DNA of 59,793 nt from an uncultured cyanobacterium (lineage in GTDB: Bacteria > Cyanobacteriota > Cyanobacteriia > PCC-6307 > Cyanobiaceae), in contig CAIZQU010000144.1 in the NCBI GenBank assembly GCA_903935205.1, positions 1-59,793 of the forward strand, in the 5' to 3' direction. The notes under the pieces were generated by a model. That model was given only the letters and a program-made list of their open reading frames with translations, had not been told where the DNA came from and did not search any database. Numbering within the stretch: the first letter of the stretch is position 1; every line of letters starts with the position of its first letter. Position numbers and translations under genes: made by a program. This document shows positions 1-59,793 of this stretch, in pieces.

Positions 1-140
1 CGCGTTGCGCCTCGATGGTTTCTGGTCGATCACCGAGGGGCTGGCCGCCTTGTCCCACGACATCAGGGGGTTACTGGCCTTGCTCGGCTGGCGAGAACCA
101 CCTCAGGCACTGGCAACTGGGTAACTTCTAATGAGCCCTG
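1..140 (+). mobile_element. Left IS copy, inward-facing 3' end
   Basis: These 140 bases are the exact reverse complement of the last 140 bases of the window (59654-59793), and identity stops at position 140/141. The segment holds the C-terminal end of a transposase reading frame (stop at 122-124), followed by 16 bases of terminal sequence ending in GAGCCCTG. The element itself lies mostly outside the window to the left. The C-terminal protein sequence resembles ISAs1-family transposases as I remember them; family assignment is moderate. Confidence 0.85.
2..124 (+). CDS. Transposase, C-terminal fragment (ISAs1-like), cut by the window edge
   Basis: The frame beginning at base 2 encodes about 40 residues ending in a TAA stop. 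The fragment contains LRLDGFWSITEG and LSHDIRGLLALLGW, a C-terminal pattern I associate with ISAs1-type DDE transposases (LRL.GF.SI..G....HDI..LLAL). The start codon lies outside the window. The identical fragment occurs on the opposite strand at the other end of the window. The family call rests on recognition of the C-terminus only, since no catalytic residues are present here. Confidence 0.65.
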   Translation, partial: ALRLDGFWSITEGLAALSHDIRGLLALLGWREPPQALATG

Positions 141-303
141 CCCATGGGTCTGCATCGCCATGGCCAGAGCATGGGTCTCACTCATCGCAACCTGCGGGGA
201 TCAGGATTGTTCGATGTACCCATAATTGATGCGCCGATTCTGCTGCCAAATTGCGGTTGAAATAAGGCGGAAGCAGCAATCTTGATAGGCTTGACTTCAC
301 GTC

Positions 304-654
304 GGCCTGGCTGCCCGCCTGGCTGCCGATCTGGCTGCCCGCCTGGCTACCGATCTGGCTGCCCGCCTGGCTACCGATCTGGCTGCCCGCCTGGCTACCG
401 ATCTGGCTACTCGCCTGGCTACCGATCTGGCTGCCCGCCTGGCTACCGATCTGGCTACTCGCCTGGCTACCGATCTGGCTACCCGCCTGGCTACCGATCT
501 GTCTACCCGCCTGGCTGCCGATTTGGCTGCCCGCCTGGCTGCTGATCTGTCTACCCGATCTGGCTACCGACCTGGCTACCGATTTGGCTGCTGATCTGTC
601 TACCCGCCTGGCTACCGATCTTGCTGTCGGCCTGGCTACCCGCCTGGCAACTTA
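304..654. repeat. 12/24-bp tandem repeat (minisatellite)
   Basis: About 29 copies of a 12-base unit alternate between CTGGCTGCCCGC and CTGGCTACCGAT, giving a 24-base higher-order period. Copies in the left half are nearly identical, while those after about 500 are more diverged. One plus-strand frame reads as (GCPPGYRS)n and another as (LAARLATD)n. The second frame has no start codon after its upstream stop, and neither has a credible ribosome-binding site, so I treat the array as non-coding. It lies within the gene-poor stretch 125-814. Confidence 0.85.
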
Positions 655-655
655 G

Positions 656-767
656 AGGCACCTCGAAAAATTGAGATTCCTGGGTCACCCAACAATGGAG
701 ACTCATTACCTCGACAGGGCCGACTTGATGCCGAATCCACGCAAAAGGAAATTCTTCGAGGTGCCCT
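656..767. repeat. Short element with inverted ends (MITE-like or IS remnant)
   Basis: The sequence starts with GGCACCTCGAA (658-668) and ends with its inverse TTCGAGGTGCC (near 755-765). The interior is less GC-rich than the surroundings and breaks the minisatellite on both sides. It has no recognisable gene. A short frame ending in KFFEVPLVDK could be a relic of a transposase end, but I do not recognise it. The size of about 110 bases with inverted termini fits a miniature inverted-repeat element or the fused ends of a deleted IS. Confidence 0.4.
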
Positions 768-770
768 TGG

Positions 771-838
771 TTGACAAGTGATCTGGCAACAGGTCTGTCT
801 GCCGACCTGGCAACTTATCTGGCAGCTGATCTGGCAAC
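771..838. repeat. Diverged continuation of the minisatellite into the rlmN 3' end
   Basis: Units of the type CTGGCAAC and CTGGCAGCTGAT recur here and share the CTGGC(A/T) core and 12-base spacing with the array at 304-654. The last units lie inside the rlmN reading frame and encode its final residues. Confidence 0.5.
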
Positions 839-1986
839 AAGTTGTTCGCCAGGATTCAATCGTCGCCGCAGCTGGCCGCAGGCCGCGTCAGCATCAAGGC
901 CCCGGCTGGCGCGCACGCTGACGGCGATGTGACGCTGGGCCAGGGTTGAGCGAAAGGCCTCGACGGCCTCGGGGCTGGGCCGACGGAATTGTTCTTCGGC
1001 GATCGGGTTGTAGGGGATCAGGTTGACATGGCTCTGGAAGCCCCGCAGCAGCTGGGCCAGGGCGACGGCCTGGCGGGGCTGGTCGTTGAGGCCGCCGAGC
1101 AGGATGTATTCGAAGCTCAGTCGCCGGCCGGTGATCGCCACGTAGTGGCGGCAGTCTTCGAGCAGGCGTTCCAGGGGATAGGCGGCGGCGGTGGGGATCA
1201 GCTGCTCCCGCAGGCGCTGATCGGGGGCATGGAGACTCACCGCCAGCGTGAACTGGGCCCGACCCAACCGGGCCAGGGCCATCTCCGCGAGCTGCGGCAG
1301 GGTCCGGGGCACGCCGACCGTGCTCACGGTGATCTGACGCTGGGCCATCGCCAGGTCGTCGCAGAGGCAGGCGATCGCGTCCAGCACCGCCGCGCTGTTG
1401 AGCAGCGGCTCGCCCATGCCCATGAACACCACATGGCTCGGCCGTCGCCCCATGGCCTCACGGATGCTGAGCACCTGATCCACGATCTCGTGCACCGCCA
1501 GGGAGCGCTGTAGGCCGCCCTTGCCCGTGGCGCAGAAGTGGCAGGCCATGGGGCAGCCCACCTGGCTGCTGACGCAGACGGTGAGGCGATCAACGCTGGG
1601 GATGCCAACGGTCTCGATGCTCAGGCCGTCCTCGGTGGCCAGCAGCAGCTTGGTGGTACCGTCCTTGGCATCGCTGCGGTGGAGCAGGCGGGAGCGGCCG
1701 AGCAGGGTGCGACCTGGTTCCGGATCGCGCGATGCTGGCCCGGGGTTGGCACCGGGGGCAGTGGAAGCCTGGAGCGATGGCTCCTGGAGCAACTGGGCGC
1801 GCCAGGCCTTGGGCAGCACGGTGATCGCCTCCAGGCTGCGGGCGCCGTGGTTGTAGAGCCAGTCATGCAGCTGCCGGCCGCGGAAGGCGGGCTGCCCCTG
1901 GGCGACGGCCCAGGCCTGAAGCGCCTCGGAGCCGAGGCCCAGCAAGGGCTGCTGGGCCATCGGGGGAGGAGGCGCGGCGGCGGTCA

Positions 1987-1987
<1 letters not shown>
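815..1987 (-). CDS. rlmN: 23S rRNA (adenine2503-C2)-methyltransferase RlmN
   Basis: This radical-SAM enzyme methylates A2503 of 23S rRNA and A37 of certain tRNAs. The radical-SAM cluster motif CPMACHFC is present, with downstream family motifs [12 protein letters not shown] and [11 protein letters not shown]. The protein has 390 residues, a normal length. The start chosen is the ATG at 1987, which shares one base with the hli stop (TGATG), indicating translational coupling. A longer open frame upstream would overlap hli almost completely and is rejected. The C-terminus (VARSAAR) is encoded by minisatellite-like sequence, so the natural stop may have been displaced by repeat expansion. It is the last gene of the rpoB-rpoC1-rpoC2-hli-rlmN run. 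Confidence 0.95.
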
Positions 1988-8247
<6,260 letters not shown>

Positions 8248-8341
8248 GGCGGCTGCCGCGCGGTGTGAAGGGGGTGCGGAAAGGGTGGGACGCCGGGTGC
8301 CGCCCCTGCGGAATTGGGGCGGCGGCGGCGGTATTCAGCGG

Positions 8342-11300
8342 TCAGTCGTCGTCGTAGTCCGCGACGCCGAGGGATTCGTAGGTGGGGCGGCTGGGGGTGC
8401 TGCGGCGCGGATTGACGTCCTGCATCAGATCCACCTCCTCGCCTGCATCGGTGTAGACGGCGATGTCCAGGCCGAGTGACTGGAGTTCGCGCATCAACAC
8501 CTTGAACGATTCGGGGGTTCCCGGCCTGGGGATCGGTTTGCCCTTGACAATCGCGTTGAGGGCTTCGTTCCGGCCTTGCATGTCGTCGGATTTGACCGTG
8601 AGCAACTCCTGCAGGGTGTAGGCGGCTCCATAGGCCTCCAGGGCCCACACCTCCATCTCACCGAGCCTTTGGCCACCCTGCTGGGCCTTACCACCCAGGG
8701 GCTGCTGCGTGACCAGGGAGTAAGGGCCGGTGGAGCGGGCATGGATCTTGTCATCCACCAGGTGGACCAACTTGAGAATGTGGGCATAGCCCACGGTGAC
8801 CGGCTGGTCGAAGGCCTCGCCGGTGCGGCCGTCGATCAGCTGGATCTTGCCGGGGTTGCTGGGGTCGTAGACCCAATCCTTGCCGGGGGCTTTGGCCGCC
8901 TCCTCGAGATAGGCCTGAACCGTCTGCTTGCTCTTCTCGGCCCCGTGCATCTCATCGAACGGGACGACCTTGACCCGGCAGTCGAGATGGGACGAAGCCC
9001 AGCCCATCAGGCACTCGAAGACCTGCCCCACATTCATCCGGCTGGGAACGCCGAGGGGATTGAGGACGATGTCGATCGGGGTGCCGTCGGGCAGGTAGGG
9101 CATGTCCTCGCGGGGAAGGATGCGGCTGATGATCCCCTTATTGCCATGGCGGCCGGCCATCTTGTCGCCCACCTGGATCTTGCGGCGTTGGGCCACATAG
9201 ACCCGCACCACCATGTTGGCCCCCGGCGGCAGTTCATCACCCTGTTCGCGGGTGTAGATGCGAACGTCGACAACGCGGCCGCGCTCAGTGCTTGGCACCC
9301 GTAGGGAATTGTCGCGGACATCGCGGGCTTTCTCGCCGAAGATGGCGCGCAACAGCTTCTCCTCGGGGGGTTGGTCGGATTCACCCTTGGGAGTGACCTT
9401 GCCAACCAGGATGTCACCGCTTTCGACAAAGGCACCGATGCGAATGATGCCCATCTCATCAAGGTTGCCGAGGCTTTCTTCAGCAACATTGGGAATTTCG
9501 CGGGTGATCTCTTCGGGTCCGAGCTTGGTCTGCCGGGCTTCGATCTCGTATTTCTCGATATGCACCGAGGTGTAGAGATCATCCTGCACCAGCCTCTCAC
9601 TTACGAGGATGGCATCTTCGTAGTTGTAACCTTCCCAGGGCATGTAGGCGATCAGAACATTCTGACCCAAGGCGATTTCGCCGCCCTCGCAGGCGGAGCC
9701 ATTGGCCAGCACCTGGCCAGCGATCACGCGGTCGCCCTGCTTGACGATCGGCCGTTGGTTGAGGCATGTGTCCTGGTTGGAGCGCTGATACTTCTGGAGC
9801 ATGTGGTAGTGATCTTCACCCTGCTCGTCACGGATGATGATCTGGGTGGCATCCACAAACACCACTTCGCCATTGACGCGGGTGATCGGCACCATGCCCG
9901 AGTCCCTGGCGACCTGGGTTTCCAGGCCCGTGCCGACCAGAGGTCGTTCCGGGCGTAGCAGGGGAACCGCCTGGCGCTGCATGTTCGAGCCCATCAGGGC
10001 GCGGTTGGCATCGTCGTGCTCCAGGAAGGGAATCAGGGAGGTGGCCACCGAGATCACCTGAACCGGCGACAGCTGGACGTAATCGACCTGCTCGGGTGGA
10101 ACCTTTTCAAAGTCCTGGCGGTATCGCACCGGTACCAGATCGCTGGTGATACGACCTTGGGCATCGGTGGGCACATCGCCCGGAGCGACGCGGCACTCAT
10201 CCTCGAGATCGGCGGAGAGGTAGATCGGGTTGCCCGCCTTGCTGACGATGCCGTTCTCGACCTTCCAGAACGGTGTTTCGATGAAGCCGTACTCGTTGAC
10301 GCGGGCGTGGGTGGCCAGCGAGCCGATCAGGCCGGCATTCGGACCTTCCGGGGTCTCGATGGGGCAGATGCGGCCGTAGTGGGAGGGATGGATGTCGCGC
10401 ACGGCGAAGCCAGCGCGCTCCCGGGTCAGACCCCCGGGGCCAAGGGCGCTGATCCGGCGTTTGTGGGTGAGCTCGGCCAGGGGATTGGTCTGGTCCATGA
10501 ACTGACTGAGCTGGCTGGAGCCGAAAAACTCCTTGATCGCCGCCACCAGGGGCTTGGGATTGACCAGCTGGGCCGGGGTGAGCGAGTCGGTTTCGCCGAC
10601 GGTCATGCGCTCTTTGATGATCCGCTCGAGACGGTTCAAACCGACCCGCACCTGGTTCTGCAGCAACTCACCCACTGAGCGGACGCGGCGGTTGCCGAGG
10701 TGGTCGATGTCATCGAGGCTGGCACCGCCGACATCGAGCTCAAGATTAATCAGGTAATCGATGGTCGAGAGCACATCCTCCGGCGTCAGGGTCCGGGTGG
10801 CATCGGGGATCGTGAGCCGCAGCTTCTTGTTGATCTTGTAGCGACCCACCCGGCCCAGGTCATAGCGCTTGGGATCGAAGAAGCGGCTGTGCAGAAGGGT
10901 CTGGCCGCCGCTCACCGAGGGCGGTTCACCGGGACGCAACTTTTTGTAGAGCTCAAGCAGAGCCTGATCCTCCGACGCTATTCCTTCTTCGTTGGCGGCC
11001 TCGATTGACTTCTGGTAATACTCCGGATGGCGAAGTTTGTCGAGAACGTCGTTATCCGAGAGGCCGATGGCCCTCATCAGCACATGGGCGTTGATCTTGC
11101 GCGTTTTGTCGACACGCACATGCAGCAGATCGTTCTTGTCAGTTTCAAACTTCAGCCAGGCGCCGCGGTTGGGGATGAGGCTGGCGTTGAACGTCTTACG
11201 GCCGTTTTTATCTTGTTCATCCTTGAAGTAGACCCCCGGCGAGCGCACGATCTGATTGACGATCACCCGCTCGGCACCGTTGATGATGAAGGTGCCCCGC

Positions 11301-11632
11301 TCGGTCATCAGCGGCAGCTCGCCGATGAAGACCTCCTGCTCTTTGATCTCGCCGGTCTCCTTATTGATCAGCCGGCAGGTCACATACATCTGCGAGGCGA
11401 AGGTGGCGTCGCGTCGCTTCGCTTCCTCGACATCGTGGCGGGGTCGCTTCAGGCGGTATTGGTCACCGACGAAGTGGAGCTCAAGCTTGCCGGTGTAGTC
11501 GGTGATCGGCGAAAAGCTGTCGAGCTCCTCGATCAGGCCCTTTTCCAGGAACCACTTGAAGCTTGCCCGCTGCACCTCGACCAGATCGGGGAGGTAGGTC
11601 ACGGTCTTGGCGACCTGGATCGCGCTGCTCAT
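8342..11632 (-). CDS. rpoB: DNA-directed RNA polymerase subunit beta
   Basis: This 1096-residue protein is colinear with cyanobacterial RpoB. The rifampicin-region sequence [20 protein letters not shown] is intact and wild type in pattern. The NTP-path segments ([36 protein letters not shown]) are all present. The C-terminal [13 protein letters not shown] motif contacts beta'. The ATG at 11632 is preceded by a roughly 320-base untranslated leader reaching back to tatD, which probably holds the operon promoter. Confidence 0.98.
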
Positions 11633-11950
11633 GCGGTGAACCTGCAGGAACGGAGGGAAAAGAGATGGTCAGGGTTCGGCGGGAGGTCCGCCGGGGGTGG
11701 CTGCGGCGCTGAACCGCCAGTGGATCGGACATCGCGACGCGAACAGCCGCCCCTGCGAGCAGGAACGGCTGATCAGGCGTGAAGACCTACCGGGTGGTCC
11801 GGATGCTGCGGCAGTGTCCCCCTCGGGTTACGGCCGCCGCGGCCTGAGCCACAGGCGGAGCAAGGGTCGTCGGGGTGGACGGCAGGGAGGACAACAGGGG
11901 AGTCGTCGTGGTGGACAAAGGAGCGCTTCCGCTACCAGGCCAATGGAACA
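11633..11950. other. Leader region upstream of rpoB without a gene
   Basis: These 318 bases between the tatD stop and the rpoB start have no recognisable coding sequence. They are GC-rich, except near 11941-11960, where a short AT-rich patch overlaps the tatD stop. They probably form the 5' leader of the rpoBC transcript. Confidence 0.5.
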
Positions 11951-11955
11951 TCATA
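11950..11955 (-). promoter_or_regulatory. Possible -10 element (TATGAT) for rpoB
   Basis: On the minus strand TATGAT overlaps the tatD stop codon in the only AT-rich patch of the gap. No convincing -35 hexamer lies 16-18 bases upstream, so this is tentative. It would give an untranslated leader of about 300 bases. Confidence 0.2.
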
Positions 11956-12796
11956 CATTGTGAAGGGCCAGGCCGAACAGGGCTGAGGCGTTGGCGGTGC
12001 TGGTAGTGGCCACCTGTTCCAGGGTCTCCCCGCGCAGCTCCGCCACCCTGGCGGCCACGGAAGCCACGAAGGCGGGTTCATTCCGCTTGCCCCGCCGTGG
12101 CACCGGGGCCAGGAAGGGGCAATCGGTCTCCACCATGTAGCGATCGGCCGGAACCTGGCGGGCGCAGGCCTGGATCGCCTCCGCCCTGGGGAAGGTGACG
12201 GTGCCGCTGAAGCTGATCAGGAATCCGTGCTCGAGAAAGGCCTCCATCTCCTCCGGCGTGCCTCCCCAGCAGTGCATTACGCCGCGGGGGACGGCGCCGC
12301 GGCGAGCCCGGGAGGCCAACAGCTCCAGCATCGGCGCGGCGGCGTCGCGGCAGTGCACGATCACCGGTCGATCCAGTTCCACCGCCAGATCGAGCTGGGG
12401 TTCGAGCACCTCCAGCTGGCGTTCGATGTTGGTTTCGCGATAGAGATCGAGGCCAAGCTCGCCGATCGCCACCACGCGCGGGTCATCAAGGGCTGCCTGG
12501 CGGAGCACGGCGGCGGTGTCGCTCTGCCAGTGGTCGGTGTCGAGCGGGTGCACCCCGACCGCATAACGCAGTTCGGGGAAGCGGTCGGCCAGGGCGCGGA
12601 TCGCAGCGATCTCGCCGGGTTCGACGCAGGCATGGACCAGGGCTCGTACGCCGGCCTGCCGCCAGCGGGCGGCCACCTCGTCCAGATCATCGTCGAAATT
12701 GCGGAAGACGATGTGGCAGTGGCTGTCCACCAGGGGGATGGCGGACTGGCCCAGGCTGCCTGAGCCCTCGGAGACAGCAAGGCTGCTGGCGGTCAT
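11951..12796 (-). CDS. tatD: TatD-family metal-dependent hydrolase (DNase)
   Basis: This 281-residue TIM-barrel protein shows all family metal ligands: HxH in DSHCHI near the N-terminus, Glu in AIGELGLD, His in IVHCRDA, His in MHCWGG and Asp in VETDCPFLAP. TatD proteins are 3'-5' exonucleases or deoxyribonucleases involved in DNA repair and quality control. The substrate is not evident from the sequence. It lies upstream of rpoB on the same strand and may be read with it. Confidence 0.93.
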   Translation of the reverse strand: MTASSLAVSEGSGSLGQSAIPLVDSHCHIVFRNFDDDLDEVAARWRQAGVRALVHACVEPGEIAAIRALADRFPELRYAVGVHPLDTDHWQSDTAAVLRQAALDDPRVVAIGELGLDLYRETNIERQLEVLEPQLDLAVELDRPVIVHCRDAAAPMLELLASRARRGAVPRGVMHCWGGTPEEMEAFLEHGFLISFSGTVTFPRAEAIQACARQVPADRYMVETDCPFLAPVPRRGKRNEPAFVASVAARVAELRGETLEQVATTSTANASALFGLALHNV

Positions 12797-13104
12797 CGGC
12801 AGCGGCCGGCGCGCACACCGGCAGGAAGAGGGATCGCGCCATTGTGAAGGGGCGCCATGGGCTCCGGTAGGCCATGAAAAGAGGCCAGAGACATCTTCCG
12901 GGCGGGAGTGCGGAGGCCTGGCTCAGACACTGGACCGGCACCTGGCCGGGCGGAACACCGCCGGTTGCAGCGCGTACAGCCTGTGGCTCCAGGGACTGGC
13001 AGGACCCGTTCTGGCGCTGACTCCGGCTGCCGCGGCACGGCTTGCTCGCCCTGGGGGGGATCCGAGGCAGAGTCTGGCTCAGCTCCCTTCCGCCCAGGCA
13101 ACGA
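12797..13104. other. Gap between rpsT and tatD, no gene seen
   Basis: This 308-base gap has open frames on the minus strand, but they are rich in Pro, Arg and Gly, lack a ribosome-binding site and resemble no known protein. I see no strong hairpin followed by a T-tract. Confidence 0.4.
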
Positions 13105-13485
<381 letters not shown>

Positions 13486-13516
13486 CTAGCCTCGGCACCA
13501 GCCTTGCGTCTCCGCC

Positions 13517-14851
13517 GTGGTCGTCTCCAGATCGGCCTCCGACTCCCTTGCTCCCCCACCCCTGGCGATCAGCTGCCTGCGGGGCGGCGATGCCGCGGCC
13601 CGGCGGTTGACGGAGATCGCCGCTCGGACCGAAGGCGGGGCCCTGCGGGAGGAGCAGGATCGGGTCGCCGCCATCCTCGATCGGGTGCGCCAGGAGGGGG
13701 ATGGGGCCCTGCTGGAGCTGAGTGAGCGTTTCGATGGGGTCCGCCCCGATCCCCTGAGGATCCCCCCCGAACGGCTGGAGCAGGCCTGGCAGGACACCCC
13801 GGCTCCCCTGCGGGAGGCCCTGGCTCTCGCCCACGGCCGCATCGAGACCTTCCATCGTCTGCAGCGTCCCGCTGACCTGGCGCTGCAGGGCCCCCACGGC
13901 GAATCCCTGGGTCGGCGCTGGCGGCCGGTACAACGGGCCGGCCTCTACGTCCCCGGCGGCAGGGCCTCCTATCCGAGCACCGTGCTGATGAATGCCGTTC
14001 CGGCCCGGGTCGCCGGCGTCGAACGGATCGTGATGGTCACCCCGCCGGGCCCGGACGGGGAGCCCAACCGCACCGTGCTGGCGGCCGCCCATCTGGCGGG
14101 GATCACCGAGATCTACCGGGTCGGCGGCGCCCAGGCGATCGCGGCCCTGGCCTATGGAACCGCTTCCATCCCCAGGGTTGATGTGATCAGCGGCCCCGGC
14201 AATCTCTGGGTCACCCTGGCCAAGAAGGCTGTCTACGGCACGGTGGGTATCGACTCCCTGGCGGGCCCCAGCGAGGTGCTGGTGATCGCCGACCACACCG
14301 CCGTCCCCGATCAGGTGGCCGCCGATCTCCTCGCCCAGGCGGAACACGATCCGTTGGCGGCGGCGATCCTGATCACCACCAGCACCGCCCTGGCCTCGGC
14401 CCTCCCCGGAGCCCTGGCGGCCCAGCTTCGCCACCATCCCCGCGAGGCGATCGTGCGCCGGGCCCTGGCCGACTGGGGGCTGATCGTGGTCTGCGACACC
14501 CTGGAGGAGGCGGCAGGGCTGAGCGATCGCTTCGCGCCCGAGCATCTCGAACTGCTGGTGGAGGATCCCGAGACCCTGGCGGAGCGCATCCAGCACGCCG
14601 GCGCGATCTTCCTGGGCCCCCACACCCCCGAGGCGGTCGGCGACTACCTGGCCGGCCCCAATCACACCCTGCCCACCTGCGGCACGGCCCGCTTCGCCGG
14701 AGCTTTGAGCGTGGAAACCTTCCTGCGCCACACCAGCCTGATCCGCTTCAACCGCGAGGCCCTGGCCGCCACCGGTCCGGCGGTCGTCACCCTGGCCGAG
14801 AGCGAGGGGCTGCACAGCCACGCGGAATCGGTGCGCCGCCGCCTCGGCTGA
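13517..14851 (+). CDS. hisD: Histidinol dehydrogenase
   Basis: This 444-residue enzyme catalyses the last two steps of histidine synthesis, from L-histidinol to L-histidine, using NAD and zinc. Family signatures present are [39 protein letters not shown], the zinc-binding [16 protein letters not shown] and AGPNHTLPT. The start is a GTG at 13517. It is a stand-alone his gene here, with no other histidine genes nearby, which is usual in cyanobacteria. Confidence 0.96.
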
Positions 14852-14942
14852 GCGAGGCCCCGGCCTCCCCGCCTGGGTCAACCGCCGAAGCCACCGGCGG
14901 CCGTCGTTAGCGTGGCGACCAGCCTCAGCCCTGACCCGCCGC

Positions 14943-15977
14943 ATGTCGCCACGGCCGTTGCCGACCCTGCTGCTCACCCTCGGCGGAACCTGCCTGCTGG
15001 CGGCCACCGTGCTGCTGCGGCTGCCCTCGGAGGCCACCACCGCCGGCGGGGGGGCCAGCAGCGCGGATCCGCTCCAGGCCACCCTGCCCCAGGAGTCCGG
15101 CGCCGGCCCCAGCCTCTCGCTGCCCCATCGCAACGACCTGCCGACCGCCCAGGACGGCCGCCATTACCCCCTGGTTCCCGCCGATCCGGCGGAAACCGCC
15201 CGCCTGCTGGCGGCTGTGGAGGCAGCCCTGCGGGCCGCCGCCACCCCCTCGGCGGAGCTGCCGGCCCTGGGCCATCAGCAGCAGGTGATCTACCGGGTCC
15301 TGGCCCATCAGCCCGGCAGGGCAGCCCAGGTGCGCGCCGCCCTGCCGGAGCGCTGGCAGGGGGTGTTCGATCTCCACCTGCGGGCCCGCCAGGCATTCGT
15401 GGCCATGCACAACCCGGCTCGGCGGCCCACCTCTCTGCCGGCCTGGCGGATCCAGGCCCCCGAGAGTCCCGAGCGGCTGCTCACCTACTACCGGCAGGCG
15501 GCGGCCGCCACCGGCATCCCCTGGGAGGTGCTGGCGGCGGTGAATCTGGTCGAGAGCGCCATGGGTCGCATCGACGGGGTGTCGGTGGCCGATGCCCATG
15601 GGCCGATGCAGTTCCTGCCGAGCACCTGGGCTGAACCTGGGATCGGCAACGGCGGTGACATCCGCGATCCCCGCACCGCCATCCATGGGGCTGCTCGCTA
15701 TCTGGTGCGCCGCGGCGGTCTTGTCGACATCCGCAAGGGGCTCTGGGGCTACAACAACAGCGATCTCTACGGCAGCGGTGTCCTGGCCTACGCCGAGCTG
15801 CTGCGGCGCGATCCAGCCGCCTTCCGGGGGCTCTACCACTGGGAAGTGCACTATGCCTCGGCGGCCGGAGACATCTGGTTGCCGGTGGGTTACGTCCAGG
15901 ACCGGCCCGTCAAGGTCAGCACCTGGCTGCAGACCACCCCATCCGCTGCACCGCCCCCCGGCAGCTCGGGGTACTGA
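14943..15977 (+). CDS. Lytic transglycosylase (SLT domain), exported
   Basis: This 344-residue protein has an N-terminal hydrophobic segment (PTLLLTLGGTCLLAATVLL) that serves as signal or anchor. A linker and an alpha-helical region follow. The soluble-lytic-transglycosylase domain lies at about 175-285. The catalytic Glu is in NLVESAMG, followed by HGPMQFLPSTW and the helix AARYLVRRGG, with the WGYNNSDLYG motif near the end. Such enzymes cleave peptidoglycan between MurNAc and GlcNAc to form 1,6-anhydroMurNAc ends. It follows hisD by 91 bases; the two are probably not functionally related. Confidence 0.88.
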   Translation: MSPRPLPTLLLTLGGTCLLAATVLLRLPSEATTAGGGASSADPLQATLPQESGAGPSLSLPHRNDLPTAQDGRHYPLVPADPAETARLLAAVEAALRAAATPSAELPALGHQQQVIYRVLAHQPGRAAQVRAALPERWQGVFDLHLRARQAFVAMHNPARRPTSLPAWRIQAPESPERLLTYYRQAAAATGIPWEVLAAVNLVESAMGRIDGVSVADAHGPMQFLPSTWAEPGIGNGGDIRDPRTAIHGAARYLVRRGGLVDIRKGLWGYNNSDLYGSGVLAYAELLRRDPAAFRGLYHWEVHYASAAGDIWLPVGYVQDRPVKVSTWLQTTPSAAPPPGSSGY

Positions 15978-16012
15978 GCAGGGGGGGCATCGGGGGTCGT
16001 CGACCTGCTCAG
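15974..16012. terminator. Stem-loop between convergent genes
   Basis: CTGAGCAGG (15974-15982) can pair with CCTGCTCAG (16004-16012) across a 21-base G-rich loop. It overlaps the stop of the transglycosylase gene and the end of the convergent gene at 16009. It has no T-tract, so it may be a bidirectional transcript end or only an RNA-stabilising hairpin. Confidence 0.35.
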
Positions 16013-16506
16013 GCCCTGGGCTCGAGGGTGCCGGTGAGGGTCAGGCAATAGCCGATCCGGTGCAGCACCTCCCCCGTGCTGAACACCCCGATCAGGGCCG
16101 TGAGCGGCACCGTTGTCGTCAGCAGGGTGCCGGAGGGGGGGCCGGAGAACTCATGGACGGACCAGCCCACGGTGGAGACCCCGCCCAGGCCATTGAGGGT
16201 GACCAGAGGCGCCGAGCGCAGCACGCGCAGGGCCTGGTCCGCCGAGACCACCTCCCGCGGCAGGGCGATTCCCAGTTCCAGATCCTCCAATGCCCATTCG
16301 GCCCGCTCCTTGATCAGCAGCCCGTGGGCGGCCTCCAGATCCACCTGCACCACGCCGCTCAGGGTGAGCTGGTGCACGCCACCCATGCCCTCGAGGTGGG
16401 CCCAGTGGCAGGAGGCGAACCGTTCCCTGCTGTGGTCGTCGAGCTGGCTGAAGGTGAGGGCCACAGGGGTCTGGGCAGGGAACCCCCTTGCTACCACAGG
16501 CTCCAT
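16009..16506 (-). CDS. Conserved hypothetical protein (cyanobacterial)
   Basis: This 165-residue soluble protein has no signal peptide or membrane segment. It looks mostly beta-stranded, with a run of hydrophobic alternating segments (VHQLTLSGVVQVDLEA, GTLLTTTVPLTALIGVF). I do not recognise a family with confidence; the pattern might suit a START/SRPBCC-like or DUF1997-like fold. It lies immediately downstream of rpiA (71 bases) on the same strand and is probably cotranscribed with it. Confidence 0.6.
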   Translation of the reverse strand: MEPVVARGFPAQTPVALTFSQLDDHSRERFASCHWAHLEGMGGVHQLTLSGVVQVDLEAAHGLLIKERAEWALEDLELGIALPREVVSADQALRVLRSAPLVTLNGLGGVSTVGWSVHEFSGPPSGTLLTTTVPLTALIGVFSTGEVLHRIGYCLTLTGTLEPRA

Positions 16507-16577
16507 CAGGTTGCGCCGGACGCCGCGCTGACGTTGCAGCGGCGGGTTGCCGGGGCGTCGGGGCTGCGGCGCTGGGC

Positions 16578-17291
16578 TCAGCGCCGCAGCAGATCACGAA
16601 CCCCGGCCACGCCGTCGACGATCTCACCGACCAGCACCTGGTCGGTGAGATTGACGAACAGGCCGTTCTCGAGAACGCCGGGGAGATTGTTGATCGCCTT
16701 TTCCAGGCTCACCGGATCGGTGATGCCACCGGCGAATTTCACATCGAGAACGAGATTGCCCTGATCGGTGACCACCGGTCCGGCCTTCTTCACCGCCATC
16801 CTCAGCTGGGCATCCCCGCCCATGGCTGCCAGCTGTGCCTGCACCTGCCGCCAGGCCCCGGGCAGCACCTCCACCGGCAGCAGGAAGCCCAGGTTGAGGG
16901 TCTGCACGAGCTTGCTGGCATCGACCACCACCACGAACCGGTCGGCGCGGCAGGCCACCAGTTTTTCCTGCACATGGCATGCTCCGCCACCTTTGATCAG
17001 CTGGAACGAGGGATCCACCTCATCGGCGCCGTCGATCGCCAGGTCGATCCGCTCGATCGCATTGAGGCTGCGCAGGGGAATCCCCAGCTCGGCCGCCAGC
17101 ACTTCCCCCTGGAAGGAGGTGGTCACGCCCACGATGTCGCGGAGCTCGCCGCGTTGCAGTTTGGCCCCGAGCGCCTGGATCATCAGCGCGGCGGTGGATC
17201 CAGAGCCGAGGCCCACCACCATGCCGTCATGGATCTGTTCGACGGCGGCCTGGGCCACTGCCTGCTTCATCTGATCCTGCAGATCGGCCAT
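16578..17291 (-). CDS. rpiA: Ribose-5-phosphate isomerase A
   Basis: This 237-residue enzyme interconverts ribose-5-phosphate and ribulose-5-phosphate in the Calvin cycle and the oxidative pentose-phosphate pathway. The motifs GLGSGSTA, the catalytic region IDGADEVDP with downstream [15 protein letters not shown], and GNLVLDV are all intact. It lies just after the terminator of the htrA-like gene, so it must have its own promoter in the 40-base gap or within the terminator region. Confidence 0.96.
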
Positions 17292-17331
17292 CGGGGTCCA
17301 GTGCTGAGGCGCCAGACCGTAGCAGGACGCT

Positions 17332-17364
17332 GAAAATCCCCCGGCAGCATCGCGGCCGGGGGAT
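17332..17364 (-). terminator. Rho-independent terminator of the htrA-like gene
   Basis: On the minus strand ATCCCCCGGC and GCCGGGGGAT form a perfect 10-base-pair stem around a 9-base loop. TTTTC follows directly. It lies 63 bases beyond the stop of the protease gene and 41 bases before rpiA. Confidence 0.75.
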
Positions 17365-17426
17365 CGGGATTCCAGGGGGCTTGCGGCTGGCTCCTGGATG
17401 GATTCGGGCCAGGGCCCCCCAGGGCC

Positions 17427-19549
<2,123 letters not shown>

Positions 19550-19729
19550 GGTTGCCCCTCGCTGGCGGGCCGGTTGGGTGTGGATCCCAGGGTCGGTTGC
19601 GGCCGGCGGTTTGACCGCCGTCTGCCCTGGATTCCCAACGAGTCTTGACGGACGCGGCCGATGATCGCCCTCCACGGGGCTCGGCCCGGTCAATGGGTCC
19701 TAAGTTGCCAGGCAGAGAGCCGCGCAGCC

Positions 19730-20014
19730 ATGCCGTCCATCCCTCCCGGCAGCCGGCAGCGCTGCTCCCTTTGTCTGGTGGAGATCGAAGCGATCGGCTC
19801 CGGCCACGACGTGGTGCACTTCAGCATGGGGGCTCCGGGCACCCGGGCCAAGCTCTGGGCGCGAGTCTGCCAATACCTGCGCAGCCCCGAACAGTGCGGC
19901 CAGTGCCTGAACCAGGACGCCAGCCTGCGGGGCACGGTGACCAGCAACGACTACTACGCCGAGGCTCCTGTGCTGGAGCTGGGATCTCCGCCGCAGGTCA
20001 ATCCTCTAGGGTGA
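19730..20014 (+). CDS. Small conserved protein with cysteine pairs
   Basis: This 94-residue soluble protein has CSLC near the N-terminus and a second group C..YLRSPEQCGQC, a spacing that could bind zinc. It contains the segments VVHFSMGAPGTRAKLWARVC and VTSNDYYAEAP. I know no function; similar short proteins occur in picocyanobacteria. The start ATG at 19730 was preferred over a longer frame from 19661 because the cysteine-containing core begins just after it. It is divergent from the phosphoesterase. Confidence 0.6.
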   Translation: MPSIPPGSRQRCSLCLVEIEAIGSGHDVVHFSMGAPGTRAKLWARVCQYLRSPEQCGQCLNQDASLRGTVTSNDYYAEAPVLELGSPPQVNPLG

Positions 20015-20163
20015 TCGGATGCCCGCCGGGCAGCACGGAATCCTGCGCGACCAACCCCAGACGGGGAGCGTTCCAGGTTTCTGGGCAGTTTCATGAACTG
20101 CGGCCGCGGCGGCCCTTCCCGCCACAGTCGCCGCTCCTCCCTGGCCGGCGTCCCCTTCGCCCC

Positions 20164-20637
20164 TTGCCCCATCCCCTCGCCGCCGACCTTGAGCGCCTGG
20201 CCCAGCAGGTCGCGATCGCCCATGGCCTGACGGCCGTCGGCGTGGAATTCCTCACCCATCGCATCCCGATGACGGTGCAGGTTCTGGTGCGCCGCGCCGA
20301 TGGCGCGGATGTGAGCCTCGACGACTGCGCGGCCTTCAGCGGTCCTTTGGGTGAGGCGATCGAAGCCGCACAGCTGCTTGACGCGGCCTACGTGCTGGAG
20401 GTGAGCAGCCCGGGCATCGGCGAGGAACTCCAGACCGATCGGGAGTTCAGCAGCTTTCGCGGTTTTCCGGTCGAGGTGATCCGCCGCGATGCCAGAGGCT
20501 CGGAGCGCCCCCAGGAGGGCCTGCTGCTGGAGCGCGATGCCACTGCCGTACAGCTCAATGTGCGCGGTCGGATTGTGCGGATTCCCCGCGAAGAAGCGGT
20601 GCGGGTGCGGCTGATCAGCCCCCGCGACGGCCCCTGA
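20164..20637 (+). CDS. rimP: Ribosome maturation factor RimP
   Basis: This 157-residue protein needed for 30S subunit maturation shows the family features VGVEFLTH, VLVRRADG.DVSLDDCA and VLEVSSPGIGEEL, then the C-terminal SH3-like domain. The best start is a TTG at 20164 (MPHPLAADLERLAQ); there is no ATG or GTG that leaves a normal N-terminus, and the frame open further upstream is not coding. It is the first gene of the conserved rimP-nusA-ylxR-infB operon and ends 63 bases before nusA. Confidence 0.93.
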   Translation: MPHPLAADLERLAQQVAIAHGLTAVGVEFLTHRIPMTVQVLVRRADGADVSLDDCAAFSGPLGEAIEAAQLLDAAYVLEVSSPGIGEELQTDREFSSFRGFPVEVIRRDARGSERPQEGLLLERDATAVQLNVRGRIVRIPREEAVRVRLISPRDGP

Positions 20638-20700
20638 TCCCGCCCCTGCCGACTCCGCCGCGGTTCGCCGCCGACGCCCCGACCTCCCCCACCCGACGCC

Positions 20701-22203
20701 ATGGCCCTGGTAACGCTCCCCGGTCTGAACACCCTGATCGAGGACATCAGCGATGAGAAGAAGCTGCCACCTTCGGTGGTTGAAGCCGCCCTGCGGGAAG
20801 CGCTGCTGAAGGGCTACGAGCGCTACCGGCGCACCCTTTACCTGGGCATCAGTGAGGATCCATTTGAGGAGGATTATTTTTCGAATTTTGATGTTGCCCT
20901 CGATCTGGAGGAGGAGGGATACCGAGTTCTGGCCAGCAAGATCATTGTCGAGGAGGTTGAGAGCGAAGACCACCAGATCGGCATCGAGGAGGTGCGGCAG
21001 GTGGCTGAGGATGCCCAGATCGGGGACACGGTTGTGCTCGATGTCACACCCGAGAAGGATGACTTCGGCCGGATGGCTGCCGCCACTACGAAGCAGGTTC
21101 TCGCCCAGAAGCTTCGCGATCAGCAACGGCGCATGATCCAGGAGGAGTTTGCCGATCTTGAAGATCCGGTTCTCACCGCCCGAGTGATCCGCTTCGAACG
21201 CCAGAGCGTGATCATGGCTGTGAGCAGCGGCCTGGGACGACCCGAGGTTGAGGCGGAGCTGCCGCGGCGCGATCAACTGCCCAATGACAATTACCGCGCC
21301 AACGCCACCTTCAAGGTGTTTCTCAAGGAGGTCAGTGAGGTGCCCCGGCGCGGTCCCCAGCTCTTCGTGAGCCGCTCCAACGCCGGTTTGGTGGTGTACT
21401 TGTTCGAGAACGAAGTGCCTGAGATTCAGGAGGGTTCGGTCCGGATCGTCGCCGTTGCTCGCGAGGCCAATCCCCCCTCCCGTTCAGTCGGCCCCCGCAC
21501 CAAGGTTGCCGTCGACAGCGTCGAGCGCGAGGTGGATCCGGTCGGTGCCTGTATCGGTGCCCGTGGCTCCCGCATCCAGCAGGTGGTCAACGAACTGCGA
21601 GGCGAAAAGATCGATGTGATCCGCTGGTCCGCCGACCCGGGTCAGTACATCGCCAATTCCCTGAGCCCGGCCCGGGTTGAGATGGTGCGGCTGGTCGATC
21701 CCGAGGGCCACCATGCCCATGTGCTGGTGCCGCCGGATCAGCTCAGCCTGGCGATCGGCCGTGAGGGGCAGAACGTGCGCCTGGCCGCCCGGCTGACGGG
21801 CTGGAAGATCGACATCAAGAACGCCACCGATTACGACCAGACCAGTGAGGACAGACTCGTGGCCACCCTGATCGCCCAGCGCCAGGAGGAGGAGGCCCTG
21901 CAGGCCGAGGCTGAGGCGCGGCTGGCGGCCGAGCAGGCCGCCCGGGCCGAGGAGGATGCGCGGCTCCGGGAGCTCTATCCCCTGCCCGAAGACGAAGACG
22001 AAAACGAAGACGAAAACCAGGAGGAGCAGGACCAGGGCGATGGGCCGGAAGCGGCTGACGCAGATCTCAACGCTGGGCCGGCAGAGGATGGCGACCCTGC
22101 CATCGAACCGGAAACCGACGGTGAGGCATCGCAGCAGGGGGAGGACGAGCTCGGCTCCGCCCCGCTGCAGGAGGGCGGCGATGACGACACCCCGGCCCGG
22201 TGA
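20701..22203 (+). CDS. nusA: Transcription termination/antitermination protein NusA
   Basis: This 500-residue protein has the N-terminal RNA-polymerase-binding domain (about 1-130), then S1. The paired KH domains contain GACIGARGSRIQ and LAIGREGQNVRLAARLTGWKI. The C-terminal ~90 residues are a strongly acidic low-complexity tail (DEDENEDENQEEQDQ) in place of the acidic repeats of enterobacterial NusA. It modulates pausing, termination and antitermination. The stop overlaps the GTG start of ylxR by 3 bases within GTGA. Confidence 0.96.
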   Translation: MALVTLPGLNTLIEDISDEKKLPPSVVEAALREALLKGYERYRRTLYLGISEDPFEEDYFSNFDVALDLEEEGYRVLASKIIVEEVESEDHQIGIEEVRQVAEDAQIGDTVVLDVTPEKDDFGRMAAATTKQVLAQKLRDQQRRMIQEEFADLEDPVLTARVIRFERQSVIMAVSSGLGRPEVEAELPRRDQLPNDNYRANATFKVFLKEVSEVPRRGPQLFVSRSNAGLVVYLFENEVPEIQEGSVRIVAVAREANPPSRSVGPRTKVAVDSVEREVDPVGACIGARGSRIQQVVNELRGEKIDVIRWSADPGQYIANSLSPARVEMVRLVDPEGHHAHVLVPPDQLSLAIGREGQNVRLAARLTGWKIDIKNATDYDQTSEDRLVATLIAQRQEEEALQAEAEARLAAEQAARAEEDARLRELYPLPEDEDENEDENQEEQDQGDGPEAADADLNAGPAEDGDPAIEPETDGEASQQGEDELGSAPLQEGGDDDTPAR

Positions 22204-22481
22204 CGGACCCCAGACCGGTGTTGCGGCAGTGCGTAGCCTGCCGGTGCCTTGTGGATCGCCGCCAGCTCTGGCGGGTGGTCCGACTGGCCGGAGGCGGCCT
22301 CGCCCTCGACGCCGGCATCGGCCGTTCCGCCTACCTTTGCCCAAGCCCCAGCTGCCTGGACGAGGCCCGGCGCCGTAAACGGCTGCAGCGCTCTCTCCGC
22401 TGTCCGGTGTCGGATGGCCTCTACGCCGACCTCCTGGCCCGGATCGCCACCTCCGGACCCGCGACCCCTGAGGCAAGATGA
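22200..22481 (+). CDS. ylxR: YlxR family RNA-binding protein (DUF448)
   Basis: This 93-residue protein carries the family motif LRQCVACRCLVDRRQLWRVVR and a second Cys group (YLCPSPSCLDEARRRK). YlxR binds RNA and in Bacillus affects RNase P activity and gene expression. The GTG start at 22200 overlaps the nusA stop (GTGA), which implies translational coupling. It is always found between nusA and infB. Confidence 0.93.
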   Translation: MTDPRPVLRQCVACRCLVDRRQLWRVVRLAGGGLALDAGIGRSAYLCPSPSCLDEARRRKRLQRSLRCPVSDGLYADLLARIATSGPATPEAR

Positions 22482-22564
22482 ACAGTGGCCGTGGCGTGCG
22501 TACGGCCCGGTGGCACCCCTGCCCCAAACGGCGGCCCCCCTGGCCCCGCCCCTCGGAGACCTGA

Positions 22565-25500
22565 ATGACCAGCAGCGGCAAAGTGAGAATTTATGAGCTG
22601 TCCCGGGACCTGGGCCTGGACAACAAGGACGTGCTCGAAGCCGCAGAGAAACTTTCCATCGCCGCCCGCAGCCACAGCAGCTCGATCAGCGATGATGAAG
22701 CCATCCGCATCAAGGCCCTGATCAAGGGCAATGGCAGCGGCGCCCAAGCGCCCCAGCCCTCCCCACCAGCCAAGGCGATTCTGTCTGTGAAGAAGGCGGC
22801 AGCCACCCCGGATGTGGCGCCACCGGCGCCCCAGCAGCCCGCGCCACCGGCGCCACCGAAGCCGGCGGCGCCGGTTTCCCGACCCCAGGCGGGCAGCCCG
22901 GCGGCGCCCGTGCCCCGCCCCGCCGCTCCGTCGCCGCGCCCCGTACCGGCGTCCCAGGCTTCCGGCCAGGAGCGACCGCGCCCGGTCCAGCCCGAGCGCC
23001 CTGCGGCATCCGCTCCGATTTCCCCGCCGGCCCGACCCACCCCACCGGCCCCGACACTGGCGCCACCGGCGAGACCGGCGGCGGTCCCTTCTCAGGCCCC
23101 ACGCTCGCCAGAGTCCTCCAGGCCCGCGGCCAATGCCGCTGCCGCGAATTCCCCGGCCGGGCCTTCCGCCACCCCCGCTCAACGTCTGGCTGCCGCCGCT
23201 CCGGCGCCCGCCCGACCGGTGGCGCCACCGCCCCGTCCGTCGGCAGCGCCACCGACCCGTCAGCCCAGCCCGAGCGACCGCCAGCCTCCGCCGGAACGGC
23301 GCCCCACAGCCCCTGTGCCCCGTCCGGTGACGCCAATGCAGGTGAACCGGCCGGGACAGCCCGCCGCGCCCCAGCGTCCCGCAGCCGGCCCCAGGACTGG
23401 TGGCGCTCCCGTTCGCCCCGCCCAGCCCGGCGGTCGCCCCGTCGCTCCAGGACGCCCCCAGCTGGTGGGCCGCCCACAGGCGGCCCCAACGGGGGGGCCG
23501 GCCGGTGGATCAGCGACCGGTTCTGGCTCTGGCTCCGCCTCCGGCAGCCCTCGCCCGGCGCCGCCGGCTCCCAGGCCCCAGCGCCCTGGAGCCCCTGCTC
23601 CTGTGCGTCCGGGGGCTGGAGCGGCCAGGCCCCAGCCCCCGGCTGGTGGCCGCCCCTCCCCCGGGCCCGGCCGGCCCGGGATCACGCCGCTGGAACTGGT
23701 CGGCAAGCCCATCCGCCGCGATAGCAGTGCTCCTGCCGGTCCGACGGCCGGTCGACCGGCGGCCCCTGGCCGACCTGGCATGCCGGCCGGCATGCGCAAG
23801 CCGATGGCCCCCGGCGAGCTGATGCAGCTGCAGAAGCCCAGCGGACGGCCGACGGCGGCACCTCCCCGGCGGCCCGAACGTCCCGAGGGCGCTGCCGAAC
23901 CGGGTACGGTTCCCGATCTGGTTCGCCCCACGGCGGCGCCTCCCACGGCTCCACGCCGTCCTGGCTTCCGCCCCGGTCAGCCCGGTGCCGCCCCCGCCGC
24001 CGCGCGGGCCAAGCGCCCCGACTGGGACGACAGCGCCAAATTGGAGGCATTGCGCAGCCGCACGCCGCAGAAGCAGCGCCAGAAGGTCCACATCATCGGT
24101 GAAAACGATGATGCGCTCACCACCGAAACCAGCGGTTACGCCGGCGAACAGGAGGCGATGGTGTTGCAGGCGAGCCTGGCTCGCCCGGCCAAACCCCGCA
24201 GCACCCCTGGCAGTGCCGCCAAGCCCACGGTGGCGGTGCGCAAGCGCAAGAAGGAAACCACCCGCCAGCGGCAGCGCCGCCGCGCCATGGAGCTGCGGGC
24301 CGCCCGCGAGCTCAAGGCCCAGCGGCCGGAGATGCTGATCGTGCCGGAGGGCAACCTCACGGTGCAGGAACTGGCCGACCGGCTCGGGGTGGAGAGTTCC
24401 GAGATCATCAAATCCCTCTTCTTCAAAGGGATCATCGCCACCGTCACCCAGACCCTCGATCTGCCCACGATCGAGACGGTGTCCGATGAATTCGGGGTGC
24501 CGGTGCTCGAGGACGACGTCCAGGCGGCCGCTGCCAAGACCACCGAGATGATCGAGGCCAGCGACCTCGAACACCTGATCCGCCGTCCTCCGGTGGTGAC
24601 GGTGATGGGCCACGTCGATCACGGCAAGACCAGCCTGCTTGATGCCATCCGCAAGACCCGTGTTGCGGCAGGGGAGGCCGGCGGCATCACCCAGCACATC
24701 GGCGCCTATCAGGTGGAGGTTCCCCACGGCGGCGAGCGCCGTCGGATCACCTTCCTCGACACCCCCGGCCATGAAGCCTTCACCGCCATGCGTGCCCGTG
24801 GCACCAAGGTCACGGACGTGGCCGTGCTGGTGGTCGCCGCCGATGACGGCGTGCGCCCCCAGACCCTGGAGGCGATCAGCCACGCCCGCGCCGCCGAGGT
24901 GCCGATCATTGTGGCGATCAACAAGATCGACAAGGAGGGTGCTTCGCCAGACCGGGTCAAGCAGGAGCTCTCCGGCCACGATCTGGTGTCCGAAGACTGG
25001 GGCGGTAACACCGTCATGGTGCCGGTGAGCGCCATCAAGGGCGACAACATCGATCAGTTGCTCGAGATGATCCTGCTGGTCACGGAGGTTGAAGACCTCC
25101 AGGCCAATCCGGATCGTCTCGCCAGGGGCACCGTGATCGAGGCCCATCTCGACAAGGCCAAGGGTCCGGTGGCGACTCTGCTGATTCAGAACGGCACGCT
25201 TCGCAACGGCGACGTTGTGGCGGCTGGTCCGGTGCTCGGCAAGGTGCGGGCGATGGTTGACGACACTGGAAAACGGGTCAAGGAAGCCGGACCGTCCTGT
25301 GCCGTCGAGGCCCTCGGTTTCAGTGAGGTGCCCACCGCCGGTGATGAGTTCGAGGTCTACCCCGATGAGAAGAGCGCCCGCGCCGTCGTTGGCGATCGGG
25401 CCACCGAGGCCCGGGCCTCTCGCCTCGCCCAACAGATGGCCTCCCGTCGCGTCTCCCTGGCCTCGATGTCGGGTCAGGCGAGCGAAGGCGAGCTCAAGGA

Positions 25501-26110
25501 GCTCAACCTCATCCTCAAGGCCGATGTGCAGGGTTCGGTGGAGGCCATTCTTGGAGCCCTCGAACAGCTGCCCCAGGAGGAGGTCCAGGTTCGGGTGCTC
25601 CTCTCGGCACCGGGCGAGATCACCGAGACCGACGTCGACCTGGCCGCGGCTTCCGGTGCCGTGATCGTCGGCTTCAACACCTCCATGGCATCTGGCGCCA
25701 AGCGTGCCGCGGATGCCACCGGTGTCGATGTGCGCGATTACGACGTCATCTACAAACTGCTTGAGGAGATCCAGATGGCCATGGAGGGCCTGCTGGAGCC
25801 TGAGCTGGTGGAGGAGGCTCTCGGAGAGGCCGAGGTGCGGGCGGTGTTCAGCATCGGTCGCAACGCCGTGGCCGGCTGTTATGTCACCAGCGGCAAGCTG
25901 CAACGCAACTGCAAGGTGCGGGTTCATCGCGGCCGGGACAAGGTCTTCGAGGGCGACCTCGACTCCCTGCGTCGCAACAAGGATGACGTCAAGGAGGTCG
26001 CCACCGGCTTCGAATGCGGCATCGGCTGTGATCGTTTCTCCTCCTGGCAGGAGGGCGACCGCATCGAGGCCTTCAAGCTGGTGACCCAGCGACGCACCCT
26101 CAGCACCTGA
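22565..26110 (+). CDS. infB: Translation initiation factor IF-2
   Basis: This 1181-residue GTPase places initiator tRNA on the 30S subunit. The first 60 residues form the IF2N fold ([21 protein letters not shown]). A linker of roughly 450 residues rich in Pro, Ala, Arg and Gly follows; it is long even for cyanobacteria. A second IF2N module ([17 protein letters not shown]) lies near 600. The G domain has GHVDHGKT at about 682, DTPGHEAF at about 732 and NKID at about 786. The C2 domain with [12 protein letters not shown] ends the protein. It follows ylxR by 83 bases. Confidence 0.97.
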
Positions 26111-26115
26111 TCCCC

Positions 26116-27030
26116 GTGACCCAGGCCGTCGCCCCCACGCCCCGCAGCGAGTCCTTGCTCTGGCTCCAGCTGCTGGGGCTGGGGGTCATGCCCCTTGAAG
26201 CCCTGGTGTTGCTGTTGCTCCTGGCCGGCAGTGATCCCGGCCCGTGGCCAGGTCTGGAGCGCCTGCTCTGCTGGGCCATCGGTTCTCTGGTGCCGGCTTA
26301 CCTGCTCTGGCGCCGACCCGCCGATCCGTTTTCGCTGCTGCTCCTGCAGGTGCCCCAGCGGGGCCGCAGTCGCCTGCAGCTTCAGCTCAGCGCCCTCCAG
26401 GTCCACCCCTTGCTGCAGGTGGGCCTGTTGTTGGGTTGCCTGGCTTCCCTGGCCCTGCTCTGGTGGGTTGATTCCCACGCCGCCTTGGCCACGGACCTCT
26501 CTCCCCTGATGGGCTCCTCGCGGCTGTTGGCCCTGCTGCTGGCGGCGGCGATCCTGGCCGCGCTGCTCTGGCAATGGCAGCAGGTGTTGCAGGCCATCTG
26601 GCTCCTGCGCATGCCCCCTGCCCGGTTGGTGGCGGCGGCGCCGATGGGATTGGACAGTCTCAACAGCCAGCGCCTGCTTCTGGGGATCCCTCTGCTGTTG
26701 CCCAACCCCCTGGAGGTGGCCCCTTCACCGTCCGCTCCCGCCAGCAGGGCCCGATCCATCCCGATCGCCTCACCGACCTCGCACCAGATCAAGCCGGAGG
26801 CACCCGGCGAGAGCCAGCAGCGCGACCCAGAGCCCCTGTCCGGCCCGCACTTCCAACCCGATCACCAGCCCAATGGCCCCGAGCCTGAACTCGAGACCCA
26901 GAAGCCTGACGCTGAAGACCCGAAGCCATCCGCCGGCCTTCCCTCAGGGGGCGGTGTCCCGGTTGCGGTCGAACCAGAGCAGGCCGCCGCAGAGGATGAG
27001 CGCGGTGGATTGGATCAGCAGATCGGTTGA
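26116..27030 (+). CDS. Low-complexity-tail membrane protein (cyanobacterial)
   Basis: This 304-residue protein has four predicted membrane helices in the first ~165 residues (WLQLLGLGVMPLEALVLLLLLAG, WAIGSLVPAYLLW, HPLLQVGLLLGCLASLALLWW, LLALLLAAAILAALLW). A hydrophilic segment ends in LNSQRLLLGIPLLLPNPLEV. The final ~110 residues form a low-complexity Pro/Glu/Ser tail. The domain order matches a picocyanobacterial family known by that descriptive name next to infB; function unknown. The GTG start lies 5 bases after infB, so it is cotranscribed. Its last 87 bases overlap the convergent DUF3493 gene. Confidence 0.7.
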   Translation: MTQAVAPTPRSESLLWLQLLGLGVMPLEALVLLLLLAGSDPGPWPGLERLLCWAIGSLVPAYLLWRRPADPFSLLLLQVPQRGRSRLQLQLSALQVHPLLQVGLLLGCLASLALLWWVDSHAALATDLSPLMGSSRLLALLLAAAILAALLWQWQQVLQAIWLLRMPPARLVAAAPMGLDSLNSQRLLLGIPLLLPNPLEVAPSPSAPASRARSIPIASPTSHQIKPEAPGESQQRDPEPLSGPHFQPDHQPNGPEPELETQKPDAEDPKPSAGLPSGGGVPVAVEPEQAAAEDERGGLDQQIG

Positions 27031-27252
27031 GGGCACCTCTCCGCCGGCAGCTGAACGCATCGCCATCGTCGCCAGACCGACTGCCGCCGAGGCGGTCAGA
27101 GCGATCCAGAGCCCCCGGCGCAGTCCTCGCCAGGGGGTTCGGGCCTCCTCAAGCAGCCGCCTCCGCAGCTCGGGATCAAGAGGGGCACGGTCGGACTGGG
27201 ATCCCATCGGATTCGGCGGTGGTGGGGGGGGCGTTGCTGGATCAGGCGGCAA
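26944..27252 (-). CDS. DUF3493 domain protein (LPA1/REP27-like photosystem assembly domain)
   Basis: This 102-residue protein starts with a Pro-rich stretch. The motif LRRRLLEEARTPWRGLRRGLW leads into two membrane helices (IALTASAAVGLATMAMR and LIQSTALILCGGLLWF). This matches the DUF3493 domain, shared by cyanobacteria and the plastid proteins LPA1/REP27 that help photosystem II D1 assembly; in the cyanobacterial protein this role is inferred only. The start could be the TTG at 27252, with GAGG upstream, or the ATG at 27207 (87 residues). The 3' end overlaps the convergent upstream gene. Confidence 0.75.
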   Translation of the reverse strand: MPPDPATPPPPPPNPMGSQSDRAPLDPELRRRLLEEARTPWRGLRRGLWIALTASAAVGLATMAMRSAAGGEVPSTDLLIQSTALILCGGLLWFDRNRDTAP

Positions 27253-27299
27253 ACGCCTCGCCCCAACGGCCGGAGGGTCAATGCTAGTTTGCAGGGGTT

Positions 27300-27371
<72 letters not shown>

Positions 27372-27645
27372 TTCTCGACCCACCGTTCCACCACCCGAAA
27401 GATCAGTTCCCGCAAGCGATCTGACGGTTGTCGACAACCACCCTTCCCCTGTCTCGACATGAGACGCTCGGGCTAATGCTGCCGATCCTGCTGCGGGTTT
27501 GCAAGACGGGAGGCGGAGCGCCTGGGGTAAGCCCTGTCGGCCCCTCTGCGCGGGGTGGTCGCCCTTGTCTGGGCAGCCGCAATCGCTCAGGTCGCAGGCG
27601 GGGCAGCCCCCTGAAAGAGGTTCCCAGCCCAGGCCACGGGATGCA

Positions 27646-27973
27646 GCCAGCGTCCCCCAGTTCCAGGCCATGGTCGCCATGGAGGCGATCGGTGGCCGCA
27701 GGATGATCCAGGAGATCGCCGCCGATCACGCCATCGGAATGCGCAATGCAGCGCCTCTCGCGATGCGACCCGATCCAGATGAATCCGTGGAAGATCGGGC
27801 GCCTGGATGGCGCCAGCGAGCTTGGCATCAGAGGCAAGAACCCCCAGGACAACGGGGACGGGGAAGCAGAAGCGGCGCTGTTTCAGCAGATCGGGCGGCC
27901 GCAGATGGCGCTCGGAAGGCTCCAAAAAATCTCAGCTGCTCTGCTCTCCTTTAATAGTGTAATCTGGTCATGA
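27646..27973 (+). pseudogene. IS3-family transposase OrfA remnant, frameshifted
   Basis: Two plus-strand frames together give most of an IS3 OrfA. The first (27646-27738) reads QFQAMVAMEAIGGRRMIQEIAADHAI, matching the helix-turn-helix start of OrfA. The second (about 27769-27960) reads PIQMNPWK, then LDGASELGIRGKN, then AALFQQIGRPQMALGRLQK, matching the rest. About 30 bases of inserted or altered sequence and a frame change separate them, so the gene is dead. No OrfB follows. Confidence 0.7.
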
Positions 27974-28078
27974 TCGATATGATTGTGCAGCGTCAGCGGC
28001 CACGGTGAGTGACGGGGACTTCCTCGATCCCTGGCCTACCACCGGCCCAGCGCCGCCACCAGAGCACCCACCTCACTC

Positions 28079-28450
28079 CTAGTGCCTCTGGCACGCTGAC
28101 CTGCGGCCAGGTAGGTGGCGGGAGACGCCAACGATGGTTGCCCCCATGATCACGGCGTACAGGGCCTGATCCACCCGGCGGCGGGGTTCAAGGATCGTGG
28201 GCAGGACGCTGCCGGAGCGCAGTTTGGGGATCTGCAGCGCCAGGCCCCCCACCTGGGTGGTGAGGGTGCGGGGCCGATAGCCGCTGCGGTGGCCGAGCCG
28301 CTCCTCGATGCGTTCGTGCCAGTCGGCGCTGAGAAAGGCGGAGAGCTCCAGCTCGATCAGCTATGGCAGTCCTTGGCGGGCCTACTCCGGGATCCGTTCA
28401 CCGGCGCTGCTGCCATCGAGTAGCGAGGCCAGCTCAGGTGCGTCAGAGAG
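28079..28450 (-). pseudogene. IS256-family transposase remnant
   Basis: The minus strand encodes an N-terminal piece of a Mutator/IS256 transposase: DAPELASLLDGSSAGERIPE, then ELSAFLSADWHERIEERLGH, then GYRPRTLTTQVGGLALQIPK and LEPRRRVDQALYAVIMGA. Two in-frame stops (28382-28384 and 28361-28363) interrupt it. It ends after about 120 codons, losing the catalytic core. Confidence 0.8.
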
Positions 28451-29337
28451 TGGTGTGGGCGTGGTTCGTCCGGCGGAGGTAGGACTCGAACCAGGGAAGC
28501 GGGCCTGCTCACCCCTTGCGACAACTGGCGTTTCAGGAGCGGAGCTCAGCCCCGGCTACACCGGGGTGTGGCTGCCGGGGGAATCCTGCTACTGCAGGGG
28601 ACGCCAGCGCGCAAGCTGCAGGGGGCGCTACCGCTGCGGTTGCTGCAAATGATCAGGCGATGACTGACCACTGCTGATGCAGCCATCCAAGATCATGATT
28701 CGGTGAAACGAGTGCTGACAAGAGATCTGGGATGACTCGCCATCACGCTGGAAGGCATGGAGAGATGTGTTGCTCAGATTCCCTCCTGCTGTTTCTCGAC
28801 GACGCACTTGAGGAGTCACTCATAATTTTCTTCGGGTAATCAGTTGTCGATTGATTCGTCATCAGGAGGTTGCGTTCTCTACTCCCGTCACCGCCTCTCT
28901 CAAGCTTTCGATTCGCCACGCCCCTGTTTCACCTGCCCAGGCTTCCGGCCGAACCCTCAGACTCGACGCCTTCTGGGGCTGATCGGCGGCGGATTGGCTG
29001 TGTGTCAAGGCCTTCCCCCACTGTTTGAATGGCAGGCTGCCAGAGGAAAACAGGCCAGGGGCCTGCTGCGCAACCCCCGTATCCCCAGGCCTGTCAGCGG
29101 CTCAACCAGGAGTCTTCAAGGCTCTGGCCAGGTTTGTGGCGACGCATCAACGAGCCGATCGCATCAACGACCAGTAAGGCCCCGGTCGCGTTTTTTCTGC
29201 CAACTCCTTGCGGCTGCCGTGGGCCGTTGCTGAGTGAAATGGCCATCGAGGCCGGCAGGCCCCAGCGCACCCGCAGCAACAAGGTCGCGAGAAGGGGGCG
29301 GAGTCTGGTCTATTCTGACTGCCTTGGTTCGCAGCCG
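28451..29337. other. Gene-poor stretch after the IS remnants
   Basis: I see no credible gene in these ~890 bases. The part from 28650 to 28900 is noticeably AT-richer than the chromosome average. Open frames on both strands are short or lack start sites and resemble nothing known. A hairpin CAGGCCAGGGGCCTG lies near 29052. The region probably consists of decayed mobile DNA. Confidence 0.4.
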
Positions 29338-30384
29338 ATGAGTAAGCCAGGATATCGCCGCGTCAAGGTGCGGAAGCGTAAACGTCTCTCTCCACGGGAT
29401 CGAATCCTTGCCCTCTTCACCCGGCTGTTTGGTTTCTCCCGTCGTCGTCGATCAACCCGATCCCGCCGTCGATCTTCCCGATCCCACAAGCGCCCGGACG
29501 GAAACAAAGTCCAATCCAACAGACATGACGTCCAATACCTGACAACTCTCGTGCAACCCCTGACTCCAGGGGCCCATTCCCACCATACCTCTCGTGCTGA
29601 CGGCGGCTCCTCCAGGGGGCGGCAGCGCTCATCCCACTCCAGCCGGGTCAGGTCCGGCCCAATCTGGCTGAGGAAATATCTCAACTCCTACCGCTTCCGC
29701 CTCCGCCGTCGTCGCCTGCGGCGCTGGTACCTCAAGAATGTCGAGATTCCGCTCTTTGATCTGCGCCGGGCCCTGACAGGCCTGCTGAGCCCGGTTCGCC
29801 GCTACCCGGCCCTGTTCCTGCCGATCGGCATCGCGGGCATCTGGTTGGCTTGGCCCCTGATCGCCCCGAGGTTGCTGTCCTTCAGCCTCAAGCCGTCGCA
29901 GAAGCCAAGGCCGGAGGTGATTTCGGTGTTTGTCGAGGACCCCACCCGCAGCATCTGGGCCCTCGACCTCTGGAAGCAGAAGCCTGGCGCCCTGCTGGTG
30001 ATGCAGGGCCGTCCCTCCAGCCAGCGGGCCAATCAGATCTATCTCCGCAACCAGGGATACTGGCCTGAAAACCAGAAGGGTCTGGTGAAGCTTGAACCCG
30101 GCTGCGACACCGTGGGTCAGGTCGCCGCTCTGGCCCGCCTGCTGCAGCAGATGAGACGACCCGGGACCCTGACGATGGTCACCAGCTATGACCATCTGCC
30201 CCGCACTCTGGCCATCGCCCGCATCGTGATCGGGCCAATGGGCTGGGACGTCGAAGGGCTGCCGGTGGTGACCCGGGACAAACGTCCGGAGAGCTCCCTG
30301 CGGCTGGTGCGCGATCAATTCCGGGCCCAGATGTTGCGCTTCACTGGCATCAGCGGCACCCGCAGCGATTCCAGCTGCGAATGA
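29338..30384 (+). CDS. DUF218 (YdcF/SanA-like) membrane protein with Arg/Ser-rich N-terminus
   Basis: This 348-residue protein has a very basic first 135 residues with RS-type stretches (FSRRRRSTRSRRRSSRSHKR at about 33-52, LRRRRLRRW at about 122-130). One membrane helix lies at about 157-178. The DUF218 domain follows at about 205-335 (VMQGRPSSQRANQIYLRNQG, TMVTSYDHLPRTLAIARIV). DUF218 proteins such as ElyC and SanA affect envelope and peptidoglycan integrity. The ATG at 29338 was chosen; an in-frame ATG at 29239 would add 33 residues. The basic tail would face the cytoplasm by the positive-inside rule. Confidence 0.72.
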   Translation: MSKPGYRRVKVRKRKRLSPRDRILALFTRLFGFSRRRRSTRSRRRSSRSHKRPDGNKVQSNRHDVQYLTTLVQPLTPGAHSHHTSRADGGSSRGRQRSSHSSRVRSGPIWLRKYLNSYRFRLRRRRLRRWYLKNVEIPLFDLRRALTGLLSPVRRYPALFLPIGIAGIWLAWPLIAPRLLSFSLKPSQKPRPEVISVFVEDPTRSIWALDLWKQKPGALLVMQGRPSSQRANQIYLRNQGYWPENQKGLVKLEPGCDTVGQVAALARLLQQMRRPGTLTMVTSYDHLPRTLAIARIVIGPMGWDVEGLPVVTRDKRPESSLRLVRDQFRAQMLRFTGISGTRSDSSCE

Positions 30385-30475
30385 CCCATCTCATTCCCGT
30401 CTCATTCCCTGCTCTGCCCCTATGGCCTCAAAAGGGATCGAACGCCAGGGTCCGTGGATGCGGCGGTCCCCAGGT

Positions 30476-31222
30476 TCAGCCTGCCTGGATCTCCTGGCCT
30501 GGAACCAGTACCGGGCGCCGATGGGGACTGTTGCCGAAATGGCGTCGAGCCACCGCCAGGATCTCTTTGTCTCCCATGCCGCCTGTATCGAGACGCAGGG
30601 AGCCGCTGATCCTCGCCAGCAGATCGGGGCGGTGGGTCTTCAGGTGATGGAGCAAGGTCCCACTGAGCTGGCTCTCGCCGTGGCCATGGCCCAGGAGCAG
30701 CACCGCATCGGCGGAGGCGATCGCAGCGGTCAGGCGACCCAGGTAATCGCTGTCGAGGGGGGCCCGCTGGCCGGCGATGTCGCGGTCATGCCGATGGCTG
30801 AGGTTCTCACCGCTTCCCCACAGGCCATGGGGGCGCAACCGCACCTCCTCCACCGTGTCCCCCTCCAGAAGAAAGGCGCGGCTGGAGACCCGCTCCAGCA
30901 CCAGCACCAGCCGTCTGCTGATGTCCCCCCTGGCCGAGCCGGCCTCGGCGTGGGGATGGTCGGGGCTGACGCCAGCCTCCTTGAGCAGATGGCGCAGCCG
31001 ACTGACGGCCTCGGCATCGAGATCGTGATGGTGGAATCCGCTGCCGAGGCGGATCCAGCTCTCCTGGCCACCCGGCATGCGGATGCGCAGCCTGTGGTCG
31101 TCGATCTGTTCCACCTCGGCGCCGAGGGCGCGGCAGAGATCCTCCGCATCGGAGCTCTTGACCCCATGGGCCATGGGATGGGCAAAGAGGCTCTGCAGGG
31201 TGCGCAGCTGCTGGCGATCCAT
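30476..31222 (-). CDS. HicA-like plus eRF1-like (baeRF/host-attachment type) protein
   Basis: This 248-residue soluble protein has two parts. Residues about 1-92 resemble the HicA-like double-stranded-RNA-binding fold: LRIRMPGGQESWIRL, then a HHHDLDAEAVSRLRHLLKEAG helix. Residues about 100-245 resemble the eRF1-like domains of bacteria (RRLVLVLERVSSRAFLLEG, a HRHDRDIAG segment, then ADAVLLLGHGHGESQL, HLKTHRPDL and ILAVARRHFG). Such proteins are suggested to act on stalled ribosomes. No GGQ loop for peptide release is seen in the expected place. The assignment is by fold pattern only. It is convergent with the DUF218 gene. Confidence 0.55.
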   Translation of the reverse strand: MDRQQLRTLQSLFAHPMAHGVKSSDAEDLCRALGAEVEQIDDHRLRIRMPGGQESWIRLGSGFHHHDLDAEAVSRLRHLLKEAGVSPDHPHAEAGSARGDISRRLVLVLERVSSRAFLLEGDTVEEVRLRPHGLWGSGENLSHRHDRDIAGQRAPLDSDYLGRLTAAIASADAVLLLGHGHGESQLSGTLLHHLKTHRPDLLARISGSLRLDTGGMGDKEILAVARRHFGNSPHRRPVLVPGQEIQAG

Positions 31223-31298
31223 GGGCGGAGGCCGGTTGTTCTGACCCTAAGGAGAGAGGCCGCGGCGGGAAGCGATCGCTGAGTCGATGGCGCAGATC

Positions 31299-31538
31299 TC
31301 ACTCCACCTTCAGCACATCCACTGCAGCGCCTAGCTTGATCAGTTCGGATGCGGCCCGCAGAGCAGCCTCATGGGTATGGAACAGGTAGGCCTGCGATGG
31401 GTTGTCCACATCCATCAGGGATCCATCCTCGGCGGCGATGGCCAGATAGGAGCCGCTGAGCCTGCGTAGCACGTAGCGCTCCGGCTGTGTGCAATCCATC
31501 GGATGGGCCGGATCGATCTCAGGAGCCCAGAAGTGCAT
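31299..31538 (-). CDS. Small conserved hypothetical protein
   Basis: This protein of about 79 residues contains ERYVLRRLSGSYLAIAAEDG and YLFHTHEAALRAASEL. It is soluble and without cysteine pairs, and looks like a small alpha/beta protein. An in-frame GTG at 31568 would add 10 residues. It lies 76 bases upstream of the eRF1-like gene on the same strand and may be cotranscribed. Function unknown. Confidence 0.55.
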   Translation of the reverse strand: MHFWAPEIDPAHPMDCTQPERYVLRRLSGSYLAIAAEDGSLMDVDNPSQAYLFHTHEAALRAASELIKLGAAVDVLKVE

Positions 31539-31620
31539 GGTTTGGGTGGAGGGGCGGGGTGAGGTCACTGGGAGGCTTCCGGGCGCACCCTAATTGGATC
31601 GACCCCTCAGACCGGAGGAT

Positions 31621-31866
31621 TCAGGGAGACATCACATGGGCGGGATCGTTCAGAAGGGGCTGGTGGTGAACCTCCGCCCACTGAACCAGCTGCTGGGCCT
31701 GCCACAGGGTCGGGGTTCGCAGACAGTGCTGGGCGGCGTCGCAGACCTGATAACCACCGCCTTCGACGGGCTGGATTGTCGATCCGGCCGGGGTGGTGAT
31801 CACAGGAGGGCCTGCTTCGATGCCGGCGGATGGGCCGGTAGACAAGCGCGTGGGTTGAAGGTCCAT
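31621..31866 (-). CDS. Small hypothetical protein
   Basis: This protein of about 81 residues contains PPVITTPAGSTIQPVEGGGY and the C-terminal segment LWQAQQLVQWAEVHHQPLL. The ATG at 31866 is chosen; the frame is open to 31938. I do not recognise it. It may be real because its coding frame shows organised hydrophobic spacing and it lies in line with the next gene. Confidence 0.4.
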   Translation of the reverse strand: MDLQPTRLSTGPSAGIEAGPPVITTPAGSTIQPVEGGGYQVCDAAQHCLRTPTLWQAQQLVQWAEVHHQPLLNDPAHVMSP

Positions 31867-32062
31867 CGGCCCCGGGCAGCGGCTGGGTGACCTTTCCACA
31901 CCTACTCCCCGCCTGGACCCCATAGCGGCCTTGCGCAATCAGCCGTTGCCCGGGGGGCGGGGTGCCGCTTTCCGCTCAACCGAGAGGGCCCTGGCGATCC
32001 GCCGCTCTGGCGGATCGTCACCGGTGGCTGGAATGATGGGGATTGCCCAGCCAAGCGACCCG

Positions 32063-32179
32063 ATGTACACCGACTGGACTGCCGTGATCCTGCTGTTGCT
32101 GACGGCGGCGCCACTGGCGGCCGTTGTGGCCACTGCCGCCTTCTTCATCTGGCGTGGACCGAGGAAACCGCTGCCCTGA
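32063..32179 (+). CDS. Possible 38-residue single-helix membrane protein
   Basis: The short frame starts YTDWTAVILLLL and forms one membrane helix followed by a basic end (FIWRGPRKPLP). It overlaps the 3' end of the convergent gene at 32145. Small one-helix proteins of this kind are common in picocyanobacteria. No family is recognised. Confidence 0.35.
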   Translation: MYTDWTAVILLLLTAAPLAAVVATAAFFIWRGPRKPLP

Positions 32180-32366
32180 GGTCCGAGAAGAGCAGCTCGC
32201 GCTGCACCTCCGTGGGCAGCTGTCCCTGGCCCAGGCAGTCCAGGCAGGTTCGGAACTGCTGGTCGCCCATCCTCAGAATGCCGCTGCCCCCACAACGGGA
32301 GCAGGTCAGCCCATGGGAGGCCAGGGCCGCAGAGGCCGGTGGAGCATGGGAAGGAATGGCTGTCAT
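32145..32366 (-). CDS. Small DnaJ-type zinc-finger protein
   Basis: This 73-residue protein contains two CxxCxGxG-type modules, CSRCGGSGI and CLDCLGQGQ, the zinc-binding motif of the DnaJ central domain. Small stand-alone proteins of this type in cyanobacteria and plants (BSD2-like) act as thiol or folding helpers. Its role here is inferred from the motif only. It overlaps the short membrane-protein frame on the other strand by 35 bases. Confidence 0.65.
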   Translation of the reverse strand: MTAIPSHAPPASAALASHGLTCSRCGGSGILRMGDQQFRTCLDCLGQGQLPTEVQRELLFSDLRAAVSSVHAR

Positions 32367-32526
32367 GGCAGCGGCCTGGTCGTGGTCTTGATCCCCACAC
32401 TGTGGCGGAGATCTCTGGTTGTGATCCCGAAACCTTCCTTAAATCCGCAGGCGGAATGCCGACCTTGCCATCCCGACCGCGCCGATCAGGGAGTAGGCCG
32501 TCGTCCAGGCGCCATCGCCGCTGGTC

Positions 32527-33570
32527 CTAACCGGGCCCAGGGCTGCCGCCGCCTGACCCCTCGGCACCAGCGGCCCTGAGGCTGCGCTCCAGGGTCGCCA
32601 GATCAACGCTGGCCAGCAGCTCCCGGGCGCTTAATCGGGACCCTGCCGGCACCAGCCCCAGACTGGCGGCCAGCTCTCCCACCACAGCCGGCCCATCGAG
32701 ACCGCGGCTTCGGAATCCCTCGACTCCCTCGGCTCCCTGCCGCTTGCTGAGTCGCTGGCCATGGCCATCCCGCCAGAGGGGAACGTGGCCATAGCGGGGA
32801 GGCTGCTGCCCCAGGGCGGCCATCACGGCCACCTGAGGGGCGGTGGAGGACCAGAGGTCCTCGCCGCGCACCACATCGCTGATACCAAGCAGCAGTTCAT
32901 CCAGGGCGGTGGCCAGGTGATAGGCCACCAGTCCGTCGGCCCGCCGCAGCACCGGATCCCCAACCGCCGAGCGTCCATCGACCCTGCCGGGTCGTGCGAA
33001 TCGCTCCTGCCAGAGCAGCGATCCCTCGCCAAGCTGCAGGCGCCAGCTCGGCAGACGACCCTCGCGAGGTCCCCAGAGCCGAGGCAGCCCCCGACAGAAG
33101 CCTGGATACACCTGCAGCCCGCCATGGGGGGCTGAAATATCCGCCAGCATCCTGCGGCTGCAGGCGCAGGGATAGAGCAGACCGCCCCGGCGCAGAACCG
33201 AAAGCACGGTGGAATACAACCCTCGACGCCCGCTCTGGTACAGCACGGGCCCGTCCCACTCGAGGCCGAGCCAGCGAAGATCCGCCTGAATCGATTCCGC
33301 CGCGCCAGCTTTGTTGCGGGGAACGTCCAGATCGTCGAGGCGAAGCAGCCAGGAACCGGCCTGGAGGCGCGCATCCAGCCAGCTCAGCAGGGCCGTGCGC
33401 AGGTTGCCCCGGTGCAGAGGGCCGGTGGGGGAAGGGGCGAATCGTCCCCTGTAGCCACCCTGGCGTTGGTGAACCCCATCAAGCATTCGCCCGATCAGGT
33501 GGTCGGGCAGGGCCAGGAGCGTCTGGCTGGCATCCCCCCTCGGTTCTGCTTCGCAGCTGGGAAGGTCCAT
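32527..33570 (-). CDS. gluQ: Glutamyl-queuosine tRNA(Asp) synthetase
   Basis: This 347-residue paralogue of the glutamyl-tRNA synthetase catalytic domain attaches Glu to queuosine at position 34 of tRNA-Asp. It has the HIGH-region GRFAPSPTGPLHRGNLRTAL and zinc ligands in CACSRRM with YPGFCRG. DVVRGEDLWSSTAPQV follows, and the KMSKS equivalent is LSKRQG. It lacks an anticodon-binding domain, which separates it from GltX. The C-terminal half is slightly longer than in E. coli GluQ. It lies downstream of the HU gene. Confidence 0.9.
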   Translation of the reverse strand: MDLPSCEAEPRGDASQTLLALPDHLIGRMLDGVHQRQGGYRGRFAPSPTGPLHRGNLRTALLSWLDARLQAGSWLLRLDDLDVPRNKAGAAESIQADLRWLGLEWDGPVLYQSGRRGLYSTVLSVLRRGGLLYPCACSRRMLADISAPHGGLQVYPGFCRGLPRLWGPREGRLPSWRLQLGEGSLLWQERFARPGRVDGRSAVGDPVLRRADGLVAYHLATALDELLLGISDVVRGEDLWSSTAPQVAVMAALGQQPPRYGHVPLWRDGHGQRLSKRQGAEGVEGFRSRGLDGPAVVGELAASLGLVPAGSRLSARELLASVDLATLERSLRAAGAEGSGGGSPGPG

Positions 33571-33624
33571 CCCGGAAACATTCCCTGGAACCCCCAGGAT
33601 CTCAGGGGACCGCGATCCCTGAAA

Positions 33625-33655
33625 CGATGGGCCTGACGGACACGGTCAGGCCATC
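33625..33655 (-). terminator. Likely terminator of the HU gene
   Basis: GGCCTGAC and GTCAGGCC form an 8-base-pair stem, extended on both sides by further pairs. CGTTTC follows on the minus strand. It lies about 75 bases after the HU stop and 55 bases before gluQ. The T-tract is weak. Confidence 0.45.
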
Positions 33656-33728
33656 GCAACGATGGACCCTGGCTTCCCGATCGGGGCAGGTTCCCTGCAG
33701 GGCCGCCGGGACGCCCCCGCGCGGTGTA

Positions 33729-34004
33729 TCAGCCCTGAACCTTGTCCTTGAACAGTTTGCCGGCAGTGAACGCGGGCACGCGCTTGGCAGGGATCTTGAT
33801 CTTCTGGCCGGTCTTGGGATTCAGACCCTGACGGGCCGAACGGTCGCGGGCCTCGAAGGAGCCGAAGCCGAGGATCGAAACCTTCTTGCCCTCAACCACC
33901 GAGTCGATGATGGTGTCGATGGCAGCGTCCACCACCTGGGACACTTCGGTCTTGGTGAGCTCGGTGCGAGCTGCGACGTGGTTGACGAGATCAGCTTTGT
34001 TCAT
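33729..34004 (-). CDS. hup: HU family DNA-binding protein
   Basis: This 91-residue protein starts MNKADLVNHVAART and carries the HU signature GFGSFEARDRSARQGLNPKT, with the DNA-contacting arm and the KVPAF-like RVPAFTAGK end. It is a nucleoid-associated protein that bends DNA as a dimer. The ATG at 34004 gives the canonical N-terminus. Confidence 0.95.
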   Translation of the reverse strand: MNKADLVNHVAARTELTKTEVSQVVDAAIDTIIDSVVEGKKVSILGFGSFEARDRSARQGLNPKTGQKIKIPAKRVPAFTAGKLFKDKVQG

Positions 34005-34214
34005 GGGTGACGAGAGGCCTCCGAATGGCGGACGAGTCGGTGGATGGAGCGAACGGGAGAGGGCGGTTGGCGATGGGAGGCAAATCGGAGCTTGGCCGAC
34101 CGCCGCTTCCTGGAGCGCGCCAATCGTATGGACGCTGGCCCCGTCCGGCAACATGAAAAGGCAAGCATCCACAGGAATCTTGCCCCCGATCAGTATGGCA
34201 AGCCCTCTCCGGCC

Positions 34215-34994
34215 TCAGAGCGGCGGCGGCTCAGCGGCCCGATCGAGGCGCAGCGCCGCCAGCAGGGCCGCCCCCTGCGGTACCAGCCGCTCCCCCCGCA
34301 GGGCTCCAAGGGCGGCACCGGTGGCGATCCAGTCCGGGGAACCCTGGGGAAGCCGCTCCCGCAGCAGGGCCAGGCTGCGGAGTTGCCGAGGCCAGTGGAA
34401 CGTGCGGCGACTGTGCAGGGGTTCCAGTCGATCGGGCGCCACGGGCAGCAGCAGCCGTCCGCAGAACAGGCCGTCCCCGGCATCCGAAGCGGAGGCAGCC
34501 CCGTGGAGCACGCAGGAACCCGGGCTGGGGCCGGGGGTCCAGAGCAGCAGCAGGCCGGGACCCAGGCTCAGCGCCTCGCCGAATGACAGCAGGGGGGCCA
34601 CCCCGGGCAAGAGGTAGGCCTCCTGCTCCTGGACCAGCACCGGCCACCCCAATCGCTCCTGCAGCCGCCGGCAGCGGCCGTGGCCGTCCCGGCCGGTGAG
34701 CACGATCCGACCGGCCTGGGGGTCGCCGGCACGTCGGCCCCGGGCCGACAGGAAGCTGAGATTGGCCTCCGTGAGAGCCGGACAATCGATCAGCAGATCC
34801 AGACCGTGACTTTCCAGCAACCAGGCGCTTCCCCCCTGGGTGTCGCGGTTGGGGGCGAACAGCCAGAGTCCCGGCGCCACGGCCTGGGGGGGGCGACCCG
34901 GTTCCAGGGGAGGCGTGGACCAGCCTGAGGGCTCGGAGCTGGCTGGGGCTGGCTCCGAGCTGGAGGCCGTGGAGGGGGGGGCGGGTTCGATCAA
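34215..34994 (-). CDS. Degenerate metallo-beta-lactamase-fold protein
   Basis: This 259-residue protein has the order of MBL-fold proteins: NRDTQGGSAWLLESHGLDLLIDCP, then the loop where HxHxDH is expected, then a TPGxxPGS turn. The metal motif is lost: positions 100-107 read TGRDGHGR. The TPGHTPGS turn reads TPGPSPGS (153-160), so a metal-ligand histidine is missing there too. It probably does not bind two metals and may be a non-catalytic relative. The start appears to be a TTG at 34994. It is divergent from glgX. Confidence 0.65.
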   Translation of the reverse strand: MIEPAPPSTASSSEPAPASSEPSGWSTPPLEPGRPPQAVAPGLWLFAPNRDTQGGSAWLLESHGLDLLIDCPALTEANLSFLSARGRRAGDPQAGRIVLTGRDGHGRCRRLQERLGWPVLVQEQEAYLLPGVAPLLSFGEALSLGPGLLLLWTPGPSPGSCVLHGAASASDAGDGLFCGRLLLPVAPDRLEPLHSRRTFHWPRQLRSLALLRERLPQGSPDWIATGAALGALRGERLVPQGAALLAALRLDRAAEPPPL

Positions 34995-35161
34995 GCGCAG
35001 CAGCCCGGTCGGAAGGAACCCTGCCGCATCGCCGAGCGTCGGGGCAATGGGCTACGGCGGCCAGCGGGCCGGCCGGGGGGCGTGGACGTGCGCGACCGAT
35101 CGGCACCGCCGCGCTGGGGGGGAGTCAGGGCCTTAGCCTGAGACAACCCCTGACCAGGCCC

Positions 35162-37228
35162 TTGTCGGCGATCCGGATCGGAACACCATGGCCGCTGGGG
35201 GCTTCGGTCACGCCCCGCGGTGTCAACTTCTCCGTGGTGGCGCCCCTGGCGACCAGGGTTGAGCTGCTGCTTTTCAGCGAGGCCCGCGCCTGCGAACCGC
35301 AGCGGGTGATCGAACTCGACCTGCTCAAGCACCGCTCCGGCGACCACTGGCATGTGGAAGTCGAAGGGATCGGCATCGGCTGGTGCTACGGCTATCGCGT
35401 GTTCGGACCGCTGCAGAGCGGTGCCCATGGCTTCAATCCCTCAAAGGTGCTGCTCGATCCCTGCGCCCGGGCGATCGCCGGTTGGGAGGTCTACGACCGT
35501 GGCGCGGCCGTCGGGGCGGTGCCGAACACCGCCAGCTGCCTCAAGGGGGTGGTGACGGAGCGGGACCGCTTTGATTTCCTCTCGGCCCCGCGGCCCCGCC
35601 ACCGCTGGCAGAGCAGCGTGATCTATGAATTGCATGTCGGTGGCTTCACCCAGGGACCGGGCTGCCCGGTGGCGAAGGAGCGCCAGGGCACGTTGCTGGG
35701 TCTGATCGAGGTGCTGCCGCAGTTGAAAGATCTCGGTGTCACAGCGATCGAGCTGCTGCCTGTGATGGCCTTCGATCTGCAGGACGCACCAGCCGGCCGT
35801 TATCACCACTGGGGCTACAGCCCGATCAGTTGGATGGCCCCCCATCCGGGCTACATGGTGGATCCAGATCCCCTGGCGGCTCGCCGTGAGATGCGCGAGC
35901 TGGTGGCGGCCTGCCATCGGGCGGGCCTGGAGGTGATCCTTGATGTGGTCTACAACCACACCACGGAGGGCAATCAGAATGGCCCCACGATCAGCTGGCG
36001 TGGCTTCGCAGACACGCTCTACTACTACCAGAACAGTCGCGGCGATTACCTTGATGTCAGTGGCTGCGGTAACAGCATTGCCGCCAACCGGCCCCTGGTG
36101 CGGCGACTGATCCTTGAATCGCTTCGCTGCTGGGCGGTCGAACTGGGCATCGATGGGTTCCGTTTCGATCTGGGTATCGCCCTCAGTCGCGGCGAGGAGC
36201 TCGCTCCCCTGGATCTTCCGCCCCTGTTCGAGGAGATCGAGGCCGATCCTGATCTGGCCGATCTCAAGTTGATCAGTGAGCCCTGGGATTGCGGAGGTCT
36301 CTATCGCCTCGCCGATTTCCCCGCCCGCAGGGTGGCCAGTTGGAACGGGCGCTTCCGCGACGACCTGCGCCGCTTCTGGAAGGGTGATGAACGCACGGTT
36401 TGGCCACTGAGCCAGCGGCTGGCGGGAAATCCAGACCTGTTCGGTGGTCAGCCGGCGGCGCTCGGGCGCACGATCACCTTCCTCACCTCCCATGACGGCT
36501 TCACCCTTGCCGATCTGGTCAGCTACGACCGCAAGCACAACCTGGCCAACGGCGAGAACGACCGCGATGGCGACAACCACAACAACAGCTGGAACCACGG
36601 TGCCGAGGGGCCGACCACCGATCCAGGGATCCTGGCCCTGAGGGAGCGGCAGCTGCGCAACCTGCTCAGCACCATGCTGCTGGCCCCCGGGGTGCCGATG
36701 CTGCTGATGGGCGATGAGGTGCGCCGCAGCCAGGGTGGCAACAACAACACCTGGTGCCAGAACAATCCCCTCGGCTGGATGCATTGGCAGCCCGATCAGG
36801 AGGACCTTGCCCTGCGGCGCTTCCTGCAGCGGTTGCTGGCCTTACGGCGCCGTCTGGCACCCCTGCTCAACCCCGAATTGCCGATTGCTGATGGTCCACC
36901 CCGTCGCGGCGGGGAGGGCATGGCCCACTGGCGCGAGTGGCATGGTGTGGAATGGCGCCAGCCCGACTGGGCGAGCTGGTCCCACTCCCTCGCCTGGAGC
37001 CTCCAGGACCATGAGCGAGGCAGCCTGCTCTGGTGCGGCCTCAACGCCTACTACCAGCCGATGCGCTTCGCCGTGCCCCCCTGCACCAGCGGCTGGCGCA
37101 GGGTGATCGACACCGCCCTGGGACCGGATCAGGATCTCCCTGAGGATCCGCCGCTGTTTGCCGAGAGTTCGGCCCTGCTCCAGAGCCGAAGCCTGCTGCT
37201 GTTGCTGGCCGAACCGCTCCTGGACTGA
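35162..37228 (+). CDS. glgX: Glycogen debranching enzyme (isoamylase type)
   Basis: This 688-residue GH13 enzyme hydrolyses alpha-1,6 branches in glycogen. It has an N-terminal CBM48 domain (TPRGVNFSVVAPLATRVELL) and the four GH13 regions: VILDVVYNHTTEG, DGFRFD (nucleophile Asp near 337), SEPWD (acid Glu near 373) and TSHDGFT (Asp near 445). It has the debranching-type segment NGENDRDGDNHNNSWN. The start seems to be the TTG at 35162 (SAIRIGTPWPLGAS); no ATG or GTG gives a normal N-terminus. No other glycogen genes are nearby. Confidence 0.93.
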   Translation: MSAIRIGTPWPLGASVTPRGVNFSVVAPLATRVELLLFSEARACEPQRVIELDLLKHRSGDHWHVEVEGIGIGWCYGYRVFGPLQSGAHGFNPSKVLLDPCARAIAGWEVYDRGAAVGAVPNTASCLKGVVTERDRFDFLSAPRPRHRWQSSVIYELHVGGFTQGPGCPVAKERQGTLLGLIEVLPQLKDLGVTAIELLPVMAFDLQDAPAGRYHHWGYSPISWMAPHPGYMVDPDPLAARREMRELVAACHRAGLEVILDVVYNHTTEGNQNGPTISWRGFADTLYYYQNSRGDYLDVSGCGNSIAANRPLVRRLILESLRCWAVELGIDGFRFDLGIALSRGEELAPLDLPPLFEEIEADPDLADLKLISEPWDCGGLYRLADFPARRVASWNGRFRDDLRRFWKGDERTVWPLSQRLAGNPDLFGGQPAALGRTITFLTSHDGFTLADLVSYDRKHNLANGENDRDGDNHNNSWNHGAEGPTTDPGILALRERQLRNLLSTMLLAPGVPMLLMGDEVRRSQGGNNNTWCQNNPLGWMHWQPDQEDLALRRFLQRLLALRRRLAPLLNPELPIADGPPRRGGEGMAHWREWHGVEWRQPDWASWSHSLAWSLQDHERGSLLWCGLNAYYQPMRFAVPPCTSGWRRVIDTALGPDQDLPEDPPLFAESSALLQSRSLLLLLAEPLLD

Positions 37229-37246
37229 GGGGCCGTCCGGCCGTTC

Positions 37247-39265
37247 TCAGGCCGTGGGGTGGGGGTTGGCAGCGGCGGTCAGAGCTTGGCCGCCGAGCAT
37301 GGTGGCCGCGAAGATGTCACGGTTGACCTGGAGATTGGCTGGGTCGAAATAGGAGCTATGGGCACAGCCCAGGTTGTAGCCCACTGGGCCGGCAGCGCAG
37401 CCCGTGGGCTCCAGGTTGAGGAACTCCCGGCTTACCTCGAAGCGATGGCCGATCGGTCCTCCCACATGGTCACCCTTGGCATCGAGATTGATCCAGTTCT
37501 GCACCAGGCCTGGCTTGGGGGCCCTGCGGGACTGGGCAGGGCGATTGCCGGGGCGCAGCGTTCCCTGAACCGGAGCCAGGGACAGGGCGCTGCCGACCGT
37601 GAACCAGGTGTGCACCCGACCATTCAGAGCCTGGTTCTCGAGCTCCCGCAGCCCCTCGTAGGCCACCACCGTGCCCCAGCTGTGGGAGATGATCTCCAGG
37701 GTGTGGCCGGCGGCGAGCAGCGGTCGGACGATGCTGGTGAACCGCTCCAGGATGCGCTGACGGGTGGTGGCGTTGACCATGTAGATCAGGAAATCGTCGA
37801 TGGCCATGGCTACGCCCCGGCTCGTGTCTCCTCCGCTGGGGGCTGCGGTCGGATCCTGGATCTGCTGCAGCCGTCGATCGTCAAGAACGTCCAGAATGGC
37901 CTGGCGCAGCTCCCTGGCCTTGCTGTCGAGCTCTGCGGCACCGCCACTGCGCTGATTGTTGACCAGATCGCTCCAGCGCACCTCGGCACGGCCCTGGCCA
38001 GGGGTGGCCGGACCAAACAGGGAGCCCACATGGGGTTTCAGGGCCTGCCACCACTGATCCGAGTAGCCAACCCCATGCTTGCCGATGCCATGGACGCTGA
38101 CCAGCACCCGTTGGCTCGAGCGTTGCTGCCGTTCGGGCGGGGACATGGGCTCCTCCGCCAGGGCTCGCATCGTGTCGAGGAAGCGCATGTGGGCCAGATA
38201 GACCATCTGCTGGGTGCTCAGGCCAAGCGGTTGGGGATCCAGGTTGAGCTGCTGCAGGGTGAGGTTCAGCGGCTGGGGCATGGGCGCCGTGGGGCCCGCG
38301 GAGGCGGAACCCAGATCCGGCCACAGCGGTAGCGACTCAGCCAGGCTGGAGGTGGCTGTGCTGCTGTTGGTGGACCCTGGCCGCGATGCCGTGTGGTCAG
38401 AAGAGTCGGCGACCCGACCGATCGCCAGCGATCGACCCTCGTGTTGGGGGATCTGCTCGTAGCGACCGCGCAATCGATCGACGACGGCGGAGATCAGTTC
38501 AGCACTGCTGCACTCGGGTTTCTGGCGCAGGATTTCACACAGGTTGTAGGTGAACGCTCCTTGGTAATCACCATTGATGTAGGCGTCGGCGGCGGTCTGG
38601 TGTTCCGAACAGGCCATCAGGTTGGTCTGGATGTCCCCCGCCACCCGCAGCGTCCGACGCCTGGATGCTCTCGATTGCCAGGCTTCGGCTGGCAGGTTCT
38701 GGGGAGCGATGAAGCGGGCGTTGCTGAGCAGGTGCTCGTCGACCACTTCCGTTGATTGATAGGGTTCTATTTCGCGGTTGTTGGCCAGGATCGTTTTTTC
38801 TTTTCCCGTCGCCTGACGCACGCGCATGAAGCGGGAGCTGCTGCCGGAATGGCAGGTGTCACGGATGATCAGCAGCTGCACGCCAGAATCGACGGATTGA
38901 ACCAGGTCAAACCATTCATCGTCGACCATGTAACTATTTGGATCGTCAAAGGCGAAATCCTGGAGGCAGGTGATCTCATCGTGGAGATCTTCTTCTTCAC
39001 CGTCTTTATCGGGGATATAGGAGCCATGGCCGGAGAAATGAAAGACCAGCACATCACCGCTGACCGCCCCCTCCGTCAACCATCTCCAGCCGTCCATCAG
39101 CCCGCTTTTGACGCACTCCTGATCAAGCAATAGACGAATATTGTCGGCCTGGAAGGCGAATTTGTTCAGCAGTACATCCTTGATGTTGAGCACATCGTTG
39201 ATGCAGCCGCGCAGGGGAATATGCTCATAGGCATTGATGCCACAGAGCAGCGCTTTATGGGTCAT
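37247..39265 (-). CDS. Type I metacaspase fused to an alpha/beta-hydrolase domain
   Basis: This 672-residue protein has an N-terminal caspase-fold domain (about 1-285). Catalytic His80 lies in HFSGHGSY and Cys138 in RDTCHSGS, and acidic residues near 95-117 (DEITCLQD, MVDDEW) match the Arg/Lys-binding S1 pocket of metacaspases. A Ser/Thr/Pro/Gln-rich linker (about 286-385) follows. A C-terminal serine-hydrolase domain (about 386-660) has VSVHGIGKHG as oxyanion strand and SHSWG with nucleophile Ser529. Asp595 or Asp599 and His636 are candidates for the triad. No signal peptide or membrane segment is seen. It is the last gene of the cluster 42933-37247, 176 bases after the DyP peroxidase, with no clear Shine-Dalgarno. 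Confidence 0.85.
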   Translation of the reverse strand: MTHKALLCGINAYEHIPLRGCINDVLNIKDVLLNKFAFQADNIRLLLDQECVKSGLMDGWRWLTEGAVSGDVLVFHFSGHGSYIPDKDGEEEDLHDEITCLQDFAFDDPNSYMVDDEWFDLVQSVDSGVQLLIIRDTCHSGSSSRFMRVRQATGKEKTILANNREIEPYQSTEVVDEHLLSNARFIAPQNLPAEAWQSRASRRRTLRVAGDIQTNLMACSEHQTAADAYINGDYQGAFTYNLCEILRQKPECSSAELISAVVDRLRGRYEQIPQHEGRSLAIGRVADSSDHTASRPGSTNSSTATSSLAESLPLWPDLGSASAGPTAPMPQPLNLTLQQLNLDPQPLGLSTQQMVYLAHMRFLDTMRALAEEPMSPPERQQRSSQRVLVSVHGIGKHGVGYSDQWWQALKPHVGSLFGPATPGQGRAEVRWSDLVNNQRSGGAAELDSKARELRQAILDVLDDRRLQQIQDPTAAPSGGDTSRGVAMAIDDFLIYMVNATTRQRILERFTSIVRPLLAAGHTLEIISHSWGTVVAYEGLRELENQALNGRVHTWFTVGSALSLAPVQGTLRPGNRPAQSRRAPKPGLVQNWINLDAKGDHVGGPIGHRFEVSREFLNLEPTGCAAGPVGYNLGCAHSSYFDPANLQVNRDIFAATMLGGQALTAAANPHPTA

Positions 39266-39441
39266 GGCTGGTCACAATGATGTCTGCCCGAAAGCTAGCA
39301 AGCAGCTTGTCTGCCGACAAGAATCGCGGATTGTTGTGTCCTCGTTGTGGCTCTGGCAGCAGCGATCGGGGCCCGCGAGCTGGCAGCCTGCGAAGCCCAG
39401 CCCAGCTGTGATCCGCCCCGCTGGCCGGCGCCCCATGGCGC

Positions 39442-41067
39442 TCAGGTGGGGTCGATCAGGCCCTGGGCGATCAGGCGGAGGGCGGTGAGGCTGGGAACAA
39501 AGAAATAAGCACCACCATGAACTTCGACAAACTGCGGCATCCGGTCGCAGATGAAGGGTGGCTGCTCGCTGCTGCTGGAAGCCTCGATCAGGAATTTGGA
39601 ATCGTTGGCATGGTTGCCAACGATCGGACATGTGTCATTGCCTGATTGAAAATCGAGGCCGTACTGAAGCCACTGTTGCTGTACAAACTCAAACTGACGA
39701 AACAGGCTGGCGCAGACCACCAACATCAGCACACCATGCTCTTCCTGGTCTGAGATGCCCGGACCTGAATGGCCGTAGGGAAGTCCGCGACGCAGAATGC
39801 GGCGACGGTTGTTGAGCACGCTTGTCGCTTTGGTCGCTGGTTGTCCCGCGGTCCCTGGCGCCACCGTCGGATCGAGCATGTCGCGGGGGTTGCTGCGACG
39901 CAGATGGGAGGAAAAGGGGCAGCGCGAGCCATCGGGATCAGCGGAATAGCTGAAGTCGCGCTGGATCAGATCCAGATAGGCTGCCTTCTTCTCCGTTGGC
40001 ATGGCGTCGATCTTGGCCCTTTCGGCCTGCCACTCTGCAAAGGTTGCTGCCCTCATCAGTGGAATGCCATCGCTCCAGCGGCCGACCATCTTGGCGCGTA
40101 GTGTTTCTTTCGCTTCTTCTAGGCTGATCGCATGGATGTTTGCATACGCGCTGGCCTTGGAGTCGACATACTGGTGGAAGGCATTCACATTCTGATGTAG
40201 CTTGCGGTAGGCCATGAAGGTGCCATTGCGGCTGAATTCAGTGGGAAGGATTCCCCCTGCGGTTTCCTGGGCTTCATCGGCATAGCCCAGCAGGAACTCT
40301 CCTGTTGCCAATGGAACCCAGTTCTGATCGGCGCTGAGCTTGCCCTGGCCAATGACTTCTCGGCTCATGATCTCTGGGTCGGAGTATTGACCTTCAAAGA
40401 CCGGATCGCCAATGCCATCGGTGAAGCCAAAATGCTCCTTGACCGGATCGGCCAGGACGGCCATGTCCTGGTAGTGGGGGTTGGGGCCTCGATGGCCGCT
40501 CAGAATCGTGACACCTCGCTCCTCTCCACAGGAACACACCAGCCATTGATAGCTGGCTTCCAGGGCCGCTTGGGCAGAGGGATGATCCTTGGGAGTGGCG
40601 TTGGCATTGAGGGTGATCAGGATATGCACCTGCTTGTGGGGATTGTTGAGCTCCGCAACCCAGACCGGGTCCCAGAGATCTTGGATGTGTTGTTGGCTGC
40701 TATGCAGATCGCGCAGGATCGGTGCGCGCTTCAACATCCCCTCCTGAAATTCATCCGGCATGCCGCGCAGGCTGTTCACCGGCACTCCCAGGGCGAGCAG
40801 GCCGCGGAAGGTGAAAGCGATGTTGATCGCCACATCGGGTTTGCTGGCCGTGACCTTGCTACGGTCGAACAGATTCTGGGTTCGAGAGGATGGCCAGAGT
40901 TCGGCGGTGGTGACCTTGCGCCTGAGGCTGTCGATGAATTCGCGGGCCTGTTGGGCGCGTCCCTCGTGCACGTGGAGCAGGACGCAACGGGCGATGGGGA
41001 AACCCTGCCTGCCGTAGGCCTGGAGAATGTTGCCTTGAATGTCGGCGAGATCAAGTTCTTTGGCCAT
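39442..41067 (-). CDS. DyP-type heme peroxidase
   Basis: This 541-residue dye-decolorizing peroxidase has the catalytic Asp217 in FGFTDGIGDP, GEFLLGYADE, RNGTFMAYRKLHQNV, the proximal heme-ligand His388 in SSHLRRSNPRD and the distal Arg region RRILRRGLPYG. Length and inserts put it with the long (class C/D type) enzymes. It oxidises substrates with hydrogen peroxide; the natural substrate is unknown. There is no twin-arginine or Sec signal, so it is probably cytoplasmic. It lies between the membrane-anchored unknown protein (139 bases upstream) and the metacaspase gene. Confidence 0.92.
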   Translation of the reverse strand: MAKELDLADIQGNILQAYGRQGFPIARCVLLHVHEGRAQQAREFIDSLRRKVTTAELWPSSRTQNLFDRSKVTASKPDVAINIAFTFRGLLALGVPVNSLRGMPDEFQEGMLKRAPILRDLHSSQQHIQDLWDPVWVAELNNPHKQVHILITLNANATPKDHPSAQAALEASYQWLVCSCGEERGVTILSGHRGPNPHYQDMAVLADPVKEHFGFTDGIGDPVFEGQYSDPEIMSREVIGQGKLSADQNWVPLATGEFLLGYADEAQETAGGILPTEFSRNGTFMAYRKLHQNVNAFHQYVDSKASAYANIHAISLEEAKETLRAKMVGRWSDGIPLMRAATFAEWQAERAKIDAMPTEKKAAYLDLIQRDFSYSADPDGSRCPFSSHLRRSNPRDMLDPTVAPGTAGQPATKATSVLNNRRRILRRGLPYGHSGPGISDQEEHGVLMLVVCASLFRQFEFVQQQWLQYGLDFQSGNDTCPIVGNHANDSKFLIEASSSSEQPPFICDRMPQFVEVHGGAYFFVPSLTALRLIAQGLIDPT

Positions 41068-41206
41068 GGGTTTGTCGGAACGGACGTTGGACGTATGGGA
41101 ATAACGGGTGTGCGCTCAGGAGGCTGGAGCCGCTATCTGGATCTAGCTTCCGGATCTACCCTCTGGAGCTGCCTTGGTGAAAGTCCTGCCTTGATGGAGG
41201 GGACGA

Positions 41207-42205
41207 TCAGGAAGGAATGCAGCCTGCGGGTTGGCTGGGAGCATCGAGAGAATCAGGCCTGTGTCGTTGCACGAAGCGGCTAAAGCTCTGCTGGAGATCG
41301 GCTGGACTGCGGCCCTGATTGTCTATCATAAAATCAACAAAAACACGTTGTAGATAAAGCGCTTTCAGCACCGATCTCAGATCTGTTCTTGGTGCGGTGG
41401 GAAAGGGCTCCATGCCAACGCTGATGATGCGTCGATACAACCAAACCAGTAGCAGGGCCAGCAGCAGCGGTAGCAGCAGCAAACGCAGGAGGGCGCCTGG
41501 CAGCAAAAGTGAAAGCGCCACCGCAGCGATCGCTGTTGTGATCAAGGGCACGCTCAGGACCTTGGACCACCGATTCGGAAGGGTGCCACCTCCCTGCCAG
41601 AGCCCTGGCTCCGCCAGCCAATAGTAATCGTTGAACGACATTGTCGTTTCGATCTGGCTTGAGAGAACTTGCTGGATGAAGCTCTCCCTGGGGCGGGAGG
41701 GATCAAAGCCCTGACAGTGTTGAGCAATCAGGGTCAACTTGTCGCCCATAACGTTCCAGAGGCCGTCCAGATAACCGCGTAGGCTCTCCGGGCTGCCATC
41801 GGCTGCGTCGAAATCGATGATCAAGGCCAGATAGGACCAGGGCAGATGATCGACAGGCCCTGGGATGACAGGGTTGATCTTGCGGATGGTGTTGAGGATC
41901 GCATCCTGATGTTCGCGGCCTACGAAGGTGAGGTCATCGATCACGACCAATCGGCAGAAATGGGTGCGCAGATCGCGGCTGAAGGGGGAGCGCCAATCGC
42001 CATCGATTGCGTCGTTCGCCTCGGCGGATGCCTGGGAGCGGTTGGTGGAGATGCGGTTGCCGCCCGTGGGTAACAGATCTAGAAGTTCGCGGATGGCGTG
42101 GGTGTGGGAATAGGAGTTTCCTGGGTCGACCTGGTTTGGGCAAAGCCCTTTCTGGATTGGAATCAATGCTGAAAGGAAATAATGGCCACCATCAAAATTA
42201 GGCAT
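41207..42205 (-). CDS. Unrecognised membrane-anchored protein of the DyP cluster
   Basis: This 332-residue protein has a soluble N-terminal part of about 210 residues (GGHYFLSALIPI, RTHFCRLVVIDDLTFVGREHQ, YLALIIDFDA, SSQIETTMSFNDYYW). Two close membrane helices at about 217-257 are rich in Leu, and a C-terminal cytosolic part contains LKALYLQRVFVDFMIDNQG. I do not know the family. I recall similar proteins beside DyP peroxidases in other bacteria, but cannot verify this here. It is the second gene of the cluster, 62 bases after the 42268-42933 gene. Confidence 0.65.
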   Translation of the reverse strand: MPNFDGGHYFLSALIPIQKGLCPNQVDPGNSYSHTHAIRELLDLLPTGGNRISTNRSQASAEANDAIDGDWRSPFSRDLRTHFCRLVVIDDLTFVGREHQDAILNTIRKINPVIPGPVDHLPWSYLALIIDFDAADGSPESLRGYLDGLWNVMGDKLTLIAQHCQGFDPSRPRESFIQQVLSSQIETTMSFNDYYWLAEPGLWQGGGTLPNRWSKVLSVPLITTAIAAVALSLLLPGALLRLLLLPLLLALLLVWLYRRIISVGMEPFPTAPRTDLRSVLKALYLQRVFVDFMIDNQGRSPADLQQSFSRFVQRHRPDSLDAPSQPAGCIPS

Positions 42206-42267
42206 GTCGGTTGTTGGTTTTGAGTGGGCTTTGCTGAGGTTGTATTCGTGAATCCACCCTCAGGCCA

Positions 42268-42933
42268 TCAGGACCTCAGGTGCTCCAGGCGTCGCTCCAG
42301 CTCTTTCCTGAGCAGGTGGCGGTTGCGGTCGGCGGTTTGGGTGTCGGTGCTGGCGATTGGAGCGGGGCCAGCGGCGGGAAGATTGTGCTGAATCTTCTGG
42401 GTAATGCGTGCATAGGCCTGGGCAAACTGCTCAGGACTGCTGGAGGCGGATAACTGTTGCAGGGTTTCGATGGCCGCCCAGACGCGAAGCGCTGACTTGA
42501 TGTCGCGCTGCCCCGATCCGGGTGTGGCATTGTAGTAATAATTGCAGTCAACCTGATTGAGACGAATATAATTTTTGAAGGGTGTTATCGGAATCGATCC
42601 TGGGTAGCGGATGCTGCTATACCAAAACAGGTCGAGGCCGGTGGGGATGCCATCGGAAAAGCTGTCGATGTATTGATCCCATGTGCCGTTAAAATTGCTC
42701 ACAAAAAACATGTAGTCATTGCCTGGCCGCTGCTTCTCTTCCAGCCCGGGCCACTGATCGCGGCGAATGATGAACCAGCGGGCAAAGTGAATGATCGACA
42801 GTTGCAGCAGCCCGCTCATGAAGGCTGGATTGATGCGGCCGAGCATGAACAGCAGCCTGTTGATCCAGGTGTTGCTCGGGTGCATCGGTGTGAGCACATT
42901 CATGCCATAGGCTTTACCGGCAATGTTGGACAT
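42268..42933 (-). CDS. Unrecognised protein, first gene of the DyP-metacaspase cluster
   Basis: This protein of about 221 residues starts MSNIAGKAYGMNVLTPMHP. Its central part has well-organised motifs (IHFARWFIIRRDQWPGL, FFVSNFNGTWDQYIDSFSD, YPGSIPITPFKNYIRLNQ, CNYYYNATPGSGQRD). The aromatic, Asn- and Asp-rich centre suggests a real enzyme or ligand-binding fold, but I know no function. A longer frame to 43074 exists and is rejected because it overlaps the protease gene upstream. The DNA here is clearly lower in GC than its neighbours (see 42520-42720), suggesting acquisition by transfer. Confidence 0.6.
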   Translation of the reverse strand: MSNIAGKAYGMNVLTPMHPSNTWINRLLFMLGRINPAFMSGLLQLSIIHFARWFIIRRDQWPGLEEKQRPGNDYMFFVSNFNGTWDQYIDSFSDGIPTGLDLFWYSSIRYPGSIPITPFKNYIRLNQVDCNYYYNATPGSGQRDIKSALRVWAAIETLQQLSASSSPEQFAQAYARITQKIQHNLPAAGPAPIASTDTQTADRNRHLLRKELERRLEHLRS

Positions 42934-43021
42934 CTTGGCTTCAGATCCTCTGGAAACGTTATCTTTCTCAAGCCTATCCGACCATCTTCTTTGCCGCCAT
43001 GCTTGCAAGCGTTCTTCATGG

Positions 43022-43714
43022 TTATGGACTGGCGCCTGCTGTCGACCCATCGCTTTCCTCCGGCCATGGATCAATCCTGTGGTCGACTTGTTGTGTGTTG
43101 TTCCCTACCTGATCGGCTCCGATCCCCGGGCCCGAGGGCTTGCCTCTCTCGTCGGCAGGCAGCGGCAGGCTGCTCAGCAGTCTCTGCCGCCGTCGCCAGT
43201 CGCCCATATGCGAAGCCAGCAGGGACTCGAAGGCCTCGCCGTGGCCCCGCTGCAGCAGGTGGCACAGCTCATGGAGCACCACGTAGTCGAGGCAGGTGGG
43301 TGGCGCATGCACCAGGGCGGTGTTCAGATGGATGTTGCCATTGGTGGCGTTGCAGCTGCCCCATCCGCGGCGCATCGCCCTGATGATCAGGCGACGGTGC
43401 CGCACCGCCAGAACCGCTTCCCACTGCATCAGCAGCGCTTCGGCTCGGCCGCGCAGCTCCAGGCGATACCAGCGTTCCAGAAGTTGCTGCCGCCGCTCCG
43501 GGCTGGTGCCTGGGGGCACGCCCAGCACCAACTTCCGAGGTCCGTGCTCCAGCCGTGCCGCCCCATTCCGCTCCCGGATCTCCAGCCGTTGCCGCTTTCC
43601 CCAGAGCAGATGACTGCCCCGGGCCACCGTTCGCTCTCCCGGCCCGGCTCGGCCCCCCGGACCTGGAGCCGTGCTCGGCGGCACCGAGCTGTCCTTGCCC
43701 GCCGCTGTCGTCAT
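43022..43714 (-). CDS. YgjP-like (M48-related, DUF45) metallopeptidase
   Basis: This 230-residue protein carries the zinc motif HELCH in YVVLHELCHLLQRGHGEAF, where a further His follows as third ligand. The preceding family segments are RGWGSCNATNGNIHLN and LIIRAMR. YgjP-like proteins (DUF45) share the zincin fold. Their substrates are unknown. The tail of about 45 residues after the zincin domain is low-complexity. The ATG at 43714 is the first start after a Pro/Gly-rich open stretch. It lies 88 bases upstream of the DyP cluster but has normal high GC, so it probably does not belong to it. Confidence 0.75.
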   Translation of the reverse strand: MTTAAGKDSSVPPSTAPGPGGRAGPGERTVARGSHLLWGKRQRLEIRERNGAARLEHGPRKLVLGVPPGTSPERRQQLLERWYRLELRGRAEALLMQWEAVLAVRHRRLIIRAMRRGWGSCNATNGNIHLNTALVHAPPTCLDYVVLHELCHLLQRGHGEAFESLLASHMGDWRRRQRLLSSLPLPADERGKPSGPGIGADQVGNNTQQVDHRIDPWPEESDGSTAGASP

Positions 43715-43882
43715 CCTGGATCCTCGTGGCAGCACCCATCCAACGGCCTGCCCTGCGCCTGTCACACCGTTCCAGGCTGGTTGCGGCCCATCCGGCTCGG
43801 CTCCGCTCGCCCTCAAGGGCCAGGAGCTCCCGACCTGGAGGGCCGTCGGATGGGATGAGGGCTGCTGGCGGCTCGACGGGGC

Positions 43883-44626
43883 TTAGCTGGCTCCACCCAG
43901 GTAGAGGGCCTGGAGCTCAGGGTCATGGCGCAGCTCGGCGGCCGGACCCTGGAGCCGCAGGTTGCCGCTCTCGAGCACCACAGCCCGGTCGGCAATCGCC
44001 AGGGCTGCGGCGGCGTTCTGCTCCACCAGCAGCATCGCCAGCCCCTCACGGTGCAGTCCGGCCAGGGTGTCCATCAACTCCGCGACCAGGCGGGGCGCCA
44101 GGCCGAGGCTGGGTTCATCCAGCAGCAGCAGGGTCGGGCGGCCCATCAGGGCACGGGCGATCGCCAGCATCTGCTGTTCGCCGCCCGAGAGGCTGCCCGC
44201 CAGTTGCTGGCGTCGTTCCGCCAGGCGGGGGAACAACTGATAGCAGCGTTCCAGATCGGTGGCGATCACACTGCGGTCGCGGCGCAGCCAGGCGCCAAGC
44301 TCCAGGTTGGTGGCCACGCTCTGGCGGGCCAGCACCCGGCGTCCCTCCGGACAGTGGCCGATGCCCAGCCGCACCGTCCGTTCGGTGCTGAGCCGCGCCA
44401 GCTCCGCCCCCTGCCAGAGGATGCGGCCGGCGGCGGCGTCGACGAGCCGGGAGATCGCCCGCAGGGTGGTGGTCTTGCCGGCGCCGTTGGCTCCCAGCAG
44501 GGCTACCAGCTCACCCTGGCCGACGGTGAAGCTCAGCTCGCGCAGGGCGGTGATGCCGCCGTAGCGCACGCTCAGCCCCTCGATCTGCAGCAGGGGGGCA
44601 CGCAATCCAAGGCTGCCGGCGCTCAT
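43883..44626 (-). CDS. livF: Branched-chain/neutral amino-acid ABC transporter ATP-binding protein (LivF type)
   Basis: This 247-residue ATPase has Walker A GANGAGKTT, Q-loop, signature LSGGEQQM, Walker B LLLLDEPSLGL and the H-switch region LVEQN. The LivF subtype is shown by GHCPEGRRVL. It pairs with LivG as an ATPase heterodimer. Its start overlaps the livG stop by 4 bases. It is the last gene of the transporter operon. Confidence 0.92.
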   Translation of the reverse strand: MSAGSLGLRAPLLQIEGLSVRYGGITALRELSFTVGQGELVALLGANGAGKTTTLRAISRLVDAAAGRILWQGAELARLSTERTVRLGIGHCPEGRRVLARQSVATNLELGAWLRRDRSVIATDLERCYQLFPRLAERRQQLAGSLSGGEQQMLAIARALMGRPTLLLLDEPSLGLAPRLVAELMDTLAGLHREGLAMLLVEQNAAAALAIADRAVVLESGNLRLQGPAAELRHDPELQALYLGGAS

Positions 44627-45495
44627 GATCTCCCCTCCCCACCGGCCTCCTGATCGACAGGCCCGGACCCGGGGGTGTCAGCCGCCGCTGCTCCAGCAAC
44701 GGACTGGCTGGCACTGCCCAGGTAAGCCTCGATCACGGCAGGGTCATGGCGCACCTGGCGGGGGGTGCCCAGGGCGATGCGACGTCCGAAATTGAGCACT
44801 GCCAGCCGGTCGCAGAGCTCCATCATCAGCGGCACATGGTGCTCAATGATCAACACCGTCAACTGATGTTCGCGGCGGATCGAACGGATCAACTCCGTCA
44901 GCTCGCCCTTTTCGGTCGTGTTCATCCCCGCCGCTGGTTCATCGAGCAGCAGCAGCTCCGGCCGGCCGGCCAGGGCTCGGGCGATCTCGAGGCGTCGCCG
45001 CTGGCCATAGGACAAGGAGGCTGAGGATCGTTCGGCCAGTTCGACGATGCCCACGCTGTCCAGCAGGTCGAGGGCCTGCCGGCGCAGGTTCTCCTCCCGC
45101 TGCTGGAAGGTTCGGCTGCCGAGCAGGGCCTGCAGTTTCGGTTGGCGGCTGTGGCGGTGCAGCCCCACCCTGACGTTATCGAGGCAGCTGAGGGAGCTGA
45201 ACAGACGCAGGTTCTGGAAGGTGCGTGCCATCCCCAGGGCCGCCACCCGGTGGCTCGGCGCGCCGGTGATCGCCACCCCCTTCCAATGGACGCTGCCGCT
45301 GCTGGGGCGGGTGATGCCGCTGATCAGGTTGAACAGGGTGGTCTTGCCGGCGCCATTGGGGCCGAGCAGGCCGAAGATCTCGCCCTGGTGCACCGTCAGG
45401 CTCACCCCATCCACCGCCACCAGCCCTCCAAAACGGCGGCTCAGTGCTTCGACCGCCAGCAATGGACTGGGCGCGGGGGTGGCAGTGGGGTTCAT
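44623..45495 (-). CDS. livG: Branched-chain/neutral amino-acid ABC transporter ATP-binding protein (LivG type)
   Basis: This 290-residue ATPase has Walker A GPNGAGKTT, signature LSYGQRRRLEIARAL and Walker B LLLLDEPAAGMN. The LivG-specific insert MARTFQNLRLFSSLSCLDNV is followed by GLHRHSRQP. The C-terminal ~25 residues after the ATPase core are low-complexity. It overlaps both livM (4 bases) and livF (4 bases). Confidence 0.92.
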   Translation of the reverse strand: MNPTATPAPSPLLAVEALSRRFGGLVAVDGVSLTVHQGEIFGLLGPNGAGKTTLFNLISGITRPSSGSVHWKGVAITGAPSHRVAALGMARTFQNLRLFSSLSCLDNVRVGLHRHSRQPKLQALLGSRTFQQREENLRRQALDLLDSVGIVELAERSSASLSYGQRRRLEIARALAGRPELLLLDEPAAGMNTTEKGELTELIRSIRREHQLTVLIIEHHVPLMMELCDRLAVLNFGRRIALGTPRQVRHDPAVIEAYLGSASQSVAGAAAADTPGSGPVDQEAGGEGRS

Positions 45496-46517
45496 CGCTC
45501 CACCTCCGCCGGGGCCTGACCGGGGCTGGAGGGTGCTGCAAGGGGTGGGTCGCTGGCTGGGGTCCGCCGGTTCCGGCTGGCCCCGCGATCCATACCCAGC
45601 CGTCGCTGCAGGGGCCTGGGTAGGCGTGAGGCCAGGCTCGTCAGCAACTCGGGAGTGATCAGGCCCTGGGGAAACAGGGAGGGCCCCAGCAGGATCACCA
45701 GACCGAAGACGATCAACCGCAGGTCGCCCACCGGCCGCAGCAGCTCCGGCAGGGCCGTGAGGGCCAGGCCCCCCACCACCGGCCCCAGCCAGGTGCGAGA
45801 GCCGCCGAAGACCACGAAGGCCAGCGTGGTGATCGAGGCATCGAAGTTGCCCAGACGCGGATTCCAGGCGTTGAGGAAGTGGGCCGCCACCACACCGCTC
45901 ACCCCCGCCACCACAGCGCTGAGCACGAAGGCCAGACGCTTCCAGCGCTCGATGGCGATGCCGCTGCTGGCGGCGGCGATGGCGTCATCGCGGATGGCCG
46001 CCATCGCCAGACCCGGTCGGGTCACCGCCAGCCGCTGGCAGAGCCAGCCCACCAGTACGAGCAGGGCCAGACAGAACAGGGCGTAGCCGGTGGGAGCGGC
46101 GAAAGGCTGGGGGATGGCGAAGATGCCGACCGCTCCGCCAGTGATCTCCAGGTTGAGACTCACCACCCTCAGGATTTCCACCAGGGCGATGGTGGCGATG
46201 GTGAGGTAGATGCCCTGCAGCCGCAGCACCAGCCGGCCCAGCCCTTCGGCGACCACGGCGCAGAGCAGGGCGGCCAGCACCATCTCCAGCAGCAGCGAGC
46301 TCAAGGGGTAGATGGGGACGCCACCACCTCCGCCTTCTCCGGCCATGGCCGCCCCGGAGAGGGCTGGCACCCGGGTGGAGAGCAGGGCCGCCAGGGTGCC
46401 ACCGATGGCGTAGAAGCCTGGTGTGGCCAGCGACAGCTGGCCGCAGGCCAGGGGGAGATAGACCGAAAGCCCGAGCAGCGCCCCGAGCAGCATCTGGACC
46501 AGCAGGGTGGCATCCAT
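45492..46517 (-). CDS. livM: Branched-chain/neutral amino-acid ABC transporter permease (LivM type)
   Basis: This 341-residue integral membrane protein has about nine helices and the family region TRPGLAMAAIRDDAIAAASSGI. The NPRLGNFDASITTLAFVVFGG segment, then GPVVGG, is the permease motif contacting the ATPases. The ATG at 46517 is used; the longer frame overlaps livH. A Gly-rich loop near 60-70 (GEGGGGGVP) is unusual. Confidence 0.9.
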   Translation of the reverse strand: MDATLLVQMLLGALLGLSVYLPLACGQLSLATPGFYAIGGTLAALLSTRVPALSGAAMAGEGGGGGVPIYPLSSLLLEMVLAALLCAVVAEGLGRLVLRLQGIYLTIATIALVEILRVVSLNLEITGGAVGIFAIPQPFAAPTGYALFCLALLVLVGWLCQRLAVTRPGLAMAAIRDDAIAAASSGIAIERWKRLAFVLSAVVAGVSGVVAAHFLNAWNPRLGNFDASITTLAFVVFGGSRTWLGPVVGGLALTALPELLRPVGDLRLIVFGLVILLGPSLFPQGLITPELLTSLASRLPRPLQRRLGMDRGASRNRRTPASDPPLAAPSSPGQAPAEVER

Positions 46518-46522
46518 GCTGG

Positions 46523-47455
46523 TCAGACCTTGCTGATCTGGGGCCGGCCCAGCAGACCCTGGGGCCGCAGCAGCAGCACGGCGAAGAGGAAGGCGTAGGC
46601 GATGGCGTCCTTGTAGCCGCTCCATTCGCCGGGCACCAGGGCCTCGGCGCCGCCCACGATCAGCCCCGCCAGGACCGCCCCCGGCACGCTGCCCAGGCCG
46701 CCGAGCACCAGAACCCCCAGGGCCTTGAGCCCGTAGCTGATGCCGAAGTACGGACCCGTGATGCTCAGGCTCAGGCCCACCAATCCGCCGGCGATGCCCG
46801 CCAGGAAACCGCTGACGGCAAAGCCCAGGCGGATCATGGCGTCGCTGTCGATGCCCAGCAGCCGGGCGGTTGTGGCGTCCTCGGAAACCGCCTGCAGGGC
46901 CTTGCCGCCGCGGCTGCCCTCCAGCCAGAGGCTCAGTACCGCCAGCACCACCGCCGCCACCACCAGCAGCACCAGCTGCACCGTGCGCAGCTGGGCCCCC
47001 GCCAGGGAGAGGGTGATCGGCAGCGAACCCAGGGCTGTGGTGGGCATCGCATAGCCCTCAGCCCCGAGCAGGATCTGGAGCAGGTTGACCAGGATCACGC
47101 CGGCTCCAAGGCTGGTGATCAGGTACAGCAGAGGCTCCGCGCCATGGCGCCGCAAGGGGCGGAAGGCTGTGGCCTCCACCAGCAGGCTGACCAGGGCTGT
47201 GAGCAACCCGGCCACGGGCAGGGCAGCCCAGAAGGGCAGCGCGAACGGAAGCTGCAGCCCGGCCAGCAACCCGTTGCTGCCGACGGCGCCGCCGACCAGC
47301 AGATAGGTGAGATAGGCGCCGAGGGTGAAGACGGCACCATGGGCGAAGTTGATCACCCCCAACACCGAGAACACCAGGGTGTAGCCCAGTGCAAACAGTC
47401 CATAGACGGCTCCGGTGGAGATGCCGTTGATCAGGATCTGCAACAGGGTGTCCAT
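46523..47455 (-). CDS. livH: Branched-chain/neutral amino-acid ABC transporter permease (LivH type)
   Basis: This 310-residue permease begins MDTLLQILINGISTGAVYGL, with INFAHGAVFTLGAYL as the LivH family signature. It has about eight helices and the KALGVLVLGGLGSVPGAVLAG motif for coupling to the ATPases. It lies 5 bases upstream of livM and 10 bases after the substrate-binding protein gene. Confidence 0.93.
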   Translation of the reverse strand: MDTLLQILINGISTGAVYGLFALGYTLVFSVLGVINFAHGAVFTLGAYLTYLLVGGAVGSNGLLAGLQLPFALPFWAALPVAGLLTALVSLLVEATAFRPLRRHGAEPLLYLITSLGAGVILVNLLQILLGAEGYAMPTTALGSLPITLSLAGAQLRTVQLVLLVVAAVVLAVLSLWLEGSRGGKALQAVSEDATTARLLGIDSDAMIRLGFAVSGFLAGIAGGLVGLSLSITGPYFGISYGLKALGVLVLGGLGSVPGAVLAGLIVGGAEALVPGEWSGYKDAIAYAFLFAVLLLRPQGLLGRPQISKV

Positions 47456-47465
47456 CGGTGCGACC

Positions 47466-48728
47466 TCAGGGGAGCAGTTGGAAGCGGCCGCTGCGGCCGT
47501 CGGCGTTCATGCGCACCTGGGCCACATAGAACTGCTTCTGGATCACCTCTCCCTCCCCTGTGAAACGCAGTTCGCCGAGGGGTGTCTGATACACGCCCTT
47601 GAGCAGGGCCTCATTGAGACGACGCCGCAGCTCGGGACGGGGTAGGCCTGCCAGGTTCGATCCCGGTGGCAGGGAGGCCTGCAGGTTGCGCAGGGTCTCG
47701 GCCACCACCTGATAAGCGCTGAAGGCCTGGGCACTGAATTGGGGAGGCACGGCACCGCCGCGGGCCTTGGTGTAGGCGGCGACGAAGGCGCGGTTGATCG
47801 GCGTGGCCGCTTCGGGGCTGTAGGCCTGGGCGATCAGCAGACCATCGCAGTAGCGCTGACAGATCGGATAGATATTCGGCGAATTCATGCCGTTGCCGGC
47901 CACCAGGGTGCCCTTGAAGCCCAGCTCCCGCAGCTGACGCACCAGATTGCCGCCATCGCTGGGCAGGGCCGAGATCACGATCAGATCGGGATTGCGGCGC
48001 AGGGTGTCGGTGATCTGGTTCTGGAAATCGGTGTCGCTGACGCTGGTCTTCTGCACCGTCAGCGGCGGCAGCTTGCGGGCGTTGAGGGCCTCCTGGAAGA
48101 TCTTCGACTCCGAGGTCGAGTAGGCGTCGTCCTGGGCGTAGAACACCGCCGCTCGCTGGATCTTGGGATTCAGCTTCAGGGCCGCGGCGATCGAGAGCGG
48201 TGCCACCTGCGCCACCGGCGCTGACACCCGGGCCACGAACGGGCCGATCTCGGGGATGCCCCTGGCGGTGTTGGAGGGGCCGATCACCGGCACCCCGGCC
48301 CGGTCTGCGACCGGGTCGACGGCGAAGGCCTGCTGGGAGAGGGATGGGCCGATCAGGGCGACCACGCCAGCGCCGATCAGGCTGCGGAAGGCATTGGTGG
48401 CGGTGGCCTCATCGCTGCCGGCGTCCTCGATCGTCAGGGCCAGGGCGGGACCCTGGGCCGCGAAGTGGGCCTGGGCCAGCTCCAGGCCGATGCGCTGGTC
48501 CTGGCCGATCACGCTGGCATTGCCGGTGAGGGCGATCGCTGCGCCGATCGTCAGGGGGCCCTGGCCACCACCTCCGCCCCCCTGTTGGCCGGCGCGGGGG
48601 CTGCAGCCGCTGAGCGAGGGCGCCAACAGAGCGGAGGCGACCAGGGTCGGCAGGCTGCGCCGGAGGATCCATCCGGGCCGGGATCCCAGCGCAGCGACCG
48701 GGCCCGGGCCGGTTCGGGCGGTTCCCAT
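47466..48728 (-). CDS. Amino-acid ABC transporter substrate-binding lipoprotein (LivK/NatB type), first copy
   Basis: This 420-residue periplasmic binding protein has an N-terminal basic/hydrophobic leader ending in the lipobox LSGC near residue 42. A Gly-rich spacer and the type-I periplasmic fold follow (ITIGAAIALTG-like [58 protein letters not shown]). The ATG at 48728 (MGTART) gives the leader. It is directly upstream of livH and is clearly a paralogue of the protein encoded at 49035-50447. Confidence 0.88.
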   Translation of the reverse strand: MGTARTGPGPVAALGSRPGWILRRSLPTLVASALLAPSLSGCSPRAGQQGGGGGGQGPLTIGAAIALTGNASVIGQDQRIGLELAQAHFAAQGPALALTIEDAGSDEATATNAFRSLIGAGVVALIGPSLSQQAFAVDPVADRAGVPVIGPSNTARGIPEIGPFVARVSAPVAQVAPLSIAAALKLNPKIQRAAVFYAQDDAYSTSESKIFQEALNARKLPPLTVQKTSVSDTDFQNQITDTLRRNPDLIVISALPSDGGNLVRQLRELGFKGTLVAGNGMNSPNIYPICQRYCDGLLIAQAYSPEAATPINRAFVAAYTKARGGAVPPQFSAQAFSAYQVVAETLRNLQASLPPGSNLAGLPRPELRRRLNEALLKGVYQTPLGELRFTGEGEVIQKQFYVAQVRMNADGRSGRFQLLP

Positions 48729-49034
48729 GCCGACTCGGAATTCCGACCGGATCGGCAGCCTCTGCAAGTCCCGCCGGGTCGCTGGCGCGGCGTCGCCGGG
48801 CTGGGCATCCAGCCCGACGCCCTGATCAGCCCATGGTGCGGCCCGATGGTGCTGCGTCACTCCCCTATGGCTGCGTTTGGGGCGGACCATATCGCACCCG
48901 GCGCCCCGTGGCCGCCCAAGCCCCGCAGGGAGCCGGCGTCGCCGGGGGCCGCAAGCCCGTCGGGCTGGCCTGGAGGCCATCCCAGCCGTGGGCCTGGGCC
49001 GTGGGGATGGACGGGCTTGCGGCTGCCGCTCCGA
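48729..49034 (-). promoter_or_regulatory. Gap between the two binding-protein genes, with large stem-loop
   Basis: These 306 bases hold no gene. GCCGCAAGCCCGTC (48948-48961) pairs perfectly, 14 bases, with GACGGGCTTGCGGC (49010-49023). Within the loop CCATCCC can pair with GGGATGG. The structure starts 12 bases after the stop of the upstream binding-protein gene, which suits a terminator or an RNA-stabilising hairpin. A possible -10 (TATGGT on the minus strand, near 48886) beyond it could drive the downstream genes. Confidence 0.55.
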
Positions 49035-50447
49035 TCAGGGCAGCAGCTCGAACCGGCCATGGCGGCCATCGGCCTCCATCCGCACCCGGGCCACGAAAAA
49101 GGCGCTCTGGATCACTTCCCCTTCCGGTGTGAAGCGGATCTCCCCCAGCGGCGTGCTGTAGCGACCGGCAAGGATTTCGGCATTGAGGGCGCGGCGGGCT
49201 TCGGCCAGGGGGGTGCTGGCCAGGGGGCGGCGACGGTCGACGCGGCGCAGGGCCTCCGCCACCACCTGCAGGGCGGTGTAGGCCTGGGCCGTGAGCTGGG
49301 GGGGATTGCTGCCGGCCCCCTGGGCGGCGCGGAAGGCTCGCAGCAGGGCCTGGTTGGCAGCGGTGGGTAGCTGGGGGCTGTAGGCCTGGGCGATCAGGAT
49401 GCCGTCGCAGTGGAGCTGGCAGATCGGGTAGATGTTCGGGGTGTTCATGCCATTGCCGACGACGATCGTGCCGCGGTAGCCGAGTTCCCGCAGCTGGCGG
49501 ATCAGGTTGCCCCCATCGACCGCCTGCAGGCTGAGCACCACCAGATCGGGCCGCAGCCGCAGGGTGGCGGTGATCTGGTTCTGAAAGTCCTGGTCGGCCA
49601 GTTGGGTGCGCTGCACGGTCACCGGTTTGAGGCCGCGATCGGCCAGGGCCTTCTGGAAGATCACGGTCTCGGCGGTGCTGTAGGCGTCGTCCTGGGCGTA
49701 GAAGATCGCGACCCGCCGGATCGCGGGCCCCAGCTTGAGGGCCCGGTCGATCGCCAGGGGGGCGATCACCGAGCTCTGGGCAGAGACGCGGCTGATGAAG
49801 GAGCCGAGCTGGGGGATGCCGGTGGCCGTGTTGGAGGGGGCCAGCACCGGCACACCGCGGCGTTGGGCCACCGGGTCGGCGGCGAAGGCCTGCTGGGAGA
49901 GGGTGGGCCCGATCAGGGCCAGGGAGCCGCGGTCGATCGCCAGGTTGAAGGCGGCGATGGCGCTGGCTTCGTCGCTGGCGCCGTCCTCGATCTGCAGGGT
50001 GAGGGGGGTGCCGTTGATCCCACCGGCCCCGTTCAGGCCGTTCAGGGCGAGGCGCAGGCCGAGGCGCTGGTCCTGGCCGTAGGCGCTGCCGTTGCCGCTG
50101 AGCGCGAGCACGGCCGCCACGGGCACCCCGGCGGCCGTGGCGGCCGGTTGGTCCTGGCGGCGGGGGCCGCTGCAGCCGGCCAGCAGCAGGGCGACGGCGC
50201 CGCTGATCAGGACCCCTGGCCCCCTGGTCCCGGTCCGACGGGCTGGGCACCGCCGGCCCGGCCCCGGTTGCCAGGGGGCGGTTCCCGGGGCCAGGGGCCG
50301 GCAGACCCCCCTGGTCCACCGAGACGCGATCGGGCCGCCGGGGAGGTGTGTCCGGGCAGCGATGGCCCGCTCAGGCCGGGACAGCCCTTCCAGCCCCAGC
50401 GGCCCCCGTTCCGGTCCCCAGGCCTCAGCCGAGGGAGGCGAAGGCAT
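49035..50447 (-). CDS. Amino-acid ABC transporter substrate-binding lipoprotein, second copy
   Basis: This type-I periplasmic binding protein matches its downstream neighbour throughout ([67 protein letters not shown]). The lipobox LLLAGC sits at residue 92 if translation begins at the ATG at 50447, leaving an unusual ~75-residue Pro/Arg/Gly-rich segment before the signal sequence. No ATG, GTG or TTG lies between that ATG and the signal, so the real start may be a rare codon such as CTG near [11 protein letters not shown]. The ATG lies 23 bases inside the hemL 3' end. Confidence 0.8.
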
Positions 50448-51789
50448 CGCGGAAGGCGTCGATCGTGGCGTCGATGTCGGCGTCGCTGTGGGCGAGGGAG
50501 GTGAAGCCCGCCTCGAAGGAGCTGGGGGCCAGGTAGACGCCTCGCTCGAGCATCGCCCGATGCAGGCGGCCGAAGAGGGCGGTGTCGGTGGCCTTGGCCT
50601 CCTCGAAATTGCGCACGGGGCCGTTGCAGAGGAAGAAGCCGAACATGGCGCTGATGCTGCCGCCGCAGACCGGTAGACCGGCTTCCCGGGCTGCCGCCTG
50701 GATGCCGTCGCTGAGGAGGCGGGTGATCAGCTCCAGGCGTTCGTAGGTGCCGGGTTGGCTGAGCAGTTCAAGGGTTTTGATGCCGGCGGTCATCGCCAGC
50801 GGATTGCCGCTGAGGGTGCCGGCCTGATACATCGGTCCGGCAGGGGCCACCATGCCCATGATCTCGGCCCGTCCGCCGTAGGCCCCCACCGGCAGGCCGC
50901 CGCCGATCACCTTGCCCATGGTGGTGAGGTCAGGGGTGATCCCGAACCTGGCCTGGGCCCCGCCATAGCTGATGCGGAAGCCGGTCATCACCTCATCGAA
51001 CACCAGCAGGGCGCCGTTGTCCTTGGTGAGCTCGCGCAGCCCTTCCAGGAAGCCGGGTTCGGGGGTGATGAAGCCGGCGTTGCCCACCACCGGCTCGAGG
51101 ATCACCCCGGCGATCTCGCCGGCGTGGGCGGCGAACAGGGCCTTGACGGCCTCGAGGTCGTTGTAGGGGGCGGTGAGGGTGGGCGCTGTGGTGGCCTTGG
51201 GCACGCCGGGGGAATCGGGCAGGCCGAGGGTGGCGACACCCGAGCCGGCCTTGACCAGAAACATGTCGGCGTGGCCGTGGTAGCAGCCCTCGAACTTGAT
51301 CACCTTCTCCCGGCCGGTGAAGGCGCGCATCAGCCGCAGCACGGCCATGCAGGCCTCGGTGCCGGAATTGACGAAGCGCACCATCTCCACCGATGGCACC
51401 GCTGCGATCACCAGTTCGGCCAGGCGGTTCTCCAGCTCACAGGGGGCGCCGAAGCTGGTGCCCTTCTCCAGGGCCGCCTGCAGGGCTGCGGTGACCTCCG
51501 GGTGGCTGTGGCCGCAGATCGCCGGCCCCCAGCTGCCGACGTAATCGATGTAGCGGTTGCCATCCACGTCCCAGGCGTAGGCGCCCTTCACCTTGTCGAA
51601 GACGATCGGCTGGCCGCCGACCGAGCGGAAGGCTCGCACCGGTGAGCTGACGCCGCCGGGCATCAATTTCTGGGCGGCGGTGAAGATCTCCTGGGAGCGG
51701 GTGGTGTTGAGCACAGGAGAGGAGGCGGGCGCTGTGGGTGTGGCCGACAAGACGGAAGCCGCGGACGGTGGCTGGCAGGCATCGCCCAT
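50425..51789 (-). CDS. hemL: Glutamate-1-semialdehyde 2,1-aminomutase
   Basis: This PLP enzyme of about 454 residues makes 5-aminolevulinate for heme, chlorophyll and bilin synthesis. Key parts are the N-terminal [34 protein letters not shown], the PLP-contact EGCYHGHAD and [12 protein letters not shown]. The Schiff-base Lys in [17 protein letters not shown] is near residue 290. The start is the ATG at 51789 (MGDACQPPS); the longer open frame overlaps the divergent glcD start. The first ~35 residues vary between species. Confidence 0.95.
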
Positions 51790-51899
51790 CCTGACCCAGC
51801 ATTGCGCTGCTTTGCGGGTTGGGTCAGATTTCGTGGCTCGAGCGCGGCGCCGATGGCCTTCGGTAGCTTGTGGGCCCGCCGCGTTGTCCCGACCCGCCC

Positions 51900-53459
51900 G
51901 TGACCCTCGCAGCGCACCCAGATGCCGGCCCCGGGGCCATCCCGCCAACCCCGGAGCCAGCTCCGCCGGGCGTTCCGACCGGTGTGGCCACGGCGGCGGG
52001 TCGGGCGATCGACTGGTCCGAGCTGGAGCGGGGCTGCCGCGCGATCCTGCCGGCCCGGGGGGTGGTGGCGGCCCGGCAGGAGCTGCTGGCCTACGACTGC
52101 GATGGCCTCACCCTGCATCGCTGGCAGCCGCCCCTGGTGGTGCTGCCGGAAACGACCGCACAGGTGGCGGCCCTGGTGGGGCTGTGCCGGCGGCTGGGGG
52201 TGCCGTTCGTGGCCCGGGGCAGCGGCACCGGCCTCTCCGGTGGTGCCGTGGCCGAGACGCCAGCCCTGGTGATCGCCACCACCCGGATGCGCAAGGTGCT
52301 CGCTGTGGATCTGGCCAACCGGCGCATCACGGTGCAGCCTGGGGTGATCAACAGCTGGGTGACCCGGGCGGTGGCCGGCGATGGCTACTACTACGCCCCC
52401 GATCCCTCCAGCCAGGTGGTGTGCAGCATCGGCGGCAATGTCGCCGAAAACTCCGGCGGCGTCCATTGCCTCAAATACGGAGTCACCAGCAACCACGTGC
52501 TCGAGATGGAGGTCGTGCTGCCCGATGGCAGCGTCACCACCCTGGGCAGCGGTCTGGCGGAAACGCCTGAGCTGGACCTGCGCGGTGTGTTCATCGGCAG
52601 CGAGGGCACCCTCGGCATCGCCACGGCGATCACCCTGAGGCTGCTGCGGGCCCCCCTGAGCGTGGCGGTGCTGCTGGCCGATTTCACGGCGATGGAGGCG
52701 GCGGCCGAGGCGGTGCGGCGGATCACGGCCGAGGGCCTGCTGCCGGCCGGGATGGAGATGATGGACAGCCTCTGCATCACGGCGGTCAACGCCTATCTGG
52801 GAGAGGAGGAGTACCCGGCCGATGCGGCGGCGGTGCTGCTGGTCGAACTCGATGGCCAGGAGGGAGAGGTCTCGGAGGCGATGGAGCTGGCCGCGGCCCT
52901 CTGCCAGGAGGCCGGCGCCCGCACCGTGCGTCGCGCCCGTGAGGCGGAGGATCGGGCCCGGCTCTGGCAGGGCCGCAAGTCGGCGATCTCGGCCCTGGGC
53001 CGCCGCTTCCCCAGCTACTACCTGCAGGACGGGGTGGTGCCCCGCAGCGCCCTGCCGGCGGTGATGCGTCAGATCGGCGAGCTGAGCGAGCGCTACGGCC
53101 TGCCGGTGGCGAATGTGTTCCACGCCGGCGATGGCAACCTCCACCCGCTGATCCTGTATCGCGCCGATGAAGCGGGGGTCGGGGAGCGGGTGCAGGAGCT
53201 GGCGGCGGAGATCCTGAGGCTCTGCATCGAGGCCGGCGGCAGCATCACCGGCGAGCATGGGGTCGGCAACGACAAACGCTGCTACATGGACTGGATGTTC
53301 GATGCCGACGATCTGGCGACGATGCAGCTGGTGCGCGAGGCCTTCGATCCCGACCAGCGCGCCAATCCCGGCAAGATCTTCCCCACCCCGAAGAGCTGCG
53401 CCGAATCGGCCCGCCGCCGCGCCGAGGCCCCGGAGCTGGCGGGGGTTGAGCTGTTCTGA
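51900..53459 (+). CDS. glcD: FAD-linked oxidase, glycolate-oxidase subunit GlcD type
   Basis: This protein of about 519 residues has a PCMH-type FAD-binding domain ([46 protein letters not shown]). The C-terminal FAD-oxidase domain contains [14 protein letters not shown] and [12 protein letters not shown]. Its relatives oxidise glycolate or D-lactate. In cyanobacteria GlcD acts in photorespiration as glycolate dehydrogenase, often with GlcE/GlcF; those are not in the window. The start could be the GTG at 51900 or the GTG at 51870. Confidence 0.9.
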
Positions 53460-53491
53460 GCGGGGGCTGGGGCGTTGTGGCCAGCCCTGGT

Positions 53492-54565
53492 TCAGGGGCG
53501 CCTGGCGGCGGCGATTTTGTCCCAGAGGCCACCACGGGCGAAGAAGCGGCGTTCGACTGCCGGCCAGCCACCCAGATCATTCACGCTGAACACCTTGGCC
53601 ACCGGCGCGAAGTCGGCCTGGTGGCGCTTCCAGACCGCCGCGTTCACCGGCCGGAAGCCTTCGCCGGCCAGGATCTCCTGGGCTTCCTCCCCCTGCAGAT
53701 AGGTCGCCAGGGCCTCGGCCGCCCGCCGGCTGCCGCGCCGATCGACGGTTCGGTCGACCACAGCCACCGGGCCGTCGATGCGGATGTTCAGGGCCGGCAC
53801 CACCAGGGTGAGGCCCTTGCCATTGTCCTGACGAGCCGCCAGCAGGGCCTCGTTTTCGTAGGTGATCAACACATCACCCTGGCCGCGGTTGAGGAAGGCG
53901 TCGCTGGCTTCGCGGGCGTCCCGGGGCAGGTTCTGCACGTTCTGGAAGACCCGGCCCAGGAAGGCCTCGGCCGCCTGATCCGAGCCGCCGCTGCGGGTCA
54001 CCGAGCCCCAGAGACCGAGCACATTCCAGCGGGCACCGCCGGAGGTCCTGGGGTTGGTGGTGATCACGCTCAGGCCCGGCCGCGCCAGGTCGGCCCAGTC
54101 GCGTACCGCCTTCGGGTTGCCGGCCCGGGTCAGCAGGGTCACCACCGAGTGGGTGATGCTGGAGTCGGCGGGCAGCTCCTGCTCCCAGCCGGGCTGCACC
54201 AGGCCGGCCTTCTCGAGCTTGAGCACATCGGAGGGCAGGGCCAGGGTCACCAGGTCGGCCTCGAGGCCGTCGATCACGGCCCGGGTCTGGCTGCTGGAGC
54301 CGCCGTAGCTGGCCATGACGCTGATGGCCTGGCCGGTGCGCTGTTTCCAGTCGGCCTCAAACTTCGGCAGGATTTTGTCGTAGGCCCGTTTGGTCACCGA
54401 ATAGCTGACCAGCAGCAGGGTGGTGGGTGCGGCTTTGCTGCCCGCCGCTCCGTCGCCCATGGCGGCTCCCCCGCCCTGCGGGTTGCCGCTGCAGCCAGCC
54501 AGTGAGGCGGCCAGCATCAGGGCGCACCCCAGGCGTCGCGACAGGGCGGGGAGGGGGGATACCAC
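53492..54565 (-). CDS. sbpA: Sulfate ABC transporter substrate-binding protein, first copy
   Basis: This 357-residue type-II periplasmic binding protein starts with a GTG at 54565. It has a lipoprotein leader LMLAASLAGC. The sulfate-binding signatures are VSYSVTKRAYDKI, ASYGGSSSQTRAVIDGLEAD, NPRTSGGARWNVLGLWGS, ITYENEAL and GFRPV. It captures sulfate or thiosulfate for a CysTWA permease, whose genes are not in this window. It lies downstream of and in the same direction as a closely similar gene (54807-55871). Confidence 0.93.
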   Translation of the reverse strand: MVSPLPALSRRLGCALMLAASLAGCSGNPQGGGAAMGDGAAGSKAAPTTLLLVSYSVTKRAYDKILPKFEADWKQRTGQAISVMASYGGSSSQTRAVIDGLEADLVTLALPSDVLKLEKAGLVQPGWEQELPADSSITHSVVTLLTRAGNPKAVRDWADLARPGLSVITTNPRTSGGARWNVLGLWGSVTRSGGSDQAAEAFLGRVFQNVQNLPRDAREASDAFLNRGQGDVLITYENEALLAARQDNGKGLTLVVPALNIRIDGPVAVVDRTVDRRGSRRAAEALATYLQGEEAQEILAGEGFRPVNAAVWKRHQADFAPVAKVFSVNDLGGWPAVERRFFARGGLWDKIAAARRP

Positions 54566-54571
54566 GCTAAG

Positions 54572-54593
54572 CCGATGAAGATAACACGGTTAG
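54572..54593 (-). promoter_or_regulatory. Upstream element shared by the two sulfate-binding-protein genes (copy 1)
   Basis: On the minus strand CTAACCGTGTTATCTTCATCGG ends six bases before the GTG start. A related 22-base sequence with the same CATCGG end and the same distance to a GTG start precedes the second gene. Overlap of a -10-like TTATCT with a start only about 20 bases away suggests a very short or absent leader. Confidence 0.35.
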
Positions 54594-54806
54594 CCTAGTC
54601 TCGTGCCTTCCTCCCCTGTCCGGGCCGATCGTGCCCCCTCCCCCGGTCCGGCCCGGCCGTGAAGCCCGGCCGCGGCTGCGGATGGCCCTGATCCGGTGGC
54701 GCTGATCCACCTCCAGCCGGACCAGACCAACGGGCGTCATGCCGACTGGCGTGATGACGACGGCGATGGACAACAGGGCCCCAGCCGGAAACCCGCCGGC
54801 CGGTGC

Positions 54807-55871
54807 TCAGCGTGTCCTGGCGAAGATGCTGTCCCAGATCCCCCCTTTGCCGAAGAACCTGCGGTCGACCACCTCCCAGCCGCCGAGCTTGGTGATCCGC
54901 CAGGTGTTCACGGCAGGGAAGCGCCCCTGGGCATAGGCCTTGCCCTCGGCGGTGACGGGCCGGAAGCCAGCGTCAACAAAGGCTTTCTGGGCGGCGGGTG
55001 TGTAGAGGAAGCGGGCGAAGGCCGTGGCCAGTTTGCGGGTGCCTTTCTTGTCGACGTTCCTGTCGACCACCGCGACCGGGCCTTCGATCAACACGTTGGG
55101 GCTGGGGATCTTGACAGGCGTGGTCCATTCGCCGGTCTTGCGAGCAAGGATGGCTTCGTTTTCATAGTTGAGCAGCACATCTCCCTTGCGGCGCTTCACA
55201 AAGGTGTCGGTCGCCTCACGTGCATCCTTGGGCAGCACGTCAACGTTGCGGTACACGGTGGTGATGAAGTCCTTGGCCTTGGCATCGTTGCCACCGGTCT
55301 GAATCACCGAACCCCAGAGGGCGGCGAAATTCCAGCGGGCGCCCCCGGAGGTCTTGGGGTTGGCGGTGATCACATCGACATTATTGTTGTCGAGGTCAGT
55401 CCAGGTGTTGATTTTTTTCGGATTTCCCGGCCGCACGAACAGGGCGACGACGGAGTTGGTGATGATCGAACGGTTTGGGAATTCCTTCTCCCAGCCCACG
55501 CTGATCAATCCCTTGTCTTCCAGCTTGTACACATCAGCGGCAAGCGCCAAGCCCACCACGTCGGCGGGAAGGCCGTCGATCACGGCGCGGGTCTGGCTGC
55601 CGGAGCCGCCGTAGCTGCTCTTGACACGGACCGACTGGCCTGTCTTTTGCTTGTAGTCGGCGATGAACAGCGGGATGATTCTGTCGTAGGCGGATTTGGT
55701 GACGGCATAGCTGACCAGCAGGATCTCGTTGCTGTCAGCCCGGGCGGGCTGGGCCACCAGCAGGCTCGTGCCGGTGAGGGTCAGCGAGGCGGCGATCGGG
55801 GTGGCGGCCAGTCCGGCCAGCGCCACTCCGGCCGTGGTCCGGCCCAGGGGACGGAGAGAAGAGAAAACCAC
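54807..55871 (-). CDS. sbpA: Sulfate ABC transporter substrate-binding protein, second copy
   Basis: This protein of about 354 residues starts at the GTG at 55871 (VVFSSLRPLGR) and has a Sec signal ending AQPARADS, without a lipobox. The same sulfate-binding signatures as the first copy are present (VSYAVTKSAYDRI, SSYGGSGSQTRAVIDGLPAD, NPKTSGGARWNFAALWGS, NYENEAILA, GFRPV). The two copies differ in membrane attachment: this one should be free in the periplasm and the other a lipoprotein. It is divergent from the Rrf2 regulator gene. Confidence 0.93.
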   Translation of the reverse strand: MVFSSLRPLGRTTAGVALAGLAATPIAASLTLTGTSLLVAQPARADSNEILLVSYAVTKSAYDRIIPLFIADYKQKTGQSVRVKSSYGGSGSQTRAVIDGLPADVVGLALAADVYKLEDKGLISVGWEKEFPNRSIITNSVVALFVRPGNPKKINTWTDLDNNNVDVITANPKTSGGARWNFAALWGSVIQTGGNDAKAKDFITTVYRNVDVLPKDAREATDTFVKRRKGDVLLNYENEAILARKTGEWTTPVKIPSPNVLIEGPVAVVDRNVDKKGTRKLATAFARFLYTPAAQKAFVDAGFRPVTAEGKAYAQGRFPAVNTWRITKLGGWEVVDRRFFGKGGIWDSIFARTR

Positions 55872-55877
55872 GGTTGT

Positions 55878-55899
55878 CCGATGGGTTAACAATGGTAAG
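55878..55899 (-). promoter_or_regulatory. Upstream element shared by the two sulfate-binding-protein genes (copy 2)
   Basis: On the minus strand the sequence is CTTACC, then ATTGTTAACC, then CATCGG, six bases before the GTG start of the second copy. TTGTTAAC forms part of a small palindrome (GTTAAC). It lies in the divergent gap with the Rrf2 gene, so it may also be a regulator site. Confidence 0.35.
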
Positions 55900-55979
55900 T
55901 GTGTGTCGCGGCCCTCCCCTTGCGGTGTGGTTCCGGCTACATCGCCTGGGAGCCGGGCCTTTCTTGGTCTGGGGGGCGG

Positions 55980-56450
55980 ATGGCTGCCACAATCCCCACC
56001 ATTGAGCCGGGGAACAGCGTGGCGTTCAGTGCCAAGACGGAATATGGGCTCGTCTCCCTGCTGGAGCTGGCCGCCATCCATCCCCAGGGCGGCGTGCTGC
56101 AGGTGGCGGAGATCGCCGCCCGTCAGGGCATTCCGGATCGCTACCTCGAGCAGATGCTCACCAGCCTGCGGCGGGGGAGGATCCTGCGCAGCATCCGCGG
56201 CCCCCGCGGCGGCTACCAGCTGGCCCGCCCGCCCGCCGAAATACGGATCGCCGATGTGGTGAGCTGTCTGGAGGGCGAGAGCAGTGCCCGCGGCGGGGCC
56301 AGCCGGGAGAGCCCCGAATTCGCCGTGATTGAGGGCCTTGAGGAGCGACTCGAGGCCGCTCGTCGGGGCATTCTCGAGGCCACATCCCTGCAAGAGCTCC
56401 TCGACGATCGCGATCGACGCCTGCAGTCGCAGGTGATGTATTTCATCTGA
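55980..56450 (+). CDS. Rrf2-family transcriptional regulator
   Basis: This 156-residue winged-helix protein has FSAKTEYGLVSLLELAAIHP, the recognition helix IPDRYLEQMLTSLRRGRIL and the wing SIRGPRGGYQLARPP. The three cysteines that hold the Fe-S cluster in IscR/NsrR are absent; only one Cys (VVSCLEG) is present. It therefore more resembles CymR-type regulators of sulfur metabolism. It stands divergent from a sulfate-binding-protein gene, which supports a sulfur role, but this is inference. The ATG at 55980 is used; a GTG at 56019 is possible. Confidence 0.87.
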   Translation: MAATIPTIEPGNSVAFSAKTEYGLVSLLELAAIHPQGGVLQVAEIAARQGIPDRYLEQMLTSLRRGRILRSIRGPRGGYQLARPPAEIRIADVVSCLEGESSARGGASRESPEFAVIEGLEERLEAARRGILEATSLQELLDDRDRRLQSQVMYFI

Positions 56451-57009
56451 TATTTCCTGCTAATCGAGGATATCTGGCACCTGACAACCAACAACTGGGT
56501 ACCTCGAAAGATGCTGATTCTCGCCGGTTGCGATGAGCGAGACCCATGGCCTGGCTGGAGCGATGCAGGCCCAATGAACAGGGAAAGCGCGATTCTCTGA
56601 GGCGTCCAACTCACCCCTGACACCTGGCTGGCCGCCCGCCCACCCGCCGGCCGGGGCCAGCCCCGATGGGCTGGTGCTCTGGCGCTGGTCTGCTTCGCAG
56701 TGCCACGCTCCCAGCGGCGTCCGTTGCGGCTGCTTTGGATCTGGGGCGTTGCAGCCGCCCATCCATGGCACGGGAGGGGGGGGGGCGCCGTCCTGTTGTG
56801 ACGCTGCCGCACCTGATCCGGTCGCCCGAGGGGCGCCCGCGTGATCCGAGAAAGGACGCTACGCCGATTGGGAATTGGTGCTACGCTCCGACCAGCTGCA
56901 CCGCCCCCATGCGCTGTCCCTGTCGAATGCCCTTTGTCGGTCTCTGTCTGGCTCCCGTCGCAGGCCCCCCTTCCGTCCTCATCTCCTCCTTCCACCTGAG
57001 CTCGCCCCC
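56451..57009. other. Gap between the Rrf2 and Crp-family genes, no gene seen
   Basis: The 559 bases have only short Pro/Arg/Gly-rich frames that I do not believe. The first 150 bases are less GC-rich than average. A possible promoter for the downstream regulator lies at about 56865-56890 (GATTGGGAATTGGTGCTACGCT), a TTGGGA/TACGCT pair with rather short spacing. Confidence 0.4.
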
Positions 57010-57591
57010 ATGGCCACCGCAACCCTGAACCGCCCCCTGTCCCAGTCCGTACGCCTGAGCCTTCTGGCCAATGCCGTGCTGCCCGAGACCATCACCTGGC
57101 GCATTCATGACGGCTACATCCGCAGCACCACCTGGGATGAGGAGGGCGAGGCGATCACCCTCGGCATCTGGGGCCCCGGCGACCTCGTGACCAATGCCCA
57201 TTCCGGGCTTGCTCCTGTGGAATTGCAGTGCCTCACCGCGGTGGTCGTGGAGCAGCACGCCCCCAGTGACGCCGAAATTCTGCGATTGCTGCGCCAGCAG
57301 ATCCGCAACACCGAAGAGATCTTCGAGATCAACCGCATCCGCAGCGCCGAGCGTCGCCTGTTGATGCTGCTGCGCTGGATTGGCGTGCGCTTCGGCCAGG
57401 TGAGCAGCCGCGGCTACCGTCTTTCCCTCAAGGACATGAACCTCACCCACCGGGCCCTGGCGGAGGTCTGCGGCCTGACCCGGGTCACGGTGACCAAGAA
57501 CCTGAATCGCTACAAGAACCTCGGCCTGCTCCAGAAGGTGGGCGAAGCCGATCTCTTCATTCCCAGCGAAGGTCTGGCCGCGGTGATCTGA
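57010..57591 (+). CDS. Crp/Fnr-family transcriptional regulator
   Basis: This 193-residue protein has a short cyclic-nucleotide-binding-type beta-barrel (ITLGIWGPGDLVTNAHSG), a long dimer helix (AEILRLLRQQIRNTEEIFEI) and a C-terminal HTH (NLTHRALAEVCGLTRVTVTKNLNRYKNLGLL). The barrel lacks the cAMP phosphate-binding motif (no FGE..L), so it is unlikely to bind cAMP. It resembles the CysR/NtcA-like group; near two sulfate-binding-protein genes CysR, the regulator of sulfate uptake, is a reasonable guess. The ATG at 57010 is the best start. Confidence 0.8.
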   Translation: MATATLNRPLSQSVRLSLLANAVLPETITWRIHDGYIRSTTWDEEGEAITLGIWGPGDLVTNAHSGLAPVELQCLTAVVVEQHAPSDAEILRLLRQQIRNTEEIFEINRIRSAERRLLMLLRWIGVRFGQVSSRGYRLSLKDMNLTHRALAEVCGLTRVTVTKNLNRYKNLGLLQKVGEADLFIPSEGLAAVI

Positions 57592-57698
57592 GCGCACCGC
57601 CCGGCCGGGCTGTTGCCGGAGAGGCCCCGGCCGGATCGAAAGCCCCAACTGACATCAAACCTTTTCACCTCAATCTTCACACCGCGACCGCCATCTCC

Positions 57699-57896
57699 AT
57701 GACCGCCCAGTTTCTCCACTCCCGCAGCACCAGACCCCAGCCCCAGCGATATACCCTCGTGTTCCGCGACGGACAGTTGCTGCGTCACCAGGATGACCTC
57801 AGCCTGGCGCAGTACCGCTCCGATGCCCGCCTCGCCGCCGTGCATCCCGAGCCTTTCGAGGCCGCGACCGAGCCACGGGCCGGCCGGCTCCCCTGA
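57699..57896 (+). CDS. Small hypothetical protein downstream of the Crp-family gene
   Basis: This 65-residue protein contains RYTLVFRDGQLLRHQDDLSLAQYR. It is soluble, with no cysteines. It begins 107 bases after the regulator stop on the same strand and may share its transcript. I do not recognise it. Confidence 0.45.
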   Translation: MTAQFLHSRSTRPQPQRYTLVFRDGQLLRHQDDLSLAQYRSDARLAAVHPEPFEAATEPRAGRLP

Positions 57897-58534
57897 GCCA
57901 CACCAGCCCCGTGGATCCCTTCGCCGGAACGAGGCCGATCGGCCAACGCCATGGGCCGCGAACACCATCTCGTGCTTTGGGGCCGGATGCTGGCCGCTTG
58001 CGGCTGAGCGAGACCGTTTGTATCGATCGCTGGATGTCGAGGCTTGCCATGGTCCCAGGCCTGGCCGCAAGCTGGGCGCGCTCATGTCAGAGCTGGTTCG
58101 CCAAGAGCCGCACCGATGGGTCGGTGTCCTACGGCCCGTTGCTGCTCTGGCTGATCCAGCATGGGCACAGCCTGGGAAAAACCTTGGCTTGCATCGAGAC
58201 CTCGACACCCTGAGGCTCTGGAACCGTTGCTGTGTGGTTTTGCTCTCGCTGGTGGCCCAGGGCAGGGGCAACACGCGGCCCTGGCAGATGCTTCAGCACC
58301 CCACAGCATCAGCGCAGGCCTGGCCATCGATCCAACTCCAGGCAGCCGTGCATCCTGAGTCGAGATGCCAGGTGGCAGAACGAGAACATCAGGTTCCTCA
58401 GGATTGAGCTGCCCCGATGAACACCGTCGCGTCAGCGATCGCCACAGGCCGTCGCGTCAATCTCGGTCCCGAGATGTGTCTGGCAAGCAGCGATCTGGCA
58501 TCCTAGGCTTAAGAAGCTTGCTGATGGCAGATCG
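57897..58534. other. Stretch without a recognisable gene
   Basis: Open frames on both strands here are unlike any protein I know, and none has a clear ribosome-binding site. One HIP1 octamer (GCGATCGC) lies near 58437. The sequence could include decayed DNA. Confidence 0.35.
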
Positions 58535-59731
58535 ATGGCCTTGGGATTTGCGGATTCCTGCAGTTCTTTGCCGTTTATCAAATTGCCAGGAGCATCGCTG
58601 GCTTCAGATAATGTCGACGATTTTGCGGGCGTTGTTGGCACCTATCTACCCCTGTCTGTGTATCGCTGGGATTATCCACGTTTTGATCAGCACTTTTTCA
58701 ATCATTCTGGATGTGTTCGCCTTGGCGACTTCACTCTCCTGGCAACCTCTGGTGCCGCTATCCATGGAGAGGTAGAGCAGAAATGTGAGGGCCAGCTGGT
58801 GCTCCCCTACCCGGCCGGTATCAACGACTTTACCAATGATTTCACGATTGAGAGGCGTACCTATCGCTTCCGTTCCTCCTGTCTTTTCATTCCGGCTGCC
58901 CGCAGTCGCTTTCAGCTCAATTGTAGCAACTGCTCGGGGGTCATCATCAGCTTCCCACCCGAAATCCTGCTGCCGGTGGCCCACGCCATTGCCGGTCCTG
59001 GCTTTGATCCGCTCCCCCTACAGGCGGCATTGTCCCGACCCGCCATTCTCAATCGCCAAGCGGATCCCCGCAGAGATCGCCTCCATGAGCTGTTGATGCA
59101 AACCATGGCCTACGCGGAGCAGTGCCTGGCCGTCGGCGGGTCGATCAACCCGATGCTGTGTCTCCATGACATCATTAATCGCCTGATCGTGATGTTACTC
59201 CTGCCGGATCTTCTTGAGCCGGCGATGGCAGCGCCACTGACCAGCGAACCCTTCCCCCACCAGGAGCTGATCTCCTGGTTATTGGCCCATCTAGAGAAAC
59301 CCATCACCCTATCCGATATGGAGGAGCGCAGCCACTTCTGCCGCCGTTCCTTGCAGTACGCCTTCAAGCAACACTTCGGCTGTGGCCCGATGCAGTGGCT
59401 GCGCCAACAACGGCTTTCCAGGGCCAGGACGCTGCTCGAAGACCCGCTCTGCCGCCTGAATTTGCGGGAGGTGAGCCAGGCCTGTGGCTACCTGTCCCAG
59501 GCCTCGTTCAGTCGCGATTTTCTAGCTCGCTACGGCGAGCGCCCCTCTCGGATCCAACGCCGTTTCCGCCTTTCGTGCGGTTCAAGGCTCGGGGGTGGAG
59601 GGCTGAGCAGTGTGCACTCCACGAACGTGGTATTTCCCGAGCCGTTGGCTCGCCAGGGCTCATTAGAAGTTACCCAGTTGCCAGTGCCTGAGGTGGTTCT
59701 CGCCAGCCGAGCAAGGCCAGTAACCCCCTGA
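58535..59731 (+). CDS. AraC-family transcriptional regulator, C-terminus altered by an IS
   Basis: This 398-codon frame has an N-terminal sensor-like part of about 240 residues and a C-terminal AraC double HTH. The first HTH is ITLSDMEERSHFCRRSLQYA and the second is LREVSQACGYLSQASFSRDF, with the standard RYGERPSRIQRRF after it. Beyond that the frame continues about 55 further residues, of which the last ~26 (from GSLEVTQLP) lie inside the right-hand IS copy that begins at 59654. The natural C-terminus has therefore been replaced or extended by the IS. The DNA-binding core is complete. Confidence 0.78.
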   Translation: MALGFADSCSSLPFIKLPGASLASDNVDDFAGVVGTYLPLSVYRWDYPRFDQHFFNHSGCVRLGDFTLLATSGAAIHGEVEQKCEGQLVLPYPAGINDFTNDFTIERRTYRFRSSCLFIPAARSRFQLNCSNCSGVIISFPPEILLPVAHAIAGPGFDPLPLQAALSRPAILNRQADPRRDRLHELLMQTMAYAEQCLAVGGSINPMLCLHDIINRLIVMLLLPDLLEPAMAAPLTSEPFPHQELISWLLAHLEKPITLSDMEERSHFCRRSLQYAFKQHFGCGPMQWLRQQRLSRARTLLEDPLCRLNLREVSQACGYLSQASFSRDFLARYGERPSRIQRRFRLSCGSRLGGGGLSSVHSTNVVFPEPLARQGSLEVTQLPVPEVVLASRARPVTP

Positions 59732-59793
59732 TGTCGTGGGACAAGGCGGCCAGCCCCTCGGTGATCGACCAGAAACCATCGAGGCGCAACGCG
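59654..59793 (-). mobile_element. Right IS copy, inward-facing 3' end
   Basis: This is the exact reverse complement of bases 1-140. The IS terminus reads CAGGGCTCATTAGAAGTTAC from 59654, immediately inside the AraC-family gene. The rest of the element lies beyond the window. Bases flanking the two copies (CCCATGGG on the left and, outward, GCGAGCCA on the right) differ, so these are two separate insertions. Confidence 0.85.
59670..59792 (-). CDS. Transposase, C-terminal fragment, cut by the window edge
   Basis: The same 40-residue transposase end as at 2-124, on the minus strand with its stop at 59672-59670. The start lies outside the window. Identity is complete over the visible part, so the two copies are recent duplicates of one IS. 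Confidence 0.65.
   Translation of the reverse strand, partial: ALRLDGFWSITEGLAALSHDIRGLLALLGWREPPQALATG

What the first reader, a model, noticed from the sequence alone, without database searches (positions are those of the whole stretch)
37247..42933. Four-gene cluster: metacaspase-hydrolase, DyP peroxidase and two unknown proteins
Four co-directional genes combine a caspase-type protease fused to a serine hydrolase, a heme peroxidase without an export signal, a membrane-anchored unknown protein and a soluble unknown protein. Gaps are 62-176 bases and there is no housekeeping gene among them. The mix of a suicide-type protease, a lipase-like domain and a peroxidase suggests a stress, cell-death or anti-phage module. 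The function is my hypothesis; the gene content is seen directly.
Basis: partly seen in the sequence, partly recalled or inferred. Interest (0 to 1): 0.75.

Follow-up and report, generated by a model that had tools for sequence, protein, structure and literature searches.

The report
DyP peroxidase module beside a metacaspase
Three of the four genes belong to a widely shared bacterial gene set that pairs a heme peroxidase with an unnamed protein domain and often with a second heme enzyme, possibly to process oxidised lipids, while the caspase gene looks like a local neighbour.

Summary
The four genes are real and correctly placed, but they are two things. P4, P3 (the two unknowns) and DyP form a conserved module. 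P3 and P4 carry the same kind of domain, which in 43 of 80 fetched loci sits twice in one protein. In 80 of 80 loci fetched by this domain (eight phylum-level groups by record title) a DyP lies on the same strand within 1 kb, sometimes fused. A P450 is near in 30 of 80 and a catalase-like protein in 15 of 80 (one overlap); a Pararhizobium plasmid encodes P450-domain-domain-DyP as one chain. In five of seven related genomes a P450 follows the trio; in this genome P450 and GGDEF/EAL genes lie on another contig. The metacaspase-hydrolase is beside the trio in 1 of 7 trio genomes and in none of the 80 loci; co-occurrence is not significant (p = 0.13). Best reading: a membrane-attached heme-enzyme pathway acting on a lipophilic substrate, perhaps fatty acids, next to an unrelated or newly recruited protease-hydrolase. 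Substrate and function are inferred. P3 and P4 match no model in Pfam, NCBIfam, PADLOC or PHROGs. A four-gene death or defence module is not supported.

The parts
42268..42933 (-). P4: single domain (domain B of the two-domain protein of other bacteria)
   Evidence: model pLDDT 80.5, weak dimeric alpha+beta barrel matches
41207..42205 (-). P3: domain A plus two hydrophobic segments (membrane anchor)
39442..41067 (-). DyP-type heme peroxidase
   Evidence: Pfam DyP_N 31.7 bits (cut-off 27.5), Dyp_perox_C 24.7 (cut-off 20); heme-site residues by motif
38429..39259 (-). Metacaspase (C14) domain of the neighbouring gene; not part of the conserved module
37250..38128 (-). Hydrolase-like C-terminal domain of the same neighbouring gene
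   Evidence: Motif; stand-alone or protease-coupled relatives

Best explanation
P4, P3 and DyP are one functional module. P3 and P4 are split halves of a two-domain, mostly membrane-anchored protein found beside, or fused to, DyP in many bacterial phyla. I propose that P3 anchors the assembly at a membrane, that the two domains bind or present a lipophilic substrate to the DyP heme, and that a second heme enzyme (often a P450, elsewhere a catalase-like protein) processes the oxidised intermediate. Free or oxidised fatty acids are my best guess for the substrate. In this genome the P450 and its GGDEF/EAL partner would act from another contig. The metacaspase-hydrolase next door is a separate protease-plus-hydrolase protein that came to lie beside the trio; at most it was recruited as the hydrolase. 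Shown by sequence: shared domain, DyP association, P450 or catalase-like association, separated operon parts, singular caspase adjacency. Inferred: physical complex, substrate, order of reactions, any role of the caspase.
For: Domain A and B profiles from 43 tandem proteins match at 99.9%. DyP on the same strand within 546 bp, or in the same chain, in 80 of 80 loci. P450 within 4 kb in 30 of 80, catalase-like in 15 of 80, one overlap (p = 0.005 for so little overlap). Fusions: domA-domB-DyP (L067, L080), DyP-P450 (L053, L101, L071), P450-domA-domB-DyP. Seven picocyanobacterial genomes have P4-P3-DyP; P450 follows directly in five. This genome keeps a P450 (64% identity) and GGDEF/EAL (75%) side by side elsewhere. 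In the genus, close DyP and close P450 occur in the same 6 of 42 genomes (p = 1.9e-7; p = 2.5e-4 with the unselected cut-offs). Linker with a hydrophobic segment in 38 of 43 tandem proteins. Patatin, class 3 lipase, GDSL-like or alpha/beta hydrolase genes beside some loci.
Against: No tool here tests substrate or activity. 50 of 80 loci have no P450 within 4 kb and 36 of 80 have neither P450 nor a catalase-like gene by my profiles. Lipase-type neighbours are a minority: patatin is 3 of 57 adjacent ORFs. 18 of 86 domain segments also pass the hydrophobicity threshold, so it is not specific to the linker. P3 and P4 compared through their own small alignments reach only 64% (E 6.4e-5). The catalase-like label in the fused L059 and L113 chains rests on my profile; Pfam gave them no family at E 0.001. 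The P450s resemble general bacterial P450s; only a weak CYP152 fatty-acid peroxygenase match (E 1.9e-5, far below cut-off) was seen.
Confidence: 0.45

Rival explanations
1. The four genes are one stress, cell-death or anti-phage module, with the metacaspase-hydrolase as effector.
For: Adjacency on one strand. PADLOC 'caspase' model E 3.1e-14 over residues 5-285. In congener G406 the caspase-hydrolase follows a TPR-S protein with a TIR-like match. In Desmonostoc a trypsin/GDSL-like protein sits just upstream of the P4-like gene and DyP, a loose parallel.
Against: Beside the trio in 1 of 7 trio genomes; in G409 both exist on different contigs. Overlap 2, with 5 and 5 of 37 congeners, p = 0.13. 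No C14 match in the 80 loci with the window's caspase as query. No defence partner among ten flanking proteins beyond GlgB-like and ABC-ATPase matches.
Confidence: 0.08
2. The trio is a peroxide-stress device: DyP removes hydrogen peroxide or organic peroxides, P3 and P4 help heme loading, folding or membrane docking, and the P450 or catalase-like partner belongs to the same response; no dedicated lipid product is made.
For: DyP with intact heme-site residues; catalase-like partner in 15 of 80 and GST-like in 10 of 80 loci.
Against: P450 is a more common partner (30 of 80) and is fused to DyP, which a plain peroxide scavenger would not need.
Confidence: 0.3
3. The module tailors a specialised metabolite: the alpha+beta-barrel-like domains act like polyketide-cyclase or monooxygenase folds and DyP and P450 are tailoring oxidases.
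For: Weak fold matches of P4 include polyketide cyclases and antibiotic-biosynthesis monooxygenases; P450s resemble general bacterial P450s.
Against: No synthase family appears among the 25 most common Pfam families of 57 adjacent ORFs (71 families in all); fold matches are within the range the tool calls unspecific.
Confidence: 0.12

Closest known systems
Cyanobacterial 10S-dioxygenase plus catalase-related hydroperoxide lyase of Nostoc punctiforme (Brash et al. 2014, seen only as cited in passages of PMC13049297)
   Same: A heme peroxidase-type enzyme working with a separate catalase-related protein in a cyanobacterium
   Different: That oxygenase is a cyclooxygenase relative with a known product; here it is DyP with P3/P4 domains and no known product
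Fungal dioxygenase-P450 fusions (abstract and passages of PMC13049297)
   Same: A peroxidase-type domain fused to a P450
   Different: Cyclooxygenase-like domain, not DyP; no P3/P4-type domain
DyP encapsulin operons (passages of PMC8346489)
   Same: DyP as core enzyme with accessory genes of unknown role
   Different: No shell gene among the four genes; encapsulins were not searched for elsewhere in the genome
Cyanobacterial orthocaspases (section 15 and passages of PMC8283722)
   Same: C14 domain with His-Cys dyad and a C-terminal extra domain
   Different: None of the 35 accessory Pfam domains listed there is a hydrolase; as this hydrolase has no Pfam match above cut-off, that survey could not have shown it

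Membership tests
DyP-type peroxidase superfamily | DyP_N and Dyp_perox_C domains | tested here: met
   Both above Pfam cut-offs; NCBIfam TIGR01413 E 1.8e-24 but 86.6 bits, under its cut-off of 100.5
DyP-type peroxidase superfamily | GxxDG motif, proximal His, distal Arg | tested here: met
   Asp217, His388, Arg423 by motif and alignment to a solved DyP; roles recalled
DyP-type peroxidase superfamily | Heme binding and peroxidase activity | not testable with these tools
   Needs biochemistry
Metacaspase / orthocaspase (C14) | p20 domain with His-Cys dyad | tested here: met
   PF00656 E 2.4e-24; yeast metacaspase-1 chain E 2e-25 (source organism recalled); His80, Cys138
Metacaspase / orthocaspase (C14) | Cleavage after basic residues | not testable with these tools
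   Needs biochemistry
Caspase-containing anti-phage defence system | Caspase protein matching a defence model | tested here: inconclusive
   PADLOC PDLC02987 E 3.1e-14, profile positions 5-192 of 453 only
Caspase-containing anti-phage defence system | Other components of a defence system alongside | tested here: not met
   None in P4, P3, DyP; ten flanking proteins gave only GlgB-like and ABC-ATPase-type matches
Dimeric alpha+beta barrel fold (P4) | Ferredoxin-like alpha+beta fold | tested here: inconclusive
   Foldseek: no match at E 0.001; best VIA-align Z 7.0, rmsd 3.3, 99 residues, L-fucose mutarotase 7byu
Oxylipin-type heme cascade | Cyclooxygenase-like or lipoxygenase dioxygenase | tested here: not met
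   The oxidase is DyP; Pfam showed no such domain in the six window proteins scanned
Oxylipin-type heme cascade | P450 or catalase-related partner | tested here: met
   44 of 80 loci have one or both within 4 kb; P450 in this genome on another contig
Oxylipin-type heme cascade | Fatty acid hydroperoxide as intermediate | not testable with these tools
   Needs biochemistry

The most novel reading that the evidence does not exclude
Bacteria of many phyla carry an undescribed heme-only lipid-oxidation pathway in which DyP takes the place of lipoxygenase or cyclooxygenase, a two-domain membrane protein feeds it, and a P450 or a catalase-like enzyme, as in plants and corals, finishes the product; in picocyanobacteria it is tied to GGDEF/EAL (c-di-GMP) proteins, and here it has come to lie beside a caspase-hydrolase that may supply the acyl substrate.
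Probability: 0.18. Interest if true: 0.85.

Novelty: new variant of a known kind. Interest (0 to 1): 0.6.

Why it matters
The natural role of many bacterial DyP peroxidases is open (recalled; PMC8346489 calls that of encapsulin DyPs speculative). A companion domain beside DyP at all 80 loci examined, with P450 or catalase-like partners and a single-chain P450-domain-domain-DyP fusion, gives a direct handle: the natural substrate can be looked for with the fusion. It would also give a name to a domain that matched nothing in four family libraries.

Tried and rejected
Four-gene module: not upheld for the caspase (see rivals). P3/P4-type domains as relatives of DyP by sequence: hhalign probability under 1% for both. 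P3 fold: model pLDDT 72.1, no credible Foldseek match. Hydrolase relatives in four genomes of family f7 (the family of the Desmonostoc genome G278) were checked for trio genes nearby: none found. Weaker DyP relatives in G391, G412 and G434 have no P4 detected nearby (G434 lies near a contig end); G399 has a 24% P4-like hit just upstream of its DyP. Synteny: the MBL-like gene precedes glgX in 29 of 29 congener loci read and HU in 28 of 29 (L168 is cut by its contig end); none shows the caspase, YgjP or urea-transport genes within about 1.5 kb past glgX (29 of 41 congeners read), and five longer stretches show no window gene past glgX. So the block lies at a variable junction; I could not reconstruct the event. 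A chimeric assembly at the DyP-caspase junction is not excluded (169 contigs). Promoter and terminator scan uninformative. P4 on plasmids: 3 of 72,556 records; the hydrolase domain: none. Literature: the ten searches listed no paper that I could recognise as describing this module; I saw listings, plus passages of PMC8283722 (and its section 15), PMC8346489, PMC13049297; three terms sought in PMC11719350 gave zero hits in the part held. Most subscription papers are not held, so this is weak evidence of absence.

Limits of the counts: the 80 loci are the best 80 of 189, found through two short conserved peptides, and include near-relatives (several Halomonas and Methylomonas). L034 is the same contig as L021, and its DyP frame stops at 310 aa. 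The P4, DyP, P450 and catalase-like profiles were built from these same loci, each from one starting sequence. My gene picker takes longest frames and misses genes in GC-rich loci; one search uses all six frames instead. The caspase negative rests on the window's own caspase as query; only 25 of 71 families are shown. The same-6-of-42 result uses cut-offs chosen after seeing the tables (DyP E at most 1e-80, P450 at most 1e-69). With the calls' own cut-offs it is DyP 10, P450 7, shared 6 of 42. The caspase test covers the 37 genus members, not all 42. The DyP tree holds 25 rows that I chose, rooted at the midpoint.

Full report
Observation. The four genes exist as described: coordinates, strand, lengths and gaps match. 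C14 and DyP domains are above Pfam cut-offs; catalytic motifs are present. The hydrolase half rests on motif and a below-threshold DUF900 hit. P3 and P4 match nothing in Pfam, NCBIfam, PADLOC (E up to 1) or PHROGs (E up to 0.001).

What P3 and P4 are. P4 has a match in 4 of 386 cyanobacterial genomes, its own included. In G270 and G221 it is followed by a P3 relative and DyP; in G278 a P4-like gene lies directly before DyP. A scan of genome contigs with a four-sequence P4 alignment gave 189 relatives, of which 80 loci were kept. In 43 of 80 loci my gene picker found one protein that carries the domain twice; in 38 of these 43 the linker holds a strongly hydrophobic segment, though 18 of the 86 domain segments pass the same threshold. 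The two domains match each other at 99.9% probability. The P3 proteins of G270 and G221 are found by the P4 profile, and the window's P3 is 31-41% identical to them; P3 and P4 compared through their own small alignments give 64%, E 6.4e-5. So P3 corresponds to domain A plus the membrane part, P4 to domain B.

Link to DyP. In 80 of 80 loci a DyP match lies on the same strand, at most 546 bp from the domain, or in the same chain; the window's DyP finds 78 of 80 by plain tblastn. Aquimarina L067 encodes domA-domB-DyP in one 904-aa chain. By record title the loci fall in Cyanobacteria, Chloroflexota, Acidobacteria, Planctomycetota, Bacteroidetes, Actinomycetes, Deltaproteobacteria/Myxococcales and other Proteobacteria.

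Link to a second heme enzyme. A P450 is within 4 kb on the same strand in 30 of 80 loci and a catalase-like protein in 15 of 80, with one locus holding both; 36 of 80 have neither by my profiles. For so little overlap 5.6 would be expected, p = 0.005, although the loci are not independent. There are DyP-P450 chains in L053, L101 and L071 (for L101 Pfam reached only the DyP domains at E 0.001), catalase-like sequence in the DyP chain of Halomonas L059 and at the start of the two-domain protein of L113 (Pfam gave neither chain a family at E 0.001, while L044 and L039 beside other modules reach Pfam Catalase at 5e-6 and 5e-10), and a P450-domA-domB-DyP chain of 1423 aa on a Pararhizobium plasmid. 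A Rhizobium plasmid has DyP, the domain, a catalase-family protein and an alpha/beta hydrolase in a row. Other neighbours vary: of 57 adjacent ORFs from 45 loci, 3 are patatin-like and 3 protein kinases. GST-like sequence is near 10 of 80, fused to the P450 in Methylomonas L060.

The operon in relatives and in this genome. Seven picocyanobacterial genomes have P4-P3-DyP in this order: the window's, G270, G221, G409, G386, G432, G392. In five a P450 follows directly, and in three of these (G270, G221, G392) a GGDEF/EAL protein follows the P450. The window's genome has one DyP match in all; its P450 (64% identity to that of G270) and GGDEF/EAL (75%) lie side by side on contig C75. flags a TGA for that P450, but the frame read has no stop inside the P450. 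G409 also has its P450 on another contig. So in two assemblies the parts are separated. A DyP tree of 25 chosen rows puts seven cyanobacterial, three alphaproteobacterial and one further row (L088, titled proteobacterium) in one fully supported group, with its inner order partly unresolved. Alphaproteobacterial P4 is 62-65% identical to the window's, within the range of congeners G409, G386, G432, G392 (59-70%) and above same-genus G270 (43%), which points to horizontal transfer in an unknown direction. L088 lies next to G221 and may be a mislabelled contig.

The metacaspase-hydrolase. Full-length relatives occur in 4 of 36 other genus members tested (G406, G412, G390, G409), none with trio genes in the stretches read. 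No C14 match was found in the 80 loci with the window's caspase as query. Trio and caspase-hydrolase each occur in 5 of 37 genomes, together in 2, p = 0.13. The genome holds four C14 genes in all. The hydrolase domain has its own relatives at 48-52% identity in four genomes of family f7, plus two weak matches in congeners (7 of 386 genomes with its own): one fused to an M4 thermolysin-type protease, two near an S8 subtilase gene, one beside a radical SAM gene. So this hydrolase is repeatedly coupled to proteases of unrelated families; the caspase is one of them.

Mechanism. From these associations I infer a membrane-attached assembly in which the paired domains serve DyP and a second heme enzyme completes a two-step oxidation. 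The alternation of P450 and catalase-like partners recalls fatty-acid hydroperoxide metabolism, where CYP74-type P450s and catalase-like proteins both occur (abstracts seen in the listings: PMC8124189, PMC3925239, PMC5617202; passages of PMC13049297). This is analogy, not a test. My odds by part: P3-P4-DyP is one module, 0.95; the P450 is its usual partner in this genus, 0.85; lipophilic or lipid substrate, 0.4; the caspase is functionally part of it, 0.1.

Structure. P4 was modelled at mean pLDDT 80.5. Foldseek gave no match at E 0.001; in the second look the model (residues 4-154) aligns with sugar mutarotases, antibiotic-biosynthesis monooxygenases and IsdG-type proteins, best Z 7.0, a level the tool says may mean only a common arrangement. 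P3 was modelled at 72.1 without useful matches.

Verdict. Observation confirmed; interpretation partly supported. The finding is worth more for the trio than for the caspase.

Noticed in passing
window 37250-38128; L156-L159: The hydrolase domain fused to the caspase also occurs fused to an M4 protease (L159) and near S8 subtilase genes (L157, L158): a hydrolase repeatedly coupled to unrelated proteases.
   Followed up: partly
L161:3682-7953 (NZ_CP119567.1 839910-844181): Pararhizobium qamdonense plasmid p2 encodes a 1423-aa P450-domA-domB-DyP chain, annotated only as cytochrome P450, between an adenylate/guanylate cyclase-domain gene and a Crp/Fnr regulator gene.
   Followed up: partly
L022:5979-9438: In congener G406 the caspase-hydrolase follows a TPR-S protein with a TIR-like match, recalling conflict-system effectors.
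   Followed up: no
L034:8303-9721: In Desmonostoc a trypsin-like plus GDSL-like protein lies just upstream of the P4-like gene and a short DyP frame: another protease-lipase pairing beside the module.
   Followed up: no
L019:2873-4777, L020:3219-5030, L137:3438-5162, L032:11359-13203: GGDEF/EAL proteins follow the P450 in several picocyanobacteria, tying the module to c-di-GMP signalling.
   Followed up: partly
L088: A contig titled 'uncultured proteobacterium' carries the full picocyanobacterial gene order and groups with G221; it may be mislabelled.
   Followed up: no
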